Source of the DNA: Actinomyces massiliensis 4401292
Lineage (GTDB): Bacteria > Actinomycetota > Actinomycetes > Actinomycetales > Actinomycetaceae
Direction of reading: 5' to 3'
NCBI RefSeq assembly: GCF_000269805.1
Contig: NZ_JH711481.1
Span: forward strand, 1,914,102-1,978,101
DNA length: 64,000 nt
Part shown: positions 1 to 64,000 of the stretch, one piece after another
Numbering within the stretch: position 1 is the stretch's first letter
How the letters are laid out: each line of letters opens with the position of its first letter
Translations under genes and position numbers: made by a program
Notes under the pieces: model-generated
Seen by the model: only the letters and a program-made list of their open reading frames with translations
What the model was told of the DNA's origin: nothing
Databases searched by the model: none

Positions 1-17
1 CTGACTGCGGGGAAATC

Positions 18-1454
18 ATGAACACCCTCTTCCTGATCGATCTGATCGATCGCATCGCCTGGTTCGGTGCATTGGGAATGGTCATCGTGGCTCTCGTCTA
101 CGCCCTGACCCTCCTCGTCATCTCCCGACGCCGGCCCCGTCGCTCAGCCGACGAACAGCAAGTCGCCTTCGATCCCGGTATGCACATAATCGTTCTCATG
201 CCGTGCCTCAACGAGGCCGAGGTCATCGCCGCCTCTGTGCAGCGCCTGCTCGACATCAACGATCCCGGGCTGCATGTCATGGTCGTCGATGACGGCAGCG
301 ATGACGGAACCGGTGATGTCGTCGAGTCGATCGGGGATCCTCGGGCCGAAGTACTGCGACGCATTCTGCCCAACGCCCGCAAGGGCAAGGGTGAGGCCCT
401 CAACAACGCCCTCGCCGTCGTCCGTCAGCGCTTCTCCGGCTTCGATCCGAACTCGATCATCATCGGCGTGGTCGATGCCGATGGTCGCCTGGACCCCCAT
501 GCGATCGCCGAAGCGCGCCGGGCGTTCGCCTCGGCGGAGGTCGGCGCCGTGCAGATGGGGGTGCGGATCAACAACCGCTTCAACTCGCTGCTGGCCCGCA
601 TGCAGGACATGGAGTTCGTCGTATTCACCTCTGTCTTCCAAGAGGGGCGCAGGCATCTGGGCAGTGTCGGGATGGGCGGGAACGCCCAGTTCGCCCGCCT
701 GTCCGCGCTCAACGCCCTGGGGCGCAAGCCGTGGACGCGCTCGCTCACCGAGGACTTCGATCTGGGAGTGCGCCTCAACGGCGCCGGCTGGACCAATGAG
801 TACTGGGGCAGGGCTGCTGTTCATCAGCAGGGCGTGACCAATAGCCGTCGCCTGCTGCGTCAGCGCACCCGATGGTTTCAGGGCAATCTCCAATCTGCTC
901 ACCTCCTGGGGAAAGTCGCGCGTGAGCAGCGCGGACTGTCCCGGGCGGACTCCTTGTGGCAGATCCTCACGCCCTCGGTGCTCCTGGCGGGATCCTTCCT
1001 GGCCGCCTCGTTCCTGTCCGCTCTCGCTCTGACGATCGTCGCCGCAGTGCGCGGTGTGCCTCAGTCCTGGCTCTGGGTTCTGAGCGCCTACCTTCTGGCG
1101 TTCGGCCCGGGCCTCATCTTCGGGTTGCTGTACTGGCGCGTTGAGCGCAGCGAGGGGCTGGGTCTGCTGCGCACCTTCGTATATTCGCACCTGTTCGTCC
1201 TCTATGGGCTCATGCCCTGCCTCATAGGCTGGCGAGCACTGGCTCGACAGGTCACCGGCCGCACCGGTTGGGCCAAGACGGCGCGCGAGACCGAGTCGGA
1301 GGAGGAGCAGCCCGCTGTGCTGTCCGCTCTGCCTGGGGCCGCGGCCGGCGTGCCGGGATCCGTTCCGGCTCTGCCGGGGGCGCAGCCTCTGCCCGGCCCG
1401 GTCGACACCCTGGTTCCGGCGTGGCGGACGGCAGTCGTGAAGGCGGCCGGATGA
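18..1454 (+). CDS. Processive family 2 glycosyltransferase (membrane polysaccharide synthase)
   Basis: Probable inner-membrane synthase that polymerises a beta-linked surface polysaccharide from UDP-sugars. The 478-residue protein has a transmembrane segment at about residues 12-36, a GT-A domain with a DDGSDDGT nucleotide-sugar motif near residue 90, a DAD metal site at 153-155, the TED catalytic motif ending at Asp246 and QRTRW at 282-286 (the QxxRW signature of cellulose, hyaluronan and poly-GlcNAc synthases), then about three C-terminal membrane segments. The ATG follows a GGGGAAA ribosome-binding site. Its stop overlaps the next start (ATGA), so the two are co-translated, and the operon probably begins upstream of the window. 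The exact polymer cannot be told; the nearby GlcNAc epimerase, deacetylase and hydrolase suggest an amino-sugar polymer (inference). Confidence 0.88.
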   Translation: MNTLFLIDLIDRIAWFGALGMVIVALVYALTLLVISRRRPRRSADEQQVAFDPGMHIIVLMPCLNEAEVIAASVQRLLDINDPGLHVMVVDDGSDDGTGDVVESIGDPRAEVLRRILPNARKGKGEALNNALAVVRQRFSGFDPNSIIIGVVDADGRLDPHAIAEARRAFASAEVGAVQMGVRINNRFNSLLARMQDMEFVVFTSVFQEGRRHLGSVGMGGNAQFARLSALNALGRKPWTRSLTEDFDLGVRLNGAGWTNEYWGRAAVHQQGVTNSRRLLRQRTRWFQGNLQSAHLLGKVAREQRGLSRADSLWQILTPSVLLAGSFLAASFLSALALTIVAAVRGVPQSWLWVLSAYLLAFGPGLIFGLLYWRVERSEGLGLLRTFVYSHLFVLYGLMPCLIGWRALARQVTGRTGWAKTARETESEEEQPAVLSALPGAAAGVPGSVPALPGAQPLPGPVDTLVPAWRTAVVKAAG

Positions 1455-2143
1455 GAGGGGTGAGCAAGTGGGTACTCCGTCTGACTCGACGACGCATCGT
1501 CATCGCGGTTCTTGTTGGCGCGCTCGTTCTGAGTGGAGCCGTCGCCACTGTTGTCTACGCCATGACTGATCGCTGCGAGTGGACGACGGTCCACCACGGG
1601 TATGGAAAGGTCTCCTGCACCCGGGGGACCGTGCGTCTGAGTCCGAAGACATCCACCAGCTCCGACGAGACGCACGCCGCTCTTGCGACGGTTGACGGCG
1701 TCAATATCGAGGAGAACGCCACGCAGACGATCTCGGCCACTATGCGCACCGACACCCAGCTGCGCACAGGGGATGATCCCAATCCCTGGGAGGTCGCCTG
1801 GTTCTTGTGGAACTACACGGATGACCAGCACTTCTACGCGGTCGTCCTCAAACCCAACGGCTGGGAGATCAGCAAGGAGGATCCGGCTTACCCCGGGGCT
1901 CAGCGCTTTCTCGCCTCGGGGGACTCTCCCACCTTCCCGATCGGCAGCGCCTTCGACATCACGGTGACGATCACCACTGCAGAGGATGCCGTGACCATGA
2001 CGGTGAGTGTGGGCGGGGCTGAACTCGCGACCGTCACCGATCGCGAGAGTCCGTACCCGTCCGGGGCCGTTGCGGCCTACACAGAGGATGCCACCATCAC
2101 CGTCGGCCCGGTCGCGGTGGAGTCCGGGCCCGTGCCCAACTGA
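1451..2143 (+). CDS. Membrane-anchored jelly-roll (LamG/DUF1080-like) protein
   Basis: A 230-residue protein with a short basic N-terminus, one transmembrane anchor at about residues 15-37 and an extracytoplasmic beta-rich domain of about 180 residues. The pattern DQHFYAVVLKPNGWEISK is typical of concanavalin-like jelly-roll domains that bind sugars (LamG, DUF1080, family 16-like). I chose ATG 1451 because it overlaps the synthase stop codon; an in-frame upstream extension would lie inside the synthase gene. Tight coupling to the synthase suggests a role in binding or guiding the polymer at the cell surface (inference). No catalytic residues are recognisable. Confidence 0.7.
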   Translation: MRGVSKWVLRLTRRRIVIAVLVGALVLSGAVATVVYAMTDRCEWTTVHHGYGKVSCTRGTVRLSPKTSTSSDETHAALATVDGVNIEENATQTISATMRTDTQLRTGDDPNPWEVAWFLWNYTDDQHFYAVVLKPNGWEISKEDPAYPGAQRFLASGDSPTFPIGSAFDITVTITTAEDAVTMTVSVGGAELATVTDRESPYPSGAVAAYTEDATITVGPVAVESGPVPN

Positions 2144-2176
2144 GAGTAACAACCGACTACAAGAAGAGATGATCCC

Positions 2177-3349
2177 ATGACTGCGCCTGACACGTCTCTG
2201 ACCGCCATGCTCATCTACGGCACTCGTCCCGAGGCCATTAAGATGGCGCCCCTCGTGAGGGCAATGAGAGACGATGATCGATTCCGGCCTATTGTCGTGG
2301 TGACCGGCCAGCACCGCGAGATGCTTGATCAGGTCAACGACTTCTTCGGCATCACTCCCGATGTTGATCTCGACATCCATGCTCCCGGACAGTCCCTGAC
2401 TCAGGTGACCACGAGGACGCTCACGGGCGTGGGGGAGCAGATCGAGGCGCTTTCGCCCGATGTCATCCTCGCCCAGGGGGACACCACCTCCGCTTTCGCA
2501 GCAGGGCTGGCCGCGTTCTACCACGAGGTGCCCGTCGCGCACGTCGAGGCCGGCCTGCGCACCGGCTCCATCGCCTCGCCCTTCCCGGAGGAGGCCAATC
2601 GACGCCTGCTCGGCCAGATCACCTCGCTGCACTTGTGCCCGACCGGGCGCAGTCGGGACAATCTTCTGCGGGAGGCTTTCGATCCGACCACAATCCTGGT
2701 CACTGGCAACACGGTGATCGACGCCCTTCTCGATGCGGTCACCCGACCGGTGCCGCCGAGTGATCCGGCGCTGGCGGAGGCGCTGTCCGAACCGGACCGA
2801 CGGGTCGTCCTGGTCACTGCGCACCGGCGGGAGTCGTGGGGCGAGCCGATGGAGCGCATAGGGCGTGCCATCGCGCGTCTGGCGCAGAGTCACCCGGACA
2901 CCCTCTTCGTCCTGCCGGCTCATCGCAACCCGCGTGTGCGCGAGGCGCTCCTGCCGAATATCGCCGGCTGTGACAACGTCGTGATCACGGAGCCCCTCGA
3001 GTACGGCCAGTTCTGCACCCTCATGAATCGGGCGGACGTCGTGCTCACCGATTCCGGCGGCGTTCAGGAGGAGGCGCCCGCCCTGTCCAAACCGGTCCTG
3101 GTCATGCGTGAGAACACTGAGCGCCCCGAGGCGATCGCTTTCGGAGTCGCTCGTCTTGTGGGCACCGACGAGGAACGGATCGTGACGGAGGTCTCCCGTC
3201 TCTTGGACGATGCGGAGGCCTACGGCGCCATGGCCAGGGCGGCCAATCCGTATGGCGACGGCCGAGCCGCTGCCCGTATCCTGGCCGCGCTGGCGGCGGC
3301 CTTCGGCCGTGGCGAGCGTCTGCCCGATTTCGATCCGGCCGGTCGCTGA
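2177..3349 (+). CDS. wecB: UDP-N-acetylglucosamine 2-epimerase (non-hydrolysing)
   Basis: Interconverts UDP-GlcNAc and UDP-ManNAc in the cytoplasm, supplying ManNAc for surface polysaccharide. At 390 residues it is of normal length. Family motifs in order are YGTRPEAIKMAP near residue 13, TGQHREML, QGDTTSAFA, HVEAGLRTG, PFPEEANRR, TGNTVIDAL, TAHRRES, TDSGGVQEEAP and MRENTERPEA; the last three bind UDP. It lies 33 bp after the jelly-roll gene and probably belongs to the same transcript. The epimerase family is certain; the pathway it feeds is inferred from the adjacent synthase. Confidence 0.93.
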   Translation: MTAPDTSLTAMLIYGTRPEAIKMAPLVRAMRDDDRFRPIVVVTGQHREMLDQVNDFFGITPDVDLDIHAPGQSLTQVTTRTLTGVGEQIEALSPDVILAQGDTTSAFAAGLAAFYHEVPVAHVEAGLRTGSIASPFPEEANRRLLGQITSLHLCPTGRSRDNLLREAFDPTTILVTGNTVIDALLDAVTRPVPPSDPALAEALSEPDRRVVLVTAHRRESWGEPMERIGRAIARLAQSHPDTLFVLPAHRNPRVREALLPNIAGCDNVVITEPLEYGQFCTLMNRADVVLTDSGGVQEEAPALSKPVLVMRENTERPEAIAFGVARLVGTDEERIVTEVSRLLDDAEAYGAMARAANPYGDGRAAARILAALAAAFGRGERLPDFDPAGR

Positions 3350-3402
3350 GCTCCCCTGCAACTGCGCGCGGACGGACGACAGGCGGGCCCGTTCGCTCCG
3401 GC

Positions 3403-3408
3403 TAGCAT
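3403..3408 (+). promoter_or_regulatory. -10 box of leaderless hisD promoter
   Basis: TAGCAT ends six bases before the GTG at 3415, so transcription should start at or next to the start codon. No Shine-Dalgarno sequence is present, which fits a leaderless mRNA. Confidence 0.55.
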
Positions 3409-3414
3409 GTCCGT

Positions 3415-4770
3415 GTGCTGACTCGAATCGACCTGCGTGACCAGGATCTGTCCGCCCGCGAGCTCGCCGAGGCCCTGCCTCGCGCCCGCCTGGACGTCGC
3501 CACCGCCCTGGCCGCGGTGACGCCCGTCATCGAGGATGTGCGGGTTCGAGGCGCTGCTGCTGTGCGTGATGCTGCTGAGCGCTTCGACGCCGTGCGTCCG
3601 GAGCATCTGCGCGTACCCGCAGCGGCCATCAAGGCGGCTCTGGCCGACCTTGACCCGGCGGTGCGTGAGGGCCTCGAGCTGTGCATTGCGCACAACCGCG
3701 CCGGTCATGCCGCCCAGCTCCCCGCCGAGGCCGTGACCGAGGTCGTCCCGGGAGGACGGATCACGCAGCGGTGGATCCCGGTGCGCCGAGTCGGGTTGTA
3801 TGTCCCCGGAGGGCTCGCGGTCTACCCGAGCTCGGTCGTCATGAACGCGGTGGCCGCGCAGGTCGCCGGTGTTGAGCAGATCGCGCTCGCCTCTCCGCCG
3901 CAGGCCGCTCACCATGGTCTGCCCCACCCCACGATCCTGGCGGCGTGCGCTCTGCTGGAGGTCACGGAGGTCTACGCGGCCGGAGGGGCCCAGGCGATCG
4001 CCATGCTGGCCTATGGCATCCAGGCGGATGAGGCTGTTGATCGAGCCGATCTCGCGGGGGCAGCAGGTTCCGGAGGCATGCTGTGCGAGCCAGTCGACGT
4101 CGTGACAGGACCCGGAAATATCTATGTGGCGGCAGCAAAACGAGCTGTGCGCGGTGTGGTCGGTATAGATGCGGAGGCCGGGCCCACTGAGATCGCCATC
4201 CTCGCCGACGAGGGCGCGGACCCCGAGTATGCGGCCGCCGATCTGCTTTCCCAGGCCGAGCACGATCCGAATGCCGGGAGTGTGCTGATCACGGATTCTC
4301 CGGTCCTGGCCGACGCCGTCGATGCGGCGCTGGTGCGCCGTCTGGGGCAGACCAAGCATGCCGAGCGGGCCGGTACCGCCCTGAGCGGGAAGCAGTCCGG
4401 GATCGTCCTGGTGCGCGACCTCGAGCAGGGCATCGCCGTCGCCGACGCCTATGCGGCCGAGCACCTGGAGATCCATACGGCTCGTGCGCCTGAGGTCGCG
4501 CGTCGCATCCGCAGTGCTGGGGCGATCTTCGTCGGCCCCTACAGCCCCGTGCCGTTGGGGGACTATCTGGCGGGCTCCAACCATGTGCTGCCCACTGGTG
4601 GCACGGCGCGCTTCAGTTCGGGGTTGAGTGTGATGGCCTATCTCAAGGCAGTCCAACTCGTCCACTATGACGCCGCGGCGCTGAAGGCGCTGAGTGAACC
4701 GCTCGCAGCCCTGGCGGACTGCGAAGACCTGCCGGCACACGCTGAGGCTGCTCGAGCTCGTCAGGACTGA
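3415..4770 (+). CDS. hisD: Histidinol dehydrogenase
   Basis: Catalyses the last two steps of histidine synthesis, oxidising L-histidinol to L-histidine with two NAD+. The 451-residue protein carries the family signatures: YVPGGLAVYPSSVVMNA, AAGGAQAIAMLAYG, DVVTGPGNIYVAAAKR, the zinc-binding Gln/His in LLSQAEHDPNAG, the catalytic Glu-His in AEHLEIHT and GSNHVLPTGGTARFSSGLSV. The GTG start is fixed by the -10 box just upstream. In related genomes hisD normally directly precedes hisC; here hisC lies 10.8 kb downstream and polysaccharide, helicase and transporter genes fill the gap. Confidence 0.96.
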   Translation: MLTRIDLRDQDLSARELAEALPRARLDVATALAAVTPVIEDVRVRGAAAVRDAAERFDAVRPEHLRVPAAAIKAALADLDPAVREGLELCIAHNRAGHAAQLPAEAVTEVVPGGRITQRWIPVRRVGLYVPGGLAVYPSSVVMNAVAAQVAGVEQIALASPPQAAHHGLPHPTILAACALLEVTEVYAAGGAQAIAMLAYGIQADEAVDRADLAGAAGSGGMLCEPVDVVTGPGNIYVAAAKRAVRGVVGIDAEAGPTEIAILADEGADPEYAAADLLSQAEHDPNAGSVLITDSPVLADAVDAALVRRLGQTKHAERAGTALSGKQSGIVLVRDLEQGIAVADAYAAEHLEIHTARAPEVARRIRSAGAIFVGPYSPVPLGDYLAGSNHVLPTGGTARFSSGLSVMAYLKAVQLVHYDAAALKALSEPLAALADCEDLPAHAEAARARQD

Positions 4771-5137
4771 ATGAGCCGTATGAGCTGAATTATTGGATTC
4801 TCTCCTGTTGGGAGGCCGGTAGATCCGTTGCGGACGCCGGCCCAGAAGTGTGCTCGCCGCGTTGCCCGATTTCATTGTGAGTCAGCTATGTGTGCGCTGT
4901 GACACATACAAGAGATGTCGTGCATGATAGCGTCGTTATCGGATCGTGACCTTGGGTGTATTGACGTTCACTTCTAAGGCTGTTTGTCCCTGTATGCGCA
5001 GTCTCTGAACGCACACGTTTCTCGATCGTCCGGCCACTGTGCCGGCACCTGGGACGCAGCAACTCATGAAGAGGACGAGCTGACATCGGAGTGCAGGATC
5101 CTTCACAACTGATAGCGAACCCTGATGGAGGTACACC
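4771..5137 (+). other. AT-richer intergenic region upstream of the deacetylase gene
   Basis: A 367-bp stretch visibly lower in GC than its flanks. It holds a TATGTGT/ACACATA inverted repeat (4887-4908), a possible -35 TTGACG near 4958-4963 without a convincing partner, and the ribosome-binding site GGAGG before ATG 5138. I see no small gene or known riboswitch. It probably contains the promoter of the deacetylase/hydrolase pair. Confidence 0.5.
4887..4908. promoter_or_regulatory. Operator-like palindrome upstream of the deacetylase gene
   Basis: Perfect 7-bp arms TATGTGT and ACACATA flank an 8-bp centre. The TGTG...CACA ends recall CRP/GlxR-family sites, but the spacing is two bases wider than that consensus, so the binding protein is unknown. 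Confidence 0.4.
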
Positions 5138-7078
5138 ATGTCCCTTCCTTTCCCTGACAGATCATGGACTCGACGCAAGTTCCCCATGCTGGCGATGTGC
5201 ATTGCGGCTCTCGCCCTGGCGGTGCCGGGCGCACGCGCGATGCCTGCAGCCGTGCCCGTCGTCGCCGAGCCGGCGCCGGCGGCGGCACCCGCAGATCTCG
5301 CCGGCGATGTCGCCGATGCGGCCGCTGTCGGAGTGCCGGCTCCCGACGCCGCTAAGCAGGAGGCCCTGCCTCTCGCTCTCGATCCGGACGCGCAGGTGAA
5401 CCTCAATGAGCCTGCCGATCAAGCCGGCGCCCCCGCACAGCCGCGGGACCTCGCTGCACAGGCGCCCGAGGCGCCCGCTAGTGCCCGCAGCTTCTCCAGC
5501 CAGGCCAACGGCCCGGCCAATACCCTGGTCGTGTTCGACACCGGGGGCGAATGGGGCAGGCTCGGCGAGTACTACGCGCTGGAGGCCGGCATGCTCGCCT
5601 CTCACAGCGGGGCCGTGACAACCCTGCCGGTGAACGACTATGTTGCCGGCCTCGCGGGGCGGTACACAGCGGTGGTGTACGTCGGATCCACCTATGACGG
5701 TGAGTTGCCCCAGGCGTTCCGTGACGATGTGCTGACCGGGAACGTGCCCGTGCTGTGGATGGGCTTCAATATCTGGCAGCTGGCCTCGACCCAGGCCGAT
5801 CGGAACGCCTTCACCGCCCGTTACGGGTGGGATGCTGCGACGTCCTACATCGACGCGACCGACACGGTGGCGAAGGTGAGCTACAACGGTCAGGATCTGA
5901 CCCGCAACACCTCGAACGCCGCTGGGATTCTCTCGCCTCACATCACCGACGCCGCGGCGGTCAACGTGCTCGGGCAGGCTCGCTGCTCGGGGGCCGATGG
6001 TGCGGAGACGACCTGCGCCTCCGTGTCGCAGTCGTCCGGCACGACTTTCCCGTGGGCGGTGCAGTCGGGCAACCTGACCTACATCGGTGAGATTCCCATG
6101 ACCTACATGAGCGAATCTGATCGTTATCTGGCGGCTGCCGACATCATTCTCGACACTCTCCAACCAGGGGCGGCTGCTACGCGCACCGCGGCCGTCCGCA
6201 TTGAGGACGTCAATCCGGACACCGATCCCGAGCAGTTGCGCGCCCAGGTCGATTACCTCATCGGTGAGCAGGTCCCCTTCCAGTTGGCCGTTGTGCCCAT
6301 CTATACCAATCCTCTGGGTGTCGATAACAACGGGACTCCCGAGGGGCCAGTCGCGCTGGCCGACAGGCCTGAGCTCGTCGACGTGCTCAAGCACGCGGTT
6401 GATAACGGAGGGACCCTGGTTCAGCACGGCACGACTCACCAGTACGGAGAGCTCAACAACCCGTATTCGGCCGTGAGCACAGACGATTTCGAGTTCGTCC
6501 GCTCCTGGTGCACAGCCGCCCCTGAGCGAACCGCCGAACCCGTGCCATGCACGAAGACGACCTACGTGCAGATCGGTGGAGAACTGCCGAACATGTCGGC
6601 CGATGAGACCGCCGACCGAGTGGCCCGCGGACGCGACCTCTTCGCCCAGGCGGGCCTGCCCACTCCAACGATCTTCGAGACCCCCCACTACGCGGCCACT
6701 GACGATGCGTACCAAGGGATATCGCGGGTCTACTCCACTCGCTACGAGCGCTCTCTGTTCTACGCGGGCACGCTCACCGGCCAGCGCGGCGGTCCCTACG
6801 ATTATGTCGGGCAGTTCTTCCCCTACAAAGTCAGCGACCCCTACGGGATGAACATCCTGCCGGAGAATCTGGGCAACTACGAGCCCGAGGCCTACAGCCA
6901 GCATCCGGCTCGCACCGCGCAGGACATCGTCGCCGCGGCGCAGGCGAATACGGTGCTCACCCATGCCAACGCGTCCTTCTTCTTCCACCCCTTCTATGAC
7001 ATCAATGCATTGAAGGATACTGTCGCCGGTATCAAGAGGGCCGGATACACCTTTGTGCCGGCGACCGACATGGGTTGA
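5138..7078 (+). CDS. Secreted DUF2334 polysaccharide deacetylase-like protein
   Basis: A 646-residue exported protein. The N-terminus is basic and followed by a hydrophobic stretch ending AVPGARA, a Sec signal peptide; a long Ala/Pro-rich segment follows to about residue 120. The C-terminal half matches DUF2334, a divergent NodB-type carbohydrate esterase domain: AAVRIEDVNP near residue 350, VPFQLAVVPIYTNP, then VQHGTTHQYG with candidate metal-binding histidines. A GGAGG ribosome-binding site precedes ATG 5138. With the synthase and hydrolase nearby it likely deacetylates a surface polysaccharide outside the membrane, as PgaB and PelA deacetylase domains do (inference). Substrate is unknown. 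Confidence 0.72.
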   Translation: MSLPFPDRSWTRRKFPMLAMCIAALALAVPGARAMPAAVPVVAEPAPAAAPADLAGDVADAAAVGVPAPDAAKQEALPLALDPDAQVNLNEPADQAGAPAQPRDLAAQAPEAPASARSFSSQANGPANTLVVFDTGGEWGRLGEYYALEAGMLASHSGAVTTLPVNDYVAGLAGRYTAVVYVGSTYDGELPQAFRDDVLTGNVPVLWMGFNIWQLASTQADRNAFTARYGWDAATSYIDATDTVAKVSYNGQDLTRNTSNAAGILSPHITDAAAVNVLGQARCSGADGAETTCASVSQSSGTTFPWAVQSGNLTYIGEIPMTYMSESDRYLAAADIILDTLQPGAAATRTAAVRIEDVNPDTDPEQLRAQVDYLIGEQVPFQLAVVPIYTNPLGVDNNGTPEGPVALADRPELVDVLKHAVDNGGTLVQHGTTHQYGELNNPYSAVSTDDFEFVRSWCTAAPERTAEPVPCTKTTYVQIGGELPNMSADETADRVARGRDLFAQAGLPTPTIFETPHYAATDDAYQGISRVYSTRYERSLFYAGTLTGQRGGPYDYVGQFFPYKVSDPYGMNILPENLGNYEPEAYSQHPARTAQDIVAAAQANTVLTHANASFFFHPFYDINALKDTVAGIKRAGYTFVPATDMG

Positions 7079-7140
7079 GCGAGCGTCCGTCCGGGTTGGC
7101 GAGGGCACGGGCTCGCCAACCCGGACGGGCAGGAGGAGAC

Positions 7141-8664
7141 ATGACGCACCATGCGGGCGATCTCAGCAGGCGCCATGTCCTGGCCTGGACGACCAGCGCC
7201 GCGGCTGTGGCCGCCACAGCCACGGTGGCAACGGTCATGGCCGCCTGCACGGGCGGGGAGAGACCCGACTCCGATGAAGAGGCGGGCGTCGCGCGCCTCG
7301 ACGTCGTCGACTCCACCGGCGCTCTGCTCGATTTCGATGGCCTGCGCGAGATCCAGTCCAACGGCGCGGGGGAGGACGGCTGGGACGACCAGCTCTTGGA
7401 CCCCGATACCTTGGAGGTTCTGGTCCACGCGCCCCTGTACGAGGATGACGAGTCCAGCGCCGCAGTCGACCTGCCCGACGGTGGTGCTGCGACGCTGACG
7501 ATGTCATGGCCAACCAGCCACGGCTACTCCGCCCTCCTGGCGGACATCCCCGGTCCGGGTCGCTACTCCCTGGCCGAGCTCGCCGCCCGTGCCCTGCACG
7601 AGCGTCAGCAGTCACGACTCGACGCCGTCGATTCCGTCGATTCTGCGGCATCCGCTGAGGTGCGGGCTTTGCGGGATGATGCCGCTGCCGCCTTGGCTGC
7701 ATGTTCCGCGGCCTCCGACCCGGCGCAGCGCGCGGCCCGCGGGGCCGAGGCGCTGGAGGCGGCGGCCGGCGCTCAGCTCGCCCTCGACGAGGCGTGCCAG
7801 GCTCTCGCGCCGGCCGACGCGGTCATCGGCGTCACCTTCACCCAGCCGCCTGATACTGCTCAGATCTCGCAAGCCGTCGGCATCGGCGACGGACAGCGGC
7901 AGATGGCGGCCAGGATCGTTGTTGATGACGCCTCGGACCCCGCTGAGATGGATGCGTGGCGCCAAACCATCACGGCTCTGCACGCCGCCGGTGCGCTGGC
8001 CCTGGTTCAGGTCTGCGACTCCCAGACGATGACGAGTTTCAATGCCCATGCCTGGGATGAGCGAGTGGCGGCGCTGGTCGCCGGGCTGCCCGAGGCGGAT
8101 GCCTGGGAGGTCGGCAACGAGCTGGGCGGATCGTGGCTCGGGGATGACGCTGTCGACAAGACTCTGCGGGCAGCTCGAGCGGTGCGCGACGATCCGGCGA
8201 CGGCCGCCACCATCGTGGTGACCCTCTACTACCAACTCGGTCAGGAGTCGGCCGAGAACTCCGTTCTGACGTGGGCGCGCAATGAACTCCCCTCTGAACT
8301 GCTCGATGTCACCGACGTGCTCGGCCTGTCCGTCTACCCTCAATTGCATCCACTGGGCACGGGGGCTGACCGTGTCCTGTCCGCCCTCGCCGAGGCCTTT
8401 CCAGATCAGCGCGTGGCCCTGACCGAGCTCGGCTACGGTGCTGAGGATCTCGACTCCGGTCCCTGGTGGTTCGGCTCCCAGCAGGACACGGCCTCCGCTC
8501 GTACCGCCACCGCCCGCCATCTGACCAGTGCGGCCCTGGGGCGCGAGAGGTCGTGGGGCGCCCCCTTCTGGTGGTACTACCTTCAGGATGAGAAGCCCGG
8601 GGCGCCGGGAGGCCCTGTGGGCGACGTGCTCAGCGATGTCGCCACCGGCTCGCAGGGCCAGTAG
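7141..8664 (+). CDS. Tat-type lipoprotein, GH-A clan glycoside hydrolase-like
   Basis: A 507-residue exported lipoprotein. SRRHVLAW is a twin-arginine motif and VMAAC is a lipobox, so it is probably Tat-exported and anchored to the outer membrane face. After an N-terminal beta region and an Ala/Glu-rich helical stretch (about 140-220) comes a TIM-barrel-like domain. It has the two catalytic acids typical of clan GH-A: Glu327 in VGNELGGSW and Glu429 in LTELGYG, 102 residues apart, and an aromatic C-terminal loop FWWYYLQDE. ATG 7141 is preceded by AGGAGGAG, which excludes an in-frame TTG 66 bases upstream. Pairing with the deacetylase recalls the two domains of PgaB or PelA on separate chains (inference). 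Confidence 0.68.
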   Translation: MTHHAGDLSRRHVLAWTTSAAAVAATATVATVMAACTGGERPDSDEEAGVARLDVVDSTGALLDFDGLREIQSNGAGEDGWDDQLLDPDTLEVLVHAPLYEDDESSAAVDLPDGGAATLTMSWPTSHGYSALLADIPGPGRYSLAELAARALHERQQSRLDAVDSVDSAASAEVRALRDDAAAALAACSAASDPAQRAARGAEALEAAAGAQLALDEACQALAPADAVIGVTFTQPPDTAQISQAVGIGDGQRQMAARIVVDDASDPAEMDAWRQTITALHAAGALALVQVCDSQTMTSFNAHAWDERVAALVAGLPEADAWEVGNELGGSWLGDDAVDKTLRAARAVRDDPATAATIVVTLYYQLGQESAENSVLTWARNELPSELLDVTDVLGLSVYPQLHPLGTGADRVLSALAEAFPDQRVALTELGYGAEDLDSGPWWFGSQQDTASARTATARHLTSAALGRERSWGAPFWWYYLQDEKPGAPGGPVGDVLSDVATGSQGQ

Positions 8665-8686
8665 CCCAGGGGAGGCCGGGCACGCG

Positions 8687-11092
8687 TCAGCGCTGAGCCA
8701 GCACGAAGGGATGCACCGCCGTCGCCCCGGCCCGCCGCAGTATCGAGGCGGCGACCGTGAGCGTCCACCCCGAGTTGGTCCAGTCGTCGACGAGGATCAC
8801 CCGCGCCCCGTGGAGTCGGGCCCGGGCGTCATCCGACCACTCGTCCAGGGTCAGGGAGCGCGCCACCTCGGCGAGCCGGTGGGCGCTGCCGACGTCGTGA
8901 CGGCCCGGATCGCCGCGAACTCCGATTATTCCCAAGGGCATGGCGGCGAGGTGATGGGCGAGTGCCCGACCTATGTGGCGCACGAGTCGGGGGCGGCGCC
9001 GCGACTCGATGAGAACGATGCACAGCGGTAGGCCGTCCGGCTGTGAGGACGAGTCTGCAGGGATGGTTCTGGCATCTTCGTCATTCTCTCCCGTCGTGTC
9101 CTCAATGAGGGCCGCCAGGCGTTCGGCTACCTGAAGTACCGGGGCCCGCAGTGCGTTGGGAACCTCGGCATCAGAGCCCGGCTCGATCAGCTCGCGCAGT
9201 GCCCCGGCCACGCCCAGGCCGTCCATCCTCCCCACGGCCATGCCCGTTCCGGCGCGCTCGGACTCCTTGATCCGTCCGCGTAGAGCGGGCAGTCCGAGTC
9301 TGTCCATCCCGGTGGGCCACTGCCGGCGGGGTGTCAGGGCGACCCCCACCTGGGACAGTGAGGCGCGGGCCGCTCTCAATTCCTCCTCCTGCGGCTCTCG
9401 GGCCAATGTGAGACCGCCGCACAGGTCGCACGCCCCGCAGCGCCAGCCTGCGCGCATCGTCGGGTCGTCGAGGGCCGAGCGCAGGAAGGCCATCCGGCAC
9501 TCGGGCGCCTCCAGCGACTCATAGCGGAGCATCGCCTCCTGCTCGTGGACTCGAGCGGCCTCGACGCGCGCGTACCGCTCGGCATCGTAGACCCAGGGCC
9601 GGCCAGTGGACGTCCAGCCTCCCCGCACCCGCCGCACCGCGCCGTCGACGTCCAGGACCTTGAGCATGGACTCCAGTCGTGTGCGGCGCAGACTCGTGAC
9701 GGTCTCCAGCACATTCGTGCTCAACGATCCCCCGCCCTCCTCGGCGGCGTCATCGAGAGCCGCCAGGACCTCACGGACCGCGGGCTCGGGCGGGAATCCC
9801 TGAGCACCGAACCAGTCCCAGATGGAGCGGTCCTCGGCTCCCGGCAGTAGCACCACCTCGGCGCGATCGACGCCCCGACCGGCTCGTCCGACCTGCTGGT
9901 AGTAGGACACCGGTGAGCTCGGCGCCCCCATATGGACCACGAATGCCAAGTCGGGCTTGTCGAAACCCATGCCCAGGGCCGAGGTCGCCACAAGCGCCTT
10001 GACTCGGTTCTCCTTGAGGTCCTCCTCAAGGCGCTCCCGTTCCGCCGCGTCGGTCTGCCCGGTGTAGACGGCCGCTTTCACACCCGCGTCGCGTAGACGT
10101 TCGCTCACCTCCCCGGCTGCTGAGACCGTCAGGCAGTACACGATTCCCGAACCGGGAGCGTCGCGAAGATATGCGGTCAGCCATGCCAGGCGCGACGCGG
10201 CATCGGGCAGGCGGCGCACGCCCAGGTGAAGGGAGTCCCGCTCCAAGGACCCTCTCATGACGAGGACCTGTGCGTCCGGGGGCTCCGATGCGTTACCGGC
10301 GAGCTGCTCGGCGACGTCGGCCGTGACACGGGCGTTGGCCGTCGCCGTGGTGGCCAGGACCGGCGTGCGCGGGGGCAGATCCGCCAGCAGGGTGCGGATC
10401 CGCCGATAGTCGGGACGGAAATCATGGCCCCAGTCCGATATGCAGTGCGCTTCGTCGATGACCACCAGGCCGGCGTCAGCGGCCAGGTGGGGGAGGACCT
10501 CGTCCCGGAAGGCCGGGTTGTTGAGCCGTTCGGGGGACACCAGTAGGACGTCGACGGCGCCGTCGCGAACCTGGGCCTCGATCTCCTGCCACTGCGCGGC
10601 GTTGGCGGAGTTTATGGTGACGGCATTGATGCCCGCGCGGCGGGCGGCTGAGACCTGGTCGCGCATGAGGGCCAGCAGCGGGGAGATGATGACCGTCGGT
10701 CCGGATGCGGGGCCGGGCTGCCTGGCGGGCGGCGGAGTGGGCGGTGCCCATGCGCCTCCCGCAGCACCTTCGGCGCTGTGCGCCCCGGCACCTGAGTCGA
10801 ACCGCTCGGGTCCCCAGCCCTCGCGCAGCAGGACTGTCGCCACGAAGTAGACGGCAGACTTCCCCCAACCGGTGCGCTGGACCACCAGGGCTCGACGGCG
10901 CTGGACCACCAGGGCGCGGATGGCTCGCCACTGGTCCTCCCGCAGGTGGGCATCGCTGCGCCCGACGAGCTCGCGCAGGACCGCCTCGGCGCGCTCGCGG
11001 AGCGGAGAAGCGGAGGACATCTCGAGGGGGTCGTCGATTTCGTCGATGCCGTTGATGTCATCAGGGGGAGTGTCGGCGGCGGGCGGGCTCAT
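8687..11092 (-). CDS. RecQ-family ATP-dependent DNA helicase with C-terminal phosphoribosyltransferase-like domain
   Basis: A 3'-5' superfamily 2 DNA helicase for recombination and repair. It has Walker A in RTGWGKS, motif II with the RecQ aromatic loop in IDEAHCISDWGHDFRPDY, motif VI in QQVGRAGRG, and a Cys-rich zinc site (ECRMAF followed by RCGACDLCGG). No HRDC domain is seen. Instead the last 125 residues resemble a PRTase fold, ending VILVDDWTNSGWTL, which matches the PRPP-binding loop consensus with two acidic residues. At 801 residues it is longer than E. coli RecQ. The gene is convergent with the hydrolase gene, 22 bp apart. A TAGCGT box six bases upstream supports the ATG at 11092. 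Confidence 0.85.
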   Translation of the reverse strand: MSPPAADTPPDDINGIDEIDDPLEMSSASPLRERAEAVLRELVGRSDAHLREDQWRAIRALVVQRRRALVVQRTGWGKSAVYFVATVLLREGWGPERFDSGAGAHSAEGAAGGAWAPPTPPPARQPGPASGPTVIISPLLALMRDQVSAARRAGINAVTINSANAAQWQEIEAQVRDGAVDVLLVSPERLNNPAFRDEVLPHLAADAGLVVIDEAHCISDWGHDFRPDYRRIRTLLADLPPRTPVLATTATANARVTADVAEQLAGNASEPPDAQVLVMRGSLERDSLHLGVRRLPDAASRLAWLTAYLRDAPGSGIVYCLTVSAAGEVSERLRDAGVKAAVYTGQTDAAERERLEEDLKENRVKALVATSALGMGFDKPDLAFVVHMGAPSSPVSYYQQVGRAGRGVDRAEVVLLPGAEDRSIWDWFGAQGFPPEPAVREVLAALDDAAEEGGGSLSTNVLETVTSLRRTRLESMLKVLDVDGAVRRVRGGWTSTGRPWVYDAERYARVEAARVHEQEAMLRYESLEAPECRMAFLRSALDDPTMRAGWRCGACDLCGGLTLAREPQEEELRAARASLSQVGVALTPRRQWPTGMDRLGLPALRGRIKESERAGTGMAVGRMDGLGVAGALRELIEPGSDAEVPNALRAPVLQVAERLAALIEDTTGENDEDARTIPADSSSQPDGLPLCIVLIESRRRPRLVRHIGRALAHHLAAMPLGIIGVRGDPGRHDVGSAHRLAEVARSLTLDEWSDDARARLHGARVILVDDWTNSGWTLTVAASILRRAGATAVHPFVLAQR

Positions 11093-11098
11093 GCGACC

Positions 11099-11104
11099 AC
11101 GCTA
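11099..11104 (-). promoter_or_regulatory. -10 box of leaderless recQ-like gene promoter
   Basis: TAGCGT on the minus strand ends six bases before ATG 11092, indicating leaderless transcription. Confidence 0.5.
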
Positions 11105-11155
11105 ACCCGGGCCTGTGACGCTTTCAGCGCGCCGATAAGAAGTGGCCCATTTCAT

Positions 11156-11168
11156 ACAGGTACCGTGT
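11156..11168. promoter_or_regulatory. Candidate MarR operator, upstream copy
   Basis: ACAGGTACCGTGT is an imperfect palindrome matching the downstream site ACAGGTGCCTGT at 11224-11235. It lies just upstream of the -35 box of the marR-like gene, so the two sites bracket the promoter, suggesting autoregulation. Confidence 0.4.
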
Positions 11169-11176
11169 GGAGATGA

Positions 11177-11206
11177 TTGACTTTATTTGGAAGGCGCCTG
11201 TAGTTT
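11177..11206 (+). promoter_or_regulatory. Promoter of the marR-like gene
   Basis: TTGACT (11177-11182) and TAGTTT (11201-11206) are separated by 18 bp. This is one of the better sigma-70-type promoters in the window and would give a leader of about 55 bases. Confidence 0.5.
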
Positions 11207-11223
11207 CGGGGCGTCAGAAATCA

Positions 11224-11235
11224 ACAGGTGCCTGT
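11224..11235. promoter_or_regulatory. Candidate MarR operator, downstream copy
   Basis: ACAGGTGCCTGT has perfect 5-bp arms (ACAGG/CCTGT). It lies about 10 bases after the predicted transcription start, where a bound regulator would block RNA polymerase. Confidence 0.45.
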
Positions 11236-11268
11236 CTATTGGGTGCCTCTGGACACCAGGAGATTCTC

Positions 11269-12072
11269 ATGAACACCACACGTACAGGACTTCACGAGCG
11301 GCTACGCCGCCTTCATCGGCTCATGCGTCGTCGTCACGTCGCCACCCATGCCCATGCCGGCCCCTTGGCCGACACCACTCGCGGACGCGGCCGGGTGCTC
11401 GCCGCCCTGAAGATGCAGAGCCCCATCCCCACTCGCGAGCTCGCCTACCTCCTCGACATCCGCCAGCAGTCCCTCAACGAGCTGCTCAAGAAGCTCCAGG
11501 CCGACGGGCTCATCGAGCGCGCCCCTTCCGAGACCGACCGGCGCATCATGATGGTTGCCCTGACCGAGGCCGGCCGAGCCGTCGAGATCGGTCGGGAGGA
11601 CGCCGACTACCTCGACGCCTTGACCGACGAGGAGGTCGAGACCCTGGTCGGGCTCCTCGATAAGCTCATCAATGCGCTGGAGGCAGAGCTCGGGGTCGAC
11701 GGCGATGATGACCTGTTCGACTGGATGGCCGAGGCTCGACGCCGCATGGGTGACGAGCCCTTCGAAGCCATGATGCGCATGCGCGAGCAGGGCTTCGGGT
11801 CCGGCCCCTTCGGTGGAGGCCGGGGGCGGGGCGGCCGCGGTGAGCACAGTGGTCGCGGCGGCCGCAGTGGTCGCAGTGGGCACGGCGGCCCCGGCGGACA
11901 TGACAGACGCGGCGGTCGTCGCGGGCCTTGGTCCGATGACTTCGGCCCCGGCTTCCCCGGTGATGACGCCCCGGAGCCTGAGGGGCGACGATTCCGGCGC
12001 CATCGCGGCGGAGCCGCTCCGTCTGAGGGTGAGGCATTCCCGGGTCGCTCCCGCGGAGGCCGGAGGTGCTGA
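11269..12072 (+). CDS. MarR-family regulator with Gly/Arg/His-rich C-terminal tail
   Basis: DNA-binding regulator of 267 residues. Residues 1-150 form a winged helix MarR domain: IPTRELAYLLDIRQQSLNEL is the recognition region and GLIERAPSETDRR the wing with its conserved DxR. From about residue 180 the chain becomes a low-complexity tail rich in RGG, GRGG and GHGG repeats and ending in Cys, about twice the usual MarR length. ATG 11269 is preceded by AGGAG; an in-frame extension would begin upstream of the -35 box and is rejected. Matching palindromes around its promoter suggest autoregulation. It is convergent with corA, and no target operon is obvious. Confidence 0.78.
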   Translation: MNTTRTGLHERLRRLHRLMRRRHVATHAHAGPLADTTRGRGRVLAALKMQSPIPTRELAYLLDIRQQSLNELLKKLQADGLIERAPSETDRRIMMVALTEAGRAVEIGREDADYLDALTDEEVETLVGLLDKLINALEAELGVDGDDDLFDWMAEARRRMGDEPFEAMMRMREQGFGSGPFGGGRGRGGRGEHSGRGGRSGRSGHGGPGGHDRRGGRRGPWSDDFGPGFPGDDAPEPEGRRFRRHRGGAAPSEGEAFPGRSRGGRRC

Positions 12073-12090
12073 ATCCGTTGCCCGCAGACT

Positions 12091-12128
12091 CATCGAGTCC
12101 TGGTTCAGTTGTGAACCAGGACTCGATG
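12091..12128. terminator. Bidirectional terminator-like hairpin between marR-like gene and corA
   Basis: A perfect 17-bp stem (arms 12091-12107 and 12112-12128) closes on a GTTG loop. It lies between two convergent genes, so it can end transcription from either side. There is no strong T-run, as is common in GC-rich actinobacteria. Confidence 0.8.
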
Positions 12129-12154
12129 CTTGATCCCCCCCGGATCTCCCCGGA

Positions 12155-13141
12155 TCAGATCCAGTCGTTCTTCCGCATGAGCGCATACACGGCGACCGCG
12201 GGAACGACCACCAGGATTACTGCGGATATCAGCCCGGAGTTCTCGCCGACCCCCGGGTAGGGCACATTGATACCGAACCATCCGGTGACGAGCGTGGGCA
12301 CGGAGATGACCGCCGCCCAGCCGGCCAGCTTCTTCATCACATTGTTGAGCCGCTGGTCTTGCAGCGACAGGTGGGTCTCGAAGACGCTGGTGATCATGTC
12401 GCGCAGCGACTCCGTCCACTCCGTCGCCCGCAGGACGTGATCGTTGAGGTCGGCGTAGAACGGATCCAGCTCGCTCAGCGAGTCCTCGCGATGTCGCCAC
12501 AGCACGTTGACGACCTCCCTCATCGGTCGGACCGCGTGACGCAGGGTGACGAGTTTGGTGCGTACGTCATAGGCGGTGCGCTGGAACTCCGTGGAGCGCG
12601 AATCCGGTGAGAACAACTCGTCCTCCAGGGCCTCGATGGCGTCGTCGAGCTCCTGCACAGTAGTGAGGTAACCGTCCACGACGAGATCCAGTACTGCGTG
12701 CACGATGGCGGGGGAGCCCAGTCGCAGGAACTCCCGGTTGGAATTGATGCGCCGCGTGAGCGTGGAGGTGTCGATGCGGTCGGAGGCCCGGATCGTCACG
12801 AGCCCTCCGGGGAAGGAGAATCCCGCGATCTTGCTCAGCTGATCCTCCTCATCCCCCTCGGTGGAGGCGAAGCCGGGCAGTGTCGCATAGGTGATGAAGA
12901 AGATGTATCCCTCGTGCTGAGCTGCTTTGGCGCGCTCGTGCGGTGCGACCGCATCCTCCACTGCGTTGGGGTCGAGGTCCAGCTCGGAGGCCAGGAGCTC
13001 CAGCTCGTCGCGCGTAGGGCTCACCAGATCGGCCCACACGAGTAGCTCCGGCGAGGCGATGGCCGCGCTCAGGCCCTCCAGCTCCGCGGGGGCCTCGTCA
13101 GTGGGGCGGCCATCGCGCCAGGCCAGGGCTCGGAAGGTCAT
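12155..13141 (-). CDS. corA: CorA-family magnesium/divalent cation transporter
   Basis: Pentameric Mg2+/Co2+ channel of the cytoplasmic membrane; 328 residues from the chosen start. It has an N-terminal cytoplasmic alpha/beta domain, a long helical stalk (for example LDDAIEALEDELFSPDS), and two C-terminal transmembrane segments. The GMN signature is changed to GIN (WFGINVPYPG), a change seen in CorA/ZntB-type relatives, so metal selectivity is uncertain. I chose ATG 13141, with AGGA seven bases upstream; an in-frame ATG at 13186 has no ribosome-binding site. It ends in ALMRKNDWI after the last membrane helix. Confidence 0.87.
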   Translation of the reverse strand: MTFRALAWRDGRPTDEAPAELEGLSAAIASPELLVWADLVSPTRDELELLASELDLDPNAVEDAVAPHERAKAAQHEGYIFFITYATLPGFASTEGDEEDQLSKIAGFSFPGGLVTIRASDRIDTSTLTRRINSNREFLRLGSPAIVHAVLDLVVDGYLTTVQELDDAIEALEDELFSPDSRSTEFQRTAYDVRTKLVTLRHAVRPMREVVNVLWRHREDSLSELDPFYADLNDHVLRATEWTESLRDMITSVFETHLSLQDQRLNNVMKKLAGWAAVISVPTLVTGWFGINVPYPGVGENSGLISAVILVVVPAVAVYALMRKNDWI

Positions 13142-13255
13142 GGGCCAATCCTGCCACTCCTGCTGCTGTACGGTTCGTCGCCGCATCGGGGCGGCCGACT
13201 GTCGACGCGCCTTGGCCTGACAATCCTCTAGAGCAAGACCTTCACTGGTGGACGC

Positions 13256-13321
13256 ACATCATTTCAGGACCGATCTCGAGCCGGAAGTGAACCGATCTCG
13301 AGGCGGAATACGACCGATCTC
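13256..13321 (-). repeat. 22-bp tandem repeat array, locus 1 (3 units)
   Basis: On the minus strand, units beginning GAGATCGGT recur with exact 22-bp spacing: 13300-13321, 13278-13299 and 13256-13277, the last with a degenerate second half. The consensus begins GAGATCGGTCSASTTCCG. The same unit forms arrays at 24604-24691 and 36277-36386. Here it lies between the divergent corA and antiporter genes. Confidence 0.9.
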
Positions 13322-13384
13322 GGCGATGGGGGCGGTGTCCGTCCAGGGATCGTTCGCGCCGGGGCTCGCGCACTCGCGGAATCG

Positions 13385-13390
13385 TAGGCT
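13385..13390 (+). promoter_or_regulatory. -10 box of leaderless antiporter promoter
   Basis: TAGGCT ends seven bases before ATG 13398. It decides the start over an in-frame ATG 150 bases upstream that would translate through the 22-bp repeats. Confidence 0.55.
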
Positions 13391-13397
13391 TGCCTCC

Positions 13398-15350
13398 ATG
13401 GATCTCCTCATGATCGCCGTGCTGGGCGTGCTGGGTATCGCGGCCGCATCGCAGTTGAGCCATCGCATCGGCGTCGCCCCGGCCCTCATCCTGCTGGCCG
13501 CCGGTATCGGCGTCGGCTTCCTGCCCTTCGTCCCGGCCGTCGAGTTGGAGCCCGGGGTGGTCCTCGAGGGCATCCTGCCGCCGCTGCTGTTCTCCACCGC
13601 AGTGAGCATCTCCACCATCAATTTCCGTCGGGAGATCGCCTCGGTCGCCATCCTGGCCGTCCTCCTCGTGGCCCTGTCCGCCGGGGCCATCGGATTCGCC
13701 CTGACCCTTCTGGTGCCCGGCCTGTCCTTGGCCTGGGCCGTGGCCATGGGCGCCATCCTGAGCCCCACCGACGCCGTGGCCATCTCCATCGCCCGGCGCC
13801 TTGGAGTCTCACAGCGCATCATCACCGTCCTGGAGGGGGAAGGGCTCCTCAATGACGCCACCGCTCTGGTGGTCCTCTCCTCCGCCGTCACCGCGGCCAC
13901 CTCGGGCAACGTGAGCGTGGGCGGGGTCCTGGGCGGATTCGCGCTGGCCGTCCTCGTGGCTCTCGGGGTCGGCGTGGTGGTGGGCGAGACCAGCCTGCAC
14001 GTGCGCTCGCGCATCACCGACCCCACGGTGGACACGGTGGTCTCCTTCACCGTCCCCTTCCTCGCCGCCATCCCCGCTGAGCACATGCATGGCTCGGGCC
14101 TGGTGGCGGCCGTCGTCGCCGGGCTCATCACCGGGCACCGGGGCCCGCGCATGCTCCCGCCCGCTCACCGAGTGGCGGCCCGCACCAACTGGCACACCGT
14201 GGAGCTCACCCTGGAAGGCCTCATCTTCCTGGTGATGGGCCTGGAGTTCTTCGGCATCGTGGAGGAAGTCGACTCCGCCGACCTCGGCCTGTGGCGCGCC
14301 GGGGAGGTCGCGGTCATCGCCGGGTTCCTCACCGTCGTCATCCGCGCCATCGTCGTGGCCCCCATGCTGACGTTCCTGCGGCGCCGCACCGCCCGCCGGA
14401 CCAGGCTCTGGGAGGAGAACCAGGAGGCCATCCACCAGTTCCAGGACCGCTGCTCGGCCATTATGCGCGGCAAGGCCGAGATGCCCCACGTTCCGTGGGA
14501 CCGGCGCCGCTTCTCCAGAGTCCAGGGCAAACTCAAGCGCGAGCCCAGTCGGGAGCGCATGGTCCGCCGCGCGCGCATGCTCTCCACCCGCGTGCGCCGC
14601 CGGGGCGCCGACCTGGAGTACTTCGCGGCCGAGCCCCTGCGCGCCCGCGAGGGTGTCATCATCGTGTGGGCGGGCATGCGCGGCGCCGTCACCCTGGCCG
14701 CCGCCCAGACCCTGCCCACCACCGCCCCTCACCGGCCGTTCCTCCTGCTGGTCGCCATGCTGGTGGCCGCCGGGTCCCTGACCATCCAGGGGCTCACCCT
14801 GTCTGCTCTGGTGCGCCTGGCCAAGCCGGCCATGGCGGGGCGGGCCGACGACGAGGAGAAGGCCGCCGTCATCTCCCTCCTCGTCGACGCCGCCAAGGAT
14901 GTTGTGGTGAGCATGGAAGGCCACGATGGCGCCCAGTCCGCGGAGCCCCACCCAGTCGATGCCCCAGTGCCCGCCGACTCCGGCCAGTCGGCGCTGCAGG
15001 CGCCCGTTGATGGTCTGGAACAGGATCGGGCCGGCGGAGTCTGGCCGGGCGAGAATCGGGCGACGGAGAACTCGGAGGGGGCGGAGAACGCGGCCGTCTC
15101 CAGGTTCCTGCGGCGCCAGGGCACTGATCTGGTGCTTTCGACAACACGGGTCGCCAGAGCCTGGACCGACCCCACCTGGCGTCATGAGGACCTCGCCATG
15201 CTGCGGGACAAGACCCTGGACATCATCCGTGCCCAGCGCGAGGCGCTCCTGGACGCCGGTGACGACGGACTTTACTCGGCCGCCTCCCTGGAGTACGCCC
15301 TGGGCCGCCTGGACATGCAGGAGATCATGCTGACCTCCGATCCTCACTGA
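13398..15350 (+). CDS. CPA1-family Na+/H+ antiporter
   Basis: Exchanges cytoplasmic Na+ (or K+) for protons in pH and salt homeostasis. The 650-residue protein has a hydrophobic N-terminal part of about 12 membrane segments. It includes PPLLFSTAVSIS, GAILSPTDAVAISIARRLGV with the TD motif of the ion site, and EGLLNDATALVVLSSAV with the ND acid pair characteristic of NhaP/CPA1 proteins. A hydrophilic loop of about 80 residues interrupts before the last membrane segments (WAGMRGAVTLAAAQTLP), and a cytoplasmic tail of about 190 residues follows. The start is set by the TAGGCT box. The ion cannot be predicted from sequence. Confidence 0.9.
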   Translation: MDLLMIAVLGVLGIAAASQLSHRIGVAPALILLAAGIGVGFLPFVPAVELEPGVVLEGILPPLLFSTAVSISTINFRREIASVAILAVLLVALSAGAIGFALTLLVPGLSLAWAVAMGAILSPTDAVAISIARRLGVSQRIITVLEGEGLLNDATALVVLSSAVTAATSGNVSVGGVLGGFALAVLVALGVGVVVGETSLHVRSRITDPTVDTVVSFTVPFLAAIPAEHMHGSGLVAAVVAGLITGHRGPRMLPPAHRVAARTNWHTVELTLEGLIFLVMGLEFFGIVEEVDSADLGLWRAGEVAVIAGFLTVVIRAIVVAPMLTFLRRRTARRTRLWEENQEAIHQFQDRCSAIMRGKAEMPHVPWDRRRFSRVQGKLKREPSRERMVRRARMLSTRVRRRGADLEYFAAEPLRAREGVIIVWAGMRGAVTLAAAQTLPTTAPHRPFLLLVAMLVAAGSLTIQGLTLSALVRLAKPAMAGRADDEEKAAVISLLVDAAKDVVVSMEGHDGAQSAEPHPVDAPVPADSGQSALQAPVDGLEQDRAGGVWPGENRATENSEGAENAAVSRFLRRQGTDLVLSTTRVARAWTDPTWRHEDLAMLRDKTLDIIRAQREALLDAGDDGLYSAASLEYALGRLDMQEIMLTSDPH

Positions 15351-15402
15351 ACCGCAGAGCCGCGCCCGCAGTTTCGGCCTCGGAACAGGGCTGGATCGGC
15401 AA

Positions 15403-15530
15403 ACGTGTCCAAAACGGAGGAGATTAACTTGGGGCGCCGGAGCAAGCGGATCCGAATCCCCAGGCCGGAGAACGGTTTCCTCCGGACATCGAGCCTGAGG
15501 GCCCGCTGATCTCCTCCGTTTTGGACACGT
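15403..15530. repeat. 128-bp element bounded by perfect 22-bp inverted repeats
   Basis: The arm at 15403-15424 (beginning ACGTGTCCAAAACGGAGG) is the exact reverse complement of 15509-15530. The 84-bp interior is not obviously related to neighbouring genes and contains a smaller CCGGAG/CTCCGG inverted repeat. It fills most of the gap between the antiporter gene and hisC. It may be a MITE-like repeat, a two-site operator or a long-range hairpin; no target-site duplication is evident. Confidence 0.8.
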
Positions 15531-15577
15531 CTTCCCGGTGAAAGCGCTGCATGAGCATCTCCGGCCGCTCCGCCTCG

Positions 15578-15583
15578 TAGACT
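15578..15583 (+). promoter_or_regulatory. -10 box of leaderless hisC promoter
   Basis: TAGACT ends seven bases before GTG 15591, so hisC has its own leaderless promoter although it is separated from hisD. Confidence 0.55.
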
Positions 15584-15590
15584 TGCGGGC

Positions 15591-16751
15591 GTGAGTATCT
15601 CGCTACCCCTGCGCCCCGGCCTTGAGGGCGAGACGCCCTACGGAGCACCTGAACTCGACGTGCCTGTACGGCTCAACGTCAACGAGAACCCCTACCCGCC
15701 CTCGCCCGCGGTCATCGAGTCCATCGCCACTGCTGTGGCCCAGGCCGCCACCGGCCTGAACCGCTACCCCGAGCGCGACTTCCCGGACCTGCGCGCCGCC
15801 CTGGCCGACTACCTGGCCGCCGAGTCCGGTGTGCGGCTGGACCCCACGCGGATCTGGGCCGCCAACGGCTCCAACGAGGTCATGCTCCACATCCTCCAGG
15901 CCTTCGGCGGCCCGGGGCGCACCTGCCTGACCTTCACCCCCACGTACTCCATGTACCCCGAGTACGCCCGGGACACCCTCACCGAGTACGCCACCCGTCC
16001 CCGCCGCGCGGACTTCACGATCGATGCCGAGGGGGCCGCAGCCGCGATCAAGGAGGTGCACCCGGCCGTCGTCATCCTGGCCAGCCCCAACAACCCTACG
16101 GGCACCGCGCTGCCCCTGGCCGACATCCAGTCCATCCTCGACGCCGCCCGCGGCAACGGCCCGATTATCCCTGTGGGAACGGGCAGCGGTGGCGACGGTC
16201 GGCCCGGCCGGGCCGACTGCGTCGTGGTCATCGACGAGGCCTACGCCGAGTTCCGCCGTCCCGGCGTACCCAGCGCGCTGGAGCTGCTCGCGGATGGTAC
16301 CAACCCCCACCTGGCCGTGACCCGAACCATGTCCAAGGCCTTCGGCGCCGCCGGGCTGCGCCTGGGCTACCTGGCCGCGTCCCGCGAGCTTGTCGACGCC
16401 CTGCGCGTGGTGCGCCTGCCCTACCACCTCTCGGCCATCACCCAGGCCGCCGCCCTGGCCGCTCTGTCCCACCGCGAGGAGCTCATGGCGCAGGTCGCCG
16501 GCCTGCGCGAGGAGCGCGATGTCCTGGTGGACTGGCTGCGCGCCCAGGGGCTCACCGCGTACGACTCCGACGCCAACTTCGTCCTCTTCGGCCCCTTCGC
16601 CGACCGCGACGCTATCTGGGAGCAGCTGGTGGCGGCGGGAGTCCTCATCCGGGTGGTCGGCCCCGAGGGCTACCTGCGCGCCAGCATCGGCACGCCTCAG
16701 GAGATGGACCGCCTGCGCGCCGAACTGCTGCGCGCCATGCGATTCGGGTGA
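15591..16751 (+). CDS. hisC: Histidinol-phosphate aminotransferase
   Basis: PLP-dependent class I/II aminotransferase converting imidazole-acetol phosphate and glutamate to histidinol phosphate. Length 386 residues is normal. Motifs: [14 protein letters not shown] near the N-terminus, SPNNPTGT, the PLP-Asp in VIDEAYAEF, and the Schiff-base lysine in [16 protein letters not shown]. The C-terminal [14 protein letters not shown] region is typical. GTG 15591 follows a leaderless promoter. It heads the hisC-hisB segment, with a 277-bp gap before hisB. Confidence 0.96.
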
Positions 16752-16891
16752 TGAGCGCCAGGCCGACGGCGCCCAACCGGTGCCCGCCCCGGTGGCTCAG
16801 CAGCGGGTCTTACGAGCGGCTATCGGCCTCCGGCTCATGCCCCGAACCGTTCGGCAGTCTTCGACGTGCCTCCGGCGGCCCCGGTCCCCGG

Positions 16892-16897
16892 TAGGCT
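16892..16897 (+). promoter_or_regulatory. Possible -10 box upstream of hisB
   Basis: TAGGCT in the 277-bp hisC-hisB gap could start a transcript with a leader of about 125 bases for hisB. No ORF or strong hairpin is seen in the gap. Confidence 0.3.
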
Positions 16898-17028
16898 CGG
16901 TACCGGCAGCGCTTGGAGCGCGCCGACCGGCCGCTGCCCGTATGGCCCAGCAGGTGCACTCCAACGCCCCGATCGGCCCGCGCGCCGACCGGCCGGATCA
17001 TCACCCCACCCGTCTCCAGGAAGCCGAC

Positions 17029-17628
17029 ATGAGCCGCACCGCGCGCATCGAGCGCACCACGAGCGAATCCAGCGTTGTCGTCGAGATCGATCTCGACGGC
17101 GCCGGCGCCACGGACATCTCCACCACCGTGCCCTTCTACGACCACATGCTCACCGCTCTGGGCAAGCACTCGCTGATCGACCTGACGGTGCGCGCTACCG
17201 GCGACACCCACATCGACGTCCACCACACCGTGGAGGACACCGCCATCTGCATCGGCGAGGCCCTGCGCATCGCCCTGGGGGACAAGCGCGGCATCCGCCG
17301 TTTCGGCGAGGCCACCGTCCCCCTGGACGAGGCCCTGGCGCAGGCGGTCGTGGACGTCTCCGGGCGCCCCTACCTGGTCCACACCGGGGAGTCCGAGGCC
17401 TTCGCCCACCATCTCATCGGCGGACACTTCACCGGATCCATGGTCCGCCACGTCCTGGAGGCCATCGCCTACCATGCGGGCATCTGCCTGCACGTGCGCG
17501 TCATCTCCGGGCGCGACCCCCACCACATCGCCGAGGCCGAGTTCAAGGCCCTCGCCCGGGCACTGCGCACTGCCGTCGAATCCGACCCGCGCGTTGACGG
17601 AATCCCCTCGACCAAGGGAGCACTGTGA
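17029..17628 (+). CDS. hisB: Imidazoleglycerol-phosphate dehydratase
   Basis: Mn-dependent dehydratase that converts imidazoleglycerol phosphate to imidazoleacetol phosphate. The 199-residue monofunctional protein has the metal-binding histidine motifs [45 protein letters not shown] and [20 protein letters not shown] 17029 follows AGGAAG; in-frame codons upstream belong to no family sequence. The stop overlaps the start of the next gene. Confidence 0.96.
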
Positions 17629-18632
17629 TGCACGACTCCAATACCACTCCCGGACACGAACCCGACGATCGTGATCGGCCCGAAGCTGATCACGACTCTG
17701 CCGATGGCATCGGCACCGATGCGGCCGGTACCGGCGGGGCTGCGCCCCAGCATGACATTGATGCCGAGTTCGCCGCGATGATGGAGGGCCTGGCACTGCC
17801 GAGCGAGATGCAGGCGGACTTGGAGTCCATGGATTCACTGGATTCACTGGACTCGCTGGAATCCCTGGAGTCGCTCGACGAGCCCGGGCCGTCGGTCGTC
17901 TCCGTGGATGACGTGCCCCATAACACCTACACGGCTCCGAAAGAGCCGCTGACCGGTGGCGGGCAGTCGGATCAGCGGATCGATCGGGACGGCCCGGACT
18001 CGGATCAGGGCGCTGATGCTGAGTCCCCTGCGTCTTCTGCATCCCCTGCAACATCCCCTTCAACTGCATCGGACGCCGGACCGGCAGAGCCCGCATCGTC
18101 CGCACCTCCGCGGGCGGTGAAGGTCGCCGTCGTGCTCACGCCCCTGGCGAGCGCTGACGCACTGGCCGCCATGTGCGCCATGAGCGACCTGGAATGCACC
18201 GTCGTACCCGCGCGCTCCGGGGCCTTCGCGGTCAAGGAGTTCGTGTCCGCCCACGCCGAGTGGGATGTCTCCGAGTTGCTCGGAGGAGCGGACACCGAGC
18301 CCGCCGAAGCGGCTGATCTCGCCTCGGCCCTCTCGCGTCTCAGCCGTGCGGGCGTCGTGCTGCTGACAGCGGATCTGGCCACTGACGTCGGCATCGAGTC
18401 CGGCCTGTCCGGCACCATCACCGCCCGCCGGTATGTGGATGGCAAGGCCGGCGAGGACGCCGCTGCGGGACTGCTGCTGGCCTCGGTGGACCAGGAGGTC
18501 GAAGATGTCCTGCTGGGCATCGCTAGCGCTGATGGCATCGAAGGTGCGCTGAAGTCCTCCGAGGTCAAGACCTCCAGGGCCATGCGATGGCTCGCGCGCG
18601 GGCTGCGCCGCCCTCGCGGTGGCAAGAGCTGA
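17628..18632 (+). CDS. Acidic protein of unknown function within the his cluster
   Basis: Unrecognised 334-residue protein whose ATG shares a base with the hisB stop (TGATG), so it is translationally coupled to histidine synthesis. The first 150 residues are disordered-looking and very acidic, with a Ser-Leu-Asp/Glu run (SLDSLDSLESLESLDE). A folded C-terminal half starts near residue 165 (VKVAVVLTPLASADALAAMC) and ends with a basic tail (RGLRRPRGGKS). It has no signal peptide or membrane segment. A second in-frame start, GTG 17625, is possible. Its role is unknown; position suggests a regulatory or accessory function in the his operon (weak inference). Confidence 0.75.
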   Translation: MHDSNTTPGHEPDDRDRPEADHDSADGIGTDAAGTGGAAPQHDIDAEFAAMMEGLALPSEMQADLESMDSLDSLDSLESLESLDEPGPSVVSVDDVPHNTYTAPKEPLTGGGQSDQRIDRDGPDSDQGADAESPASSASPATSPSTASDAGPAEPASSAPPRAVKVAVVLTPLASADALAAMCAMSDLECTVVPARSGAFAVKEFVSAHAEWDVSELLGGADTEPAEAADLASALSRLSRAGVVLLTADLATDVGIESGLSGTITARRYVDGKAGEDAAAGLLLASVDQEVEDVLLGIASADGIEGALKSSEVKTSRAMRWLARGLRRPRGGKS

Positions 18633-18797
18633 ATTCCTCTCAGGCTGCTTCTGCCATTTCTCGTTCCTGCCATGTCCATCATCGTCTGTCATGTCTGTCG
18701 TCGTCTGTGATAACCGGTGCGGGAGCGCTATCGCCGGATCAGGGGACTCGCTTGAATCGACTTGCGAGACAAGCGCGGCGCGAGGGCCGTTCCCCGG

Positions 18798-18803
18798 TAT
18801 TGT
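18798..18803 (+). promoter_or_regulatory. -10 box of leaderless hisH promoter
   Basis: TATTGT ends six bases before ATG 18810 and fixes hisH at 218 residues, excluding a longer in-frame reading from ATG 18762. Confidence 0.5.
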
Positions 18804-18809
18804 GAGCGC

Positions 18810-19466
18810 ATGAACCAGCCCAGCGTCGTCGTCCTGTCCTACGGCAGCGGCAACGTCCATTCCGCTGTGCGCGCCCTGGAACGGGTGGGAGCCGCCGTCG
18901 AGCTGACCGCCGACCGGGCCGCTGTCGAGGCCGCCGACGGGCTCGTGGTTCCCGGTGTCGGGGCTTTCGGCGCCGTCATGGACCAGTTGCGGGCCGTCGA
19001 CGCTCCGCGACTCATTGAACGCCGGTTGGCCGGGGGCAGGCCCGTGCTCGGCATCTGCGTGGGCATGCAGGTGATGTTCGAGTCCTCCACCGAGCACGCT
19101 GCGGGGCGGAGCGATGACGTTCTCCCCGCGGGGCTCGCCCAATGGCCCGGGACCGTGGCACGGCTGCAGGCCGATGTGGTTCCCCATATGGGATGGAGCG
19201 AGGTCCGCCCGCCGCATGACACCGTGCTCCTGGACGGCGTAGCCGACCAGCGCTTCTACTTCGTCCATTCCTATGCCGCCAAGACCGACCCGGCAGCACT
19301 GCTGGAACCCGGACGCACGCGGCTCCCAGCAACCACCTGGGCCACCCATGGTGAGGATTTCGTGGCCGCCATCGAGAACGGCCCCCTGTCCGCGACTCAG
19401 TTCCATCCCGAGAAATCCGGCGATGCCGGAGCCCAACTGCTCCGCAACTGGCTGTCCACCCTGTAA
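18810..19466 (+). CDS. hisH: Imidazole glycerol phosphate synthase, glutaminase subunit
   Basis: Class I glutamine amidotransferase that supplies ammonia to HisF in making imidazoleglycerol phosphate and AICAR. The 218-residue protein has [12 protein letters not shown], the nucleophile Cys in [30 protein letters not shown] and the His-Glu pair in [11 protein letters not shown]. It has its own leaderless promoter and is followed 79 bp later by priA. The partner hisF is not in this window. Confidence 0.96.
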
Positions 19467-19545
19467 CCGCCCTGTCACCACACTCTGCAACCAGGCGCCC
19501 AGCAGCACCGCGGCTGCGGCCATCGCACCACCGAAGGGACCCACT

Positions 19546-20289
19546 ATGCTCACTCTCCTGCCGGCCATCGATGTCTCCGACGGCAAGGCCGTCCGCCTGC
19601 TCAAAGGAGAGGCTGGTAGCGAGAGCGACTACGGCAGCCCCGTTGACGCCGCCCGCGACTGGGTCGAGGCCGGCGCCGAGTGGATCCACCTCGTGGACCT
19701 CGATGCCGCCTTCGGCCGTGGGTCCAACGCTCCGCTGCTGGCCCGCATCGTGGGCGAGGTCGGCATCAAGGTCGAACTGTCCGGAGGAATCCGCGACGAC
19801 GCCTCGTTGCGGCGCGCTCTGAACGTCGGGGCCGCTCGGGTCAACCTGGGCACCGCCGCCCTGGAGAACCCCGAATGGACCGAGCGCGTCATCGCCGAGT
19901 ACGGCGAAAGGATCGCCGTGGGCCTCGACGTGCGCGGCACTACTCTGGCGGCCCGCGGATGGACCAAGGAGGGCGGCGACCTGTGGGAGACGCTGGCGCG
20001 CCTCGACGCCGCCGGTTGCGCCCGCTATGTCGTCACCGACGTCACCAAGGACGGCACTCTGACCGGCCCCAACACCGAGCTCCTGCGCCAGGTCTGCGCC
20101 CGTACGAGTGCCCCCGTGGTCGCCTCCGGAGGCATTGCTCAGCTCGATGACCTGCGTGTGCTGGTCCGGCTCGTGCCCGAGGGCATTGAGGGCGCGATCG
20201 TGGGCAAGGCGCTGTACAACGGCAACTTCACGCTTCCGGAGGCGCTCGCGGTGGCCAGCGGTGAAGAGGGGGATCGCATGCCCCGCTGA
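19546..20289 (+). CDS. priA: Bifunctional phosphoribosyl isomerase A (HisA/TrpF)
   Basis: (beta/alpha)8-barrel isomerase of 247 residues acting on ProFAR in histidine synthesis and, in most actinobacteria, on PRA in tryptophan synthesis. Seen directly: [19 protein letters not shown] with the catalytic Asp, [32 protein letters not shown] (a PriA hallmark), [14 protein letters not shown] with the second catalytic Asp, and [14 protein letters not shown] 19546 follows AAGGGA. Dual function is inferred from the family; it would need the absence of a separate trpF elsewhere. Confidence 0.93.
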
Positions 20290-20301
20290 TCGCGGATCGC
20301 C

Positions 20302-21597
20302 TCAGCCCTGACGGCGCTTCCAGTGCTTGACCACGGCTCGCAGCGCCGTGGCGAAGACGATCCCGGTGGTGATCAGGTAGGGGCCGTAGTGCTGGCGGGT
20401 GATCGGTCCCAACGGCTTCGCCAGGGCCGATACGACGGCGGTGGATCCGGCCATTCGGGCGGCGCGCTCCCCGGCGGCGTGGGCCAGTACCGAGGGCAGG
20501 GGCAGGTCGCGGCGCCCCGACTCGGCGGCGAAGAGCTTGACCGGGATGCCGGTGAGCGCTTGCTTCCAGTAGCCGACCGGCCCCCGGCTCAGGTAGCGGG
20601 AGGCGGCCGCCTCCATGGACGGCGTCGTCCAGGGCGCCGGCGGGCGGTGACCGGCGCGGGTGAGCAGGTGGGTCACGGCCACGCCGGTGACCGATCCGGC
20701 CACTACGAATGCGGATCGGCGCCACATGCGTTCAGGGTGGGTCAGTCCCAGCCAGACTTGGCTCATCTCCGCCATGATCGGGAAGGAGATCGCCTCGGCC
20801 AGTCCCCAGGCGAACATGACGGCGTCACCCCGGTGCCCTTCCATGGCCGTGCGCAGCACGGTGTGGATGTCGGAGACGGGGTAGGGCCTGCGGGGTCGCT
20901 TGAGCATGTCCATGATCTGTGCGCGGGCCTGCTCGCTGACGGATTCCACATCGTCGCAAGGAGCGATCGGACGACCTACTCGCACCTCCACCGGGGAATA
21001 GCTTGGCAGGCCTCTCTTCTTGGGCATCATCTCCCGGGTGCCCACGAGAGCCACTGGTAGGACCGGGATGCCGAAGTCCCGGGCCAGGCGGGCGGCACCC
21101 GAGTGGAAGCGTCCGATCCGACCGTCCCGGCTGCGGGTGCCCTCGGGGAAGATGAGGACGCTCATGGACTCGGCCACCCGGTGCGCCAGTGCTCCGCGCA
21201 GCTCCTCGTATGCACCCTCGCCGTCGCGCCGCACCGGATAGGCGCCCAGCAGGCCTCGTGCCACGGCGCGCCGTGAGCGCCGGGTGAACCAGTAGTCCTG
21301 AGCGGCCACGGTCACCACCCGCATGAGGGTGGGGGAGGCGCTCATCATGGCGATCGTGTCCGCGTGCGAGCCGTGGTTGGCGACGACGACGTAGGGGCCG
21401 TCGGCCTCGAACTCGCCCTCGACGTGAACGCCCCCGAACGGAGCGATGACCGCGGACCAGAACCTCTGGCGCAGCACCGCCCGCCAGGTCACCTTCTGGG
21501 GGGTGCGCACGATCGAGCGCAGTCGTCGCCCGGCGGAGGCGATGTCGGCCGACCCGGGCAGTGGCGGCAGCGATGGCAGCGCGGGCAGTGGCGGCAT
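20302..21597 (-). CDS. Lysophospholipid acyltransferase (PlsC-like) with long C-terminal extension
   Basis: Membrane-associated acyltransferase of 431 residues. The N-terminal half has the acyltransferase blocks NHGSHADT (HX4D-type catalytic motif), FPEGTRSRDG and IPVLPVALVGT. The last 180 residues are an extra region with hydrophobic segments (SAFVVAGSVTGVAVTHLL), larger than in ordinary PlsC (about 240 residues). ATG 21597 has GGAAAGG upstream; a TTG at 21654 that overlaps the cdsA stop is an alternative. It is the third gene of a minus-strand module with cdsA and a CDP-alcohol phosphatidyltransferase, suggesting synthesis of a particular phospholipid (inference). It is convergent with priA. 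Confidence 0.82.
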   Translation of the reverse strand: MPPLPALPSLPPLPGSADIASAGRRLRSIVRTPQKVTWRAVLRQRFWSAVIAPFGGVHVEGEFEADGPYVVVANHGSHADTIAMMSASPTLMRVVTVAAQDYWFTRRSRRAVARGLLGAYPVRRDGEGAYEELRGALAHRVAESMSVLIFPEGTRSRDGRIGRFHSGAARLARDFGIPVLPVALVGTREMMPKKRGLPSYSPVEVRVGRPIAPCDDVESVSEQARAQIMDMLKRPRRPYPVSDIHTVLRTAMEGHRGDAVMFAWGLAEAISFPIMAEMSQVWLGLTHPERMWRRSAFVVAGSVTGVAVTHLLTRAGHRPPAPWTTPSMEAAASRYLSRGPVGYWKQALTGIPVKLFAAESGRRDLPLPSVLAHAAGERAARMAGSTAVVSALAKPLGPITRQHYGPYLITTGIVFATALRAVVKHWKRRQG

Positions 21598-21646
21598 GAC
21601 GGCGGGCCTTTCCGTACGGGGTGGTGTCGGGCGTGAAAGGCAGAGC

Positions 21647-22612
21647 CTATCCAAGGTCTCCCAGGACGGCGGCCAGCGGCAGCACCAGGAGGAGGGAGTC
21701 GACGCGGTCCAGTAGGCCGCCGAATCCGGGCAGCCAGGAGCCGGCGTCCTTGACTCCGGCAGTGCGTTTGACCAGGGACTCCAGCAGGTCGCCGAGCACG
21801 CCTCCCAGGCCGACGGCGATCACCAGCCCGGGCGTGATCCTTCCCAGGAGGGTGAGGATGAGAGCCGCCCCCAGCACCGCGCCGACCAGTCCGCCGAGCG
21901 TTTTGTTCGGGGACAACGGTGATAGGGGACGGCGGGCCCATGCAGCCCATGGCATGCGGCGCAGGAAGGTGCCCCCGGTCCAGGCCGCCACGTCCGCGGC
22001 GGCTGCCGCGAAGGCGATGAGAAAGGCGTCCTGCCACAGGACCACCAGGTGGGCCAGGGACCAGGGGATCCACACCGAGGCGAAGCCGGCTACCGTTGCC
22101 CGCCTCATCCCGCCCTCGACATCCCCGGCCAGGACTGCGGGCACGGCGCACACCAGCACCATGAGGGGTGCGATGCCCAGCACCCCGGGGCGCAGCCAGG
22201 CCATCAGGGGATAGGCGACGGACAGGATGGCCAGGAGCGCGGTCTCGGCTCGTGGCAGGTGCGTGAGCCGGGCCAGTTCCCGCACCGCTTGGAGGCCCAG
22301 GAGCGCGGCCAGCAGTGCTGTTGTCGCCCGGCCCATCCAGATCGGAATGCCCACGGCCGGAATGATGATGGCCCAGGTGACCCAGCGGCGACGCAGCTCC
22401 GCCTTCCCGGACAGGGCCACGCCGATGCCTGCCAGGAGCAGAATGGTCACAGCCGCCGCGGCCAGGAACACGGCTCGGCCGGTGAGCACCCAGCCGACTC
22501 CGGGCACGGTGATGGTCCAGGAGCGGTCCCATCCCAGGAACCAGTCCAAGAATCCTCCCCGCGCGCCGGCAATGCCCACGAGACCCGCTGCGCTCATGAT
22601 CGCGGCGCTCAC
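21647..22612 (-). CDS. Phosphatidate cytidylyltransferase (CdsA family)
   Basis: Polytopic enzyme making CDP-diacylglycerol from CTP and phosphatidate; 321 residues with about seven or eight membrane segments. The C-terminal signature reads LLESLVKRTAGVKDAGSWLPGFGGLLDRVDS, close to the CDS consensus S-x-x-KR-x4-KD-x5-GHGG-x2-DR-x-D, but with GFGG in place of GHGG. GTG 22612 overlaps the upstream stop by GTGA, which fixes the start. A second, housekeeping cdsA probably exists elsewhere, because this copy sits in an YnbAB-like arrangement. Confidence 0.85.
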   Translation of the reverse strand: MSAAIMSAAGLVGIAGARGGFLDWFLGWDRSWTITVPGVGWVLTGRAVFLAAAAVTILLLAGIGVALSGKAELRRRWVTWAIIIPAVGIPIWMGRATTALLAALLGLQAVRELARLTHLPRAETALLAILSVAYPLMAWLRPGVLGIAPLMVLVCAVPAVLAGDVEGGMRRATVAGFASVWIPWSLAHLVVLWQDAFLIAFAAAAADVAAWTGGTFLRRMPWAAWARRPLSPLSPNKTLGGLVGAVLGAALILTLLGRITPGLVIAVGLGGVLGDLLESLVKRTAGVKDAGSWLPGFGGLLDRVDSLLLVLPLAAVLGDLG

Positions 22613-23427
22613 TGCCGGCCATCCTGGTCCGGGGGCGCCTGGCCGGAACCCTGCGCGGTGGAGGGGCTGGGGGAGTCGGGGGAGCCTCCGATGTCTGAAG
22701 AGCGATGCGCGCGGTCGGTGTGGTCGTGTCCCAGTCCCAGGCGGGCAATGTCCTCCGGCGGTGCGGGCGCCATCGTGTCGGCCATGGCGGGGCCCGTGCG
22801 CCCCGTGAGCGCCCTGCGGGTGCGCGCCAGGCGGATGGCCGCCGTCAGCAGGGAGCCGATCACGATGATCCAAGCGATGGCGGTCAGATACTGGGGCAGG
22901 GCCGCGGCCACCACGGCGGCCAGACACCTCTCCGTTTTGCCGAAGGGGCCGCCATTGAGCCGCGCAGCCCCCGCCCCGGCCGCCGCCAGGGAGATGAAGG
23001 TGGGCAGCGTCGCCGCGGTCAGCGCGATCAGGGTGAGGGCCACTGTGGAGGGAGGGGCTCCTATGCGCAGGGCCAAGCCCACCAGGCCTGCCATGATGAA
23101 CAGGTCCGAGACTCGATCCCCGATCTCATTGAGGACGAAGCCGAAGGGACGCGAGACTCCGCGGGCGCGGGCGACGGCCCCATCGAGGTTGGCTCCACCG
23201 AGCCTGGCCGCCAGCAGGATCAGGGCCGGAACCCACCAGCCCATGACCAGGGCCCCGCAGCCGAGAGCGGCCGACAGGACGCCGACGGCCGTCCATGCGT
23301 CGGGTGAGATGCCGCGGCGCACCGAGCCCTGGATGAGGAAGCCCAGGCGCCGGGTATACCAGTACTTCAGCGAGTAGAGCGAGGCCACGGCGAACAGGCT
23401 ATCGGCGCTGTGCGTCCGGGAGAACAT
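22609..23427 (-). CDS. CDP-alcohol phosphatidyltransferase, YnbA-like
   Basis: Integral membrane enzyme of 272 residues that transfers a phosphatidyl group from a CDP-lipid to an alcohol. The CDP-OH signature is recognisable but altered: ANLDGAVAR, then eight residues and GFVLNEIGD. The first Asp of the canonical D-x2-DG-x2-AR-x8-G-x3-D-x3-D motif is Ala and the third is Asn. I recall the same NLDG...LNE form in the E. coli YnbA subfamily, next to a CdsA paralogue (YnbB). The ATG at 23427 has no clear ribosome-binding site. The acceptor alcohol is unknown. Confidence 0.8.
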   Translation of the reverse strand: MFSRTHSADSLFAVASLYSLKYWYTRRLGFLIQGSVRRGISPDAWTAVGVLSAALGCGALVMGWWVPALILLAARLGGANLDGAVARARGVSRPFGFVLNEIGDRVSDLFIMAGLVGLALRIGAPPSTVALTLIALTAATLPTFISLAAAGAGAARLNGGPFGKTERCLAAVVAAALPQYLTAIAWIIVIGSLLTAAIRLARTRRALTGRTGPAMADTMAPAPPEDIARLGLGHDHTDRAHRSSDIGGSPDSPSPSTAQGSGQAPPDQDGRQ

Positions 23428-23535
23428 TCGAGGACGGGGAGTCCTGCCTATTCCTGCCGCTTCAGTGCATGCGGTTCACGGGTGGTCCACCGCTGGTTCC
23501 CGGGCGATTCACTGGGCTCCAGGGCTTCGAGGCAC

Positions 23536-23541
23536 TACCGT
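23536..23541 (+). promoter_or_regulatory. -10 box of leaderless SseB-like gene promoter
   Basis: TACCGT ends seven bases before GTG 23549 and decides the start over an in-frame ATG 84 bases upstream. Confidence 0.5.
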
Positions 23542-23548
23542 GAGGCGC

Positions 23549-24580
23549 GTGAGCGAATCACGTCCAGGTCCCCGGTCTGATGACATGTCCGATGCCCGCC
23601 CGGGCATTCGCTTGGATGCGGCGTCGCCCTCCGCCCCTGCTGCCTCCGCGGGGCGTGCTTCTTCAGCGGATGCTCCGGGGGGCGGCCATGCAGGGAAGTC
23701 AGGCGGTTCGCCCTCCGATGCGGCGGCGTCTGCCCGGTCTCGCCAGTCGCCCCAAGTGGCCGCGGCCATGGCGGCCAGGGCCAAACTCGAGCGGCTTCTG
23801 GCCGCCCCCACCCCGTTCGCTGCGGACGACGGTGCTGTCCGCCCCGAGGTGAGCGCGGCCCTGGAAGCGGACGACCTGCCTCGTCATGAGTACCTGGACC
23901 GGTTGTGGACCGCCTTGGCCGCTGGGCGCCTCATCGTGCCGGTAGCCGCGCACGCCCTGCCTTCCATGCCCTCTATGCCCTCCAAGGCCTCCCGCCTTTC
24001 GGAGGGCGCGGGCGGTCCGCAGCGCGTCAGTCTCTCGCGGGGCGGTGCCAAGCCCGAGGTTCCCGACCATGAGGTTCATACGGCCGACGCCTGCCAGGAT
24101 GCGGCCACCCTGGCCGTGAGCCTTCCCGACGGGCACGTGGCGCTGCCGGTCTTCACCAGTGCGCAGGCCATGTCCGCCTGGCGCAGCGACGTGCGCCCGG
24201 TCCCGGTGGAGCCCCAGCGGGCCGCCCAGGTGGCCTGCCTGTCCACCGACCAGCTGTGGGTGCTGGACCCCGGCAGTCGCGACCTGCGTCTGCCCCGGCC
24301 CGCTGTGGTGGCCCTGGCCGGGGGAGAGGACTGGGTGCCCTCGTGGCGCAACGAGCCGGTCCAGGCTGAGGTCAGTGCTCAGCTGGAACAGATCGACGGC
24401 GTCACCGGCGTGGCCTTCGCTCCCGGTCAGGACGCCGAACTGCGGGTCTTCATCCGCATCGACGCCGCCCAGGGCCGCAGTGCCGTGGCCAGGACCTTGG
24501 AGGGCTGCCAGCACATCATGGTCAATCCCGCCTGGGGGGAGCTGATCGACACCGTCGAGCTGTGCCCGCTGCCCGCGTGA
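23549..24580 (+). CDS. SseB-family protein
   Basis: Cytoplasmic protein of 343 residues. Residues 1-80 are low-complexity (Ala, Ser, Gly, Pro). The rest matches the SseB N- and C-terminal domains: RHEYLDRLWTALAAGRLIVPVA, LPDGHVALPVFTSAQAMSAWR, then DQLWVLDPGSRDLRLPRPAVVALA. Genes of this family commonly sit just upstream of infC in actinobacteria, but their biochemical function is not established. A leaderless promoter precedes the GTG. Confidence 0.75.
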   Translation: MSESRPGPRSDDMSDARPGIRLDAASPSAPAASAGRASSADAPGGGHAGKSGGSPSDAAASARSRQSPQVAAAMAARAKLERLLAAPTPFAADDGAVRPEVSAALEADDLPRHEYLDRLWTALAAGRLIVPVAAHALPSMPSMPSKASRLSEGAGGPQRVSLSRGGAKPEVPDHEVHTADACQDAATLAVSLPDGHVALPVFTSAQAMSAWRSDVRPVPVEPQRAAQVACLSTDQLWVLDPGSRDLRLPRPAVVALAGGEDWVPSWRNEPVQAEVSAQLEQIDGVTGVAFAPGQDAELRVFIRIDAAQGRSAVARTLEGCQHIMVNPAWGELIDTVELCPLPA

Positions 24581-24603
24581 TCGTCTGCCCGCCGACTCTC
24601 GCC

Positions 24604-24691
24604 GAGATCGGTCCACTTCCGGCTCGAGATCGGTCGAGTTCCGCGCCGAGATCGGTCCACTTCCGCATTGAAATCGGTCTGGTGTCCGGGG
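24604..24691 (+). repeat. 22-bp tandem repeat array, locus 2 (4 units)
   Basis: Three good units (24604-24625, 24626-24647, 24648-24669) and one decayed unit (24670-24691) in exact 22-bp register, each starting GAGATCGGTC and continuing STTCCG. It lies between the SseB-like gene and the infC promoter, about 50 bp upstream of the -10 box. Confidence 0.92.
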
Positions 24692-24740
24692 TCACCGCTA
24701 TGCCGTCATCGTGGTCCTGGGCAAGAGAAGGGCAACCTGG

Positions 24741-24746
24741 TACTGT
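24741..24746 (+). promoter_or_regulatory. Probable infC operon -10 box
   Basis: TACTGT about 220 bases before the infC start. With a start near 24752 it gives a leader of about 210 bases. The -35 match (TGGGCA, 24718-24723) is weak. Confidence 0.4.
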
Positions 24747-24751
24747 CTTCC

Positions 24752-24963
24752 CGACCGGCCGGAGTTCCTTACTTCGGCACGCAAGCGGAGAAATCCCACC
24801 TGGGTCCCTGATGGGGTCGGGTCATGCGAGGAGAGATCCTCGGCGGCGTCGGGCGCTTTTGCTCGGGCCGCGCTCGGGTGAGCACATGTAAGGCCTTCGC
24901 GCGTATTCGCGGCGAAGGCCTTTTCGCTGCGGCGGTCACCATCACTGAGAGTGAGGAAAAGCC
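24752..24963 (+). ncRNA. infC-rpmI-rplT leader with attenuator-like hairpin
   Basis: Structured 5' leader. Near its end, AAGGCCTTCGC (24890-24900) pairs with GCGAAGGCCTT (24912-24922); an inner GCG/CGC extends the stem to about 14 bp, and TTTT is at 24921-24924. This Rho-independent terminator lies only about 40 bases before infC, so it can act as an attenuator. L20- or IF3-dependent control of this operon is known in other bacteria; which ligand acts here is not visible. Boundaries follow the predicted start site and are approximate. Confidence 0.6.
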
Positions 24964-25593
24964 ATCAGCGAGCCCCGTATCAACGAACGGATCCGCGTCC
25001 CGGAGGTGCGCCTCGTCGGCCCCAGTGGCGAGCAGGTCGGCGTCGTCCGCGTCGAGGATGCTCTGCGCCTGGCCGAGGAGGCGGGCCTCGACCTGGTTGA
25101 GGTGGCGCCTGACGCACGCCCTCCGGTGTGCAAGCTCATGGACTACGGCAAGTTCAAGTACGAGTCGGCCATGAAGGCGCGTGATGCCCGCCGCAACCAG
25201 GCGAACACGCAGCTCAAGGAGATCCAGTTCCGCCCCAAGATCGACCAGCACGATTACGCCACCAAGATGGGGCACATCGAGCGGTTCCTCAAGGGCGGGG
25301 ACAAGGTCAAGTGCATCGTCCGCTTCCGCGGCCGTGAGCAGTCCCGTCCCGAGTTGGGAATCCGGCTGCTCCAGCGCGTGGCGGAGGAGATGGACGAGCT
25401 GGGCACCGTCGAGTCCCACCCCCGTCAGGATGGTCGCAACATGGTCATGGTTCTGGCGCCCACCCGCAAGAAGGCCGAGGTCAAGTCCGACCAGCGCCGT
25501 CGTCGTGAGGAGGCCCGCGCCAACAGACGTGCTGAGAAGCATGCGGGCAAGGCCCGGAACGCGCCCGTCGCCAGCTCTGGTGAACAGGCATGA
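24964..25593 (+). CDS. infC: Translation initiation factor IF-3 (ATC start codon)
   Basis: Binds the 30S subunit, prevents premature 50S joining and rejects non-canonical start codons. The conserved N-terminus [19 protein letters not shown] can only be translated from ATC 24964. A TGA lies in frame at 24952-24954 with no ATG, GTG or TTG between them, and GAGGA sits six bases upstream. The first ordinary start (GTG 25006) would remove the conserved segment. The protein is 209 residues, with [12 protein letters not shown] at the N-domain/linker junction, a C-domain ([14 protein letters not shown]) and a basic tail. A non-AUG start is classical for infC and lets IF3 repress its own synthesis. 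Confidence 0.93.
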
Positions 25594-25696
25594 GGCCGGG
25601 CAGAGCCTGACACAGTCCATCACCCACCCCGACGGCAGTCCGTCAGGGGTCCACAGCCCGGGCCACCCGGTCAGGGCCGAGAAGAGGAAATCCACA

Positions 25697-25891
25697 ATGC
25701 CGAAGAACAAGACGCACTCCGGTGCCAAGAAGCGCTTCCGGGTCACCGGCAGCGGCAAGCTCATGCGTGAGCAGACCAATAAGCGCCACCTGCTCGAGGT
25801 CAAGTCCTCTCGCCGGAAGCGTCGGCTCGCGCAGGACCAGTCTGTCGCCAAGGCCGATGTCCGCCAGGTCAAGAAGCTGCTCGGCCGCTGA
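25697..25891 (+). CDS. rpmI: 50S ribosomal protein L35
   Basis: Small basic ribosomal protein of 64 residues. It begins [18 protein letters not shown], has the typical [14 protein letters not shown] segment, and ends in the basic VKKLLGR. ATG 25697 follows GAGGAAA. It lies between infC and rplT in the conserved operon and is probably co-transcribed with both. Confidence 0.97.
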
Positions 25892-25921
25892 GCGGTCCCG
25901 TCACGTAAAAGGAGTCATCGC

Positions 25922-26302
25922 ATGGCACGTGTGAAGCGGGCTGTCAACGCCCAGAAGAAGCGTCGTAGCGTTCTTGATAAGGCCTCGGGCTACCGCGGTC
26001 AGCGCTCCCGTCTCTACCGCAAGGCCAAGGAGCAGGTCACTCATTCCGGCGTCTACGCGTTCCGGGACCGCCGCGCCCGCAAGGGCGACTTCCGGCGCCT
26101 GTGGATCCAGCGCATCAATGCCGCTGCCCGCGCCGAGGGCCTGACCTACAACCGGTTCATCCAGGGGCTTGGATTGGCCGGAGTGGAGGTCGACCGCCGC
26201 ATGCTGGCCGAGCTGGCCGTGAACGAGCCCGAGGCGTTCAAGGCTCTTATCGAGGTTGCTCGTGGAGCCCTGCCCGAGGACGTCAACGCCCCCAAGGCCT
26301 GA
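25922..26302 (+). CDS. rplT: 50S ribosomal protein L20
   Basis: Ribosome assembly protein of 126 residues that binds 23S rRNA early; in several bacteria it also represses its own operon. Typical sequence: [61 protein letters not shown] and ILAELAV-like [20 protein letters not shown] lies eight bases before the ATG. Third gene of the infC operon. Confidence 0.97.
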
Positions 26303-26512
26303 GGCTTTCAGGAGTTTCGGGAGTATTAGCCCGGATGGCCGGTATGGCCAGTATGAGCTGCGCGACGGCGCCGTGCCCGCATCGGGTGCGGCGTCGTCGT
26401 GGTGTGCGAGGCCACTGCGGAGGGTGGAGAAGAGGCGGGAGGCCCCGGGAAAGACTGCGACGATACTCGCTCTTGGGGTGCGAACGATCGAGAGGGCAGT
26501 GTCCCGCTGCCG

Positions 26513-26518
26513 TACGCT
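26513..26518 (+). promoter_or_regulatory. -10 box of leaderless tsnR promoter
   Basis: TACGCT ends six bases before ATG 26525 and fixes the methyltransferase at 313 residues rather than a longer in-frame reading. Confidence 0.5.
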
Positions 26519-26524
26519 GACTCC

Positions 26525-27466
26525 ATGAGTCCCGCTGCTTCGGCTGACGCCTCCGGTCCCCCTCCGCATGAGGGTGCGATGCACTCCGCTCCGCAGGGGC
26601 CGGGACGGGGGCATGGACGAGGACAGGGGCGTCGCGCCGGCGCCAGGGGAGCGGCGGCCGGCCGCGAGGTGCTCGCCAATCCGGCCTCGACTCGCGTCTC
26701 TCGCGTGGCGGGCCTGGCCCGCAAGAATGTGAGAGCCAGATACCGCAGATTCCTGGTGGAGGGCCCGCAGGCAGTGCGTGAGGCGGTCAGGCACGCCTCT
26801 GATCGGGTTCTGGACGTCTACATCACCGAGGCTTCGCAGGATCGCTACAGCGAGATCTGGGAGGAGGCGCTGGCCGCGGGCCTGTACAGCCATCTTGTCA
26901 GCGAGCGGGTCATGGCGGCCATGAGTACGGGCTCCCAGGGAGTGCTCGCCGTCGTCGCCATGGATGAAAGCACGGGATCCGAGGCTCTGACCTCCGCGCT
27001 GGAGGGGGCGTCGCTCGTCGCCGTCCTCACTGAAGCTCAGGACCCCGGCAACGCGGGAGCCATGATCCGTGCGGCCGATGCCGCCGGGGCGGATGCGGTG
27101 GTGCTCGTACGGGGAAGTGTGGATGCCACGTCCCCCAAGGTGGTCCGCTCGACCGCAGGCAGCCTGTTCCACCTGCCCGTAGTGACCGATGCGGCGCTCG
27201 ATGACGTCGTCGCCGCCCTGCACGGGGCCGGAATGACTGTCCTGGCTGCCGATGCCCGAGGAGATCTCGACCTGTTCGGGGCGGAATCCCTACTTGAGGC
27301 GCCGACCGCCTGGCTGCTGGGCAACGAGGCGCACGGACTATCACCGGAGGCGCTGAGCCGTGCTGATGCCGTCGTCTCCATTCCCGTCTACGGCAGGGCC
27401 GAGTCCCTCAACGTGGCCACTGCCGCGGCAGTGTGCCTCTACGCCAGCGCCCGGGCGCAACGATAG
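26525..27466 (+). CDS. tsnR: SpoU/TrmH-family rRNA 2'-O-methyltransferase
   Basis: SAM-dependent RNA methyltransferase with a trefoil knot. After a disordered Gly/Pro-rich N-terminus, the substrate-binding domain starts at about residue 45 (VLANPASTRVSRVAGLARKNVRARYRRFLVEGPQAVREAV). SPOUT motif 1 is LTEAQDPGNAGAMIRAADAAG, motif 2 VRSTAGSLFHLPVV, and motif 3 LLGNEAHGLSPEAL with YGRAESLNVATAAAV. The last 14 codons (AAAVCLYASARAQR) recur as a remnant at 30814-30860, which implies recombination at this 3' end. Gene order rplT-tsnR-pheST is usual in actinobacteria; here 17 kb separate tsnR and pheS. Confidence 0.9.
   Translation: MSPAASADASGPPPHEGAMHSAPQGPGRGHGRGQGRRAGARGAAAGREVLANPASTRVSRVAGLARKNVRARYRRFLVEGPQAVREAVRHASDRVLDVYITEASQDRYSEIWEEALAAGLYSHLVSERVMAAMSTGSQGVLAVVAMDESTGSEALTSALEGASLVAVLTEAQDPGNAGAMIRAADAAGADAVVLVRGSVDATSPKVVRSTAGSLFHLPVVTDAALDDVVAALHGAGMTVLAADARGDLDLFGAESLLEAPTAWLLGNEAHGLSPEALSRADAVVSIPVYGRAESLNVATAAAVCLYASARAQR
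27420..27463 (+). repeat. Direct repeat, copy 1 (3' end of tsnR)
   Basis: The last 44 coding bases of tsnR match 30814-30857 at 41 of 44 positions. All three differences are synonymous third-base changes. The two copies bracket the sensor kinase, response regulator and DUF418 genes. Confidence 0.9.
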
Positions 27467-27478
27467 GCGGCTGCGGCG

Positions 27479-28801
27479 ATGAGTGCCGGACAGGGCGTTC
27501 TCACCGGCATCCTCACCGATCCGGGCCTGCGATCGCTGCGCTGGACGATGTGGACGGGGCTCATGCTCCTGGTTCTGGTCAGCAGCATCCCGGAGGTATG
27601 GAACGCTGTTGCGCACCCGGTCGCAGTGGTTGCGCTGATCGTCGTGTGGGCGGTCACCTGGTGGCGCCCTCTGGATGCCGATGCGGCCGGCGCCATGGTC
27701 TTCCTCATCGGCGGTCTTCAGGTCGTTCTGCTCGATGGTGCGCTGATGGCCGACGTCATCGTGCTGTTCGCTCTGTTCCGACTGGGTGAGCAGGGGCGCA
27801 GACGGCTTCAACCGGTCTGGCTGCTGCTTCTGGTTGCAGGATGTACTGCGGCCGCCGTCAGCTGGACGCAGGACGAGCGAGGTGAGCAGACCTACCGGCA
27901 GAGCCTTGTCATGCTCCTCCTGCTCACCTCGACCATGGGGCTGCTGGCGTGGGCCGGGGGCCGGATGATCGGACAGGGCCGCAACATCGTCCGGGCCCGC
28001 GCCGGTGAGGAGAAGGCGCGCCGGGCGGAGCGGGAGCAGCGCCGGCAGGCCGAGGCCGCAGCCCTGCGCACGGAGATCGCCGGCGAGGTGCACGACGTCG
28101 TCGGGCATGCTCTCGCGCTCATCGCCGTCCAGGCCGAGGCCGCCCGCCACCTGGCCACGGTTGATGCGGGAGAGACGGATCTCAGTGACGAGCAGCGCCT
28201 GGCCCAGGTGGGCGGGGCCGTGGAGACGGTACTGGTGACGGCGCGCGGCGCCCTGGCGGAGACCCGTGCGCTGACGCGCTCCCTGGTGGCCGCCCCCGAT
28301 GACGCGTCTTCGACCTCGACGGCCTTGCTGCACCCGACTCCGGGGCTTGCCGACCTGTCCGCTCTGGTGCGCTCGGCCGCCGACGCCGGGGCGCCCGTGG
28401 AGCTGGAGCTCCGGGCCGGGCCAGGCGGCTGCTCCGATGCGGCCACCGGCCTCGGAGCCCAGGCGCAGCTGGCCCTCTACCGGGTTGCCCAGGAGGGGAT
28501 CACCAACGCGGTCCGGCACGCCCCCGGCGCCGACAGCATCATCGTGGAGCTCATCCATGGCCTCGACGACGTCGTTCTGCGAGTCAGTGATGACGACCCG
28601 CATGGCGGCCTCCCCGTGGACGAGTGCCGGGGCCAGGGCTTGCGCACCCTGAGACGGCGGGTCGAGGCCGCGGGCGGAGACCTGCGGATCAGCTCGCGCT
28701 CGGGAGGGGGCGTGCTCCTTGAGGCGCGGATGCCCGCAGGAACGGACAGCGCCGTTGATGAGGACGGTGTTGCGAGCGGGCGCGAGGGAGCCGCGTCATG
28801 A
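27479..28801 (+). CDS. Two-component sensor histidine kinase (NarL/LiaS type)
   Basis: Membrane sensor of 440 residues with about five or six N-terminal membrane segments and almost no extracellular domain, like intramembrane-sensing kinases of the LiaS/DesK group. A HisKA_3 dimerisation domain carries the phosphoacceptor His205 in GEVHDVVGHAL, followed by an HATPase domain with the N-box (LYRVAQEGITNAVRHA) and G-box (GQGLRTLRRRVEAAGG). Its stop overlaps the response regulator start (ATGA). The gene begins 12 bp after tsnR, at the edge of the duplicated 3' end. The signal is unknown. Confidence 0.9.
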   Translation: MSAGQGVLTGILTDPGLRSLRWTMWTGLMLLVLVSSIPEVWNAVAHPVAVVALIVVWAVTWWRPLDADAAGAMVFLIGGLQVVLLDGALMADVIVLFALFRLGEQGRRRLQPVWLLLLVAGCTAAAVSWTQDERGEQTYRQSLVMLLLLTSTMGLLAWAGGRMIGQGRNIVRARAGEEKARRAEREQRRQAEAAALRTEIAGEVHDVVGHALALIAVQAEAARHLATVDAGETDLSDEQRLAQVGGAVETVLVTARGALAETRALTRSLVAAPDDASSTSTALLHPTPGLADLSALVRSAADAGAPVELELRAGPGGCSDAATGLGAQAQLALYRVAQEGITNAVRHAPGADSIIVELIHGLDDVVLRVSDDDPHGGLPVDECRGQGLRTLRRRVEAAGGDLRISSRSGGGVLLEARMPAGTDSAVDEDGVASGREGAAS

Positions 28802-29526
28802 CTGATCCGATCCGCGTGCTGCTTGTGGACGACCAGAGCCTGGTGCGATCCGGATTCCGCATGATCCTTGGAACTCGCAAGGACATCGTCGTCGTGGGGG
28901 AGGCCGAGGACGGCGATCAGGTCCTTGCTGCCGTTGACGCCCGCGTCCCCGATGTCGTTCTCATGGACGTGCGCATGCCCCGTATGGATGGGATCGCGGC
29001 CACGCGCGAGCTGATCCGCAGGCACTCGCGGGTGCGGGTGCTCATTCTGACCACCTTCGACCTCGACGAGTACGTCGTCGAGGCGCTGCGCAGCGGGGCC
29101 TCGGGATTCCTGCTCAAGGACAGCACTGCTCCCGAGCTCATCGCCGGGGTCAAGGCCGTGGCCCGTGGAGACAGCGTGGTGGCGCCCTCAGCCACCCGAC
29201 GGCTTCTGCGCCATTGGATCTCCCAGGAGGACAGAGCGGCCGGGGCCGTGAGCGGTCGCCGCGAGGCTCTTGCGGCGGGCTCTGGTGCGGGACGGGGCGC
29301 CGATGCTGAGCGGCTGGCTCTCCTGACCACCAGGGAGAAGGAGATTCTGACGCTGGTGGGCCGCGCCTTGAGCAACCGGGAGATCGCCGAGACGGTGGTA
29401 CTGGCGGAATCCACCGTCAAGACCTACATCAACCGCCTCCTGCGCAAGCTCTCCATGAGAGATCGTGCCGGGCTGATCGTGCTCGCCTACGAGACCGGCC
29501 TCATCCGACCGGGGCAGGACGAGTAA
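28798..29526 (+). CDS. NarL/LuxR-family response regulator
   Basis: DNA-binding regulator of 242 residues paired with the kinase upstream. Receiver domain: acidic pocket in LLVDDQSLVRSG, phosphoacceptor Asp57 in VVLMDVRMPRMDG, the conserved Thr in LILTTFDLDEY, and the Lys in GFLLKDSTAPE. A Gly/Ala/Arg-rich linker precedes the LuxR helix-turn-helix (LTTREKEILTLVGRALSNREIAE...STVKTYINRLLRKL). Two matching 16-bp palindromes lie between its stop and the DUF418 gene and are candidate target sites. Confidence 0.92.
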   Translation: MTDPIRVLLVDDQSLVRSGFRMILGTRKDIVVVGEAEDGDQVLAAVDARVPDVVLMDVRMPRMDGIAATRELIRRHSRVRVLILTTFDLDEYVVEALRSGASGFLLKDSTAPELIAGVKAVARGDSVVAPSATRRLLRHWISQEDRAAGAVSGRREALAAGSGAGRGADAERLALLTTREKEILTLVGRALSNREIAETVVLAESTVKTYINRLLRKLSMRDRAGLIVLAYETGLIRPGQDE

Positions 29527-29548
29527 CGCCCGTGGCGGTTGCCGCGGG

Positions 29549-29564
29549 TCCACCCGTGGGTGGA
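29549..29564. promoter_or_regulatory. Candidate response-regulator operator 1
   Basis: TCCACCCGTGGGTGGA, with 7-bp arms. It starts 32 bp (about three helical turns) before the matching operator 2, upstream of the DUF418 gene promoter. Confidence 0.5.
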
Positions 29565-29580
29565 AAAGTGTTTCTGGAGG

Positions 29581-29596
29581 TCCATCCCGGGTTGGA
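29581..29596. promoter_or_regulatory. Candidate response-regulator operator 2
   Basis: TCCATCCCGGGTTGGA shares the frame TCCAnCC..GG.TGGA with operator 1. It is centred about 60 bases before the DUF418 gene start. Confidence 0.5.
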
Positions 29597-29635
29597 ATGA
29601 AGCGGTTTCCTCTGGGCTCGTGCGGAGACGGCCCG

Positions 29636-29641
29636 TAGCGT
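29636..29641 (+). promoter_or_regulatory. -10 box of leaderless DUF418 gene promoter
   Basis: TAGCGT ends seven bases before ATG 29649. The paired palindromes lie 40-87 bases upstream of it, in an activator position. Confidence 0.5.
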
Positions 29642-29648
29642 CAAGGAT

Positions 29649-30803
29649 ATGAGCACTCCGCCTTCGCCCCATGTTCCCCCGATTCCCCCGATCGGTTCTG
29701 GTCAGCGCGTCAACAAGCGTTTTCGCAGCGACGAGCGCGTGGAGCCGGCGGCGAGCGTTCCTCCGCTACCGGTACGGGAGAGACCGGCGCCCCGCTACCA
29801 AGTTCTCGATACGCTGCGGGGCTTCGCCATCTGCGGCATCCTCCTGGTCAATATCGGTGATATCACCCATTTGGGAATGGGGCTGCCATTCGTGCCCCGC
29901 AGTCCATCCATCGCGGAGAACACCCTCTACTACCTGGTCTCCACCCGTTTTGTGCCGATCTTCGCCTTCATGTTCGGCATGAGCCTGCGCTTCGTCTCCG
30001 ACTCGGCACTCAAGCGTGGCCAGTCCCCGTGGAAGGTGGTGGGACGGCGGATGATCGCACTCCTGGCGATCGGATTCCTGCACTCCCTGGTGTACTCGGG
30101 CGAGGTGCTTACGGAATACGCCGTGATCGGGCTCCTCATGCTGCCAATCGTGCTGAAGGCGCCGCGTCTGCTGGTGGCGATCCTGGGCGTTGCCGGGACT
30201 GTGGCATCCTTCGCATGGGGCGGCTCCGGCGTGATCAATGTTCCCGGGCTGTTTCTGCTGGGTGCGGCAGCAGTGGCCTATGGCCTGCCCGCCTACCTCG
30301 AGCACCCCGACCGCCGCCTGGTGATGACCACCGCCGCCCTGGCGCTGGCAGCCGTTCCGGCCGTCATCGCCCAGACGCACGAAACCGGCGACCCCCGTTT
30401 CGAGTATGTCGGCGGCATTGCCGGCGGGATCCAGGCCGCGGTCTACATCTGCCTGGTGGCGTTGGCCTGCTCCTGGCGGATCCGCAAGCCCATCCAGACC
30501 TGCTTCGAGCCCCTAGGGAGAATGGCACTGACCTGCTATGTCAGCGCGAGCTTCATCGTGGCCCCTATAGGGGTGGCCCTGCACTGGAAGGAGAGTCGCG
30601 ATGTCGCGCCGCTCCTGGCCGTGGCCGCACTGGTGCTCGCGGTCCAGTCCATCGCTGCGCGCCTGTGGCTGAGGCGCTTCCGCTACGGCCCCCTGGAGTG
30701 GGTGTGGAGGTGCCTGACCTGGTGGACGCTGGTGGACATCCGCCGGGCAACGGCTGCTGACAGCCCCGGCCACGCGGACGCGGCCCAGGTCCGTGTCCGC
30801 TGA
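29649..30803 (+). CDS. DUF418 (YeiB-like) integral membrane protein
   Basis: Multi-pass membrane protein of 384 residues. After a soluble Pro/Arg-rich N-terminus it begins the family motif YQVLDTLRGFAICGILLVNI, followed by about nine or ten membrane segments. The C-terminal DUF418 core includes FEPLGRMALTCYVSASFIV and PLEWVWRCLTWW. Related proteins are acyltransferase-3-like and probably modify surface molecules, but no biochemical role is firmly known. It is probably the output gene of the adjacent two-component system, given its leaderless promoter behind paired palindromes (inference). Confidence 0.83.
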   Translation: MSTPPSPHVPPIPPIGSGQRVNKRFRSDERVEPAASVPPLPVRERPAPRYQVLDTLRGFAICGILLVNIGDITHLGMGLPFVPRSPSIAENTLYYLVSTRFVPIFAFMFGMSLRFVSDSALKRGQSPWKVVGRRMIALLAIGFLHSLVYSGEVLTEYAVIGLLMLPIVLKAPRLLVAILGVAGTVASFAWGGSGVINVPGLFLLGAAAVAYGLPAYLEHPDRRLVMTTAALALAAVPAVIAQTHETGDPRFEYVGGIAGGIQAAVYICLVALACSWRIRKPIQTCFEPLGRMALTCYVSASFIVAPIGVALHWKESRDVAPLLAVAALVLAVQSIAARLWLRRFRYGPLEWVWRCLTWWTLVDIRRATAADSPGHADAAQVRVR

Positions 30804-30813
30804 CTGTGCCGAT

Positions 30814-30860
30814 CTGCCGCGGCCGTGTGCCTCTACGCCAGCGCCCGGGCGCAGCGGTGA
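30814..30860 (+). pseudogene. Displaced 3' remnant of tsnR (direct repeat, copy 2)
   Basis: In frame it encodes AAAVCLYASARAQR and a TGA stop, identical in protein to the end of tsnR but with three synonymous base changes and a different stop. It sits between the DUF418 gene and the convergent GT1 gene. It looks like the original 3' end of tsnR, pushed downstream when a cassette with a related tsnR end recombined in. Confidence 0.85.
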
Positions 30861-30879
30861 CTCGATGCCCTGAGAAACG

Positions 30880-32244
30880 TCAGAGCAGTTCGCAGATGGC
30901 CGCCGCGGCCCGGCCCGGTCCGTCCAGGCCCTTCATGAGCACGGCCATGCGACGGGCGCGACTGCGCATCGCCTCGTCGGCCAAGGCATCGTGCACCAGG
31001 GCGGGCCAGTTCACGGTGCCGGCCTCCTTCTGGCTCACCAGCCGGGCCGATCCGAAAGCGACGCACCGCTGCACGTTGAAACGCTGTTCCAGCTGCAGAG
31101 GGATTCCGATGAAGGGCCATCCCTGAACGCAACTGGTTTGCACAGTTCCCTCACCGCCATGGGTGATCGCCAGGTCCACCGCATCCCCGAGGCGATTGGC
31201 CGGAAGCCAGTCGGTGACATGGATGTTCGCCGGCAGGCCCGGAACATCCTCGGGTTGCAGGTGGGACCGCACCGGCGCCAGCACCTGGCACTTGGCCTGC
31301 CCCAGCCCGCGGAGGACCTGAAGCACGAGCTCACGGTTCCCCGAAGAGCCCACGGCGAAATAGACCAGCGGCTCAGGAACCGCGGCCAGCTCGTTGACGA
31401 TCTCGGGGACCTCTCCCGGCAGCTGGGCGTAGACCGGACCGACCACCTGATGCCCTTGCGGCATGCTCACCCATGCGGGCAGCAGTTGCCGTGCCGCGGC
31501 GATGAGGTTGAGATCGGCCGTCAGAGCAGTGAACACTCCGTGGGGCAGGGCCACCCCGTTATCTCGGGCCACCTGGTAGAACGGGCGCGGTAGGGGAAAT
31601 CGCCTGCCCACCGTATGCAGCAACCGGGAGGCGGCATTGTCGAGCAGGCATTCGCCAGCGGTACGACGGGGTAGGAACCCGGTGGCGCCGACTTGCCTCG
31701 CCGCCTGAAGGTGGGCCAGGGAGTAGGCGAAGGGCCGTACGAAGACCAGGGGCACGCCCTCTGCACGCGCGGAGATGAACTGACTCGGAGTCACTCCGAT
31801 CACCACAGCGCTCGGGCGCAGGCGGCGAATCAGCTCGCGTTCGCTGGCGACCCGCTGGGTGAGCACTTTTCTGGTGAAGGGCTGACGCAGAGTGCGTCCC
31901 TGGTCGAAGGCCAGAGCTAACTTGCCCTCCTCATCACTGAGGTGGGGGAGGAGAAGGTGGAATTCGAAACCGGCCGCCCGAATATGCTCGGAGTTGCGCG
32001 GTGAGAAGCCTGCGAATACGCACTCCACATCAGCGGGCATGCGCCGGGCCACTTCGATGGCGCGTGTGACCTCTGCAAAGTTGAAGGTTTCCGGGGCGAA
32101 GAGCACACATGGTCTTTCGCCGGATTCGAGGGGCCCGCCAGGGCTGTTGAATTCGGAGCGCTCGTTCCCCGTACTCTCCGCGGCCGACTCACTGCATTGT
32201 GTCGGAAGGTGATGATTCGGCGGAGGTGTGGGCGTACGGTTCAT
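30880..32244 (-). CDS. GT1/UGT-type glycosyltransferase
   Basis: Cytoplasmic GT-B fold glycosyltransferase of 454 residues. After a low-complexity N-terminus of about 45 residues comes CVLFAPETFNFAEVTRAIEVARRM. The C-terminal nucleotide-sugar domain has YFAVGSSGNRELVLQVLRGL, NIHVTDWLPANRLGDAVDLAITHGGEGTVQ and GWPFIGIPLQLEQRFN. The HGGxGT and P...Q elements are typical of UGT-like enzymes acting on lipids or small molecules. It is a single gene with a leaderless promoter and 11-bp direct repeats at the -35 region. The acceptor is unknown. An apparent much longer antisense reading across the ABC gene is a shadow. Confidence 0.82.
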   Translation of the reverse strand: MNRTPTPPPNHHLPTQCSESAAESTGNERSEFNSPGGPLESGERPCVLFAPETFNFAEVTRAIEVARRMPADVECVFAGFSPRNSEHIRAAGFEFHLLLPHLSDEEGKLALAFDQGRTLRQPFTRKVLTQRVASERELIRRLRPSAVVIGVTPSQFISARAEGVPLVFVRPFAYSLAHLQAARQVGATGFLPRRTAGECLLDNAASRLLHTVGRRFPLPRPFYQVARDNGVALPHGVFTALTADLNLIAAARQLLPAWVSMPQGHQVVGPVYAQLPGEVPEIVNELAAVPEPLVYFAVGSSGNRELVLQVLRGLGQAKCQVLAPVRSHLQPEDVPGLPANIHVTDWLPANRLGDAVDLAITHGGEGTVQTSCVQGWPFIGIPLQLEQRFNVQRCVAFGSARLVSQKEAGTVNWPALVHDALADEAMRSRARRMAVLMKGLDGPGRAAAAICELL

Positions 32245-32251
32245 GTGACTG

Positions 32252-32257
32252 AGCCTA
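32252..32257 (-). promoter_or_regulatory. -10 box of leaderless GT1 gene promoter
   Basis: TAGGCT on the minus strand ends seven bases before ATG 32244. Confidence 0.55.
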
Positions 32258-32301
32258 CAGCTGACCTGCAGCTGATCTGCAGCCGATCTGCAGCCGGGCA
32301 G
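32258..32301. repeat. 11-bp direct repeats at the GT1 promoter
   Basis: CAGCTGACCTG (32258-32268), CAGCTGATCTG (32269-32279) and CAGCCGATCTG (32280-32290) follow without gaps, and a weaker fourth copy ends at 32301. The unit is one helical turn and covers the -35 region directly next to the -10 box, as in sites bound by OmpR- or SARP-type activators. Confidence 0.7.
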
Positions 32302-32433
32302 GCTGATCGGGTACACGGCGGACAACCCGCATCGAAGCGGGATCTGAACGATCGGAATGACTCGTGCATGACTCGTGCCGGCCCCTCGTCTCAACCAGCG
32401 GGCACTTCTTGGGTCTGCGTGTGACAGCGGTGT

Positions 32434-32439
32434 TATTGT
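32434..32439 (+). promoter_or_regulatory. Probable -10 box of the ABC importer operon
   Basis: TATTGT with a weak -35 TTGGGT (32409-32414). A start near 32446 gives a leader of about 140 bases that contains the Cys-rich leader peptide. Confidence 0.4.
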
Positions 32440-32505
32440 CCTCGCGTTGCAGGGCGGCCCCGGAGTCCTCGGGAGCCGCGATCGAATGAGCACAGGAGGA
32501 ATGCG

Positions 32506-32541
32506 ATGCGCATGTGGATGTGTTGCTGTCAGTGTCGTTGA
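32506..32541 (+). CDS. Cys-rich leader peptide (cysteine-responsive attenuator uORF)
   Basis: An 11-residue ORF reading MRMWMCCCQCR, with four Cys codons in the last six and a strong ribosome-binding site AGGAGGA (32494-32500) five bases before the ATG. It ends 45 bases before the ABC ATPase gene. Short poly-cysteine uORFs are known in mycobacteria and other actinobacteria: stalling at Cys codons when Cys-tRNA is scarce frees the downstream ribosome-binding site. GTGTC/GACAC (32532-32546) can fold over the end of this ORF, and CCTC just after it is complementary to the GAGG before the ABC gene. The mechanism here is inferred. Confidence 0.72.
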   Translation: MRMWMCCCQCR

Positions 32542-32575
32542 GACACCTCTGCACCCATCCAACCCCCTGACCGAG

Positions 32576-32588
32576 ACGAGGTCCTCGT
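32576..32588 (+). promoter_or_regulatory. Hairpin sequestering the ABC ATPase gene start
   Basis: ACGAG (32576-32580) pairs with CTCGT (32584-32588), hiding part of the GAGG ribosome-binding site and the first two bases of GTG 32587. It fits a translational switch controlled by the upstream Cys-rich leader peptide. Confidence 0.5.
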
Positions 32589-33432
32589 GTCCGCTCCCGC
32601 ATCCTCCTCCGACTTCCCCGAGCAGCCCACCGGCAGTGCCGACGGCGCAAACAGCGCAGGCGATGTCAGTGATGTCAACGACGTCAGCAACGACGCCCGC
32701 CCCCTGGTGCGCATTGATCACGTGAGCAAGTACTACGGCGACTTCAAAGCGCTCGACGACGTCTCGCTCGACATCCATCCCGGCCAGGTCGTAGCCGTCA
32801 TCGGGGCCTCCGGCTCGGGCAAGTCCACTCTGTGCCGCACCATCAACCGCCTGGAGACGATCCAGGAGGGCTCGATAGAGATCGACGGCGAGCTCCTTCC
32901 GGAGGAGGGTCGGGATCTGACCCGCTTGCGCGCCGAGGTCGGCATGGTCTTCCAGTCCTTCAATCTCTTCCCGCACCGCACGGTGCTGGACAACATCACG
33001 CTCGCCCCGATCAAGGTTCGCGGCATCTCCCGCAGCGAGGCGGAGGCGACTGCGCGCAGCCTCCTGGAGCGGGTCGGCCTGGCCGATCAGGCGGACAAGC
33101 GCCCGCCCCAGCTGTCCGGCGGCCAGCAGCAGCGCGTGGCGATTGCCCGTGCCCTGGCCATGGATCCCAAGATCATGCTCTTCGATGAGCCCACATCCGC
33201 CCTCGACCCGGAGATGATCACCGAGGTCCTCGACGTCATCAAGGGCTTGGCTGCGGAGGGGATGACCATGCTCGTGGTCACCCATGAGATGGGTTTCGCC
33301 CGCTCTGTGGCCGACCGCGTCGTGTTCATGGACTCCGGCCAGATCGTCGAGTCCGGCGCGCCGTCCGAGTTCTTCGCCGCTCCCACCACTGACCGGGCCC
33401 GCGACTTCCTGTCCAAGGTACTGAGCCATTGA
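32587..33432 (+). CDS. Polar amino acid ABC transporter, ATP-binding protein (GluA-like)
   Basis: Cytoplasmic ATPase of 281 residues driving an importer made with the next three genes. After a 40-residue Ser/Asp-rich extension: [22 protein letters not shown], Walker [10 protein letters not shown], signature [15 protein letters not shown], Walker [14 protein letters not shown], and the H-loop [19 protein letters not shown] 32587 has GAGG five bases upstream inside a small hairpin. Gene order ATPase, binding protein, permease, permease matches gluABCD of corynebacteria. The Cys-rich leader peptide instead suggests cysteine or cystine as substrate (inference). Confidence 0.93.
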
Positions 33433-33463
33433 GCTGTCATTGATCCGCCATGAGGCCGTTGCT

Positions 33464-33483
33464 GAGCTCGCTTCGCCGAGCTC
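33464..33483 (+). terminator. Hairpin between ABC ATPase and binding-protein genes
   Basis: GAGCTCG/CGAGCTC arms around a 6-base loop, with no T-run. In this 171-bp gap it may be a partial terminator or an mRNA-stabilising stem. An AT-rich stretch at about 33512-33526 could hold a secondary promoter that raises binding-protein expression. Confidence 0.4.
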
Positions 33484-33603
33484 GAAGCAGCGAAATGCCC
33501 GTGGAGATCTTAAAGATATTGCACTGCGCCTCGATAGGGGCGCGTCCCAGACCTCCGATGTCGACTGATAGACCCGAATCGTCGTGACGAAAGGAACCCC
33601 ACC

Positions 33604-34638
33604 ATGACGACTCTTTCGCGCCGCGCACTGCTGTCCGCCACCGGTGCCGTCTCCCTGACGGCGATTCTGGCCGCATGTGCCGACACAGGCGCTGATGGGC
33701 AGGCCGTCTCAGGCGGCGGGGACGCCGACTACGACACGGTCATCAACTCGGGCCCGGTCGCTGCAGCCGACGTCGTGGCCGCCTCGAGCTGGGCTTCGGC
33801 GATCAAGGAGGCCGGTGTTCTCAAGACCGGCGGGACGAAGACCGCGGCGGTCTTCTCCTCGGAGGATGCGACCACCGGCAAGGTCACCGGGTTCGACGCC
33901 GCCATCGCCCAGACCCTGGCCCGCTACATCATCGGCGGCGATGATGCCCGTGCGCTGCTGGACATCACACAGGTCACATCGGACACCCGTGAGACCACGC
34001 TCGAGAACGGCAGCGTGCAGGCCGTGATCGCCACCTACTCGATCACCCCCGAGCGCGCTCAGAAGATCGATTATGCGGGCCCCTATTACTCCTCCGGTCA
34101 GGCAGTGCTCGTACGGGATGACGAGGACAGAATCACCGGCGTGGGCGACCTGGCGGGCGTCAAGGTCGCCGTCCAGTCCGGTTCCTCCTCGGTCACGGCG
34201 CTAAATAAAGCGGCCCCCGAGGCTCAGCAGGTTCCGTTCGATGACCAGCCTGCCTGCCTCAATGGGCTCAAGACCAAGCAAGTCGATGCCTACGTTGTTG
34301 ACTACACCCTTCTGCTCAGTGCGCTCCAGTCCAATGAGGGCCTCAAGATTGTGGGGGACCCCTTCACGGAGGACCCCTACGGCATCGGCCTGCCCCATAA
34401 GTCGGACGCCAAGGCCTTCGTCGATACGTTCCTCCAGACGATCTACGACGACGGCACCTGGGCATCCATCTGGAAGGCAACCATTGGCGCGGTAGCAGGC
34501 GGAGACGCCCCCGAACCGCCCGCTATCGGTTCGGTGCCCGGCTCGGAGACCGATGGCGCCTCGGCGCCTGCGGGTCAGGATGATTCCGGGTCGGGCGACA
34601 GCAGTTCCGCCGAGGCATCCGCCTCACCGGCCGCCTGA
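33604..34638 (+). CDS. Amino acid ABC transporter substrate-binding lipoprotein (GluB-like)
   Basis: Surface lipoprotein of 344 residues. LSRRALLSATG is a twin-arginine motif and ILAAC a lipobox, so it is probably Tat-exported and lipid-anchored. The family 3 solute-binding fold follows: TGFDAAIAQTLARYI, VQAVIATYSITPERAQKIDYAGPYYSSGQAVLV and GVKVAVQSGSSS. It ends in a Ser/Gly/Ala/Pro tail from about residue 300. AAAGGAA precedes the ATG. Homology is to glutamate-type binding proteins; the leader peptide argues for a sulfur amino acid, and ligand identity is open. Confidence 0.9.
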   Translation: MTTLSRRALLSATGAVSLTAILAACADTGADGQAVSGGGDADYDTVINSGPVAAADVVAASSWASAIKEAGVLKTGGTKTAAVFSSEDATTGKVTGFDAAIAQTLARYIIGGDDARALLDITQVTSDTRETTLENGSVQAVIATYSITPERAQKIDYAGPYYSSGQAVLVRDDEDRITGVGDLAGVKVAVQSGSSSVTALNKAAPEAQQVPFDDQPACLNGLKTKQVDAYVVDYTLLLSALQSNEGLKIVGDPFTEDPYGIGLPHKSDAKAFVDTFLQTIYDDGTWASIWKATIGAVAGGDAPEPPAIGSVPGSETDGASAPAGQDDSGSGDSSSAEASASPAA

Positions 34639-34701
34639 CTCTGCACGCGTCGGGCGCTGCGATCCCCGGCGTCATCGGTACGACAACCTCAGGAGACGGC
34701 C

Positions 34702-35358
34702 ATGTCAGTGATTGCGCACAACCTCGGAGCCATCGGGGCCGGTCTGGGGACCACCCTCGTCATCGCCCTACTCGCCTACGCCGGCGCGCTCCTTGCCGGC
34801 ACGCTCATCGCCGTGTGCCGCGTCAGCCCGATACCGCCCCTGCGGGCTGTGAGCACCGTGTGGGTGACGCTCGCCTGCAATATCCCGACCCTGTGCCTCA
34901 TGATCCTGCTGGCCTTCGCCGCGCCGCAGGCGGGTGTCCACTTCTCCCTGTTCGCCGCGGCGGTGAGCGCGATCCTCTTCGCCGGTTCCGGGTTCGTGTG
35001 CGAGGCGGTCCGCTCGGGCATCAACTCCGTCGCCAAGGGGCAGATCGAGGCGGCCAGAGCTTTGGGAATGCCTTTCGGGCTCATTATCCGCGCAGTCGTG
35101 CTTCCCCAGGCCCTGGCTCGCACCGTCCAGCCGCTTGTCAATATCTTCATCGCCTGCCTCATCGGCTCGGCTCTGGCTGCAACCATCGGGGTGCGCGAGC
35201 TCACCAGCGTCACCCAGCAGCTCAATTTGCAATCCGGGGAGGCCGTTCTCATGTTCCTGCTGTCGGGTCTGATCTATCTTGCGCTGGCTTTCGGCGCGGC
35301 GAAGCTCGGCGGTCTGCTTGAACACCGTCTGGCAGATGGACGGGGGGTACGAGCATGA
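34702..35358 (+). CDS. Amino acid ABC transporter permease (GluC-like)
   Basis: Membrane permease of 218 residues with about five hydrophobic segments. It carries the HisM-type EAA loop, here EAVRSGINSVAKGQIEAARALGMPFG, which contacts the ATPase. A 63-bp gap separates it from the binding-protein gene, and its stop overlaps the next permease start (ATGA). It forms a heterodimer with the following permease. Confidence 0.92.
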   Translation: MSVIAHNLGAIGAGLGTTLVIALLAYAGALLAGTLIAVCRVSPIPPLRAVSTVWVTLACNIPTLCLMILLAFAAPQAGVHFSLFAAAVSAILFAGSGFVCEAVRSGINSVAKGQIEAARALGMPFGLIIRAVVLPQALARTVQPLVNIFIACLIGSALAATIGVRELTSVTQQLNLQSGEAVLMFLLSGLIYLALAFGAAKLGGLLEHRLADGRGVRA

Positions 35359-36269
35359 GCGCTGCACCAAGTTCCATCGGCGGTTCCATCGGCGGTTCCA
35401 TCGGCGGTTCCATCGGCGGCACCATCCGCACGTTGAGAAGCGCCCGCCCGGGGCGGGCGACGGACGCTGATCTCCTCTTCGATGCTCCCGGTCCCAGGGG
35501 GCGACGGCGCATCACCATCATCTCCGGCGTCGTCACTCTTCTGGCGGTGGTGCTGATCGCCGCAGCGCTCTACCAGCTCGCCCGCGAAGACCAGCTCGCC
35601 TATCCCAAATGGCGCTACTTCCTGGGGCAGTCGATTGTGATCTTCCTGGGTAAGGCGCTGGGGAGCACTTTGGCCGTGACAGCGGTGTCTGCGCTCATCT
35701 CCTTCCCCCTGGGCATTCTTCTGGGCTGGGCGAGGCTGGGGGCCGGCCTGGTCGGTCGGACGATCGTGGGGCTGTGGATCGACATGATGCGCGCCGTTCC
35801 CATGCTGCTGCTCATCTACTTCTTCCTGCTGGCCGTACCCCGCTTCGGTCCCACCCTGCCGGCGTTCTGGATGCTCACCATTCCCATCGTCATGTGCACC
35901 TCGGCGACGACGGCGGAGGTCTTCCGCTCCGGGGTCCTGGCGCTGGACAAGGGGCAGACCGAGGCGGCTCAGGCCCTGGGGCTGAGCCGATGGCGGACCA
36001 TGCGCTTCATTCTTGCGCCGCAGGCCCTGCGGCTCATGCTGCCGACTCTCCTCACCCAGCTCGTGACGATTCTCAAGGACTCCTCACTGGGATATGCCGT
36101 CTCCTACGCCGAACTCATGTACGCCGGGAAGGTCCTCATCGCCAGCACCGCGAGCAACTACAACCTTGACATCTACGTGCCCACCTACATCATCATCGCG
36201 TTGCTCTACGTGATCATGAACTGGTCCCTGGGCGCGCTGGCCCGCAACATTGAGGCGCGCACTCGCTAA
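35355..36269 (+). CDS. Amino acid ABC transporter permease (GluD-like) with Gly-Ser repeat N-terminus
   Basis: Second permease of the importer, 304 residues with about five membrane segments and the EAA loop EVFRSGVLALDKGQTEAAQALGLSRWR. The N-terminus holds a SIGG repeat encoded by a perfect 12-bp minisatellite (about 35371-35418, four units), which can change length without a frameshift. The cytoplasmic N-terminal stretch is longer than usual. Last gene of the operon; the 22-bp repeat array follows its stop. Confidence 0.92.
   Translation: MSAAPSSIGGSIGGSIGGSIGGTIRTLRSARPGRATDADLLFDAPGPRGRRRITIISGVVTLLAVVLIAAALYQLAREDQLAYPKWRYFLGQSIVIFLGKALGSTLAVTAVSALISFPLGILLGWARLGAGLVGRTIVGLWIDMMRAVPMLLLIYFFLLAVPRFGPTLPAFWMLTIPIVMCTSATTAEVFRSGVLALDKGQTEAAQALGLSRWRTMRFILAPQALRLMLPTLLTQLVTILKDSSLGYAVSYAELMYAGKVLIASTASNYNLDIYVPTYIIIALLYVIMNWSLGALARNIEARTR
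35371..35418 (+). repeat. 12-bp coding minisatellite in the second permease gene
   Basis: GTTCCATCGGCG repeats four times in tandem, encoding SIGG units in the cytoplasmic N-terminus. Slippage would add or remove four residues. Confidence 0.85.
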
Positions 36270-36276
36270 TGCCCCC

Positions 36277-36386
36277 GAGATCGGTCGAGTTCCGCATCGA
36301 GATCGGTAGCAATCCGTGCCGAGATCGGTCCGCTTCCGCGTCGAGATCGGTCGAGTTCCGCGTCGAGATCGGTTCGGCTACGTGCG
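36277..36386 (+). repeat. 22-bp tandem repeat array, locus 3 (5 units)
   Basis: Units at 36277-36298, 36299-36320, 36321-36342 and 36343-36364, plus a fifth partial unit from 36365 that runs over the stop codon of the convergent MFS gene. All are exactly 22 bp and start GAGATCGGT. The first and fourth differ at only one base. This is the longest of three arrays in the window. Confidence 0.95.
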
Positions 36387-37529
36387 CAGAGAGCCCGAGG
36401 CCGTCCACAGGCCGAGCGCCACCAGGGTCGTCCCCAGCGCCAGCAGGCTCACGCCCCAGAACGAGGGCAGGGCCGCGAGCAGCGGGCCGCCCAGGACTCC
36501 CGCGAGGGTCGAGCCGGCGTACATGAGGACGTTGGCGAGTGCCGACACCGTCCCGCGCACCGACGTCGTCAGCGCCTGCAGCAGGTTCATCATGACCGGG
36601 AAGAGCACGCCGCCGACGACGAAGGCGCCGGCGAGCAGCCCGATTCCTGCCCAACGGGTCGCACTGGCCGCAACCACCGAGTAGATGAGGAGGTAGCAGA
36701 TCAGGCCGCCCATCAGCGTGCGTCCCTGCCCCAGGTGCCGCACGATCCGGGGCCCCACCAGGGCGCCGACAGTGTTGCCCGCTCCGAGCACGATCATCGC
36801 CCTGGCAATACCCGCCTGGTCCAGGTGGAAGTCCTGTGCGAACCAGGTCGCAGCGAAGGACAGGACCGCGAAGTTGCCCAGCTGGAACACGAAGTAGGCC
36901 CCGAAGCGCCCCAGGGCGTGCGGCGCGCGGATCAGGGCCGCGTACTGGGAGAGGACGCCCGTGCGCCCGCCATGCGGACGCGCGGCGGGCACCGCGGGGA
37001 ACCATCGCCACAGTGCCGCGGTCACCAGGGCGGCGATGACCCCGACGACGACGAAGGGATCGGAGGTCGATCGCACCGCCAGCAGGCTCCCGGCCGGCAC
37101 CCCGAGGAGCTGGGCGATCGTCAGCCCCGCCGTCGCCGTCGCCATGGCGGGGACGATCCGCTCCTTCGGCATGACCTGGGCGATCGCCGCCCAGACCTGC
37201 GGTGCGGCGACAGCTGCGGCGACACCGGCAGCCAGACGCAGCGCCAGCATCGAGGTGAAGGACCATGCCAGTCCGGTCGTGGCGGTGGCTGCGGAGAACC
37301 CCGCCATACCGGTGATCAGGACACGACGGCGGTCGAGCCGGTCCGATACCGGTCCCGCGACCAGGGCCGTCAGGCAGTAACCGATCGCGTAGGCCGAGAC
37401 CATCCAGCCGGCGCGCGCAGAGGGGACGCCGAAGCGGGCGGACAGGGCGGGCAGCAGCGGGGCAACCAGGAACGTGTCCGTCCCCACCAGGAGCATGACG
37501 GCGAAGGACAGGACGGGAACTCGTTTCAT
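36378..37529 (-). CDS. MFS (DHA1-type) drug exporter
   Basis: Twelve-segment proton-driven exporter of 383 residues. MLLVGTDTFLVAPLLPALSARFGV in helix 1, motif A in AGPVSDRLDRRRVL between helices 2 and 3, and a motif C-like helix 5 (GLTIAQLLGVPAGSLLA) point to the drug:H+ antiporter 1 family. ATG 37529 has AAAGG five bases upstream. It is divergent from a MerR regulator, and their shared promoter has a 20-bp spacer with a palindrome, so it is probably induced by a substrate sensed by that regulator. The compound is unknown. Confidence 0.88.
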   Translation of the reverse strand: MKRVPVLSFAVMLLVGTDTFLVAPLLPALSARFGVPSARAGWMVSAYAIGYCLTALVAGPVSDRLDRRRVLITGMAGFSAATATTGLAWSFTSMLALRLAAGVAAAVAAPQVWAAIAQVMPKERIVPAMATATAGLTIAQLLGVPAGSLLAVRSTSDPFVVVGVIAALVTAALWRWFPAVPAARPHGGRTGVLSQYAALIRAPHALGRFGAYFVFQLGNFAVLSFAATWFAQDFHLDQAGIARAMIVLGAGNTVGALVGPRIVRHLGQGRTLMGGLICYLLIYSVVAASATRWAGIGLLAGAFVVGGVLFPVMMNLLQALTTSVRGTVSALANVLMYAGSTLAGVLGGPLLAALPSFWGVSLLALGTTLVALGLWTASGSLRT

Positions 37530-37569
37530 GAGGGCCTTTCCGCACAGGCCGGGCGGCCCGTGCGGCAGG

Positions 37570-37601
37570 ACGCTAAACTTTGACACCAGTGTCAAGGTCA
37601 A
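37570..37601 (-). promoter_or_regulatory. MerR-type promoter/operator of the MFS gene
   Basis: On the minus strand, -35 TTGACC (37601-37596) and -10 TAGCGT (37575-37570) are 20 bp apart. The palindrome TTGACAC-CA-GTGTCAA (plus strand 37580-37595) fills the spacer. Overlong spacers with a central palindrome are the hallmark of promoters that MerR proteins activate by DNA untwisting. Confidence 0.7.
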
Positions 37602-37627
37602 GGTCGGAGCAACACTGGGCGGGGCGC

Positions 37628-38059
37628 ATGAGAATCAGCGACTTCGCGGCCCGCGCAGGCCTGACGCCGCGCCAGGTCCGCCACTACACCGACGTCGGCC
37701 TTCTGTCGGCGACCCGGCTGGGCAACGGCTACCGCGACTACGACCCGGCCCACGTCGAGCAGGCCCGCCGCGTGCACGCCCTCATCGCGGTGGGCCTGAG
37801 CTGCGAGCAGGTACTGCCACTGATCGGCTGTCTCGGCAGCGAGGAGACCGCCGCCTGTCCGGCGGCGAGCTCCGCCCTGGCCGCTCAGCTCGCCAGCATT
37901 GAGGAACGGATCGAGCGGCTCGAGGACACGCGTCGGCTTCTGCGCGACCGGCTCGCCGTCTCCTCCCCGGCATCCGGGCCGGGTGCGAGGCGGGGCGCGG
38001 GTGGAACCGCGAATCTGCCTGCCGACGAGCGCCTCGGCAACGGCTCTGATCGTCCCTGA
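37628..38059 (+). CDS. MerR-family transcriptional regulator
   Basis: Regulator of 143 residues: winged helix-turn-helix MRISDFAARAGLTPRQVRHYTDVGLL, then a coiled-coil dimerisation helix (ASIEERIERLEDTRRLLRDRL). Three cysteines (LSCEQV, IGCLG, AACPAA) lie near the start of the coiled coil and could serve in metal or thiol sensing, but the spacing fits no known MerR metal class I can name. ATG 37628 is chosen because the conserved domain starts there. It should act on the divergent MFS promoter. Confidence 0.87.
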   Translation: MRISDFAARAGLTPRQVRHYTDVGLLSATRLGNGYRDYDPAHVEQARRVHALIAVGLSCEQVLPLIGCLGSEETAACPAASSALAAQLASIEERIERLEDTRRLLRDRLAVSSPASGPGARRGAGGTANLPADERLGNGSDRP

Positions 38060-38079
38060 TCCGCATCGATAGGACCGGA

Positions 38080-38085
38080 TAGAGT
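38080..38085 (+). promoter_or_regulatory. -10 box of leaderless ATP-grasp gene promoter
   Basis: TAGAGT ends six bases before ATG 38092. Confidence 0.5.
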
Positions 38086-38091
38086 TCGTTC

Positions 38092-39306
38092 ATGGTGCGC
38101 GAGCGGGTGCTGCTGTCGGAGGGGTCGAGTCTGACGGCCCGCGAGACCATGACGATACTGGGCTCCCGCGGGATCGGTGTTGACGTGGCCTCCGCGAGTG
38201 GCTGGCCGTTGGCCTCCTTCAGCACCTGGTGCCGGGGAGTGCGCCGGGTCCCGTCCGCGGAACGCGACCCCGTGGGCTACCTGCGGGCCATCGACGCTCT
38301 ACTGGCCTCGGGCAGGTACCGGGCGCTGCTGGCCACGCACGAGCAGGCGTGGCTGCTGGCCGCCGGCAGGGAGCATCTTCCGCACGCCTCCGGCCGGCTC
38401 GCCGTCGCCGAGGTGTCGGCTTTCGAGCAGGTGCAGTCCAAGATCGCCTTCGCGGGCCTGTGCGACGAGTTGGGCATTCCTCAGCCTGCCTGGCACGAGG
38501 TGCGCTGCGAGGCGGACCTGGATCGGGTCGGATACCCGGCGTGGATCAAGGCCGCCTACTCGACGGCCGGCCGTGGAGTGAAGCGGGTTGGAACGCATGC
38601 CGAGGCGGCCTCGGCCTGGAGGGCCTTGGGGGCCGACGGCGCAGCGGTCATGGTGCAGGCCCCAGCCCGGGGCGCCTACCGGCAGGTGGCCGCACTGTTC
38701 GACCGCGGTCGGCTCATCGCGGCCGCGTGCAGCGAGCGCATCGGCCTCGGTGTGGGCGGATCTGCGGCGGCGCGCCTGTCGGTGAGTGACCCGACGGCGG
38801 TCGATGCCGTTCACCGCCTCGGTAGGCGGCTGTCCTGGCATGGCGGCCTGACCTGCGACTACTTCGCCGATGATCTCGGCCGGAACCGGTTCATCGAGTG
38901 CAATCCGCGCACTACTGAGCCGGGCAATGCCGCGGCAGCCGGAGTCAACCTGCCGCTCCTGAGCATCGCGCTCGCGACCGGTGGACGACTGCCCCGAGCG
39001 CCGCTCATCGCCAGAGCGGGGGTGCGTACTCGCTCGACCGTGGCACTCGCACTGGGTGCTGCCGAGAGGCGGGGGAGCCGCCGTGCGGTGCTCCGTTCGC
39101 TGGCGCGGGCCCTGAGGCACCGTCCGCCTCTTCAGGGCAGCTGCGAGGTTCTCACCCCTGTGGGCGGGGATCCGCTCAGCCTTGCCCCGGCCCTGGTCGT
39201 CGTCGGCTCCCTGCTCGCACGGCCCCGCTCTGTGACCGCTCTGGCCGACAGCGCCGTCAGCGCCTATGCGGTCACGCCTCGTATCATAGACCGGCTACGG
39301 AGCTGA
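38092..39306 (+). CDS. ATP-grasp domain enzyme of unknown substrate
   Basis: Soluble 404-residue enzyme of the ATP-grasp superfamily, which joins a carboxylate (via acyl-phosphate) to a nucleophile. The N-terminal Rossmann-like part (VLLSEGSSLTARETMTILGSRG) is followed by QSKIAFAGLCDELGIPQP, the ATP-binding strands (PAWIKAAYSTAGRGVKRV), and the Mg-binding Glu/Asn in FIECNPRTTEPGNAA. A unique C-terminal 100 residues follow. It stands alone with a leaderless promoter between an exporter/regulator pair and a decayed gene. Carbamoyl-phosphate-like or peptide-ligase chemistry are both possible; the substrate cannot be inferred. Confidence 0.78.
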   Translation: MVRERVLLSEGSSLTARETMTILGSRGIGVDVASASGWPLASFSTWCRGVRRVPSAERDPVGYLRAIDALLASGRYRALLATHEQAWLLAAGREHLPHASGRLAVAEVSAFEQVQSKIAFAGLCDELGIPQPAWHEVRCEADLDRVGYPAWIKAAYSTAGRGVKRVGTHAEAASAWRALGADGAAVMVQAPARGAYRQVAALFDRGRLIAAACSERIGLGVGGSAAARLSVSDPTAVDAVHRLGRRLSWHGGLTCDYFADDLGRNRFIECNPRTTEPGNAAAAGVNLPLLSIALATGGRLPRAPLIARAGVRTRSTVALALGAAERRGSRRAVLRSLARALRHRPPLQGSCEVLTPVGGDPLSLAPALVVVGSLLARPRSVTALADSAVSAYAVTPRIIDRLRS

Positions 39307-39333
39307 CCTGCGCTCACTTGCGGCTTGGTCAGC
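39302..39333. terminator. Possible bidirectional terminator
   Basis: GCTGACC (39302-39308) and GGTCAGC (39327-39333) can pair across the stop codons of two convergent genes, with an 18-base loop and no T-run. Confidence 0.4.
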
Positions 39334-40278
39334 CCTCCGGTTGGCGGCGCATTGAAGCCGTCCACTGCGTCGTCCGAGCCCATTCCTCAGCGATGTCGTA
39401 TGCGCGGTCGAACCAGAAGTCCTTCGCACGCGCGTAATCGTCGAAGTGCGAGTCGTTGGCATGCATCTCGGCAAGGTGCACTTTCGTGGTGGCGTAATCA
39501 TCGCGCCACGAATCATTCGCTCGCAGCCAATCGCGGAAAAGCAGCGCGTAGCGCCAGTTTGCGGCGCCTGTTCGCCTCACGTGCACGATCCGCGCTGTGC
39601 TTCGTCGACGCCGGCATAGAGCCGCTTCTGCCACTGATCCGGAGAGGTGGTCGGTCCGCGCGCATTGTCATGCGAGACTCCGGGTGAATCGGGTGCGAGC
39701 TCTTGTACGTTCACAAATCCCACATTCCGCAGATCGATGTCGCATAAATTGATCATGTCCAGATCGGCTACCGATACCTGAAGGTCGATAATGTTCTTGG
39801 CCGCGAGCCCGGGAACGGACGTCGAGCCGATATGGTCCACCACCGCATTGATACTATGGTCGGCGAATATGCGCGCGACGCGAGCACCGATGCGTGCGGC
39901 GGTTGAGGCCCACGTGGGCGACCATGGTGACATGACGGGGGCGATGTCGGGTGGCAGTTGGTGGGTGCGACGACGTCTCTCAAAATTCTTGGCGCGTGCG
40001 AGGAAGCGATTGAGATCGTCGTCCGTGGTGATCACTGCATCGAAAAGTGAATGCAGATTCTCGAGAGAGTGATCCGTCCCGTCAACTATGGCGAAATGTG
40101 ATTCTGCGGAGGCGCCTGATATACCTTCTATATCCGCGCCGTCGTGACCCGAGGCTACTCGCGTCCGCAGCGAGATGCCCGGTAGTCCGGTCTCCAGGAC
40201 CTGCCGATAGCGCTCCTGCTCATCCAGCCCGCCTGCGACGAGCACGGCCAGCGGTGTCTGGGGAGGTTTCACTGGCAT
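39329..40278 (-). pseudogene. GrpB-family protein, frameshifted
   Basis: GrpB/UPF0157 nucleotidyltransferase-fold protein split between two frames. The first frame runs from 40278 to a stop at 39577 and includes the family core VDHIGSTSVPGLAAKNIIDLQVSV and QWQKRLYAGVDEAQR. The rest (IVHVRRTGAANWRYALLFRDWLRAND) continues in another frame to 39329. The break lies near 39595-39605. A single-base error or mutation would explain it. The N-terminal 100 residues are not recognised. GC content is visibly lower than in neighbours, suggesting acquisition or decay. A leaderless -10 box is intact. Confidence 0.75.
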
Positions 40279-40285
40279 GCGTGCG

Positions 40286-40291
40286 AGTGTA
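40286..40291 (-). promoter_or_regulatory. -10 box of the GrpB-like gene
   Basis: TACACT on the minus strand ends seven bases before ATG 40278. Confidence 0.45.
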
Positions 40292-40379
40292 GTTTGCGCC
40301 CGTGGCGTCGCGGCGGCCTCGCACACGAATGGGGGCAGGGGCGGGGCGCCAGATCTCTGTCCTTCCCCTGTGGAAACAG

Positions 40380-40398
40380 CTAGAGTTGCCTCACCTTA
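40380..40398. promoter_or_regulatory. Possible DtxR/IdeR iron box
   Basis: CTAGAGTTGCCTCACCTTA matches the inverted-repeat iron box consensus (TTAGGTTAGGCTAACCTAA, read on the minus strand) at 13 of 19 positions by my alignment. It precedes a small membrane protein gene by about 70 bases. Confidence 0.3.
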
Positions 40399-40470
40399 GT
40401 TCATGGAGTCGGGCTGTGCCGGTGTGGCACGCGTGCCCGAGCCCGGATCGGGATAGCGAAGGGATTACGG

Positions 40471-40941
40471 GTGTCACTCGCCACTATCCTCCTTGCCTGT
40501 GACGTGCTTGCCACCGGCATGATCGCCGGCTTTCTCGCCATGTACTGCCTGACGATCGGCAGCTACTTCACCTTCATGGTGCGCACCGGACGGGCCGACG
40601 AGCTGCAGCGCACCTATCCCGTGTTCCGTCGCCGCACCCACCTGAAGCCGGTCTACGGCCTGACCATGCTCCTGCAGCTTCTCATCGCCTTGGTAGCGCT
40701 GGTTGCCGCCTGGAGTACCGGAGCCCTCAGCCTCATCCCGGCCGTCTGCTGTCTGCCGTTCCTTCTCCTGGTGCACGGGCTCACGGGGTTCACCCGTTCC
40801 GAGGAGCGGCTGCTCAGCGGCCAGAGCCTGACCGACGCCGAGCTCTCCCGCTACCTGCGTCTCAACATCCCCTTGCACGCGGTCGACGCATGCGTCTACG
40901 CGGCGGCGATGCTCGCCCTGCTCATCCCGAGGCTCCCCTGA
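40471..40941 (+). CDS. Small integral membrane protein of unknown function
   Basis: Unrecognised 156-residue protein with about four hydrophobic segments (ATILLACDVLATGMIAGFLA, YGLTMLLQLLIALVALVAAW, LIPAVCCLPFLLLVHGL, VDACVYAAAMLALLI) and a charged loop HLKP/RTGRADELQRTYPVFRRR between the first two. GTG 40471 has GAAGGGA six bases upstream. A weak iron-box-like sequence lies upstream. It is convergent with an ABC exporter gene, 15 bp apart. Confidence 0.65.
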   Translation: MSLATILLACDVLATGMIAGFLAMYCLTIGSYFTFMVRTGRADELQRTYPVFRRRTHLKPVYGLTMLLQLLIALVALVAAWSTGALSLIPAVCCLPFLLLVHGLTGFTRSEERLLSGQSLTDAELSRYLRLNIPLHAVDACVYAAAMLALLIPRLP

Positions 40942-40956
40942 CGCCCGGCCCCGCGG

Positions 40957-42579
40957 TCAGGCGCCCAGGTCCCGACGGCGGTAGGCGAGCAGCCCGACGG
41001 CGGCGCCCGCCAGGCCCACCGCTGCCTGGAGCGCCAGCGGCTTCCAGCTCGCCGGGCCGACGACGTCGAGGTAGTGGCCCAGAACGCTCAGGTCCCGGGC
41101 CCGCTCGGGCAGCTCGACGAGCCCGCCGAGGAACCGGGCGAAGGCGCTCCAGGCCACCACCGCCCACACCAGCGCCACTCGTCGCGGAGCCAGGCCCACG
41201 AGGGCCAGGGCGATCCCGACCGCCGCGAGCAGCCCCGGCAGCTGGCTGACCGTGTAGACGACGGCGCGCGCCACCGCGTGGTCCGCGGTGACCTGGGTGG
41301 CCGTGACCGCCGCGAGCACGCCTCCTGAGACGAGGAGCAGGACCACCCCCTCGACCACCGCGGCGCCTGCCTGTACGACGAATAACCGTGTTCTGGAGAC
41401 TCCCGCCGCCACCTGCGCCTCCACCAGCCCCGCCCGCTCGGAGCGGGCCAGGGCGCCGGCTCGGCCGACTGCCGCCACCACAACGAGCAGGACGGTGAAG
41501 ACCGTGAGCAGGCCCATGAACTGCGCCACCGGGCTGCCCGGGGCCATCTTGTCCACCATCTGCGCCGTCGCCGATCCCGGTCTCAGCAGGTCTGTGACAC
41601 CGCCGGCCATGGTGCCGAACAGCGTGGACAGACACACGGCGGCCACCGTCCAGGCGGCCAGCGGGCGCAGGCACAGGCGCGCCAGCAGACCGGCGCGCCC
41701 GTGAACCCGCCACCGCCGCCGGCTCGCCGAACGATCAGGAAGGTAGCCGCCCAGGTACTCCCGGCGCGCGTACAGCGCCCCGGCCACCGCCACCAGCACC
41801 GGGCAGCAGGCGGCGCACACCGCCAGGAGCGCCACCCGGTCGCGGGTGTACGGCTCCACGAGGTCCCGCCACGCCAGGGGGCTGAGCCGGCGCGCCCAGG
41901 GCGCGTCGGCCTCGTCGGCCAGGACCCGCAGCGCGAAGGCCGTCCCGAGAAGTCCCAGGGACAGGCCTCGCGCGGCCCCCGCGCTGCGGGCCAGCTGGCT
42001 CGCAGCGGCGCCCGCGCCCGCGAAGGCCCAGCCCACCACCGCCACGGTGCCCGCTAGGGCCCACGCGCCCGAGACGGTCAGCTCCTTCACGCGTCCGGTC
42101 AGCGCCGTCATGACGACGCCCGTGCCGGCCGCGTGCACCGCCACGACCCCGAACACGACGAGGACCGGGGCCAGAAAAGGCACCCACCGTCCCGCCCCCG
42201 CGCCCCGGAGCACCTCCACCAGGCCCTCGTCCTCATCGGTCCGCAGCATCCGGCACGTCATGAGCACCGCCATGAGACCGGTACACACCAGCAGGTAGGT
42301 GCCGATCTCCCACTGGGCGAGCTGCCCGATCGTCCCGGGCAGCGGCAGAACTCCGTAGAGCAGACGAGTGCCGGGGGTCTGTCGCATCGCCGCGATGAGC
42401 GCGGCTCGCGAGCTCAACGAGGGGTAGACGCTCGCATAGCTCGGCGTCGCGGCCGCCAGCGCCCACAAGGGCAGGACCCAGGCGAGTGCCTGAAGACGCA
42501 GTCGCCGCAGCGTCAGCCTCACCGCCTGCCCCAGCCCGCGCAGCCGGGAGGAGCGCGGCCGCGGTCCGACGCCGTTCAC
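40957..42579 (-). CDS. ABC-2 type exporter permease (polyketide-antibiotic exporter family)
   Basis: Large membrane protein of 540 residues with about twelve membrane segments arranged as two similar halves, like the TnrB-type exporters of actinomycetes (COG3559-like). Recognisable parts are WVLPLWALAAATPSYASVYPS near the N-terminus, the DEDEGLVEVLRGAGAGRWV loop and its repeat ARSERAGLVEAQVAAGVSRTRL. GTG 42579 overlaps the ATPase stop by GTGA. It exports a hydrophobic compound with the ATPase encoded upstream, probably for self-protection or drug resistance (inference). Confidence 0.85.
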   Translation of the reverse strand: MNGVGPRPRSSRLRGLGQAVRLTLRRLRLQALAWVLPLWALAAATPSYASVYPSLSSRAALIAAMRQTPGTRLLYGVLPLPGTIGQLAQWEIGTYLLVCTGLMAVLMTCRMLRTDEDEGLVEVLRGAGAGRWVPFLAPVLVVFGVVAVHAAGTGVVMTALTGRVKELTVSGAWALAGTVAVVGWAFAGAGAAASQLARSAGAARGLSLGLLGTAFALRVLADEADAPWARRLSPLAWRDLVEPYTRDRVALLAVCAACCPVLVAVAGALYARREYLGGYLPDRSASRRRWRVHGRAGLLARLCLRPLAAWTVAAVCLSTLFGTMAGGVTDLLRPGSATAQMVDKMAPGSPVAQFMGLLTVFTVLLVVVAAVGRAGALARSERAGLVEAQVAAGVSRTRLFVVQAGAAVVEGVVLLLVSGGVLAAVTATQVTADHAVARAVVYTVSQLPGLLAAVGIALALVGLAPRRVALVWAVVAWSAFARFLGGLVELPERARDLSVLGHYLDVVGPASWKPLALQAAVGLAGAAVGLLAYRRRDLGA

Positions 42580-43531
42580 CGTGCGTCCTCGTAGTGGCGC
42601 AGGAACAGGTCCTCCAGGCTCGCCGGCTCGCAGACCACGTCGGTGATCCGCTGCTCCGCCACGAGCCCCAGCACCGCGGGTACCCGTTGCGAGCCCACCT
42701 GCAGCGTCAGCCGGTCCTCGTCGCGGTCGAAGGCGATGCCCAGGGATGTCAGCGCGGCGGTCAGCGGCTCCAGCCGTTCGGGAGCAGCGCGCAGCGCGAT
42801 GCGGGTGGCCGCCAGGGACCGCAGGTGCTCTAGGCCGCCGTCCTCGACGACCCGCCCGTCCTTGATGATGGTCACGGCGTCGCACAGGTGCTGCACCTCG
42901 GCCAGGACGTGGCTGGAGAGCAGAACGGTGCGCCCCGCGCTCGCGGCTGCGGCGACCTCCTCGGTGAAGACCCGTTCCATGAGCGGGTCGAGGCCCGAGG
43001 TCGGCTCGTCGAGGATGAGCAGGCGGGTGGGCGCGGCCAGGGCGGCGACCAGCGCCACCTTCTGTCGGTTGCCCTTGGAGTAGGTGCGCACCTTCTTACT
43101 GGGGTCCAGCTCGAAGCGCTCCGTGAGTTCCTTCTCCCGGGTCCGGTCACGTGAGCCACGCAGGCCCGCCATAGCGTCCAGGACCTGCCCACCGGTCAGG
43201 TTCGGCCACAGGGCGACGTCCCCGGGCACGTAGGAGACCTCCCGGTTGATGGTCGAGGCCTCACGCGCCGGGTCGCGGCCAAGGACGCGCACGCTCCCGG
43301 CGTCGGGCCGGTACAGGCCCAGCAGGGTCCGGATGGCGGTGGACTTGCCGGCGCCGTTGGGGCCGAGGAAGCCGTGGACGGAGCCGGCGGCGACGGTGAG
43401 GTCGAGCCCGTTGAGGGCGGTGACGCGCCCGAAGCGCTTGGTCAGGCCGCGCACCCGGACGGGCGCCTGCCCGGTGCCGGACGTGGCGGCGGGGACGGGC
43501 GCGGCGCCACGTGCCGCCGGTGCGGACATGC

Positions 43532-43535
<4 letters not shown>
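42576..43535 (-). CDS. ABC exporter ATP-binding protein
   Basis: ATPase of 319 residues. VRVRGLTKRFGRVTALNGLDL opens the domain; Walker A is GPNGAGKST, the signature YSKGNRQKVALVAAL (degenerate LSGGQ, usual in drug exporters), Walker B LLILDEPTSGLDP and the H-loop LLSSHVLAE. The C-terminal 80 residues are the exporter-specific DUF4162-like extension. ATG 43535 overlaps the MerR stop by ATGA, so the three genes form one tightly coupled operon. Confidence 0.92.
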
Positions 43536-45698
<2,163 letters not shown>

Positions 45699-45699
45699 C

Positions 45700-48354
45700 A
45701 TGCCCTACGTACCCCTCGAATGGCTGCGCGAGCACGTCGATGTCCCCTCCGGAACCACGGCCGCCCAGCTCGCCGCTGACCTGGTCAAGGTGGGCCTGGA
45801 GGAGGAGCGGGTCGTCCCGCCGGCGGTGACCGGTCCGCTGGTCGTCGGCAAAGTGCTCACGCGCGAGGCCAAGAAGCAGACCAACGGCAAGGTGATCAAC
45901 TACTGCCGCGTCGACGTCGGCGAGCACAACGACGCCCCCGGCACCGGCAAAGAGCCCTCGGAGCTGCCCAGTCGCGGCATCGTCTGCGGGGCGCACAACT
46001 TCGATGTCGGCGACAGCGTCGTGGTCTGCCTGCCGGGAGCCGTACTGCCCGGCGACTTCGCCATCTCCGCCCGAAAGACCTACGGTCACGTCTCGGACGG
46101 CATGATCTGCTCCGAGCGAGAGCTGGGTCTGGGCACGGACCACGACGGCATCATCGTGCTCGAGCAGTGGCTGGCCACCCATGGTCATGAGGGCGAGGAG
46201 CCGCCCGCGCCCGGGACGAACGCGATCCCACTGCTCGGTCTGGGCGATGAGGTCCTGGAGATCAACATCACTCCGGACCGCGGTTACTGCTTCTCAATGC
46301 GCGGGGTCGCTCGCGAGTACTCCCACTCCACCGGCGCCCGTTTCACCGACCCCGCCGACGGCACCGATAAGGGCCTGTATCCGCACGGCATCGCTCCCGT
46401 CGGCGAGGGCGGTTTCGATGTGAGCATCCCCGATGACCCCTCCCCGATCCATGGACGTCCTGGCGCGGACCGATACGTCGCCCGCATCGTGCGCGGCATC
46501 GACCCCATGGCACCGAGCCCGAAGTGGATGCGCGACCGGCTCACGGCTGCGGGTATGCGGCCGATCAGCCTCGCCGTGGACGTGACCAACTACGTGATGC
46601 TCGACCTGGGACAGCCTCTGCACGCCTTCGACCTGGCCAAGCTGCATGCTCCGATCGTCGTGCGCCGTGCCGAGGCGGGCGAGACCCTCGCCTTCCTCGA
46701 TGACGTCACGCGCACCCTGGATGCCGAGGACCTCGTCATCTCCGATTCGCCGGTTTCAGAGGGGTCGCGAGCCCTGGTACTGGCCGGCGTCTTCGGCGGT
46801 GCCGACACCGAGGTCGATGAGGGCACTACCGACATCCTCATTGAGGCCGCCCACTTCGACCCGGTGTCGATCGCTCGCTCCTCCCGCCGTCATAAGCTGC
46901 CCACTGAGTCGGCCAAGCGCAACGAGCGCGGCGTGGACACCGAGCTGGCTCCCATCGCCGCTCAGCGCGCGGTCGACCTGTTGGTCGAGTACGGCGGCGG
47001 CGAGGCCGATGCGAAAGCCACCGATGTGAATCGCACCGTGGCTCCCGAGGCGATCGTCATCCGTGCCGATGCCGCCGAGCGCCTCACGGGCGTCTCCTAC
47101 GGCGTTGAGCGGGTCGTCGAGCTGCTGGAGGCCATCGGCTGCACCGTGGAGTCTGTTGGGCGCGATGAGGCCGGTGATCAGCTGCTCGCCGTCACTCCGC
47201 CCACCTGGCGGCCGGACCTGGTCGGAGCTGCTCACTTCGCCGAGGAGGTCGCCCGCCTCGATGGATACGACCGCATTCCCGTCATCGTGCCCACCGCGCC
47301 GGCGGGGATGGGCCTGACCCTGCGTCAGAGCGCCCGCCGCGATATCGTGCGCGCCCTCGCCGATGCCGGCCTCGTCCAGGTGCTGTCCTACCCCTTCATC
47401 GGCGATGTGCACGATCTTCTCGAGATCCCCGCCGATGATCCGCGTCGCCGAGCGGTGCGCCTGGCGAATCCCCTGGCCGAGGATGCGCCGTATCTGCGTA
47501 CCAGCGTGCTCGACTCCCTGGTGGAGACCGCTCGACGCAATGTCTCACGCGGACTGGGAGACGTCGCCGTCTATGAGCTCGGCACCGTCACCCGCCCCGC
47601 CGGTACCGTCCCCACTGCGATTCCCGGTGTCGACCGCCGTCCCGCCGATGAGGAGATCGCAGCGCTCAATGCGGGGATCCCGGATCAGCCGACGCATCTG
47701 GGGGCCGTACTGGTCGGCGATCGCGTTCGTCCGGGCGTGCTCGCCCAGGCCCGCGCGTGGGACTGGGCAGATGCCATCAAGGTCGTGCGGACCGTGGCCC
47801 GTGCCCTGGGCGTCGCCGTCGAGGTGATGGCTCCCGAGCAGCCCTGCAATCCCTGGCATCCCGGGCGCACTGCCGAGGTGCGTCTGCCGAGCACGCGCAA
47901 GGGCAGGGGCCTTCTGCCCGGGCCGGTCGTCGGATACGCCGGTGAGCTTCACCCGCGCATTGCCCGCGCGCTGGGACTTCCCGAACGCGCCTGCGCCGTT
48001 GAGATCGATCTGGAGCCCCTGCTGGAGGCCGCTGAGGCCGCGGGCGTGCTCCAGGTGCGGGCGGTCTCGACCTTCCCCGCGGGTAAGGAGGACATCGCGC
48101 TCGTCGTCGATGAGTCGGTCACGGCGGCTGCGGTTGAGGCGGTCATCCGGGAGGCTGCGGGCGAACTTGCCGAGGACGTGCGTCTGTTCGATGTCTTCCG
48201 CGGGCCCCAGTTGGGGGAGGGGAGGAAGTCCCTGGCGTTCTCCCTGCGCCTGCGCGCAAAGGACCGCACTCTGACGGCCGATGAACTGGCCGGCGTGCGC
48301 AAGCGCGTCGTCAAGCGCGCCGCCAAGGGCCTGGGGGCGGAGCTGCGCGCCTGA
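45700..48354 (+). CDS. pheT: Phenylalanyl-tRNA synthetase beta subunit
   Basis: Beta subunit of 884 residues, somewhat longer than the usual 790-840. The N-terminus MPYVPLEWLREHVDVPS is followed by a tRNA-binding (EMAP-like) domain, the B3/B4 editing domain (AESAKR-like ESAKRNERGVDTEL region), B5, the catalytic-like core (LRTSVLDSLVETARRN) and a C-terminal FDX-ACB anticodon-binding domain (TFPAGKEDIALVVDESVTA). Insertions around residues 85-105 and 700-740 account for the extra length. Coupled to pheS by a one-base gap. Confidence 0.95.
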   Translation: MPYVPLEWLREHVDVPSGTTAAQLAADLVKVGLEEERVVPPAVTGPLVVGKVLTREAKKQTNGKVINYCRVDVGEHNDAPGTGKEPSELPSRGIVCGAHNFDVGDSVVVCLPGAVLPGDFAISARKTYGHVSDGMICSERELGLGTDHDGIIVLEQWLATHGHEGEEPPAPGTNAIPLLGLGDEVLEINITPDRGYCFSMRGVAREYSHSTGARFTDPADGTDKGLYPHGIAPVGEGGFDVSIPDDPSPIHGRPGADRYVARIVRGIDPMAPSPKWMRDRLTAAGMRPISLAVDVTNYVMLDLGQPLHAFDLAKLHAPIVVRRAEAGETLAFLDDVTRTLDAEDLVISDSPVSEGSRALVLAGVFGGADTEVDEGTTDILIEAAHFDPVSIARSSRRHKLPTESAKRNERGVDTELAPIAAQRAVDLLVEYGGGEADAKATDVNRTVAPEAIVIRADAAERLTGVSYGVERVVELLEAIGCTVESVGRDEAGDQLLAVTPPTWRPDLVGAAHFAEEVARLDGYDRIPVIVPTAPAGMGLTLRQSARRDIVRALADAGLVQVLSYPFIGDVHDLLEIPADDPRRRAVRLANPLAEDAPYLRTSVLDSLVETARRNVSRGLGDVAVYELGTVTRPAGTVPTAIPGVDRRPADEEIAALNAGIPDQPTHLGAVLVGDRVRPGVLAQARAWDWADAIKVVRTVARALGVAVEVMAPEQPCNPWHPGRTAEVRLPSTRKGRGLLPGPVVGYAGELHPRIARALGLPERACAVEIDLEPLLEAAEAAGVLQVRAVSTFPAGKEDIALVVDESVTAAAVEAVIREAAGELAEDVRLFDVFRGPQLGEGRKSLAFSLRLRAKDRTLTADELAGVRKRVVKRAAKGLGAELRA

Positions 48355-48473
48355 CACGTTGGGGCCTGTCCCTGATGCCTCTAGACCGGATGTCGGGTAT
48401 CGGGCACTGCTGTGGTGGTCGTCACCTTTGATGGTCGCATCGTGAGTTCCGCACGGTGCTCGGCGCAAGCCGC

Positions 48474-48479
48474 AATACT
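48474..48479 (+). promoter_or_regulatory. -10 box of leaderless flavodoxin-like gene promoter
   Basis: AATACT ends seven bases before ATG 48487 and decides the start over an in-frame GTG/ATG region 75 bases upstream. Confidence 0.45.
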
Positions 48480-48486
48480 TGCGCCC

Positions 48487-48981
48487 ATGAAGATCCTTCT
48501 CACCGCTTCTTCCCGTCACGGCGCGACCGACGAGGTCGCCGCCGTTATCGCCGAGCAGTTGCGCGCCGCCGGACTCGAGGTCGATCACACCCGCCCCGAG
48601 GATGTCGCAGACGTCGAGGGCTACGACGCTTTCGTCCTGGGCAGCGCCGTGTACATGACGCGTTGGACTGAGGAGGCGGTGGACTTCACCCGCCGGTTCA
48701 GCAGCGCTCTGCGCGACCGTCCCGTGTGGGCGTTCTCGGTGGGGCTGTCCGGCCTGCCCAAGGGCAAGATCGCCGATCCCTACCGCATCGGCCCGGTCCT
48801 GCTATCGATCGATCCGGAGGATCACATCACGTTCCCGGGGCGTTTCGACCCCGGCGTGCTGAATGTGCGCGAACGCACCATCGCCCGCATGGGCGGCGCC
48901 ACCGAGGGCGATTTCCTCGATCTCGAGGCCGTGCGCGCGTGGGGCGCCTCGGTGGCGGCCACCCTGTGCAATGGTTTGTGA
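48487..48981 (+). CDS. Flavodoxin-domain protein (HemG-like)
   Basis: FMN-binding electron carrier or oxidase of 164 residues. The phosphate-binding loop is LTASSRHGATDEVAAVIAEQL at the N-terminus; GYDAFVLGSAVYMTRWTEEAVDF is the typical second flavodoxin motif. Length and motifs resemble menaquinone-dependent protoporphyrinogen oxidase HemG, but no haem genes are nearby, so the substrate is uncertain. Monocistronic between pheT and the arg operon. Confidence 0.83.
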   Translation: MKILLTASSRHGATDEVAAVIAEQLRAAGLEVDHTRPEDVADVEGYDAFVLGSAVYMTRWTEEAVDFTRRFSSALRDRPVWAFSVGLSGLPKGKIADPYRIGPVLLSIDPEDHITFPGRFDPGVLNVRERTIARMGGATEGDFLDLEAVRAWGASVAATLCNGL

Positions 48982-49217
48982 GACGCGAATGGCGCTGTCG
49001 CGCCTCTGTGTCTGTCGGTCTGTCGGCGTGACCGGTGTCCGGGTTCGGCTCCGGGCTCCTCTTCGAGTTCCGCGGGTACGTATTCCATCGGCCTTCCATT
49101 GGCTGCCGGCTCACTGTGCGAGGCGAGCTCCGCGCCATCTCCGTGCCGCCAACGGCGTGTGAGTGAGGCTACAGAATAGCCGAGTCCCACAGGGTCGTAT
49201 TTCTATGCATCGTGACG

Positions 49218-49223
49218 TATGGT
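49218..49223 (+). promoter_or_regulatory. -10 box of leaderless argC promoter
   Basis: TATGGT ends seven bases before ATG 49231 and overlaps an alternative ATG at 49219. It makes 49231 the better start. Confidence 0.5.
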
Positions 49224-49230
49224 CATCGGT

Positions 49231-50349
49231 ATGACGTGGACAGCAGCAGTCGCTGGAGCGACCGGGTACGCCGGGGGCGAGGTTCTCCGCCTTCTTGCGA
49301 CTCATCCGGATATCGAGATCGGCGCCGTCACGGCGAACTCCTCGGCGGGCGACCGTCTCGGAAAGCACCATCCGCACCTGGTGTCCCTGGCGGACCGGCT
49401 CGTGGAGCCCACGGACGCCGGTCACCTCGCCGGACACGACATCGTCGTCTTCGCCCTGCCCCATGGGGCTTCGGGCGCGATCGCCGCGGCCATCGAGGAT
49501 GCCGTGACGGAGGGCGCCTGGGGCGGGCCGCCGCCGCTCCTGATCGACTGCGGGGCCGATCACCGTCTGACGGACGCCGATGCCTGGGGGCGCTTCTACG
49601 GCACCCCGTATGCGGAAGCATGGACGTACGGCATGCCCGAACTCCTCCATGCGGATGAGACCAGCGCCGCCGCCCAGCGCCGTGAATTGGCCTCTGCCCG
49701 TCGCATAGCCGTTCCAGGATGCAACGTCACCGCGGTCACCCTCGCTGCCCAGCCGGGCGTTGCCGCCGGTCTGATCGACCCCTACCAGCTCACGGCCGTT
49801 CTCGCGGTCGGCTACTCCGGCGCGGGCAAGTCCCTCAAGCCCAATCTGACCGCAGCCGAGGCGCTCGGCAGCGCCCAGCCCTACGCCGTGGGCGGCACTC
49901 ATCGCCATATTCCCGAGATCATCCAGAATCTGCACCTGGCGGGTGCGGACTCCGGGGGAGTACGACTGTCCTTCACCCCGATCCTGGTGCCCATGAGCCG
50001 GGGCATACTGGCCACGGTCACCGCTCCGGTCACTGACGTCGTCCTGGACTCCGAGCACCCGGACGAGGCCCTTCGCAGCGCCTGGCAGACGTGTTACGGC
50101 TCCGCAGACGAGGGGGAGCGGGTAGTCCGCCTCCTTGACGAGGGGACCTGGCCCACCACCGGGGCCGTTCTCGGCTCCGGACTGGCCGCCGTGCAGGTCG
50201 CCTACGACCGCGCCGCTGGCGTGGCCACCATGGTGTGCGCCATCGACAACCTCGGTAAGGGGACCGCCAGTGCGGCCGTGCAGTCTCTCAACCTCGCCCT
50301 GGGGCTTCCTGAGACCACGGGCGTCATCATGGAAGGGGTAGCCCCATGA
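49231..50349 (+). CDS. argC: N-acetyl-gamma-glutamyl-phosphate reductase
   Basis: NADPH-dependent third enzyme of arginine synthesis. The 372-residue protein starts MTWTAAVAGATGYAGGEVLRLL with the nucleotide-binding loop. The catalytic Cys is in VPGCNVTAVTLA, followed by GYSGAGKSLKPN and HRHIPEI. First gene of argC-J-B-D-R-G; each of the first five overlaps the next by four bases. An ArgR operator is expected near 49200-49225 but no clear ARG box pair is visible. Confidence 0.95.
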   Translation: MTWTAAVAGATGYAGGEVLRLLATHPDIEIGAVTANSSAGDRLGKHHPHLVSLADRLVEPTDAGHLAGHDIVVFALPHGASGAIAAAIEDAVTEGAWGGPPPLLIDCGADHRLTDADAWGRFYGTPYAEAWTYGMPELLHADETSAAAQRRELASARRIAVPGCNVTAVTLAAQPGVAAGLIDPYQLTAVLAVGYSGAGKSLKPNLTAAEALGSAQPYAVGGTHRHIPEIIQNLHLAGADSGGVRLSFTPILVPMSRGILATVTAPVTDVVLDSEHPDEALRSAWQTCYGSADEGERVVRLLDEGTWPTTGAVLGSGLAAVQVAYDRAAGVATMVCAIDNLGKGTASAAVQSLNLALGLPETTGVIMEGVAP

Positions 50350-51542
50350 GCGTGACCGCTGCCAAGGGATTCCGGGCGGCTGGAGTAGTGGCCGGGCTCA
50401 AGCCCTCCGGCAGTCCCGACCTGGCTCTGGTGGTCAACGACGGCCCGTTGGATGTGGCCGCAGGAGTCTTCACCACCAACCGATTCACCGCCGCACCCGT
50501 CGTCTGGTCCCGCGGCGTGATCGCCGGGGAGCAAGGGCGCCGCGGGGCGGCCCGCGCTGTCGTTCTCAACTCCGGCTCGGCCAATGCCTGCACCGGGACG
50601 CGGGGGGCGGACGACACCGCCGACACGGCCAAGCACGTTGCGGGTCTTCTGGGCGGCATCGACTCCGGGGACGTCCTGGTCTGCTCCACCGGTGTGATCG
50701 GTGTGCCGATCGACATGCCGACTCTTCTGGAGGGTGCCGGGATCGCGGCGGAGGCGCTGGCCTCCTCCGAGCGGGCAGGTCATGACGCCGCGGCCGCGAT
50801 CATGACCACCGACACCGTCTCCAAGGAGGACGCGGTCACGGTCGCCGGCGCTGACGGCACCTGGACGATCGGCGGGATGATCAAGGGCGTGGGCATGCTC
50901 GCTCCCGGCATGGCCACCATGCTGTGCGTTCTCACCACCGACGCCAGCGTCGAACCGAGCGCCGCCGAGCGCTCCCTGTCGGCGGCTGCGGGGCGTACGG
51001 TCAACCGCATCAACTCCGACGGCTGCATGTCCACCAACGACACCGTCCTCCTCCTGGCCTCGGGGGCCTCCGGCGTTGCTCCTGGACCCGAGGCCTTCGA
51101 CGCCGCCGTTGCCGAGATCCTCGCCCGACTCGGTCGCCGCCTGGTCGCCGACGCCGAGGGCGCCACCCATGACATCGCCATCACCGTGAGCGGGGCGGTC
51201 AGCGAGGCCGCCGCCGAGGCGGCGGCCCGCACGGTTTCCACATCGAACCTTCTGAAATGCGCTGTCGCCGGCGGGGACGCCAATTGGGGGCGCGTTCTTT
51301 CCCAGCTGGGAACCGTCCCGGAGGAGACCTGCCCCTTCGACCCGGAGAAAGTCGATGTCACCATCAACGGCGTCACCATCTTCCGCCACGGAGGCCTGGG
51401 GGACAGTCGCGACCTGGTGGACATGAGTCCCCGCGAGACCCGGATCGACATCGACCTGTCCGCCGGTGACGCCCGCGCCACCGTGTGGACCAATGACCTC
51501 ACCCACGGATACGTCACCATCAACGGGGACTACACGACATGA
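50346..51542 (+). CDS. argJ: Bifunctional glutamate N-acetyltransferase / ornithine acetyltransferase
   Basis: Recycles the acetyl group between N-acetylornithine and glutamate. The 398-residue precursor self-cleaves before the catalytic Thr in [17 protein letters not shown] into alpha and beta chains. Other signatures are [15 protein letters not shown] at the N-terminus and [14 protein letters not shown] near the C-terminus. Start overlaps argC by ATGA. Confidence 0.96.
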
Positions 51543-52489
51543 CACACGCACACGCGGGCGCCGGCTCGGCCCCCGAGCTCTCCCCGGAGATCAAGGCCTC
51601 CGTCCTTCTTGAGGCCGTACCCTGGCTGCGCTCCTACAAGGGCGCCACCATGGTCATCAAGTACGGCGGTAACGCCATGGTCGATGAGGATCTCAAACGG
51701 GCCTTCGCACAGGACATCCTCTTCCTGCACCAGGTCGGCGTCAGACCCGTGGTCGTCCACGGCGGCGGTCCCCAGATCAACACGATGCTGAAGCGACTGG
51801 GCATCGATTCGGAGTTCCGCGGCGGCCTGCGGGTGACCACTCCCGAGGTCATGGATGTGGTCCGCATGGTCCTCACCGGTTCCGTCCAGCGCGAGCTGGT
51901 TTCCCTGCTCAACATCGACGGCACCGCCGCGGTGGGCATCAGCGGGGAGGACGGTGGCCTGCTGCGGGCCCGCCAGCGTCTGGCCACCGTGGACGGCCAC
52001 AGCGTGGACGTCGGGCTGGTGGGCGATGTCGTCGACGTGCGCCCCGAGCCCATCATCGACCTGCTCGACCAGGGGCGGATCCCCGTCATCTCCTCGGTGG
52101 CGCCCCTGGTGACGGATTCGGTCACCGTCCTGAACGTCAATGCCGATACCGCGGCCGCGGCCATCGCCGTGGCCCTCAAGGCGCGGACGCTGCTCATGCT
52201 CACCGATGTCGAGGGGCTCTATTCCGCCTGGCCGGATCGCGGCTCGCTGGTGCCCTTCATCAGCGCCGACGCCCTCGAAGGGCTCCTGCCCTCTCTGGAG
52301 ACCGGGATGATCCCGAAGATGGAGGCCTGCTTGCGGGCCGTACGCGGGGGAGTGGGGCAGGCCCACGTGGTCGATGGCCGCCAGGCTCACAGCATGCTCC
52401 TGGAGATCGTCACCGATGAGGGAGTCGGCACTGTTATTCACCCCGGGGACGCCCCGATCCCACCGTTGAACGGAGGCAGGAATCTATGA
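51539..52489 (+). CDS. argB: Acetylglutamate kinase
   Basis: Phosphorylates N-acetylglutamate; usually the arginine-feedback-controlled step. The 316-residue amino-acid kinase has [11 protein letters not shown] (phosphate binding), [29 protein letters not shown]-type [15 protein letters not shown], and [14 protein letters not shown]. The N-terminal extension before the first motif is consistent with the arginine-sensitive hexameric class (inference). Start overlaps argJ by ATGA. Confidence 0.96.
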
Positions 52490-53745
52490 CCCCCTCGTCC
52501 GCTGACACCGCTGCCTCCCACGAGGCCAGCGTCAATCAGGAATGGCTGCAGCGCTACGCGAATACCGTCATGAACACCTTCGGCACTCCGGGGCGCGTTC
52601 TCGTGCGCGGCCAGGGTGCCCATGTGTGGGATGCCGATGGCGCCGAGTACATCGACCTGCTCGCCGGCATCGCCGTGAACTGCCTGGGGCACGCCCACCC
52701 CGCAATCGTGGCGGCGGTCACCGAGCAGATCTCGACGCTGGGCCATATCTCCAACTTCTTCACCTCGCCGGCCCAGGTGCGCCTGGCGGAGGAGCTTGAT
52801 GGCCTCGCGTTCCCCGCCGCCGGTCCGGGCGTCTCCAAAGCGTTCCTCGCCAACTCCGGCACCGAGGCCAACGAGGCCGCCTTCAAGATCGCCCGTCTCC
52901 ATGGCGGTGCGGGCAGGCCGCGGATCCTCGCCCTGGAGAACGCCTTCCATGGGCGCACCATGGGCGCCCTGGCGCTGACGCACAAGGAGGCCTATCGCAG
53001 CCCCTTCGAGCCGCTGCCCGGCGGCGTGGAGTTCATCCCCGCCGGGGATGTCGAGGCTCTGCGGACCGTTCTCGGTCCCGATGTCGCCGCACTGATCGTT
53101 GAGCCGATCCAAGGCGAGGCGGGTGTGCAGGAGCTTCCGGCCGGTTATCTCGAAGCGGCCCGTGAACTCACCTCGGCCGCCGGCGCCCTGCTCATGATCG
53201 ACGAGGTTCAGACCGGTATGGGGCGCACCGGCGCCTGGATGGCCCACCATGCACTCGCCCCGGACGTGACACCGGATGTCGTGACCCTGGCCAAGGGACT
53301 GGGCGGAGGCGTGCCCATAGGGGCGACCATTGCCACCGGGCGGGCGGCCGAGCTTCTCGGTCCCGGCCAGCACGGCACCACCTTTGGCGGCAACCCTGTT
53401 GCTGCAGCGGCTGCGCTGGCCGTCATCGACACCATTCGCGAACAGGGGCTGCTCCAACGAGTGAGTACTCTCGGCGATCGCTGGGCGGCTGCGTTGGGGG
53501 CGCTGGAGGGCGTCACCGAGGTTCGCGGGCGCGGCCTGCTGCGCGGTATCGGCCTGATCGACGGCGTCGGGCCGGCCTCTCAGGTTGCCGATGATCTCGC
53601 CCGGCGGGGCTTCATCGTCAATGCTCCCCGCCCGGACACCCTGAGACTGGCGCCTCCTTTCGTCCTGTCCGACGCCGATGCCGACGCCTTCACGACGACG
53701 TTGACGGAGGTCCTGATATCGCGCCTTCGGGACGGCTCCTCATGA
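52486..53745 (+). CDS. argD: Acetylornithine aminotransferase
   Basis: PLP enzyme making N-acetylornithine; 419 residues. Motifs are [61 protein letters not shown] with the cofactor Asp, and the Schiff-base Lys in [15 protein letters not shown]. It overlaps both argB and argR by four bases. In most actinobacterial arg operons argF follows; here argR follows directly. Confidence 0.96.
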
Positions 53746-54332
53746 GCCGGCTGCAGGCCTCTCCCGTGGTCGACGACGGCAGTGCCGCTGAATCGCCTGC
53801 ATCGGCGCCGGCGACCAAGACGGCTCGCCACGGTCTTATCGCTCAGATCCTGGCCAAGGAGCGCATTCGATCGCAGGCCGAGCTGCGGCGTGCCCTGGCC
53901 GACCACGGCGTGTCGACCACCCAGGCGACGCTCTCGCGCGATCTTGTCGAGCTGCGCGCCACCAAAGTGCGCGGTCCCGGTGGCGTTCAGGTCTATGCGA
54001 TTCCCGAGGCGGGCGCACCCGGCCAGCTTCGCCCCGGTGGGGCTGCCGTTCCTGAGAACGGCTCCATGGCCGAGCACACAACCCCTCGCCTGGCGCGCTG
54101 GTGCGCGGACCTGCTGGTCACAGCTGAATGGTCCGGCAGTCAACTGGTCCTGCGCACACCTGCTGGAGCCGCCCAGATGTTGGCGGGCGCTGTCGATGAC
54201 GCCATGCTCCCCGGCGTCCTGGGCTGCATCGCCGGTGATGACACCGTTCTGGTCGTCGCGCGTTCTGAGGATGTGGCCAGTGGCTTGGCCGCACATCTGC
54301 TGTCCCTGGCGGATCCTGGCGCCCGGCGCTGA
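53742..54332 (+). CDS. argR: Arginine repressor
   Basis: Hexameric arginine-dependent repressor of the arg genes. At 196 residues it is about 30-40 longer than usual because of a 25-residue N-terminal tail and a linker insertion (about residues 85-110). The winged helix domain is [47 protein letters not shown], and the oligomerisation/arginine domain ends [30 protein letters not shown]. It is co-transcribed with argCJBD, so it is autoregulated. Confidence 0.94.
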
Positions 54333-54406
54333 GCCGCGACCGCCTTCCTCTCCCAGTCCCGCACGCTGCTGCGGCAGAGCAGCACCACCCAGAAAAGAGA
54401 AGACAC

Positions 54407-55630
54407 ATGAGTGTTCACAAGGACCGCGTTGTCCTCGCCTATTCAGGAGGGCTCGATACCTCCGTGGCCATCGGCTGGATCGGCGAGCAGACGGGCAGAG
54501 AGGTCGTTACAGTCGCCGTCGATGTCGGCCAGGGTGGAGAGGATCTTGACGTTATTCGCCGACGTGCGCTGGACTGCGGCGCGGTTGAGGCATATGTGGC
54601 CGATGCGCGTGAAGAATTCGCCGAAGACTTCTGCATGCCCGCGCTCAAGGCCAACGCCCTGTACGAGAACACCTATCCGCTGGTCTCGGCCCTGTCGCGT
54701 CCTGTCATCGCCAAGCATTTGGTGAAGGCTGCTCGCGAGTTCGGCGCCACTACTGTCGCCCATGGCTGCACCGGCAAGGGCAATGATCAAGTCCGCTTCG
54801 AGGTCGCCATCACCTCTATGGCTCCCGACATGGACTGCATCTCTCCGGTGCGCGACCTGGCCCTGACTCGCGATGTCGCCATCGAATACGCCGAGAAGCA
54901 CGATCTGCCCATCGAGACCACTAAGCACAACCCTTTCTCGATTGATCAGAATGTGTGGGGTCGCGCTATAGAAACCGGGTTCCTGGAGGACCTGTGGAAT
55001 GCGCCGACTAAGGATGTCTACGTTTACACCGACGATCCCACCTACCCGCCGCTGCCGGACGAGGTCATTCTCACCTTTGAGGGCGGTATCCCGGTGGCGA
55101 TCGATGGGAAGAGCGTGACTCCGCTGGAGGCCGTCCAGGAGATGAACCGTCGGGCGGGCGCTCAGGGCGTGGGGCGTATCGACACGGTCGAGGATCGGCT
55201 GGTCGGTATTAAATCCCGTGAGATCTATGAGGCTCCTGGGGCTGTCGCCCTCATTGAGGCGCACCGGGCATTGGAGGCGGTGACCCTGGAGCGCCTCCAA
55301 CGTCGCTACAAGCGGCAGATGGAGCAGGTGTGGAGCGACCTGGTTTACGAGGCCCAGTGGTACTCCCCGCTCAAGCAGTCCATGGATGCCTTTATCGAGG
55401 ACACGCAGAAATACGTTTCCGGTGATATCCGCATGGTGCTGCATGGTGGTCGTGCCACAGTCAACGGCCGGCGCTCCGAGTCGAGTCTGTACGATTTCGA
55501 ACTGGCCACCTACGACACCGGCGACTCCTTCGACCAGTCCTCCTCCCGCGGGTTCATCGAGATCTACGGTATGCAGTCCAAGCTCGCGGCCGCCCGCGAT
55601 GTGCGCATGGGCCAGGGCACTGGCTTCTGA
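54407..55630 (+). CDS. argG: Argininosuccinate synthase
   Basis: ATP-dependent condensation of citrulline and aspartate; 407 residues. PP-loop [34 protein letters not shown], and [14 protein letters not shown] are standard. The ATG at 54407 follows an AAGAGAAGA purine run, 74 bp after argR. A 20-bp hairpin downstream ends the operon. argH, usually next, is 2 kb away. Confidence 0.96.
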
Positions 55631-55697
55631 GGCTTATGCCGCGCATTGAGATCATTGAGGTCGTCGCTGGATCGCTGGCGGGATCACGGTGCTGATT

Positions 55698-55742
55698 GCG
55701 ATGTCCTTGATGAACCACTGCCTGGTTCATCAAGGACATCGC
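55698..55742 (+). terminator. Terminator-like hairpin after argG
   Basis: Perfect 20-bp stem (55698-55717 with 55723-55742) and a 5-base loop CTGCC, no T-run. The GAACCA/TGGTTC core also occurs near the loop of the 12091-12128 hairpin. It separates the arg operon from the ligase gene. Confidence 0.8.
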
Positions 55743-56083
55743 CGGCCGCCATACCTGATGGACAGCTGATGATTTGCTGATGGCCGTTCGAGGAATCCGA
55801 GCGACCGGATGGGCAGGGCGCCTGTCGGTTCGGTAGAGACCGGCTCCCTTTCCCCGAGCTTCTGAAGAGTCCGATGAGGCTGAAGGAGCCGAGATTCATA
55901 TGCTGCATGCGTTCAGGCCCGGGGAGATCTCCCCGGGCCTGAGCCACGCCGTGAGGCTCTGTTGGTCAGCGGTGTTCCTTCATTCTGCTTACGATGCGTG
56001 CAGCAATATGGACCGCCGCCGGGCTTCATGCCCGGACACCGCCCTGCGGCGCCGGCGATCTGATCACATGAGAGGATTCCCAC
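55743..56083 (+). other. Intergenic region with a possible small structured RNA
   Basis: No protein gene is visible. CGGCTCC and GGAGCCG arms (about 55843 and 55885) can pair, and the segment ends in a 30-bp perfect palindrome. A small RNA or a long 5' region of the ligase gene are both possible. The ligase ribosome-binding site GAGAGGA lies near the end. Confidence 0.35.
55913..55942. terminator. 30-bp perfect palindrome (hairpin with GATC loop)
   Basis: The arm TCAGGCCCGGGGA pairs perfectly with its complement, leaving GATC as the loop, a very stable 13-bp GC-rich stem. It lies 170 bp after the argG hairpin and 140 bp before the ligase gene. Confidence 0.75.
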
Positions 56084-57433
56084 GTGCCAATAGTCGAGGC
56101 TCGTTCCGGAGCCGCCGTCGTCGGCGCACGGCGCAGCCTCATGCCCGCGCTGGGCACGTGGGGCTTCATTGTCACATTCTCGGGTCAAGGGCTGCGCAAT
56201 CTTGTCGGCTGGTGGGCATTCGGCGTCATCGCCGCGATCAGCGGCCTCATGCTCTTCGCCGTTTTCGTGCGTGAAGGTCATCGAGTGCCATGGCGGGCGC
56301 TGCCCCCAATAGCCAGCGCTTACACCGTCCTGTGCATGCTGAGCGTTATATGGTCCCATTACCCGCGTGAGACCATCCTTGCCGGGCTGCTCATGCTGGC
56401 CACCACCGCCTCAGGCGTTCTACTGGCCTGCGGCCTGTCCCTGCGTCAATTGACCGATGCGCTCAGCCGTGCCCTCGAGGCGACCCTGGTGCTCAGCTTC
56501 CTGCTCGAGCTCTATGTGGCGCTCGTTCTGCAGCATCCGCTGATTCCCGCTTATATGAGGGACTGGACCGAAGTTCCTCCCTCCTATATCTGGGTCGAGG
56601 GCAACATCTTCCGGGGCGGGCCCATCCAGGGCATTGTCGGCAACCGGAATCCGCTGGCATTCATCGCCCTGCTCACTTTGATCTGCGTGGCCGTGCGTTG
56701 GAGGGACAACCGGCTGAGATTGCCGAACTTCATCGTGTGGTCTGCGCTATCCGTCCTGACTCTCTTCCTGACCGGTTCGGCCACCGTCATCGTTGCGGCA
56801 GTTGTGAGCCTGGTCGTCATGTTGTTCCTATGGCTGCTGCGCCACGTTCCCATTGCTTTGCGGACCACTGTGATCGTTGTGGCCTCTACTCTGGGCGTGG
56901 CGTTAGTCGCTGTTGCGATCGGCTGGCACTCGCAACTGACCGCCTTGCTCGGGCGCAGTTCCGATATGACCGGTCGGTGGGAGATCTGGATGAAGGTGCT
57001 CGCCCTGTGGGAGCAGCACACGTTCCTCGGCTGGGGCTGGATCATGTACTGGGTGCCGTGGATCCCCATGTTCGGCACGCTCGTCATCCGTCCAGACGGC
57101 ACACCGACGCTCAGTGCCCACAACGCCTATATCGAGGCCCTTTTCCAGACTGGCGTCGTGGGCGCCGCACTGATCGTGGTCCTCGTGCTGACGCTCACCT
57201 TCCGCTCGTTCAGGCTGGCCGTGCACTATCTGGACTCCGACGCCTCAGTGCTCCTGCCCGCCCTGCTCATGACCGCCATGGTCGTGCAGTCCATGACGGA
57301 GTCGCGTCTGCTGTCCGAAGGCAACTGGGTCACCGTGTGCGCCCTGGGCACCTGGCTCGGACTGCACGAGATCATCGAGCGCGAGCACAATGATCCCTGG
57401 GCGCTCGAGGAGAGCGTGTCCCGAGCACGCTGA
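56084..57433 (+). CDS. O-antigen ligase/Wzy-family membrane protein
   Basis: Polytopic protein of 449 residues with about ten to twelve membrane segments and the PF04932-type region: the large loop from about residue 160 (RDWTEVPPSYIWVEGNIFRGG), RSSDMTGRWEIWMKVLALWEQHTFLGWGW and SAHNAYIEALFQTGVVGAAL with the conserved His. Such proteins polymerise or transfer oligosaccharides outside the membrane. GTG 56084 has GAGAGGA upstream. The gene separates argG from argH and may serve the surface-polysaccharide genes elsewhere in the genome (inference). Confidence 0.83.
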   Translation: MPIVEARSGAAVVGARRSLMPALGTWGFIVTFSGQGLRNLVGWWAFGVIAAISGLMLFAVFVREGHRVPWRALPPIASAYTVLCMLSVIWSHYPRETILAGLLMLATTASGVLLACGLSLRQLTDALSRALEATLVLSFLLELYVALVLQHPLIPAYMRDWTEVPPSYIWVEGNIFRGGPIQGIVGNRNPLAFIALLTLICVAVRWRDNRLRLPNFIVWSALSVLTLFLTGSATVIVAAVVSLVVMLFLWLLRHVPIALRTTVIVVASTLGVALVAVAIGWHSQLTALLGRSSDMTGRWEIWMKVLALWEQHTFLGWGWIMYWVPWIPMFGTLVIRPDGTPTLSAHNAYIEALFQTGVVGAALIVVLVLTLTFRSFRLAVHYLDSDASVLLPALLMTAMVVQSMTESRLLSEGNWVTVCALGTWLGLHEIIEREHNDPWALEESVSRAR

Positions 57434-57534
57434 GCAAGAGGGGATGGCTTTTTGCCCATGTTCCCCGCAAGGGGACGGGACGGGACATCGGCAAGCGGCA
57501 TGCGATGCGGTGGCGCCCCGAGGATGGTGCGTGA

Positions 57535-59093
<1,559 letters not shown>

Positions 59094-59094
<1 letters not shown>

Positions 59095-59783
59095 TGCCCG
59101 GCGGCAGGGACATGGCCGGTGGAGGATCCGGTCTCACCCCGGACGTGGCAGAGGTGCTTGCCCGCGACAGCCTTCAGGCCGCCCCGGCCCTCCTGGGGGC
59201 CATCGTGACGACCACGTCGCCTGAGGGGACCGTCTCGGTGCGCCTGACCGAGGTGGAGGCCTACCGTGGTGAGGCCGACCCCGGCTCGCACGCCTTCCGG
59301 GGTCGTACGGCCCGCAATGCCTCCATGTTCGAGGCGGGCGGCATCATCTACGTCTATTTCACCTACGGCATGCACCACTGCGTCAACGTCGTCACCGGCC
59401 CCGAGGGCCTTTCCCGCGCCGTCCTGATGCGCGGGGGCGAGGTGGTGGCCGGAGTCGAGCTGGCCCGCCGTCGTCGGCCCGCCGCGCGGAACGACCGCGA
59501 CCTGGCCCGTGGGCCGGCCCGTCTGTGCGCGGCGCTGGGGCTGGACCGGTCCGACGACGGCACCGCTCTGGGCGGGCCCGGGTCGCGCGTCAGCCTCGCT
59601 CTGCCGGAGCCGGGCCTGAACCCCGAAGCGGCGCGCATCCGCACGGGTCCGCGCACCGGGGTGGCCGGCCCCGGCGGCGACGGCGAGGCCTACCCCTGGC
59701 GGTTCTGGCTCGAGGATGAGCCCACCGTCTCGCCCTACAAACCGGCTGTTCCTCGGCGGCGCGCTGGACGCGCTGAGCGCTGA
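59094..59783 (+). CDS. DNA-3-methyladenine glycosylase (AAG/MPG family)
   Basis: Base-excision repair enzyme removing alkylated purines; 229 residues. The AAG fold motifs are VRLTEVEAYRGEADPGSHAFRGRTARNASMFEAGGIIYVYFTYGMHHCVNVV, with the catalytic Glu and the Tyr-His pocket, then LARGPARLCAALGL. ATG 59094 shares a base with the argH stop, so it is co-translated with argH despite the unrelated role. Confidence 0.93.
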
Positions 59784-59865
59784 TCGCGGTTCGGCGTGAA
59801 GAGCGCTGCCGGTGCTGAGATGGGCCGGAGCATGAGTGGGTCCGCACTGCATACGAGGGCCGCGC

Positions 59866-59892
59866 TTGACTAATAGTGTGCGCGCAGATAAT
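59866..59892 (+). promoter_or_regulatory. Possible promoter of the SRPBCC-MarR pair
   Basis: TTGACT (59866-59871) and TAATCT (59887-59892) with a short 15-bp spacer, about 55 bases before ATG 59946. Confidence 0.3.
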
Positions 59893-59945
59893 CTCTGCAC
59901 AGACCATCTACGGATGTGTTGATCCTCCAACGAAAGGCAGTAGAG

Positions 59946-60374
59946 ATGTGGACGACTGAATACCGCCATGAGGCCGATGTCCCAGTGGATGCTCTGTGGA
60001 GCGTCTGGACTCGAGTGCTCGCAGGTGAACTCGAGCTGCCTGGAGGGGATCGGTACGAGCCGCAAGAGCCTCTTGGAGTCGGTGCGCGCATCGTGATGAC
60101 GCCGGCGGGCCAGGAGGGCATCGACATCGTCGTCACTCGGTGGGAGCCGCCCCATGTCCAGGCCGACCGTGCTGAGTACGGGGGCGTGGAGTTGACCTTC
60201 ACGCACTCATTCGTCTCTGCCGGTCCTGGGGGTGAGGGAAACGCCGTCATCATTCGCCTGGATATTGACGGTCCTCGGGCTGATGAGATCGGCCCCGGCA
60301 TCGGCTCCCAGATCGCTGCGGATTTCCCTCAGACGGCAGAGGCACTTGTGCGGGCTGCTAAGGTCACTATGTGA
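59946..60374 (+). CDS. SRPBCC-fold (START-like) protein
   Basis: A 142-residue polyketide cyclase/START-like helix-grip protein that binds hydrophobic ligands: ADVPVDALWSVWTRVLAGELE at the start, GVGARIVMTPAGQEGIDIVVTRWEPPHV, and a long C-terminal helix (GPGIGSQIAADFPQTAEALVRAAK). ATG 59946 is favoured over an in-frame ATG 30 bases upstream because the fold begins there. It overlaps the MarR gene by GTGA, so the two form one unit and perhaps share a ligand (inference). Confidence 0.78.
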   Translation: MWTTEYRHEADVPVDALWSVWTRVLAGELELPGGDRYEPQEPLGVGARIVMTPAGQEGIDIVVTRWEPPHVQADRAEYGGVELTFTHSFVSAGPGGEGNAVIIRLDIDGPRADEIGPGIGSQIAADFPQTAEALVRAAKVTM

Positions 60375-60844
60375 GAACGCGCTTCCAGGGGCCGGAGTCC
60401 AGCCCCGGCCTCCTCCTGTGGCGAAGCACCTTGGCCTGGCAACGCGACGTGGCGGCTGCGCTGGACCCCTTGGGACTCACGCACTCGCAGTTCGTGCTGC
60501 TCGCCTGCGCATGGTGGCTCGAGACCCATGGCGGGGCGGGTACTCAGGTCATGATCGCCGCCCAAGCAGGCATGGACGTCAAAACCGCCAGCCAGGTGCT
60601 GCGTAGGCTGGAAGCGGCGGGGTACGTCTCCCGTCAGCAGCCCCCTGGGGATGCACGTGCCCGGATCGTCAGTACAACGGCAGCAGGCCGGGAGATGGGC
60701 GACCAGGCACTGAGCGCTGTCGAGGCAGTCGACGAGGCGTACTTCTCCTCGAGACCCCGGCTGCGCGACGCTCTGATCAAGGAGTCCTCCGGATCCGATG
60801 CGCATCGCGGCGGCAAGCAGGAGCATTCCTCAGCTGGTGAGTGA
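60371..60844 (+). CDS. MarR-family transcriptional regulator
   Basis: Winged helix regulator of 157 residues: LLLWRSTLAWQRDVAAALDPLGLTHSQFVLL dimerisation/DNA-binding entry, recognition helix VKTASQVLRRLEAAGYVSRQQPPGDARARIVS with the wing. GTG 60371 overlaps the preceding stop. It probably regulates the SRPBCC gene. Confidence 0.87.
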   Translation: MRTRFQGPESSPGLLLWRSTLAWQRDVAAALDPLGLTHSQFVLLACAWWLETHGGAGTQVMIAAQAGMDVKTASQVLRRLEAAGYVSRQQPPGDARARIVSTTAAGREMGDQALSAVEAVDEAYFSSRPRLRDALIKESSGSDAHRGGKQEHSSAGE

Positions 60845-60872
60845 TACCTGCTCGTGGCGGCCTTGAGATCCA

Positions 60873-60878
60873 TAGACT
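60873..60878 (+). promoter_or_regulatory. -10 box of leaderless methyltransferase promoter
   Basis: TAGACT ends six bases before GTG 60885. Confidence 0.55.
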
Positions 60879-60884
60879 GCCGCA

Positions 60885-61499
60885 GTGACTGCCGACTACT
60901 GGAACCACAACACCGCCTTCCACCCAGCGATCGTCCGGGACGCGGGGCGGCGCGGTGGACGGGCGCTCGACGTCGGATGCGGCGAGGGGCTCCTGTGCGC
61001 GCGCCTGGCAGGCGCGTGCCGTGAAGTCATCGGGATCGACACTGATGAGCAGGCACTCGCCCGAGCAAAGCACCGCCTGGAAGGCCTGCCGAACGCGAGG
61101 GTCCTTGCCCGCGACATCACGGAGCCGGATCTTCCAGGGCGCCTGGGCGCCTTCGAGACCGTCACCTGCGTCGCCGTGCTCCACCACCTTCCACTTGAGG
61201 AGGGCCTGGCCGCTCTGGGCGCACTGGTCGCTCCCGGCGGACGGCTCATCGTCGTCGGTCTGGCCGCCGACAAGAGTCCATGGGACTGGATCGTGTCCGG
61301 GCTGTGCGTTCTGCCGGTTCGGGTGATGGGAGCAGTGCATCATGAGACGCGCGATATCGGCGTTGTGACCACCCGGGCGCGCGAATCGCTGGGGGAGATC
61401 CGAGCCGCGGCCTCTCGGATCCTGCCCGGCGCCCGGCTGAGACGGCGCTTCTACTACCGCTATTCACTGGTGTGGGACAGGCCCCGGGAGGCGGCGTGA
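60885..61499 (+). CDS. Class I SAM-dependent methyltransferase
   Basis: A 204-residue Rossmann-fold methyltransferase. Motif I is ALDVGCGEGLLCARLAG, the acidic SAM ribose contact is in VIGIDTDEQAL, and motif IV reads VTCVAVLHHLPLEEGL. It is of the small-molecule type (Methyltransf_11/25); the acceptor is unknown. Leaderless promoter; its stop overlaps the next gene (GTGA). Confidence 0.87.
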   Translation: MTADYWNHNTAFHPAIVRDAGRRGGRALDVGCGEGLLCARLAGACREVIGIDTDEQALARAKHRLEGLPNARVLARDITEPDLPGRLGAFETVTCVAVLHHLPLEEGLAALGALVAPGGRLIVVGLAADKSPWDWIVSGLCVLPVRVMGAVHHETRDIGVVTTRARESLGEIRAAASRILPGARLRRRFYYRYSLVWDRPREAA

Positions 61500-62221
61500 A
61501 CAGGATGAACGATGTGAGCAGGGCGAGCCGTGCGAGCGGGGGGAGCCCTATGGGCGGCCGCGGGCCTGCCGACCCGATCCCGCTGCGGGACCTCTACGAG
61601 CTGCTGAAGGATGAGTTCGGCGAGGTCGAGATGTGGTCTGCCGAGTCCGCCATGGAGTACGCCTGTGGCGCCGTCCTGGTGCAGAACACCGCCTGGGGCA
61701 ATGTCCAGCGCACCCTTGAGGACCTGCGGCGGGCCACTTCCTTCGACCCGGCCCGCCTGCTCGCCCTCGACGAGGCCGAACTGATCGCCCTCATCCGGCC
61801 TTGCGGGTTCATGACATCCAAGGCCCGCGCCCTGCGCGCCTACGCCTCCTGGGCACTCGACCCCGCCGGAGCGGCTGCCCCGGGCCTGGACGACGCCGCC
61901 CTGCGCGAGGCCCTGCTGGCGCTGCCCGGCTTCGGCCCCGAGACCGCGGACGTCGTCGCCCTCATGGCCTACGACCGCCCCCGCTTCATCTTCGACGCCT
62001 ACGGGCGCAGGCTGCTGCGCCAAGCCGGTTACGAGGTGGGCCGCCGATACGAGGATGCCCGCTGCGCCCATGAGGCTGCGGCCCACGCGGGCGGATTCGA
62101 CGCCGCCGAGCTCAAGGACTTCCACGGGCTCATCATCCTGGCTGGTCAGCGCGCCCGCGCCGCGGGCGGTTGGGAGCTCTACGGGCCCACGATCGGTATT
62201 TCCGTCGTGAAGACTGCGTAA
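61496..62221 (+). CDS. HhH-GPD DNA glycosylase (endonuclease III-like, MagIII type)
   Basis: Base-excision glycosylase of 241 residues. The N-glycosylase core starts YELLKDEFGEVEMWSAESAMEYACGAVLVQNTAWGNVQRTLEDLR; the helix-hairpin-helix is ALPGFGPETADVVALMAYDRP and the catalytic Asp lies in RFIFDAYGRRLL. The AP-lyase Lys of Nth is Glu here (GFGPETA) and the Fe-S cysteines are missing, so it should be a monofunctional glycosylase, like MagIII. GTG 61496 overlaps the methyltransferase stop and follows GGGAGG. Confidence 0.83.
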   Translation: MNRMNDVSRASRASGGSPMGGRGPADPIPLRDLYELLKDEFGEVEMWSAESAMEYACGAVLVQNTAWGNVQRTLEDLRRATSFDPARLLALDEAELIALIRPCGFMTSKARALRAYASWALDPAGAAAPGLDDAALREALLALPGFGPETADVVALMAYDRPRFIFDAYGRRLLRQAGYEVGRRYEDARCAHEAAAHAGGFDAAELKDFHGLIILAGQRARAAGGWELYGPTIGISVVKTA

Positions 62222-62307
62222 GATTCCTCTGGACTGAGTTGCCAGGTTGCAGACAAGTTGCAGAGCAGTGCCCGTCGTCCGGGCGGATGAGACCGTTGTT
62301 CTCCTCA

Positions 62308-62324
62308 CGGAGCGGAACGCTCCG
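62308..62324 (+). terminator. Hairpin upstream of tyrS
   Basis: CGGAGCG-GAA-CGCTCCG, a 7-bp stem with no T-run. It may end the methyltransferase/glycosylase transcript or fold in the tyrS leader; no T-box consensus is present. Confidence 0.4.
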
Positions 62325-62418
62325 GGCTCAACTGCTGCGGCATGGCACACTATCGCCGCCGGGGAACATCCGGCTCCGCGCGTGGCGCTGGAAGGAACCG
62401 AGGAAGGTAAGCAGGACA

Positions 62419-63690
62419 GTGACCGACATCCTGGATGAGCTGCAGTGGCGGGGACTCATTGCTCAGCACACTGACATCGACGCGCTTCGCACCGCGCTGG
62501 CCGATGGCGAGCTCACCTTCTATTGCGGCTTCGACCCGACTGCTCCGAGCCTTCACCACGGCCATCTGGTCGCCGTCAAGGTGATGCGCCACCTGCAGAT
62601 GGCGGGGCACCACCCGTTGGCGCTGGTGGGAGGCGCCACCGGCCTCATTGGCGATCCGCGGACCAAGGGCGAGCGCACCCTCAACACCAAGGAGGTCGTC
62701 GCCGACTGGGCCGCAGGTCTGAGGGCTCAGCTGGAGCGCCTTCTCGAGTTCGAAGGTGAGAATCCTGCCCGCATCGTCAATAACCTTGACTGGACCGGTG
62801 AGCTGAGCGCCATCGACTTCCTCCGCGATATCGGCAAGCATTTCCGGATGGGCACGATGCTCTCCAAGGACATCGTGGCCCGGCGCTTGGCCAGCGAGGA
62901 GGGCATCTCCTTCACGGAGTTCAGCTACCAGATCCTTCAGGCGAACGATTACCTCGAGCTGTATCGCCGCTTCGGCTGCACGCTCGAGATCGGCGGCAAT
63001 GATCAGTGGGGCAACCTCGTCGGGGGCATGGATCTGATCCACAAGGTCGAGGGCAAGACGGTGCACGTCATGACCAACCCCTTGATCACTAAGGCCGACG
63101 GCACCAAGTTCGGCAAGACTGAGGGCGGTGCCGTCTGGCTCAATCCCGAGATGCTCTCGCCCTACGCCTTCTATCAGTTCTGGCTGCAGACCGACGACGT
63201 CGACGTGGTGCGCTTCTTGAAGGTCTTCACCTTTCTGGATCGTGAGGAGATCGAGCGTCTTGAGATCGCCACAGCCCAGAACCCGAAGGCTCGCGAAGCG
63301 CAGAAGGTCCTGGCGTGTGAGGTGACGACCTGGGTTCACGGCGCTGAGGCCGTTCGTAGCGCTCAGGCCGCGACGGAGGCGCTGTGGGGGCGCGGCCAGC
63401 TTCGGGAACTCGATGAAGCGACGCTGGCTGCGGCGACCGCCGACTTGCCCGCGGCAAAGCTCGTCGTAGGGGAGACGACGATAGTGGATCTACTCGTGTC
63501 CGCGGGCCTGGACAGGGGGCGCAGCGCGGCACGCAAGACGGTGGCCGGCGGAGGCGCCTACCTCAACAATGTCAAGGTCGTCGACGAGGATGCGCCGGTG
63601 GTGGCCGAGCAGCTGCTCGCCGGGGGAGTCGTCCTCGTGCGCAAGGGCCGCCGCAACCTCGCGGTGGCGCGGCAGGCGCAGCAGCACTGA
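62419..63690 (+). CDS. tyrS: Tyrosyl-tRNA synthetase
   Basis: Class I synthetase of 423 residues charging tRNA-Tyr. FYCGFDPTAPSLHHGHLVAVKVM carries the HIGH-type motif, GGNDQWGNLVGGMDLI the tyrosine pocket region and KADGTKFGKTEGGAVW the KMSKS-type loop (KFGKT). An S4-like RNA-binding domain ends the protein (SAARKTVAGGGAYLNNVKV). GTG 62419 begins MTDILDELQWRGL, the conserved N-terminus; AGGA lies close before it. Confidence 0.96.
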   Translation: MTDILDELQWRGLIAQHTDIDALRTALADGELTFYCGFDPTAPSLHHGHLVAVKVMRHLQMAGHHPLALVGGATGLIGDPRTKGERTLNTKEVVADWAAGLRAQLERLLEFEGENPARIVNNLDWTGELSAIDFLRDIGKHFRMGTMLSKDIVARRLASEEGISFTEFSYQILQANDYLELYRRFGCTLEIGGNDQWGNLVGGMDLIHKVEGKTVHVMTNPLITKADGTKFGKTEGGAVWLNPEMLSPYAFYQFWLQTDDVDVVRFLKVFTFLDREEIERLEIATAQNPKAREAQKVLACEVTTWVHGAEAVRSAQAATEALWGRGQLRELDEATLAAATADLPAAKLVVGETTIVDLLVSAGLDRGRSAARKTVAGGGAYLNNVKVVDEDAPVVAEQLLAGGVVLVRKGRRNLAVARQAQQH

Positions 63691-63910
63691 TTGCAGCGCG
63701 GATCCTGTCAGATCATGAGTGGGTTCACGGGTCGCTCGGTGATGGCAGGTGCTCTACCGCGGGGCTCGCATGGTTGGGTGAGCTCCGCCCGCGTACGTCT
63801 TCCTCCTGCCTGGAGATCCGGGGGCGAGGGGATGATGACGGGGACATGTCCTGGGAGACCGATGTCGAAGAACCGTCATCAGGGAGAGATCGGGATCACG
63901 GATCTTGGGT
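63691..63910 (+). other. Non-coding stretch between tyrS and a strong promoter
   Basis: No convincing gene. Its sequence shows no clear repeat or terminator. It leads into the promoter at 63911-63940, and the gene it serves lies outside the window. Confidence 0.4.
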
Positions 63911-63940
63911 TTGACCTTGGGGGGTGAGGCTCGCTAAAAT
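63911..63940 (+). promoter_or_regulatory. Strong promoter, probably of an rRNA operon
   Basis: TTGACC (63911-63916) and TAAAAT (63935-63940), 18 bp apart, form the best promoter in the window. No start codon follows closely. Its position after tyrS at the edge of a long non-coding stretch suggests an rRNA operon downstream (inference). Confidence 0.55.
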
Positions 63941-63959
63941 TTCTCGAGTGCTTCCGAGG

Positions 63960-63995
63960 AGAAGCGGTCCTGCCGAAGCGGACGGGATCGCTTCT
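63960..63995 (+). terminator. Attenuator-like hairpin after the strong promoter
   Basis: AGAAGCG (63960-63966) pairs with CGCTTCT (63989-63995) and inner GTCC with GGAC; TTT follows directly. It lies just after the predicted transcription start, so it may be a leader structure or a processing stem. Confidence 0.5.
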
Positions 63996-64000
63996 TTTGT

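Follow-up and report, generated by a model that had tools for sequence, protein, structure and literature searches.

A cysteine-codon leader with an overlapping conserved hairpin precedes two unrelated importer operons in Actinomyces

A short cysteine-rich reading frame ahead of an ABC importer

We analysed a window of 64,000 nucleotides (the whole stretch of DNA considered here) from a 3.37-Mb genome of the genus Actinomyces. At 32506–32541 on the forward strand lies an upstream open reading frame (uORF), ATG CGC ATG TGG ATG TGT TGC TGT CAG TGT CGT TGA, which encodes MRMWMCCCQCR. Its Shine–Dalgarno sequence, AGGAGG, occupies 32494–32499 (+), its Cys codons are at 32521–32529 and 32533–32535, and the run ends close to the stop codon (CCCQCR, then the stop). 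Everything that a sequence-only reading of this DNA had said of a strong ribosome-binding site and four Cys codons just before the stop holds. Such ORFs, defined as led by a Shine–Dalgarno sequence, at most 30 codons long and with at least four Cys among the last 12, are expected by chance at 0.01 per 64 kb, as judged from 100 first-order Markov simulations of the window.

Forty-five nucleotides separate the uORF from the GTG start codon (32587–32589) of an ATPase gene, and this interval contains the motifs CCTC (32546–32549) and GAGG (32578–32581). The ATPase (32587–33432), assigned by family searches to ABC importers of the polar amino-acid uptake type, is followed on the same forward strand by a substrate-binding lipoprotein (SBP_bac_3, 33604–34638; family, sequence and fold searches) and by two BPD_transp_1 permeases from family searches (34702–35358 and 35355–36269), of which the second overlaps the first. 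With ABC_tran, SBP_bac_3 and two BPD_transp_1 permeases in one operon, this is a polar amino-acid uptake ABC importer, and HEQRo_perm_3TM scores above its cut-off in both permeases. Towards its end the lipoprotein becomes low in complexity (34537–34635), with many Ser, Ala, Gly and acidic residues, and its residues 312–344 are unstructured in the predicted model (pLDDT below 50). Early in permease 2, 4.1 copies of a 12-bp unit, GTTCCATCGGCG (35371–35419), code for SIGG repeats, and a 22-bp tandem repeat, CGAGATCGGTCGAGTTCCGCGT, present in 4.5 copies (36276–36373), directly follows the operon.

Upstream of the leader, clade-wise alignments reveal a block common to relatives, TGNTANNGT, and point to a weak candidate −10 element, TATTGT after TG (32434–32439, +); a consensus promoter scan matched no promoter for the leader. 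In an Rfam search of 32150–33000 nothing rose above chance; the one match, to P10, had E 0.61 and 16 bits versus 37. There is no intrinsic terminator-like site in 32200–32750 and no U-tract terminator in the leader; because an intrinsic terminator is absent between leader peptide and gene, we rejected a classical transcription attenuator of the trp type.

The Cys run is conserved within the genus

The sequence-only reading had staked its claim on close relatives keeping the Cys codons, and they do: the Cys-run uORF is present at 35 of 42 orthologous Actinomyces loci, own genome counted. Orthologues were taken as the best ATPase match of at least 73% identity, found in 42 of the 49 genus genomes searched (30 loci, all but L023 with the uORF, and 12 fetched stretches, six with it). 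Seven orthologues have no Cys-run uORF (L023, L031, L032, L033, L034, L036 and L038), and none was found in eight stretches upstream of paralogous ATPases (63–69% identity). Counted from the last Met, the peptides end in MCCCCCR (15), MCCCRCR (5), MCCCSCR (4), MCCCCCH (3), MCCCQCR (2) or one of six singletons, and their N termini vary (MRMWM, VVMRM, MTKRM, MLATRM). A Shine–Dalgarno-like run, matched by a lenient pattern, precedes the uORF in all 35 uORF-bearing importer leaders, which argues against a leaderless start.

Two of the orthologous importers without the Cys-run uORF (L031 and L032, genomes G025 and G011) stand behind a different Shine–Dalgarno-led uORF with two Cys codons, MSALTRRCRGCRLHH and MSTAMSTPTRRCRGCRLHR. 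Both genomes carry a poly-Cys leader before another operon, of the Opp/Dpp type, instead of before the amino-acid importer.

A strict pattern, CCCxC(R/H)-stop, gave 40 matches in 37 of the 49 Actinomyces genomes versus one match for the reversed pattern. The other 389 genomes of the order gave 20 matches, in 18 genomes, versus 28 reversed-pattern matches; the enrichment is therefore specific to the genus, as it rises above the control in Actinomyces and not elsewhere in the order. Twenty family-level stretches, collected through binding-protein matches, contained no convincing Cys uORF (the ATPase start was not located in five of them, where a search for the Walker A motif found none), and one ORF, in L051, looks like chance. 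A further 50 stretches included 18 from Actinomyces; 11 of the remaining 32 were read, and among these a Trueperella stretch proved to be a cysK leader, four Mycobacterium stretches were judged non-leaders (three lie across one HTH-like frame) and no leader was seen in the other six. A looser pattern, CCxC(R/H)-stop, matched only the importer leader in the own genome; it omits TAG stops and so missed that genome's cysK leader, described below. One 21-mer, TGTTGTTGCCGGTGTCGATGA, is shared without change by six genomes that span four families of the order (G242, G377, G422, G328, G512 and G345), where it probably sits inside a conserved gene, in another frame.

The same element precedes a second importer operon, and cysK has Cys-rich uORFs

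Thirty-two of the strict-pattern matches in the genus are at the amino-acid importer and eight are before an Opp/Dpp-type operon, which encodes an OppC/DppC-like permease, a DppB-like permease and an SBP_bac_5 lipoprotein. A covariance-model search (see below) adds 16 Opp/Dpp leaders with Cys-rich variants such as MLATRMCCCCR, MAKRMWSCCCR and MTKRMRCRCCR. The leader element thus precedes this operon, which is unrelated to the amino-acid importer, in 24 of 49 genomes; family searches were run on the operon of one genome (L212), and the remaining ones were identified from reading frames, above all that of the first permease.

The cysK family (TIGR01139) was matched in all 49 genus genomes, above the cut-off in 47. 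A Cys-rich uORF led by a Shine–Dalgarno sequence lies upstream of cysK at 29 of the 30 loci examined (the exception is L208), compared with none or one in 30 for each of four control stretches at a threshold of three Cys. In the own genome this uORF, MMSNGVMREMSSCCQCCECR, lies well upstream: 374 nt separate its end from the first residue matched. A Trueperella metagenome-assembled genome has MMMTAPMCCCECR (MCCCECR) before cysK, and the same bases are present in two genomes of genus g26.

Most of eight aligned Opp/Dpp leaders (L211–L218) have a palindrome, TGAGA-N6-TCTC(A/T), upstream, roughly 35–55 nt upstream of a block, TGCTANNGT. The half-site GTCTCA is found upstream of the importer leaders L001–L003, L008, L012 and L013. 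We take the palindrome to resemble the box of the sulphur regulator McbR, TAGAC-N6-GTCTA, and on that likeness a protein regulator may act on these leaders as well.

The substrate is argued from the leader and its company

The importer shares its ATPase, SBP_bac_3 protein and two HEQRo-type permeases with known polar amino-acid uptake systems of the Glu, Gln, cystine and ectoine types. Unlike those named importers, none of its four proteins reaches an equivalog cut-off among the NCBIfam families listed for them (for the ATPase, the best 25 of 190). The cystine equivalogs all score below their cut-offs: 295.8 of 406 bits for the ATPase (TcyN), 86.4 of 312 for the binding protein, and 96.5 and 81.4 of 300 for the permeases. 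By sequence and by fold E-value, from a predicted model with a mean pLDDT of 74.5, the binding protein is nearest to GlnH of Mycobacterium tuberculosis, a Glu binder of Enterococcus faecium, ancestral binders and PEB1. Cys-binding (2yjp and 1xt8) and cystine-binding (3zsf) proteins stand at ranks 19 to 39 of the fold list; among them the open-form cystine receptor 3zsf superposes best, with a TM-score of 0.80 by target length that may reflect the open form of our model. We rejected an assignment of the substrate from the fold, since the matches are mixed amino-acid binders, and neither family nor fold singles out a substrate.

The claim that the importer takes up cysteine or cystine rather than glutamate rests on the leader and its company. 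A cysteine-sensing leader and a cysteine- or cystine-type substrate are favoured because the uORF is kept at 35 of 42 importers, because cysK has Cys-rich uORFs and because the same element stands before a second importer operon. Against that part of the sequence-only reading are the nearness of the binding protein to Glu, Asp and Gln binders and scores far below the cystine cut-offs. The same facts would suit a cysteine-sensing uORF in front of an importer for something else (Glu, Gln or Asp, or a mixture) that the cell takes up in connection with cysteine stress. We regard this as unlikely, if the best of the alternatives: Cys and cystine binders are also among the fold matches, the same leader precedes a peptide importer and Cys-rich uORFs precede cysK. 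Cysteine, cystine or a related sulphur compound is most likely what the importer brings in.

A hairpin that overlaps the uORF is kept by paired base changes

A recurrent hairpin appears in most, not all, of the minimum-energy folds of 29 leaders. Its outer stem, P1 (32515–32561, +), pairs UGGAUG within the uORF (32515–32520) with CAUCCA in the noncoding RNA after the stop (32556–32561); across leaders, the codons before the Cys run (GCGGAUG, UGGAUG, GCGAAUG) face matching post-stop sequences (CAUCCGC, CAUCCA, CAUUCGC). The inner stem, P3 (32532–32546, +), joins GUGUC (32532–32536) to GACAC (32542–32546), with the uORF stop in its loop.

We aligned 24 leaders to this structure and found that 96.1% of cells pair and that 15 cells are changed on both sides, with a covariation score that none of 500 shuffles reached. 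Extending the alignment to 54 distinct leaders (of 59) left 95.8% of cells paired, with 32 cells changed on both sides and a covariation score of 0.246; shuffled alignments gave 0.173, none of 500 reaching the real score, and slid registers no more than 0.083. One pair of P1 is A-U in 31 and G-C in 18 of the 54, and one pair of P3 is CG in 47, GC in 6 and UG in 1. The hairpin was named after viewing these leader sequences and the alignment was fitted to it, so the pairing counts lean towards the hairpin. Pairs with double changes number four, with no excess over shuffles (219 of 500 as high). Coding constraint cannot explain the 3′ arms of P1 and P3, because these arms are noncoding. Pairing in the hairpin is kept through paired base changes across the 59 leaders.

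A covariance model built from the 24 leaders recovers these 59 among 76 loci at E up to 0.01. All have E up to 1.1e-4 and are either importer (35) or Opp/Dpp (24) leaders, 24 of the 59 having built the model; two weak matches follow, G024:C1:519964 and G007:C1:922893, with E of 0.04 and 0.05. At E up to 0.01 the model matches none of the uORF-less orthologues or paralogues, nor the own cysK leader or the Trueperella leader. RNAalifold, run on the whole alignment, recovers P3 and not P1, whose 3′ arms stand in different registers. Of 12 single leaders compared with shuffles, some are notably stable (L007, z −3.8; L215, z −4.0); the own-genome sequence is not unusually so (z −1.14).

The start site is not distinctive, and stalling is predicted to open it in most importer leaders

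The sequence-only reading had placed the ribosome-binding site and GTG of the ATPase gene inside a small hairpin, ACGAG-GTC-CTCGT (32576–32588, +). The sequence is as described, but the palindrome recurs in only 23 of 35 leaders, and the energy needed to open the start site has medians of 8.7, 8.3 and 8.9 kcal/mol for 35 uORF-bearing orthologues, seven uORF-less orthologues and eight paralogues, respectively, the paralogue starts having been chosen by a crude rule. Since the three groups are alike, the hairpin is not a hallmark of this operon. A switch in which CCTC beside the uORF stop pairs with GAGG, also proposed, has both motifs in place, but CCTC lies within 14 nt of the stop in only five of 35 leaders and we rejected it. 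We found no single anti-sequestor common to all leaders. Cysteine-sensing control by the poly-Cys uORF, the centre of that reading, is favoured by the conserved Cys run, the cysK uORFs and the second-operon copy, whereas the CCTC–GAGG switch and the special start hairpin fall away from it.

Opening of the 30S site (−18 to +15) is predicted to cost a median of 14.1 kcal/mol in free importer leaders, 12.1 with a ribosome stalled on the Cys codons and 14.6 with one terminating. Stalling lowers the cost in 26 of 35 importer leaders (a drop larger than 0.5) and raises it in three; a permutation test gave 0 of 5,000 by a statistic that ignores clade kinship. The own genome is one of the three that rise (13.9 free, 19.0 stalled), opposite to the expected direction. 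Eight of the 24 Opp/Dpp leaders were calculated: four fall and two rise on stalling, and the median goes from 14.75 to 15.9. For the stretch from the Shine–Dalgarno sequence to the start alone, the stalling shift is small, from 8.0 to about 7.1.

Folding also brought to notice, post hoc, a possible long-range pairing, P0 (32505–32603, +), in which 32505–32510 meets 32598–32603 and 32514–32519 meets 32589–32594, joining the start region of the uORF to codons 1–6 of the ATPase gene. For the own genome it is the best of 25 windows, and one of 200 shuffles is as good. P0 pairs strongly in the own genome and in the group of A. oris and A. naeslundii (L001, L002 and most of L011–L025) and to an intermediate degree in L008, L013, L016, L027 and L042; in the majority of the remaining importer leaders, and in Opp/Dpp leaders, it is weak or missing, with z near zero or positive in L004, L006, L007, L009, L010, L028–L030, L035, L037, L040 and L041. 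The mean z against shuffles is −1.2 for the 35 importer leaders and +0.5 for eight Opp/Dpp leaders. These clade-specific scores led us to reject P0 as a universal feature.

A proposed model for control by stalled ribosomes

We put the probability at about three in four that this is a cysteine-responsive, ribosome-stalling leader of an importer operon and that the importer serves cysteine, cystine or a related sulphur compound. Ribosomes would initiate on the uORF at its strong Shine–Dalgarno sequence. With Cys-tRNA charged, they would run on to the stop and be released, leaving the leader RNA to refold: uORF codons 4–5 would pair just downstream (P1), the stop region would close on itself (P3) and, in the own genome, the uORF start could also pair with the first ATPase codons (P0), keeping importer expression low. 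A shortage of Cys-tRNA would hold a ribosome at the Cys codons, where it would mask the 5′ arms of all three pairings and let the importer be made. P1 and P3 each have their 5′ arm inside the uORF, so that both stems should be excluded while a ribosome occupies the Cys codons and allowed once it has left. The most likely outcome is that the leader turns the importer up when cysteine is short.

The evidence for the sensor is good; that for the output step is not. Translation attenuators work by a uORF that frees a start site when its ribosome stalls. Our proposal shares that logic with attenuators of the stall type; here, however, the alternative pairing that would free the start is inconsistent between clades. 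The same sensor could instead act through Rho, with a finished uORF exposing C-rich RNA to the factor, a stalled ribosome preventing this and the hairpin serving timing or RNA stability. Start-site release that is clear in some clades and not all, together with the lack of a U-tract terminator, would fit such an output, and Rho was suggested for mycobacterial cys leaders because these have no conserved hairpins that could be terminators (PMC1262725, in the part drawn on here). The Actinomyces leaders do have a conserved hairpin, and no rut site can be called from their sequence; we consider Rho improbable, and a shade more so than a different substrate.

Relation to known poly-Cys leaders

Canestrari et al. 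2020 (doi 10.1111/mmi.14498) reportedly described polycysteine leaderless short ORFs of mycobacteria before cysteine-related operons. Cys-rich leader peptides were predicted in 2005 for the cys operons of Mycobacterium and P. acnes and for cbs of B. longum (PMC1262725). The part of that study drawn on here has A. naeslundii in its genome list and names no A. naeslundii Cys leader and no importer. Like those candidates, as that part presents them, the Actinomyces leaders are short actinobacterial ORFs with Cys-codon runs near the stop; unlike the mycobacterial ones, they have a conserved hairpin. Contiguous Cys codons in leaderless short ORFs of M. smegmatis control downstream genes by cysteine-dependent attenuation, according to the portions consulted of PMC9031893 and PMC13236596, the latter of which terms the mechanism translation attenuation. 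A Cys-codon run in a short uORF, with cysteine-dependent ribosome speed as the proposed sensor, is common to both (PMC9031893, PMC9094748 and PMC13236596, as excerpted). The mycobacterial ORFs in these excerpts are leaderless, whereas the Actinomyces ones have a conserved Shine–Dalgarno sequence and 9–11 residues, precede importers and overlap a conserved hairpin.

Our search of the literature on actinobacterial cysteine leader peptides, polycysteine ORFs and Actinomyces found no report of the Actinomyces leader. Poly-Cys leaders before actinobacterial cys genes are known; the Shine–Dalgarno-led form, the conserved hairpin and the position before importers are new here. As far as can be told, the principle is the same.

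Discussion

Two further explanations fare far worse. The 11-residue peptide itself might act, for example as a CCCxC metal or thiol peptide, and its Cys residues are conserved, but its N-terminal residues vary while the RNA hairpin persists and it is located ahead of transport and cysK genes, which makes this very improbable. Chance or inherited sequence with no regulatory role, for which the close kinship of leaders within clades might speak, is just as hard to credit given the pattern enrichment, the covariation, the simulation, the cysK control counts and the presence of the element at two unrelated operons.

Cysteine-responsive stalling on the leader is thus our preferred reading. A broader one, which we hold tentatively and at slightly less than even odds, is that a Cys-codon uORF set in a conserved hairpin is a portable riboregulator specific to the genus, placed before two unrelated importer operons. 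Together with the cysK uORFs it would form a ribosome-read regulon that ties cysteine scavenging to synthesis, and it would single out, among uncharacterised importers, those for sulphur amino acids or for peptides that contain Cys.

The RNA structure of the leader is directly testable. Predicting from sequence what an ABC importer carries is difficult, and a leader that reads cysteine is an independent clue. On its evidence, two Actinomyces importer families are likely to scavenge sulphur. Poly-Cys leaders, so far linked to cysteine genes in mycobacteria and a few further actinobacteria, now extend to another family and, within it, to nutrient importers.
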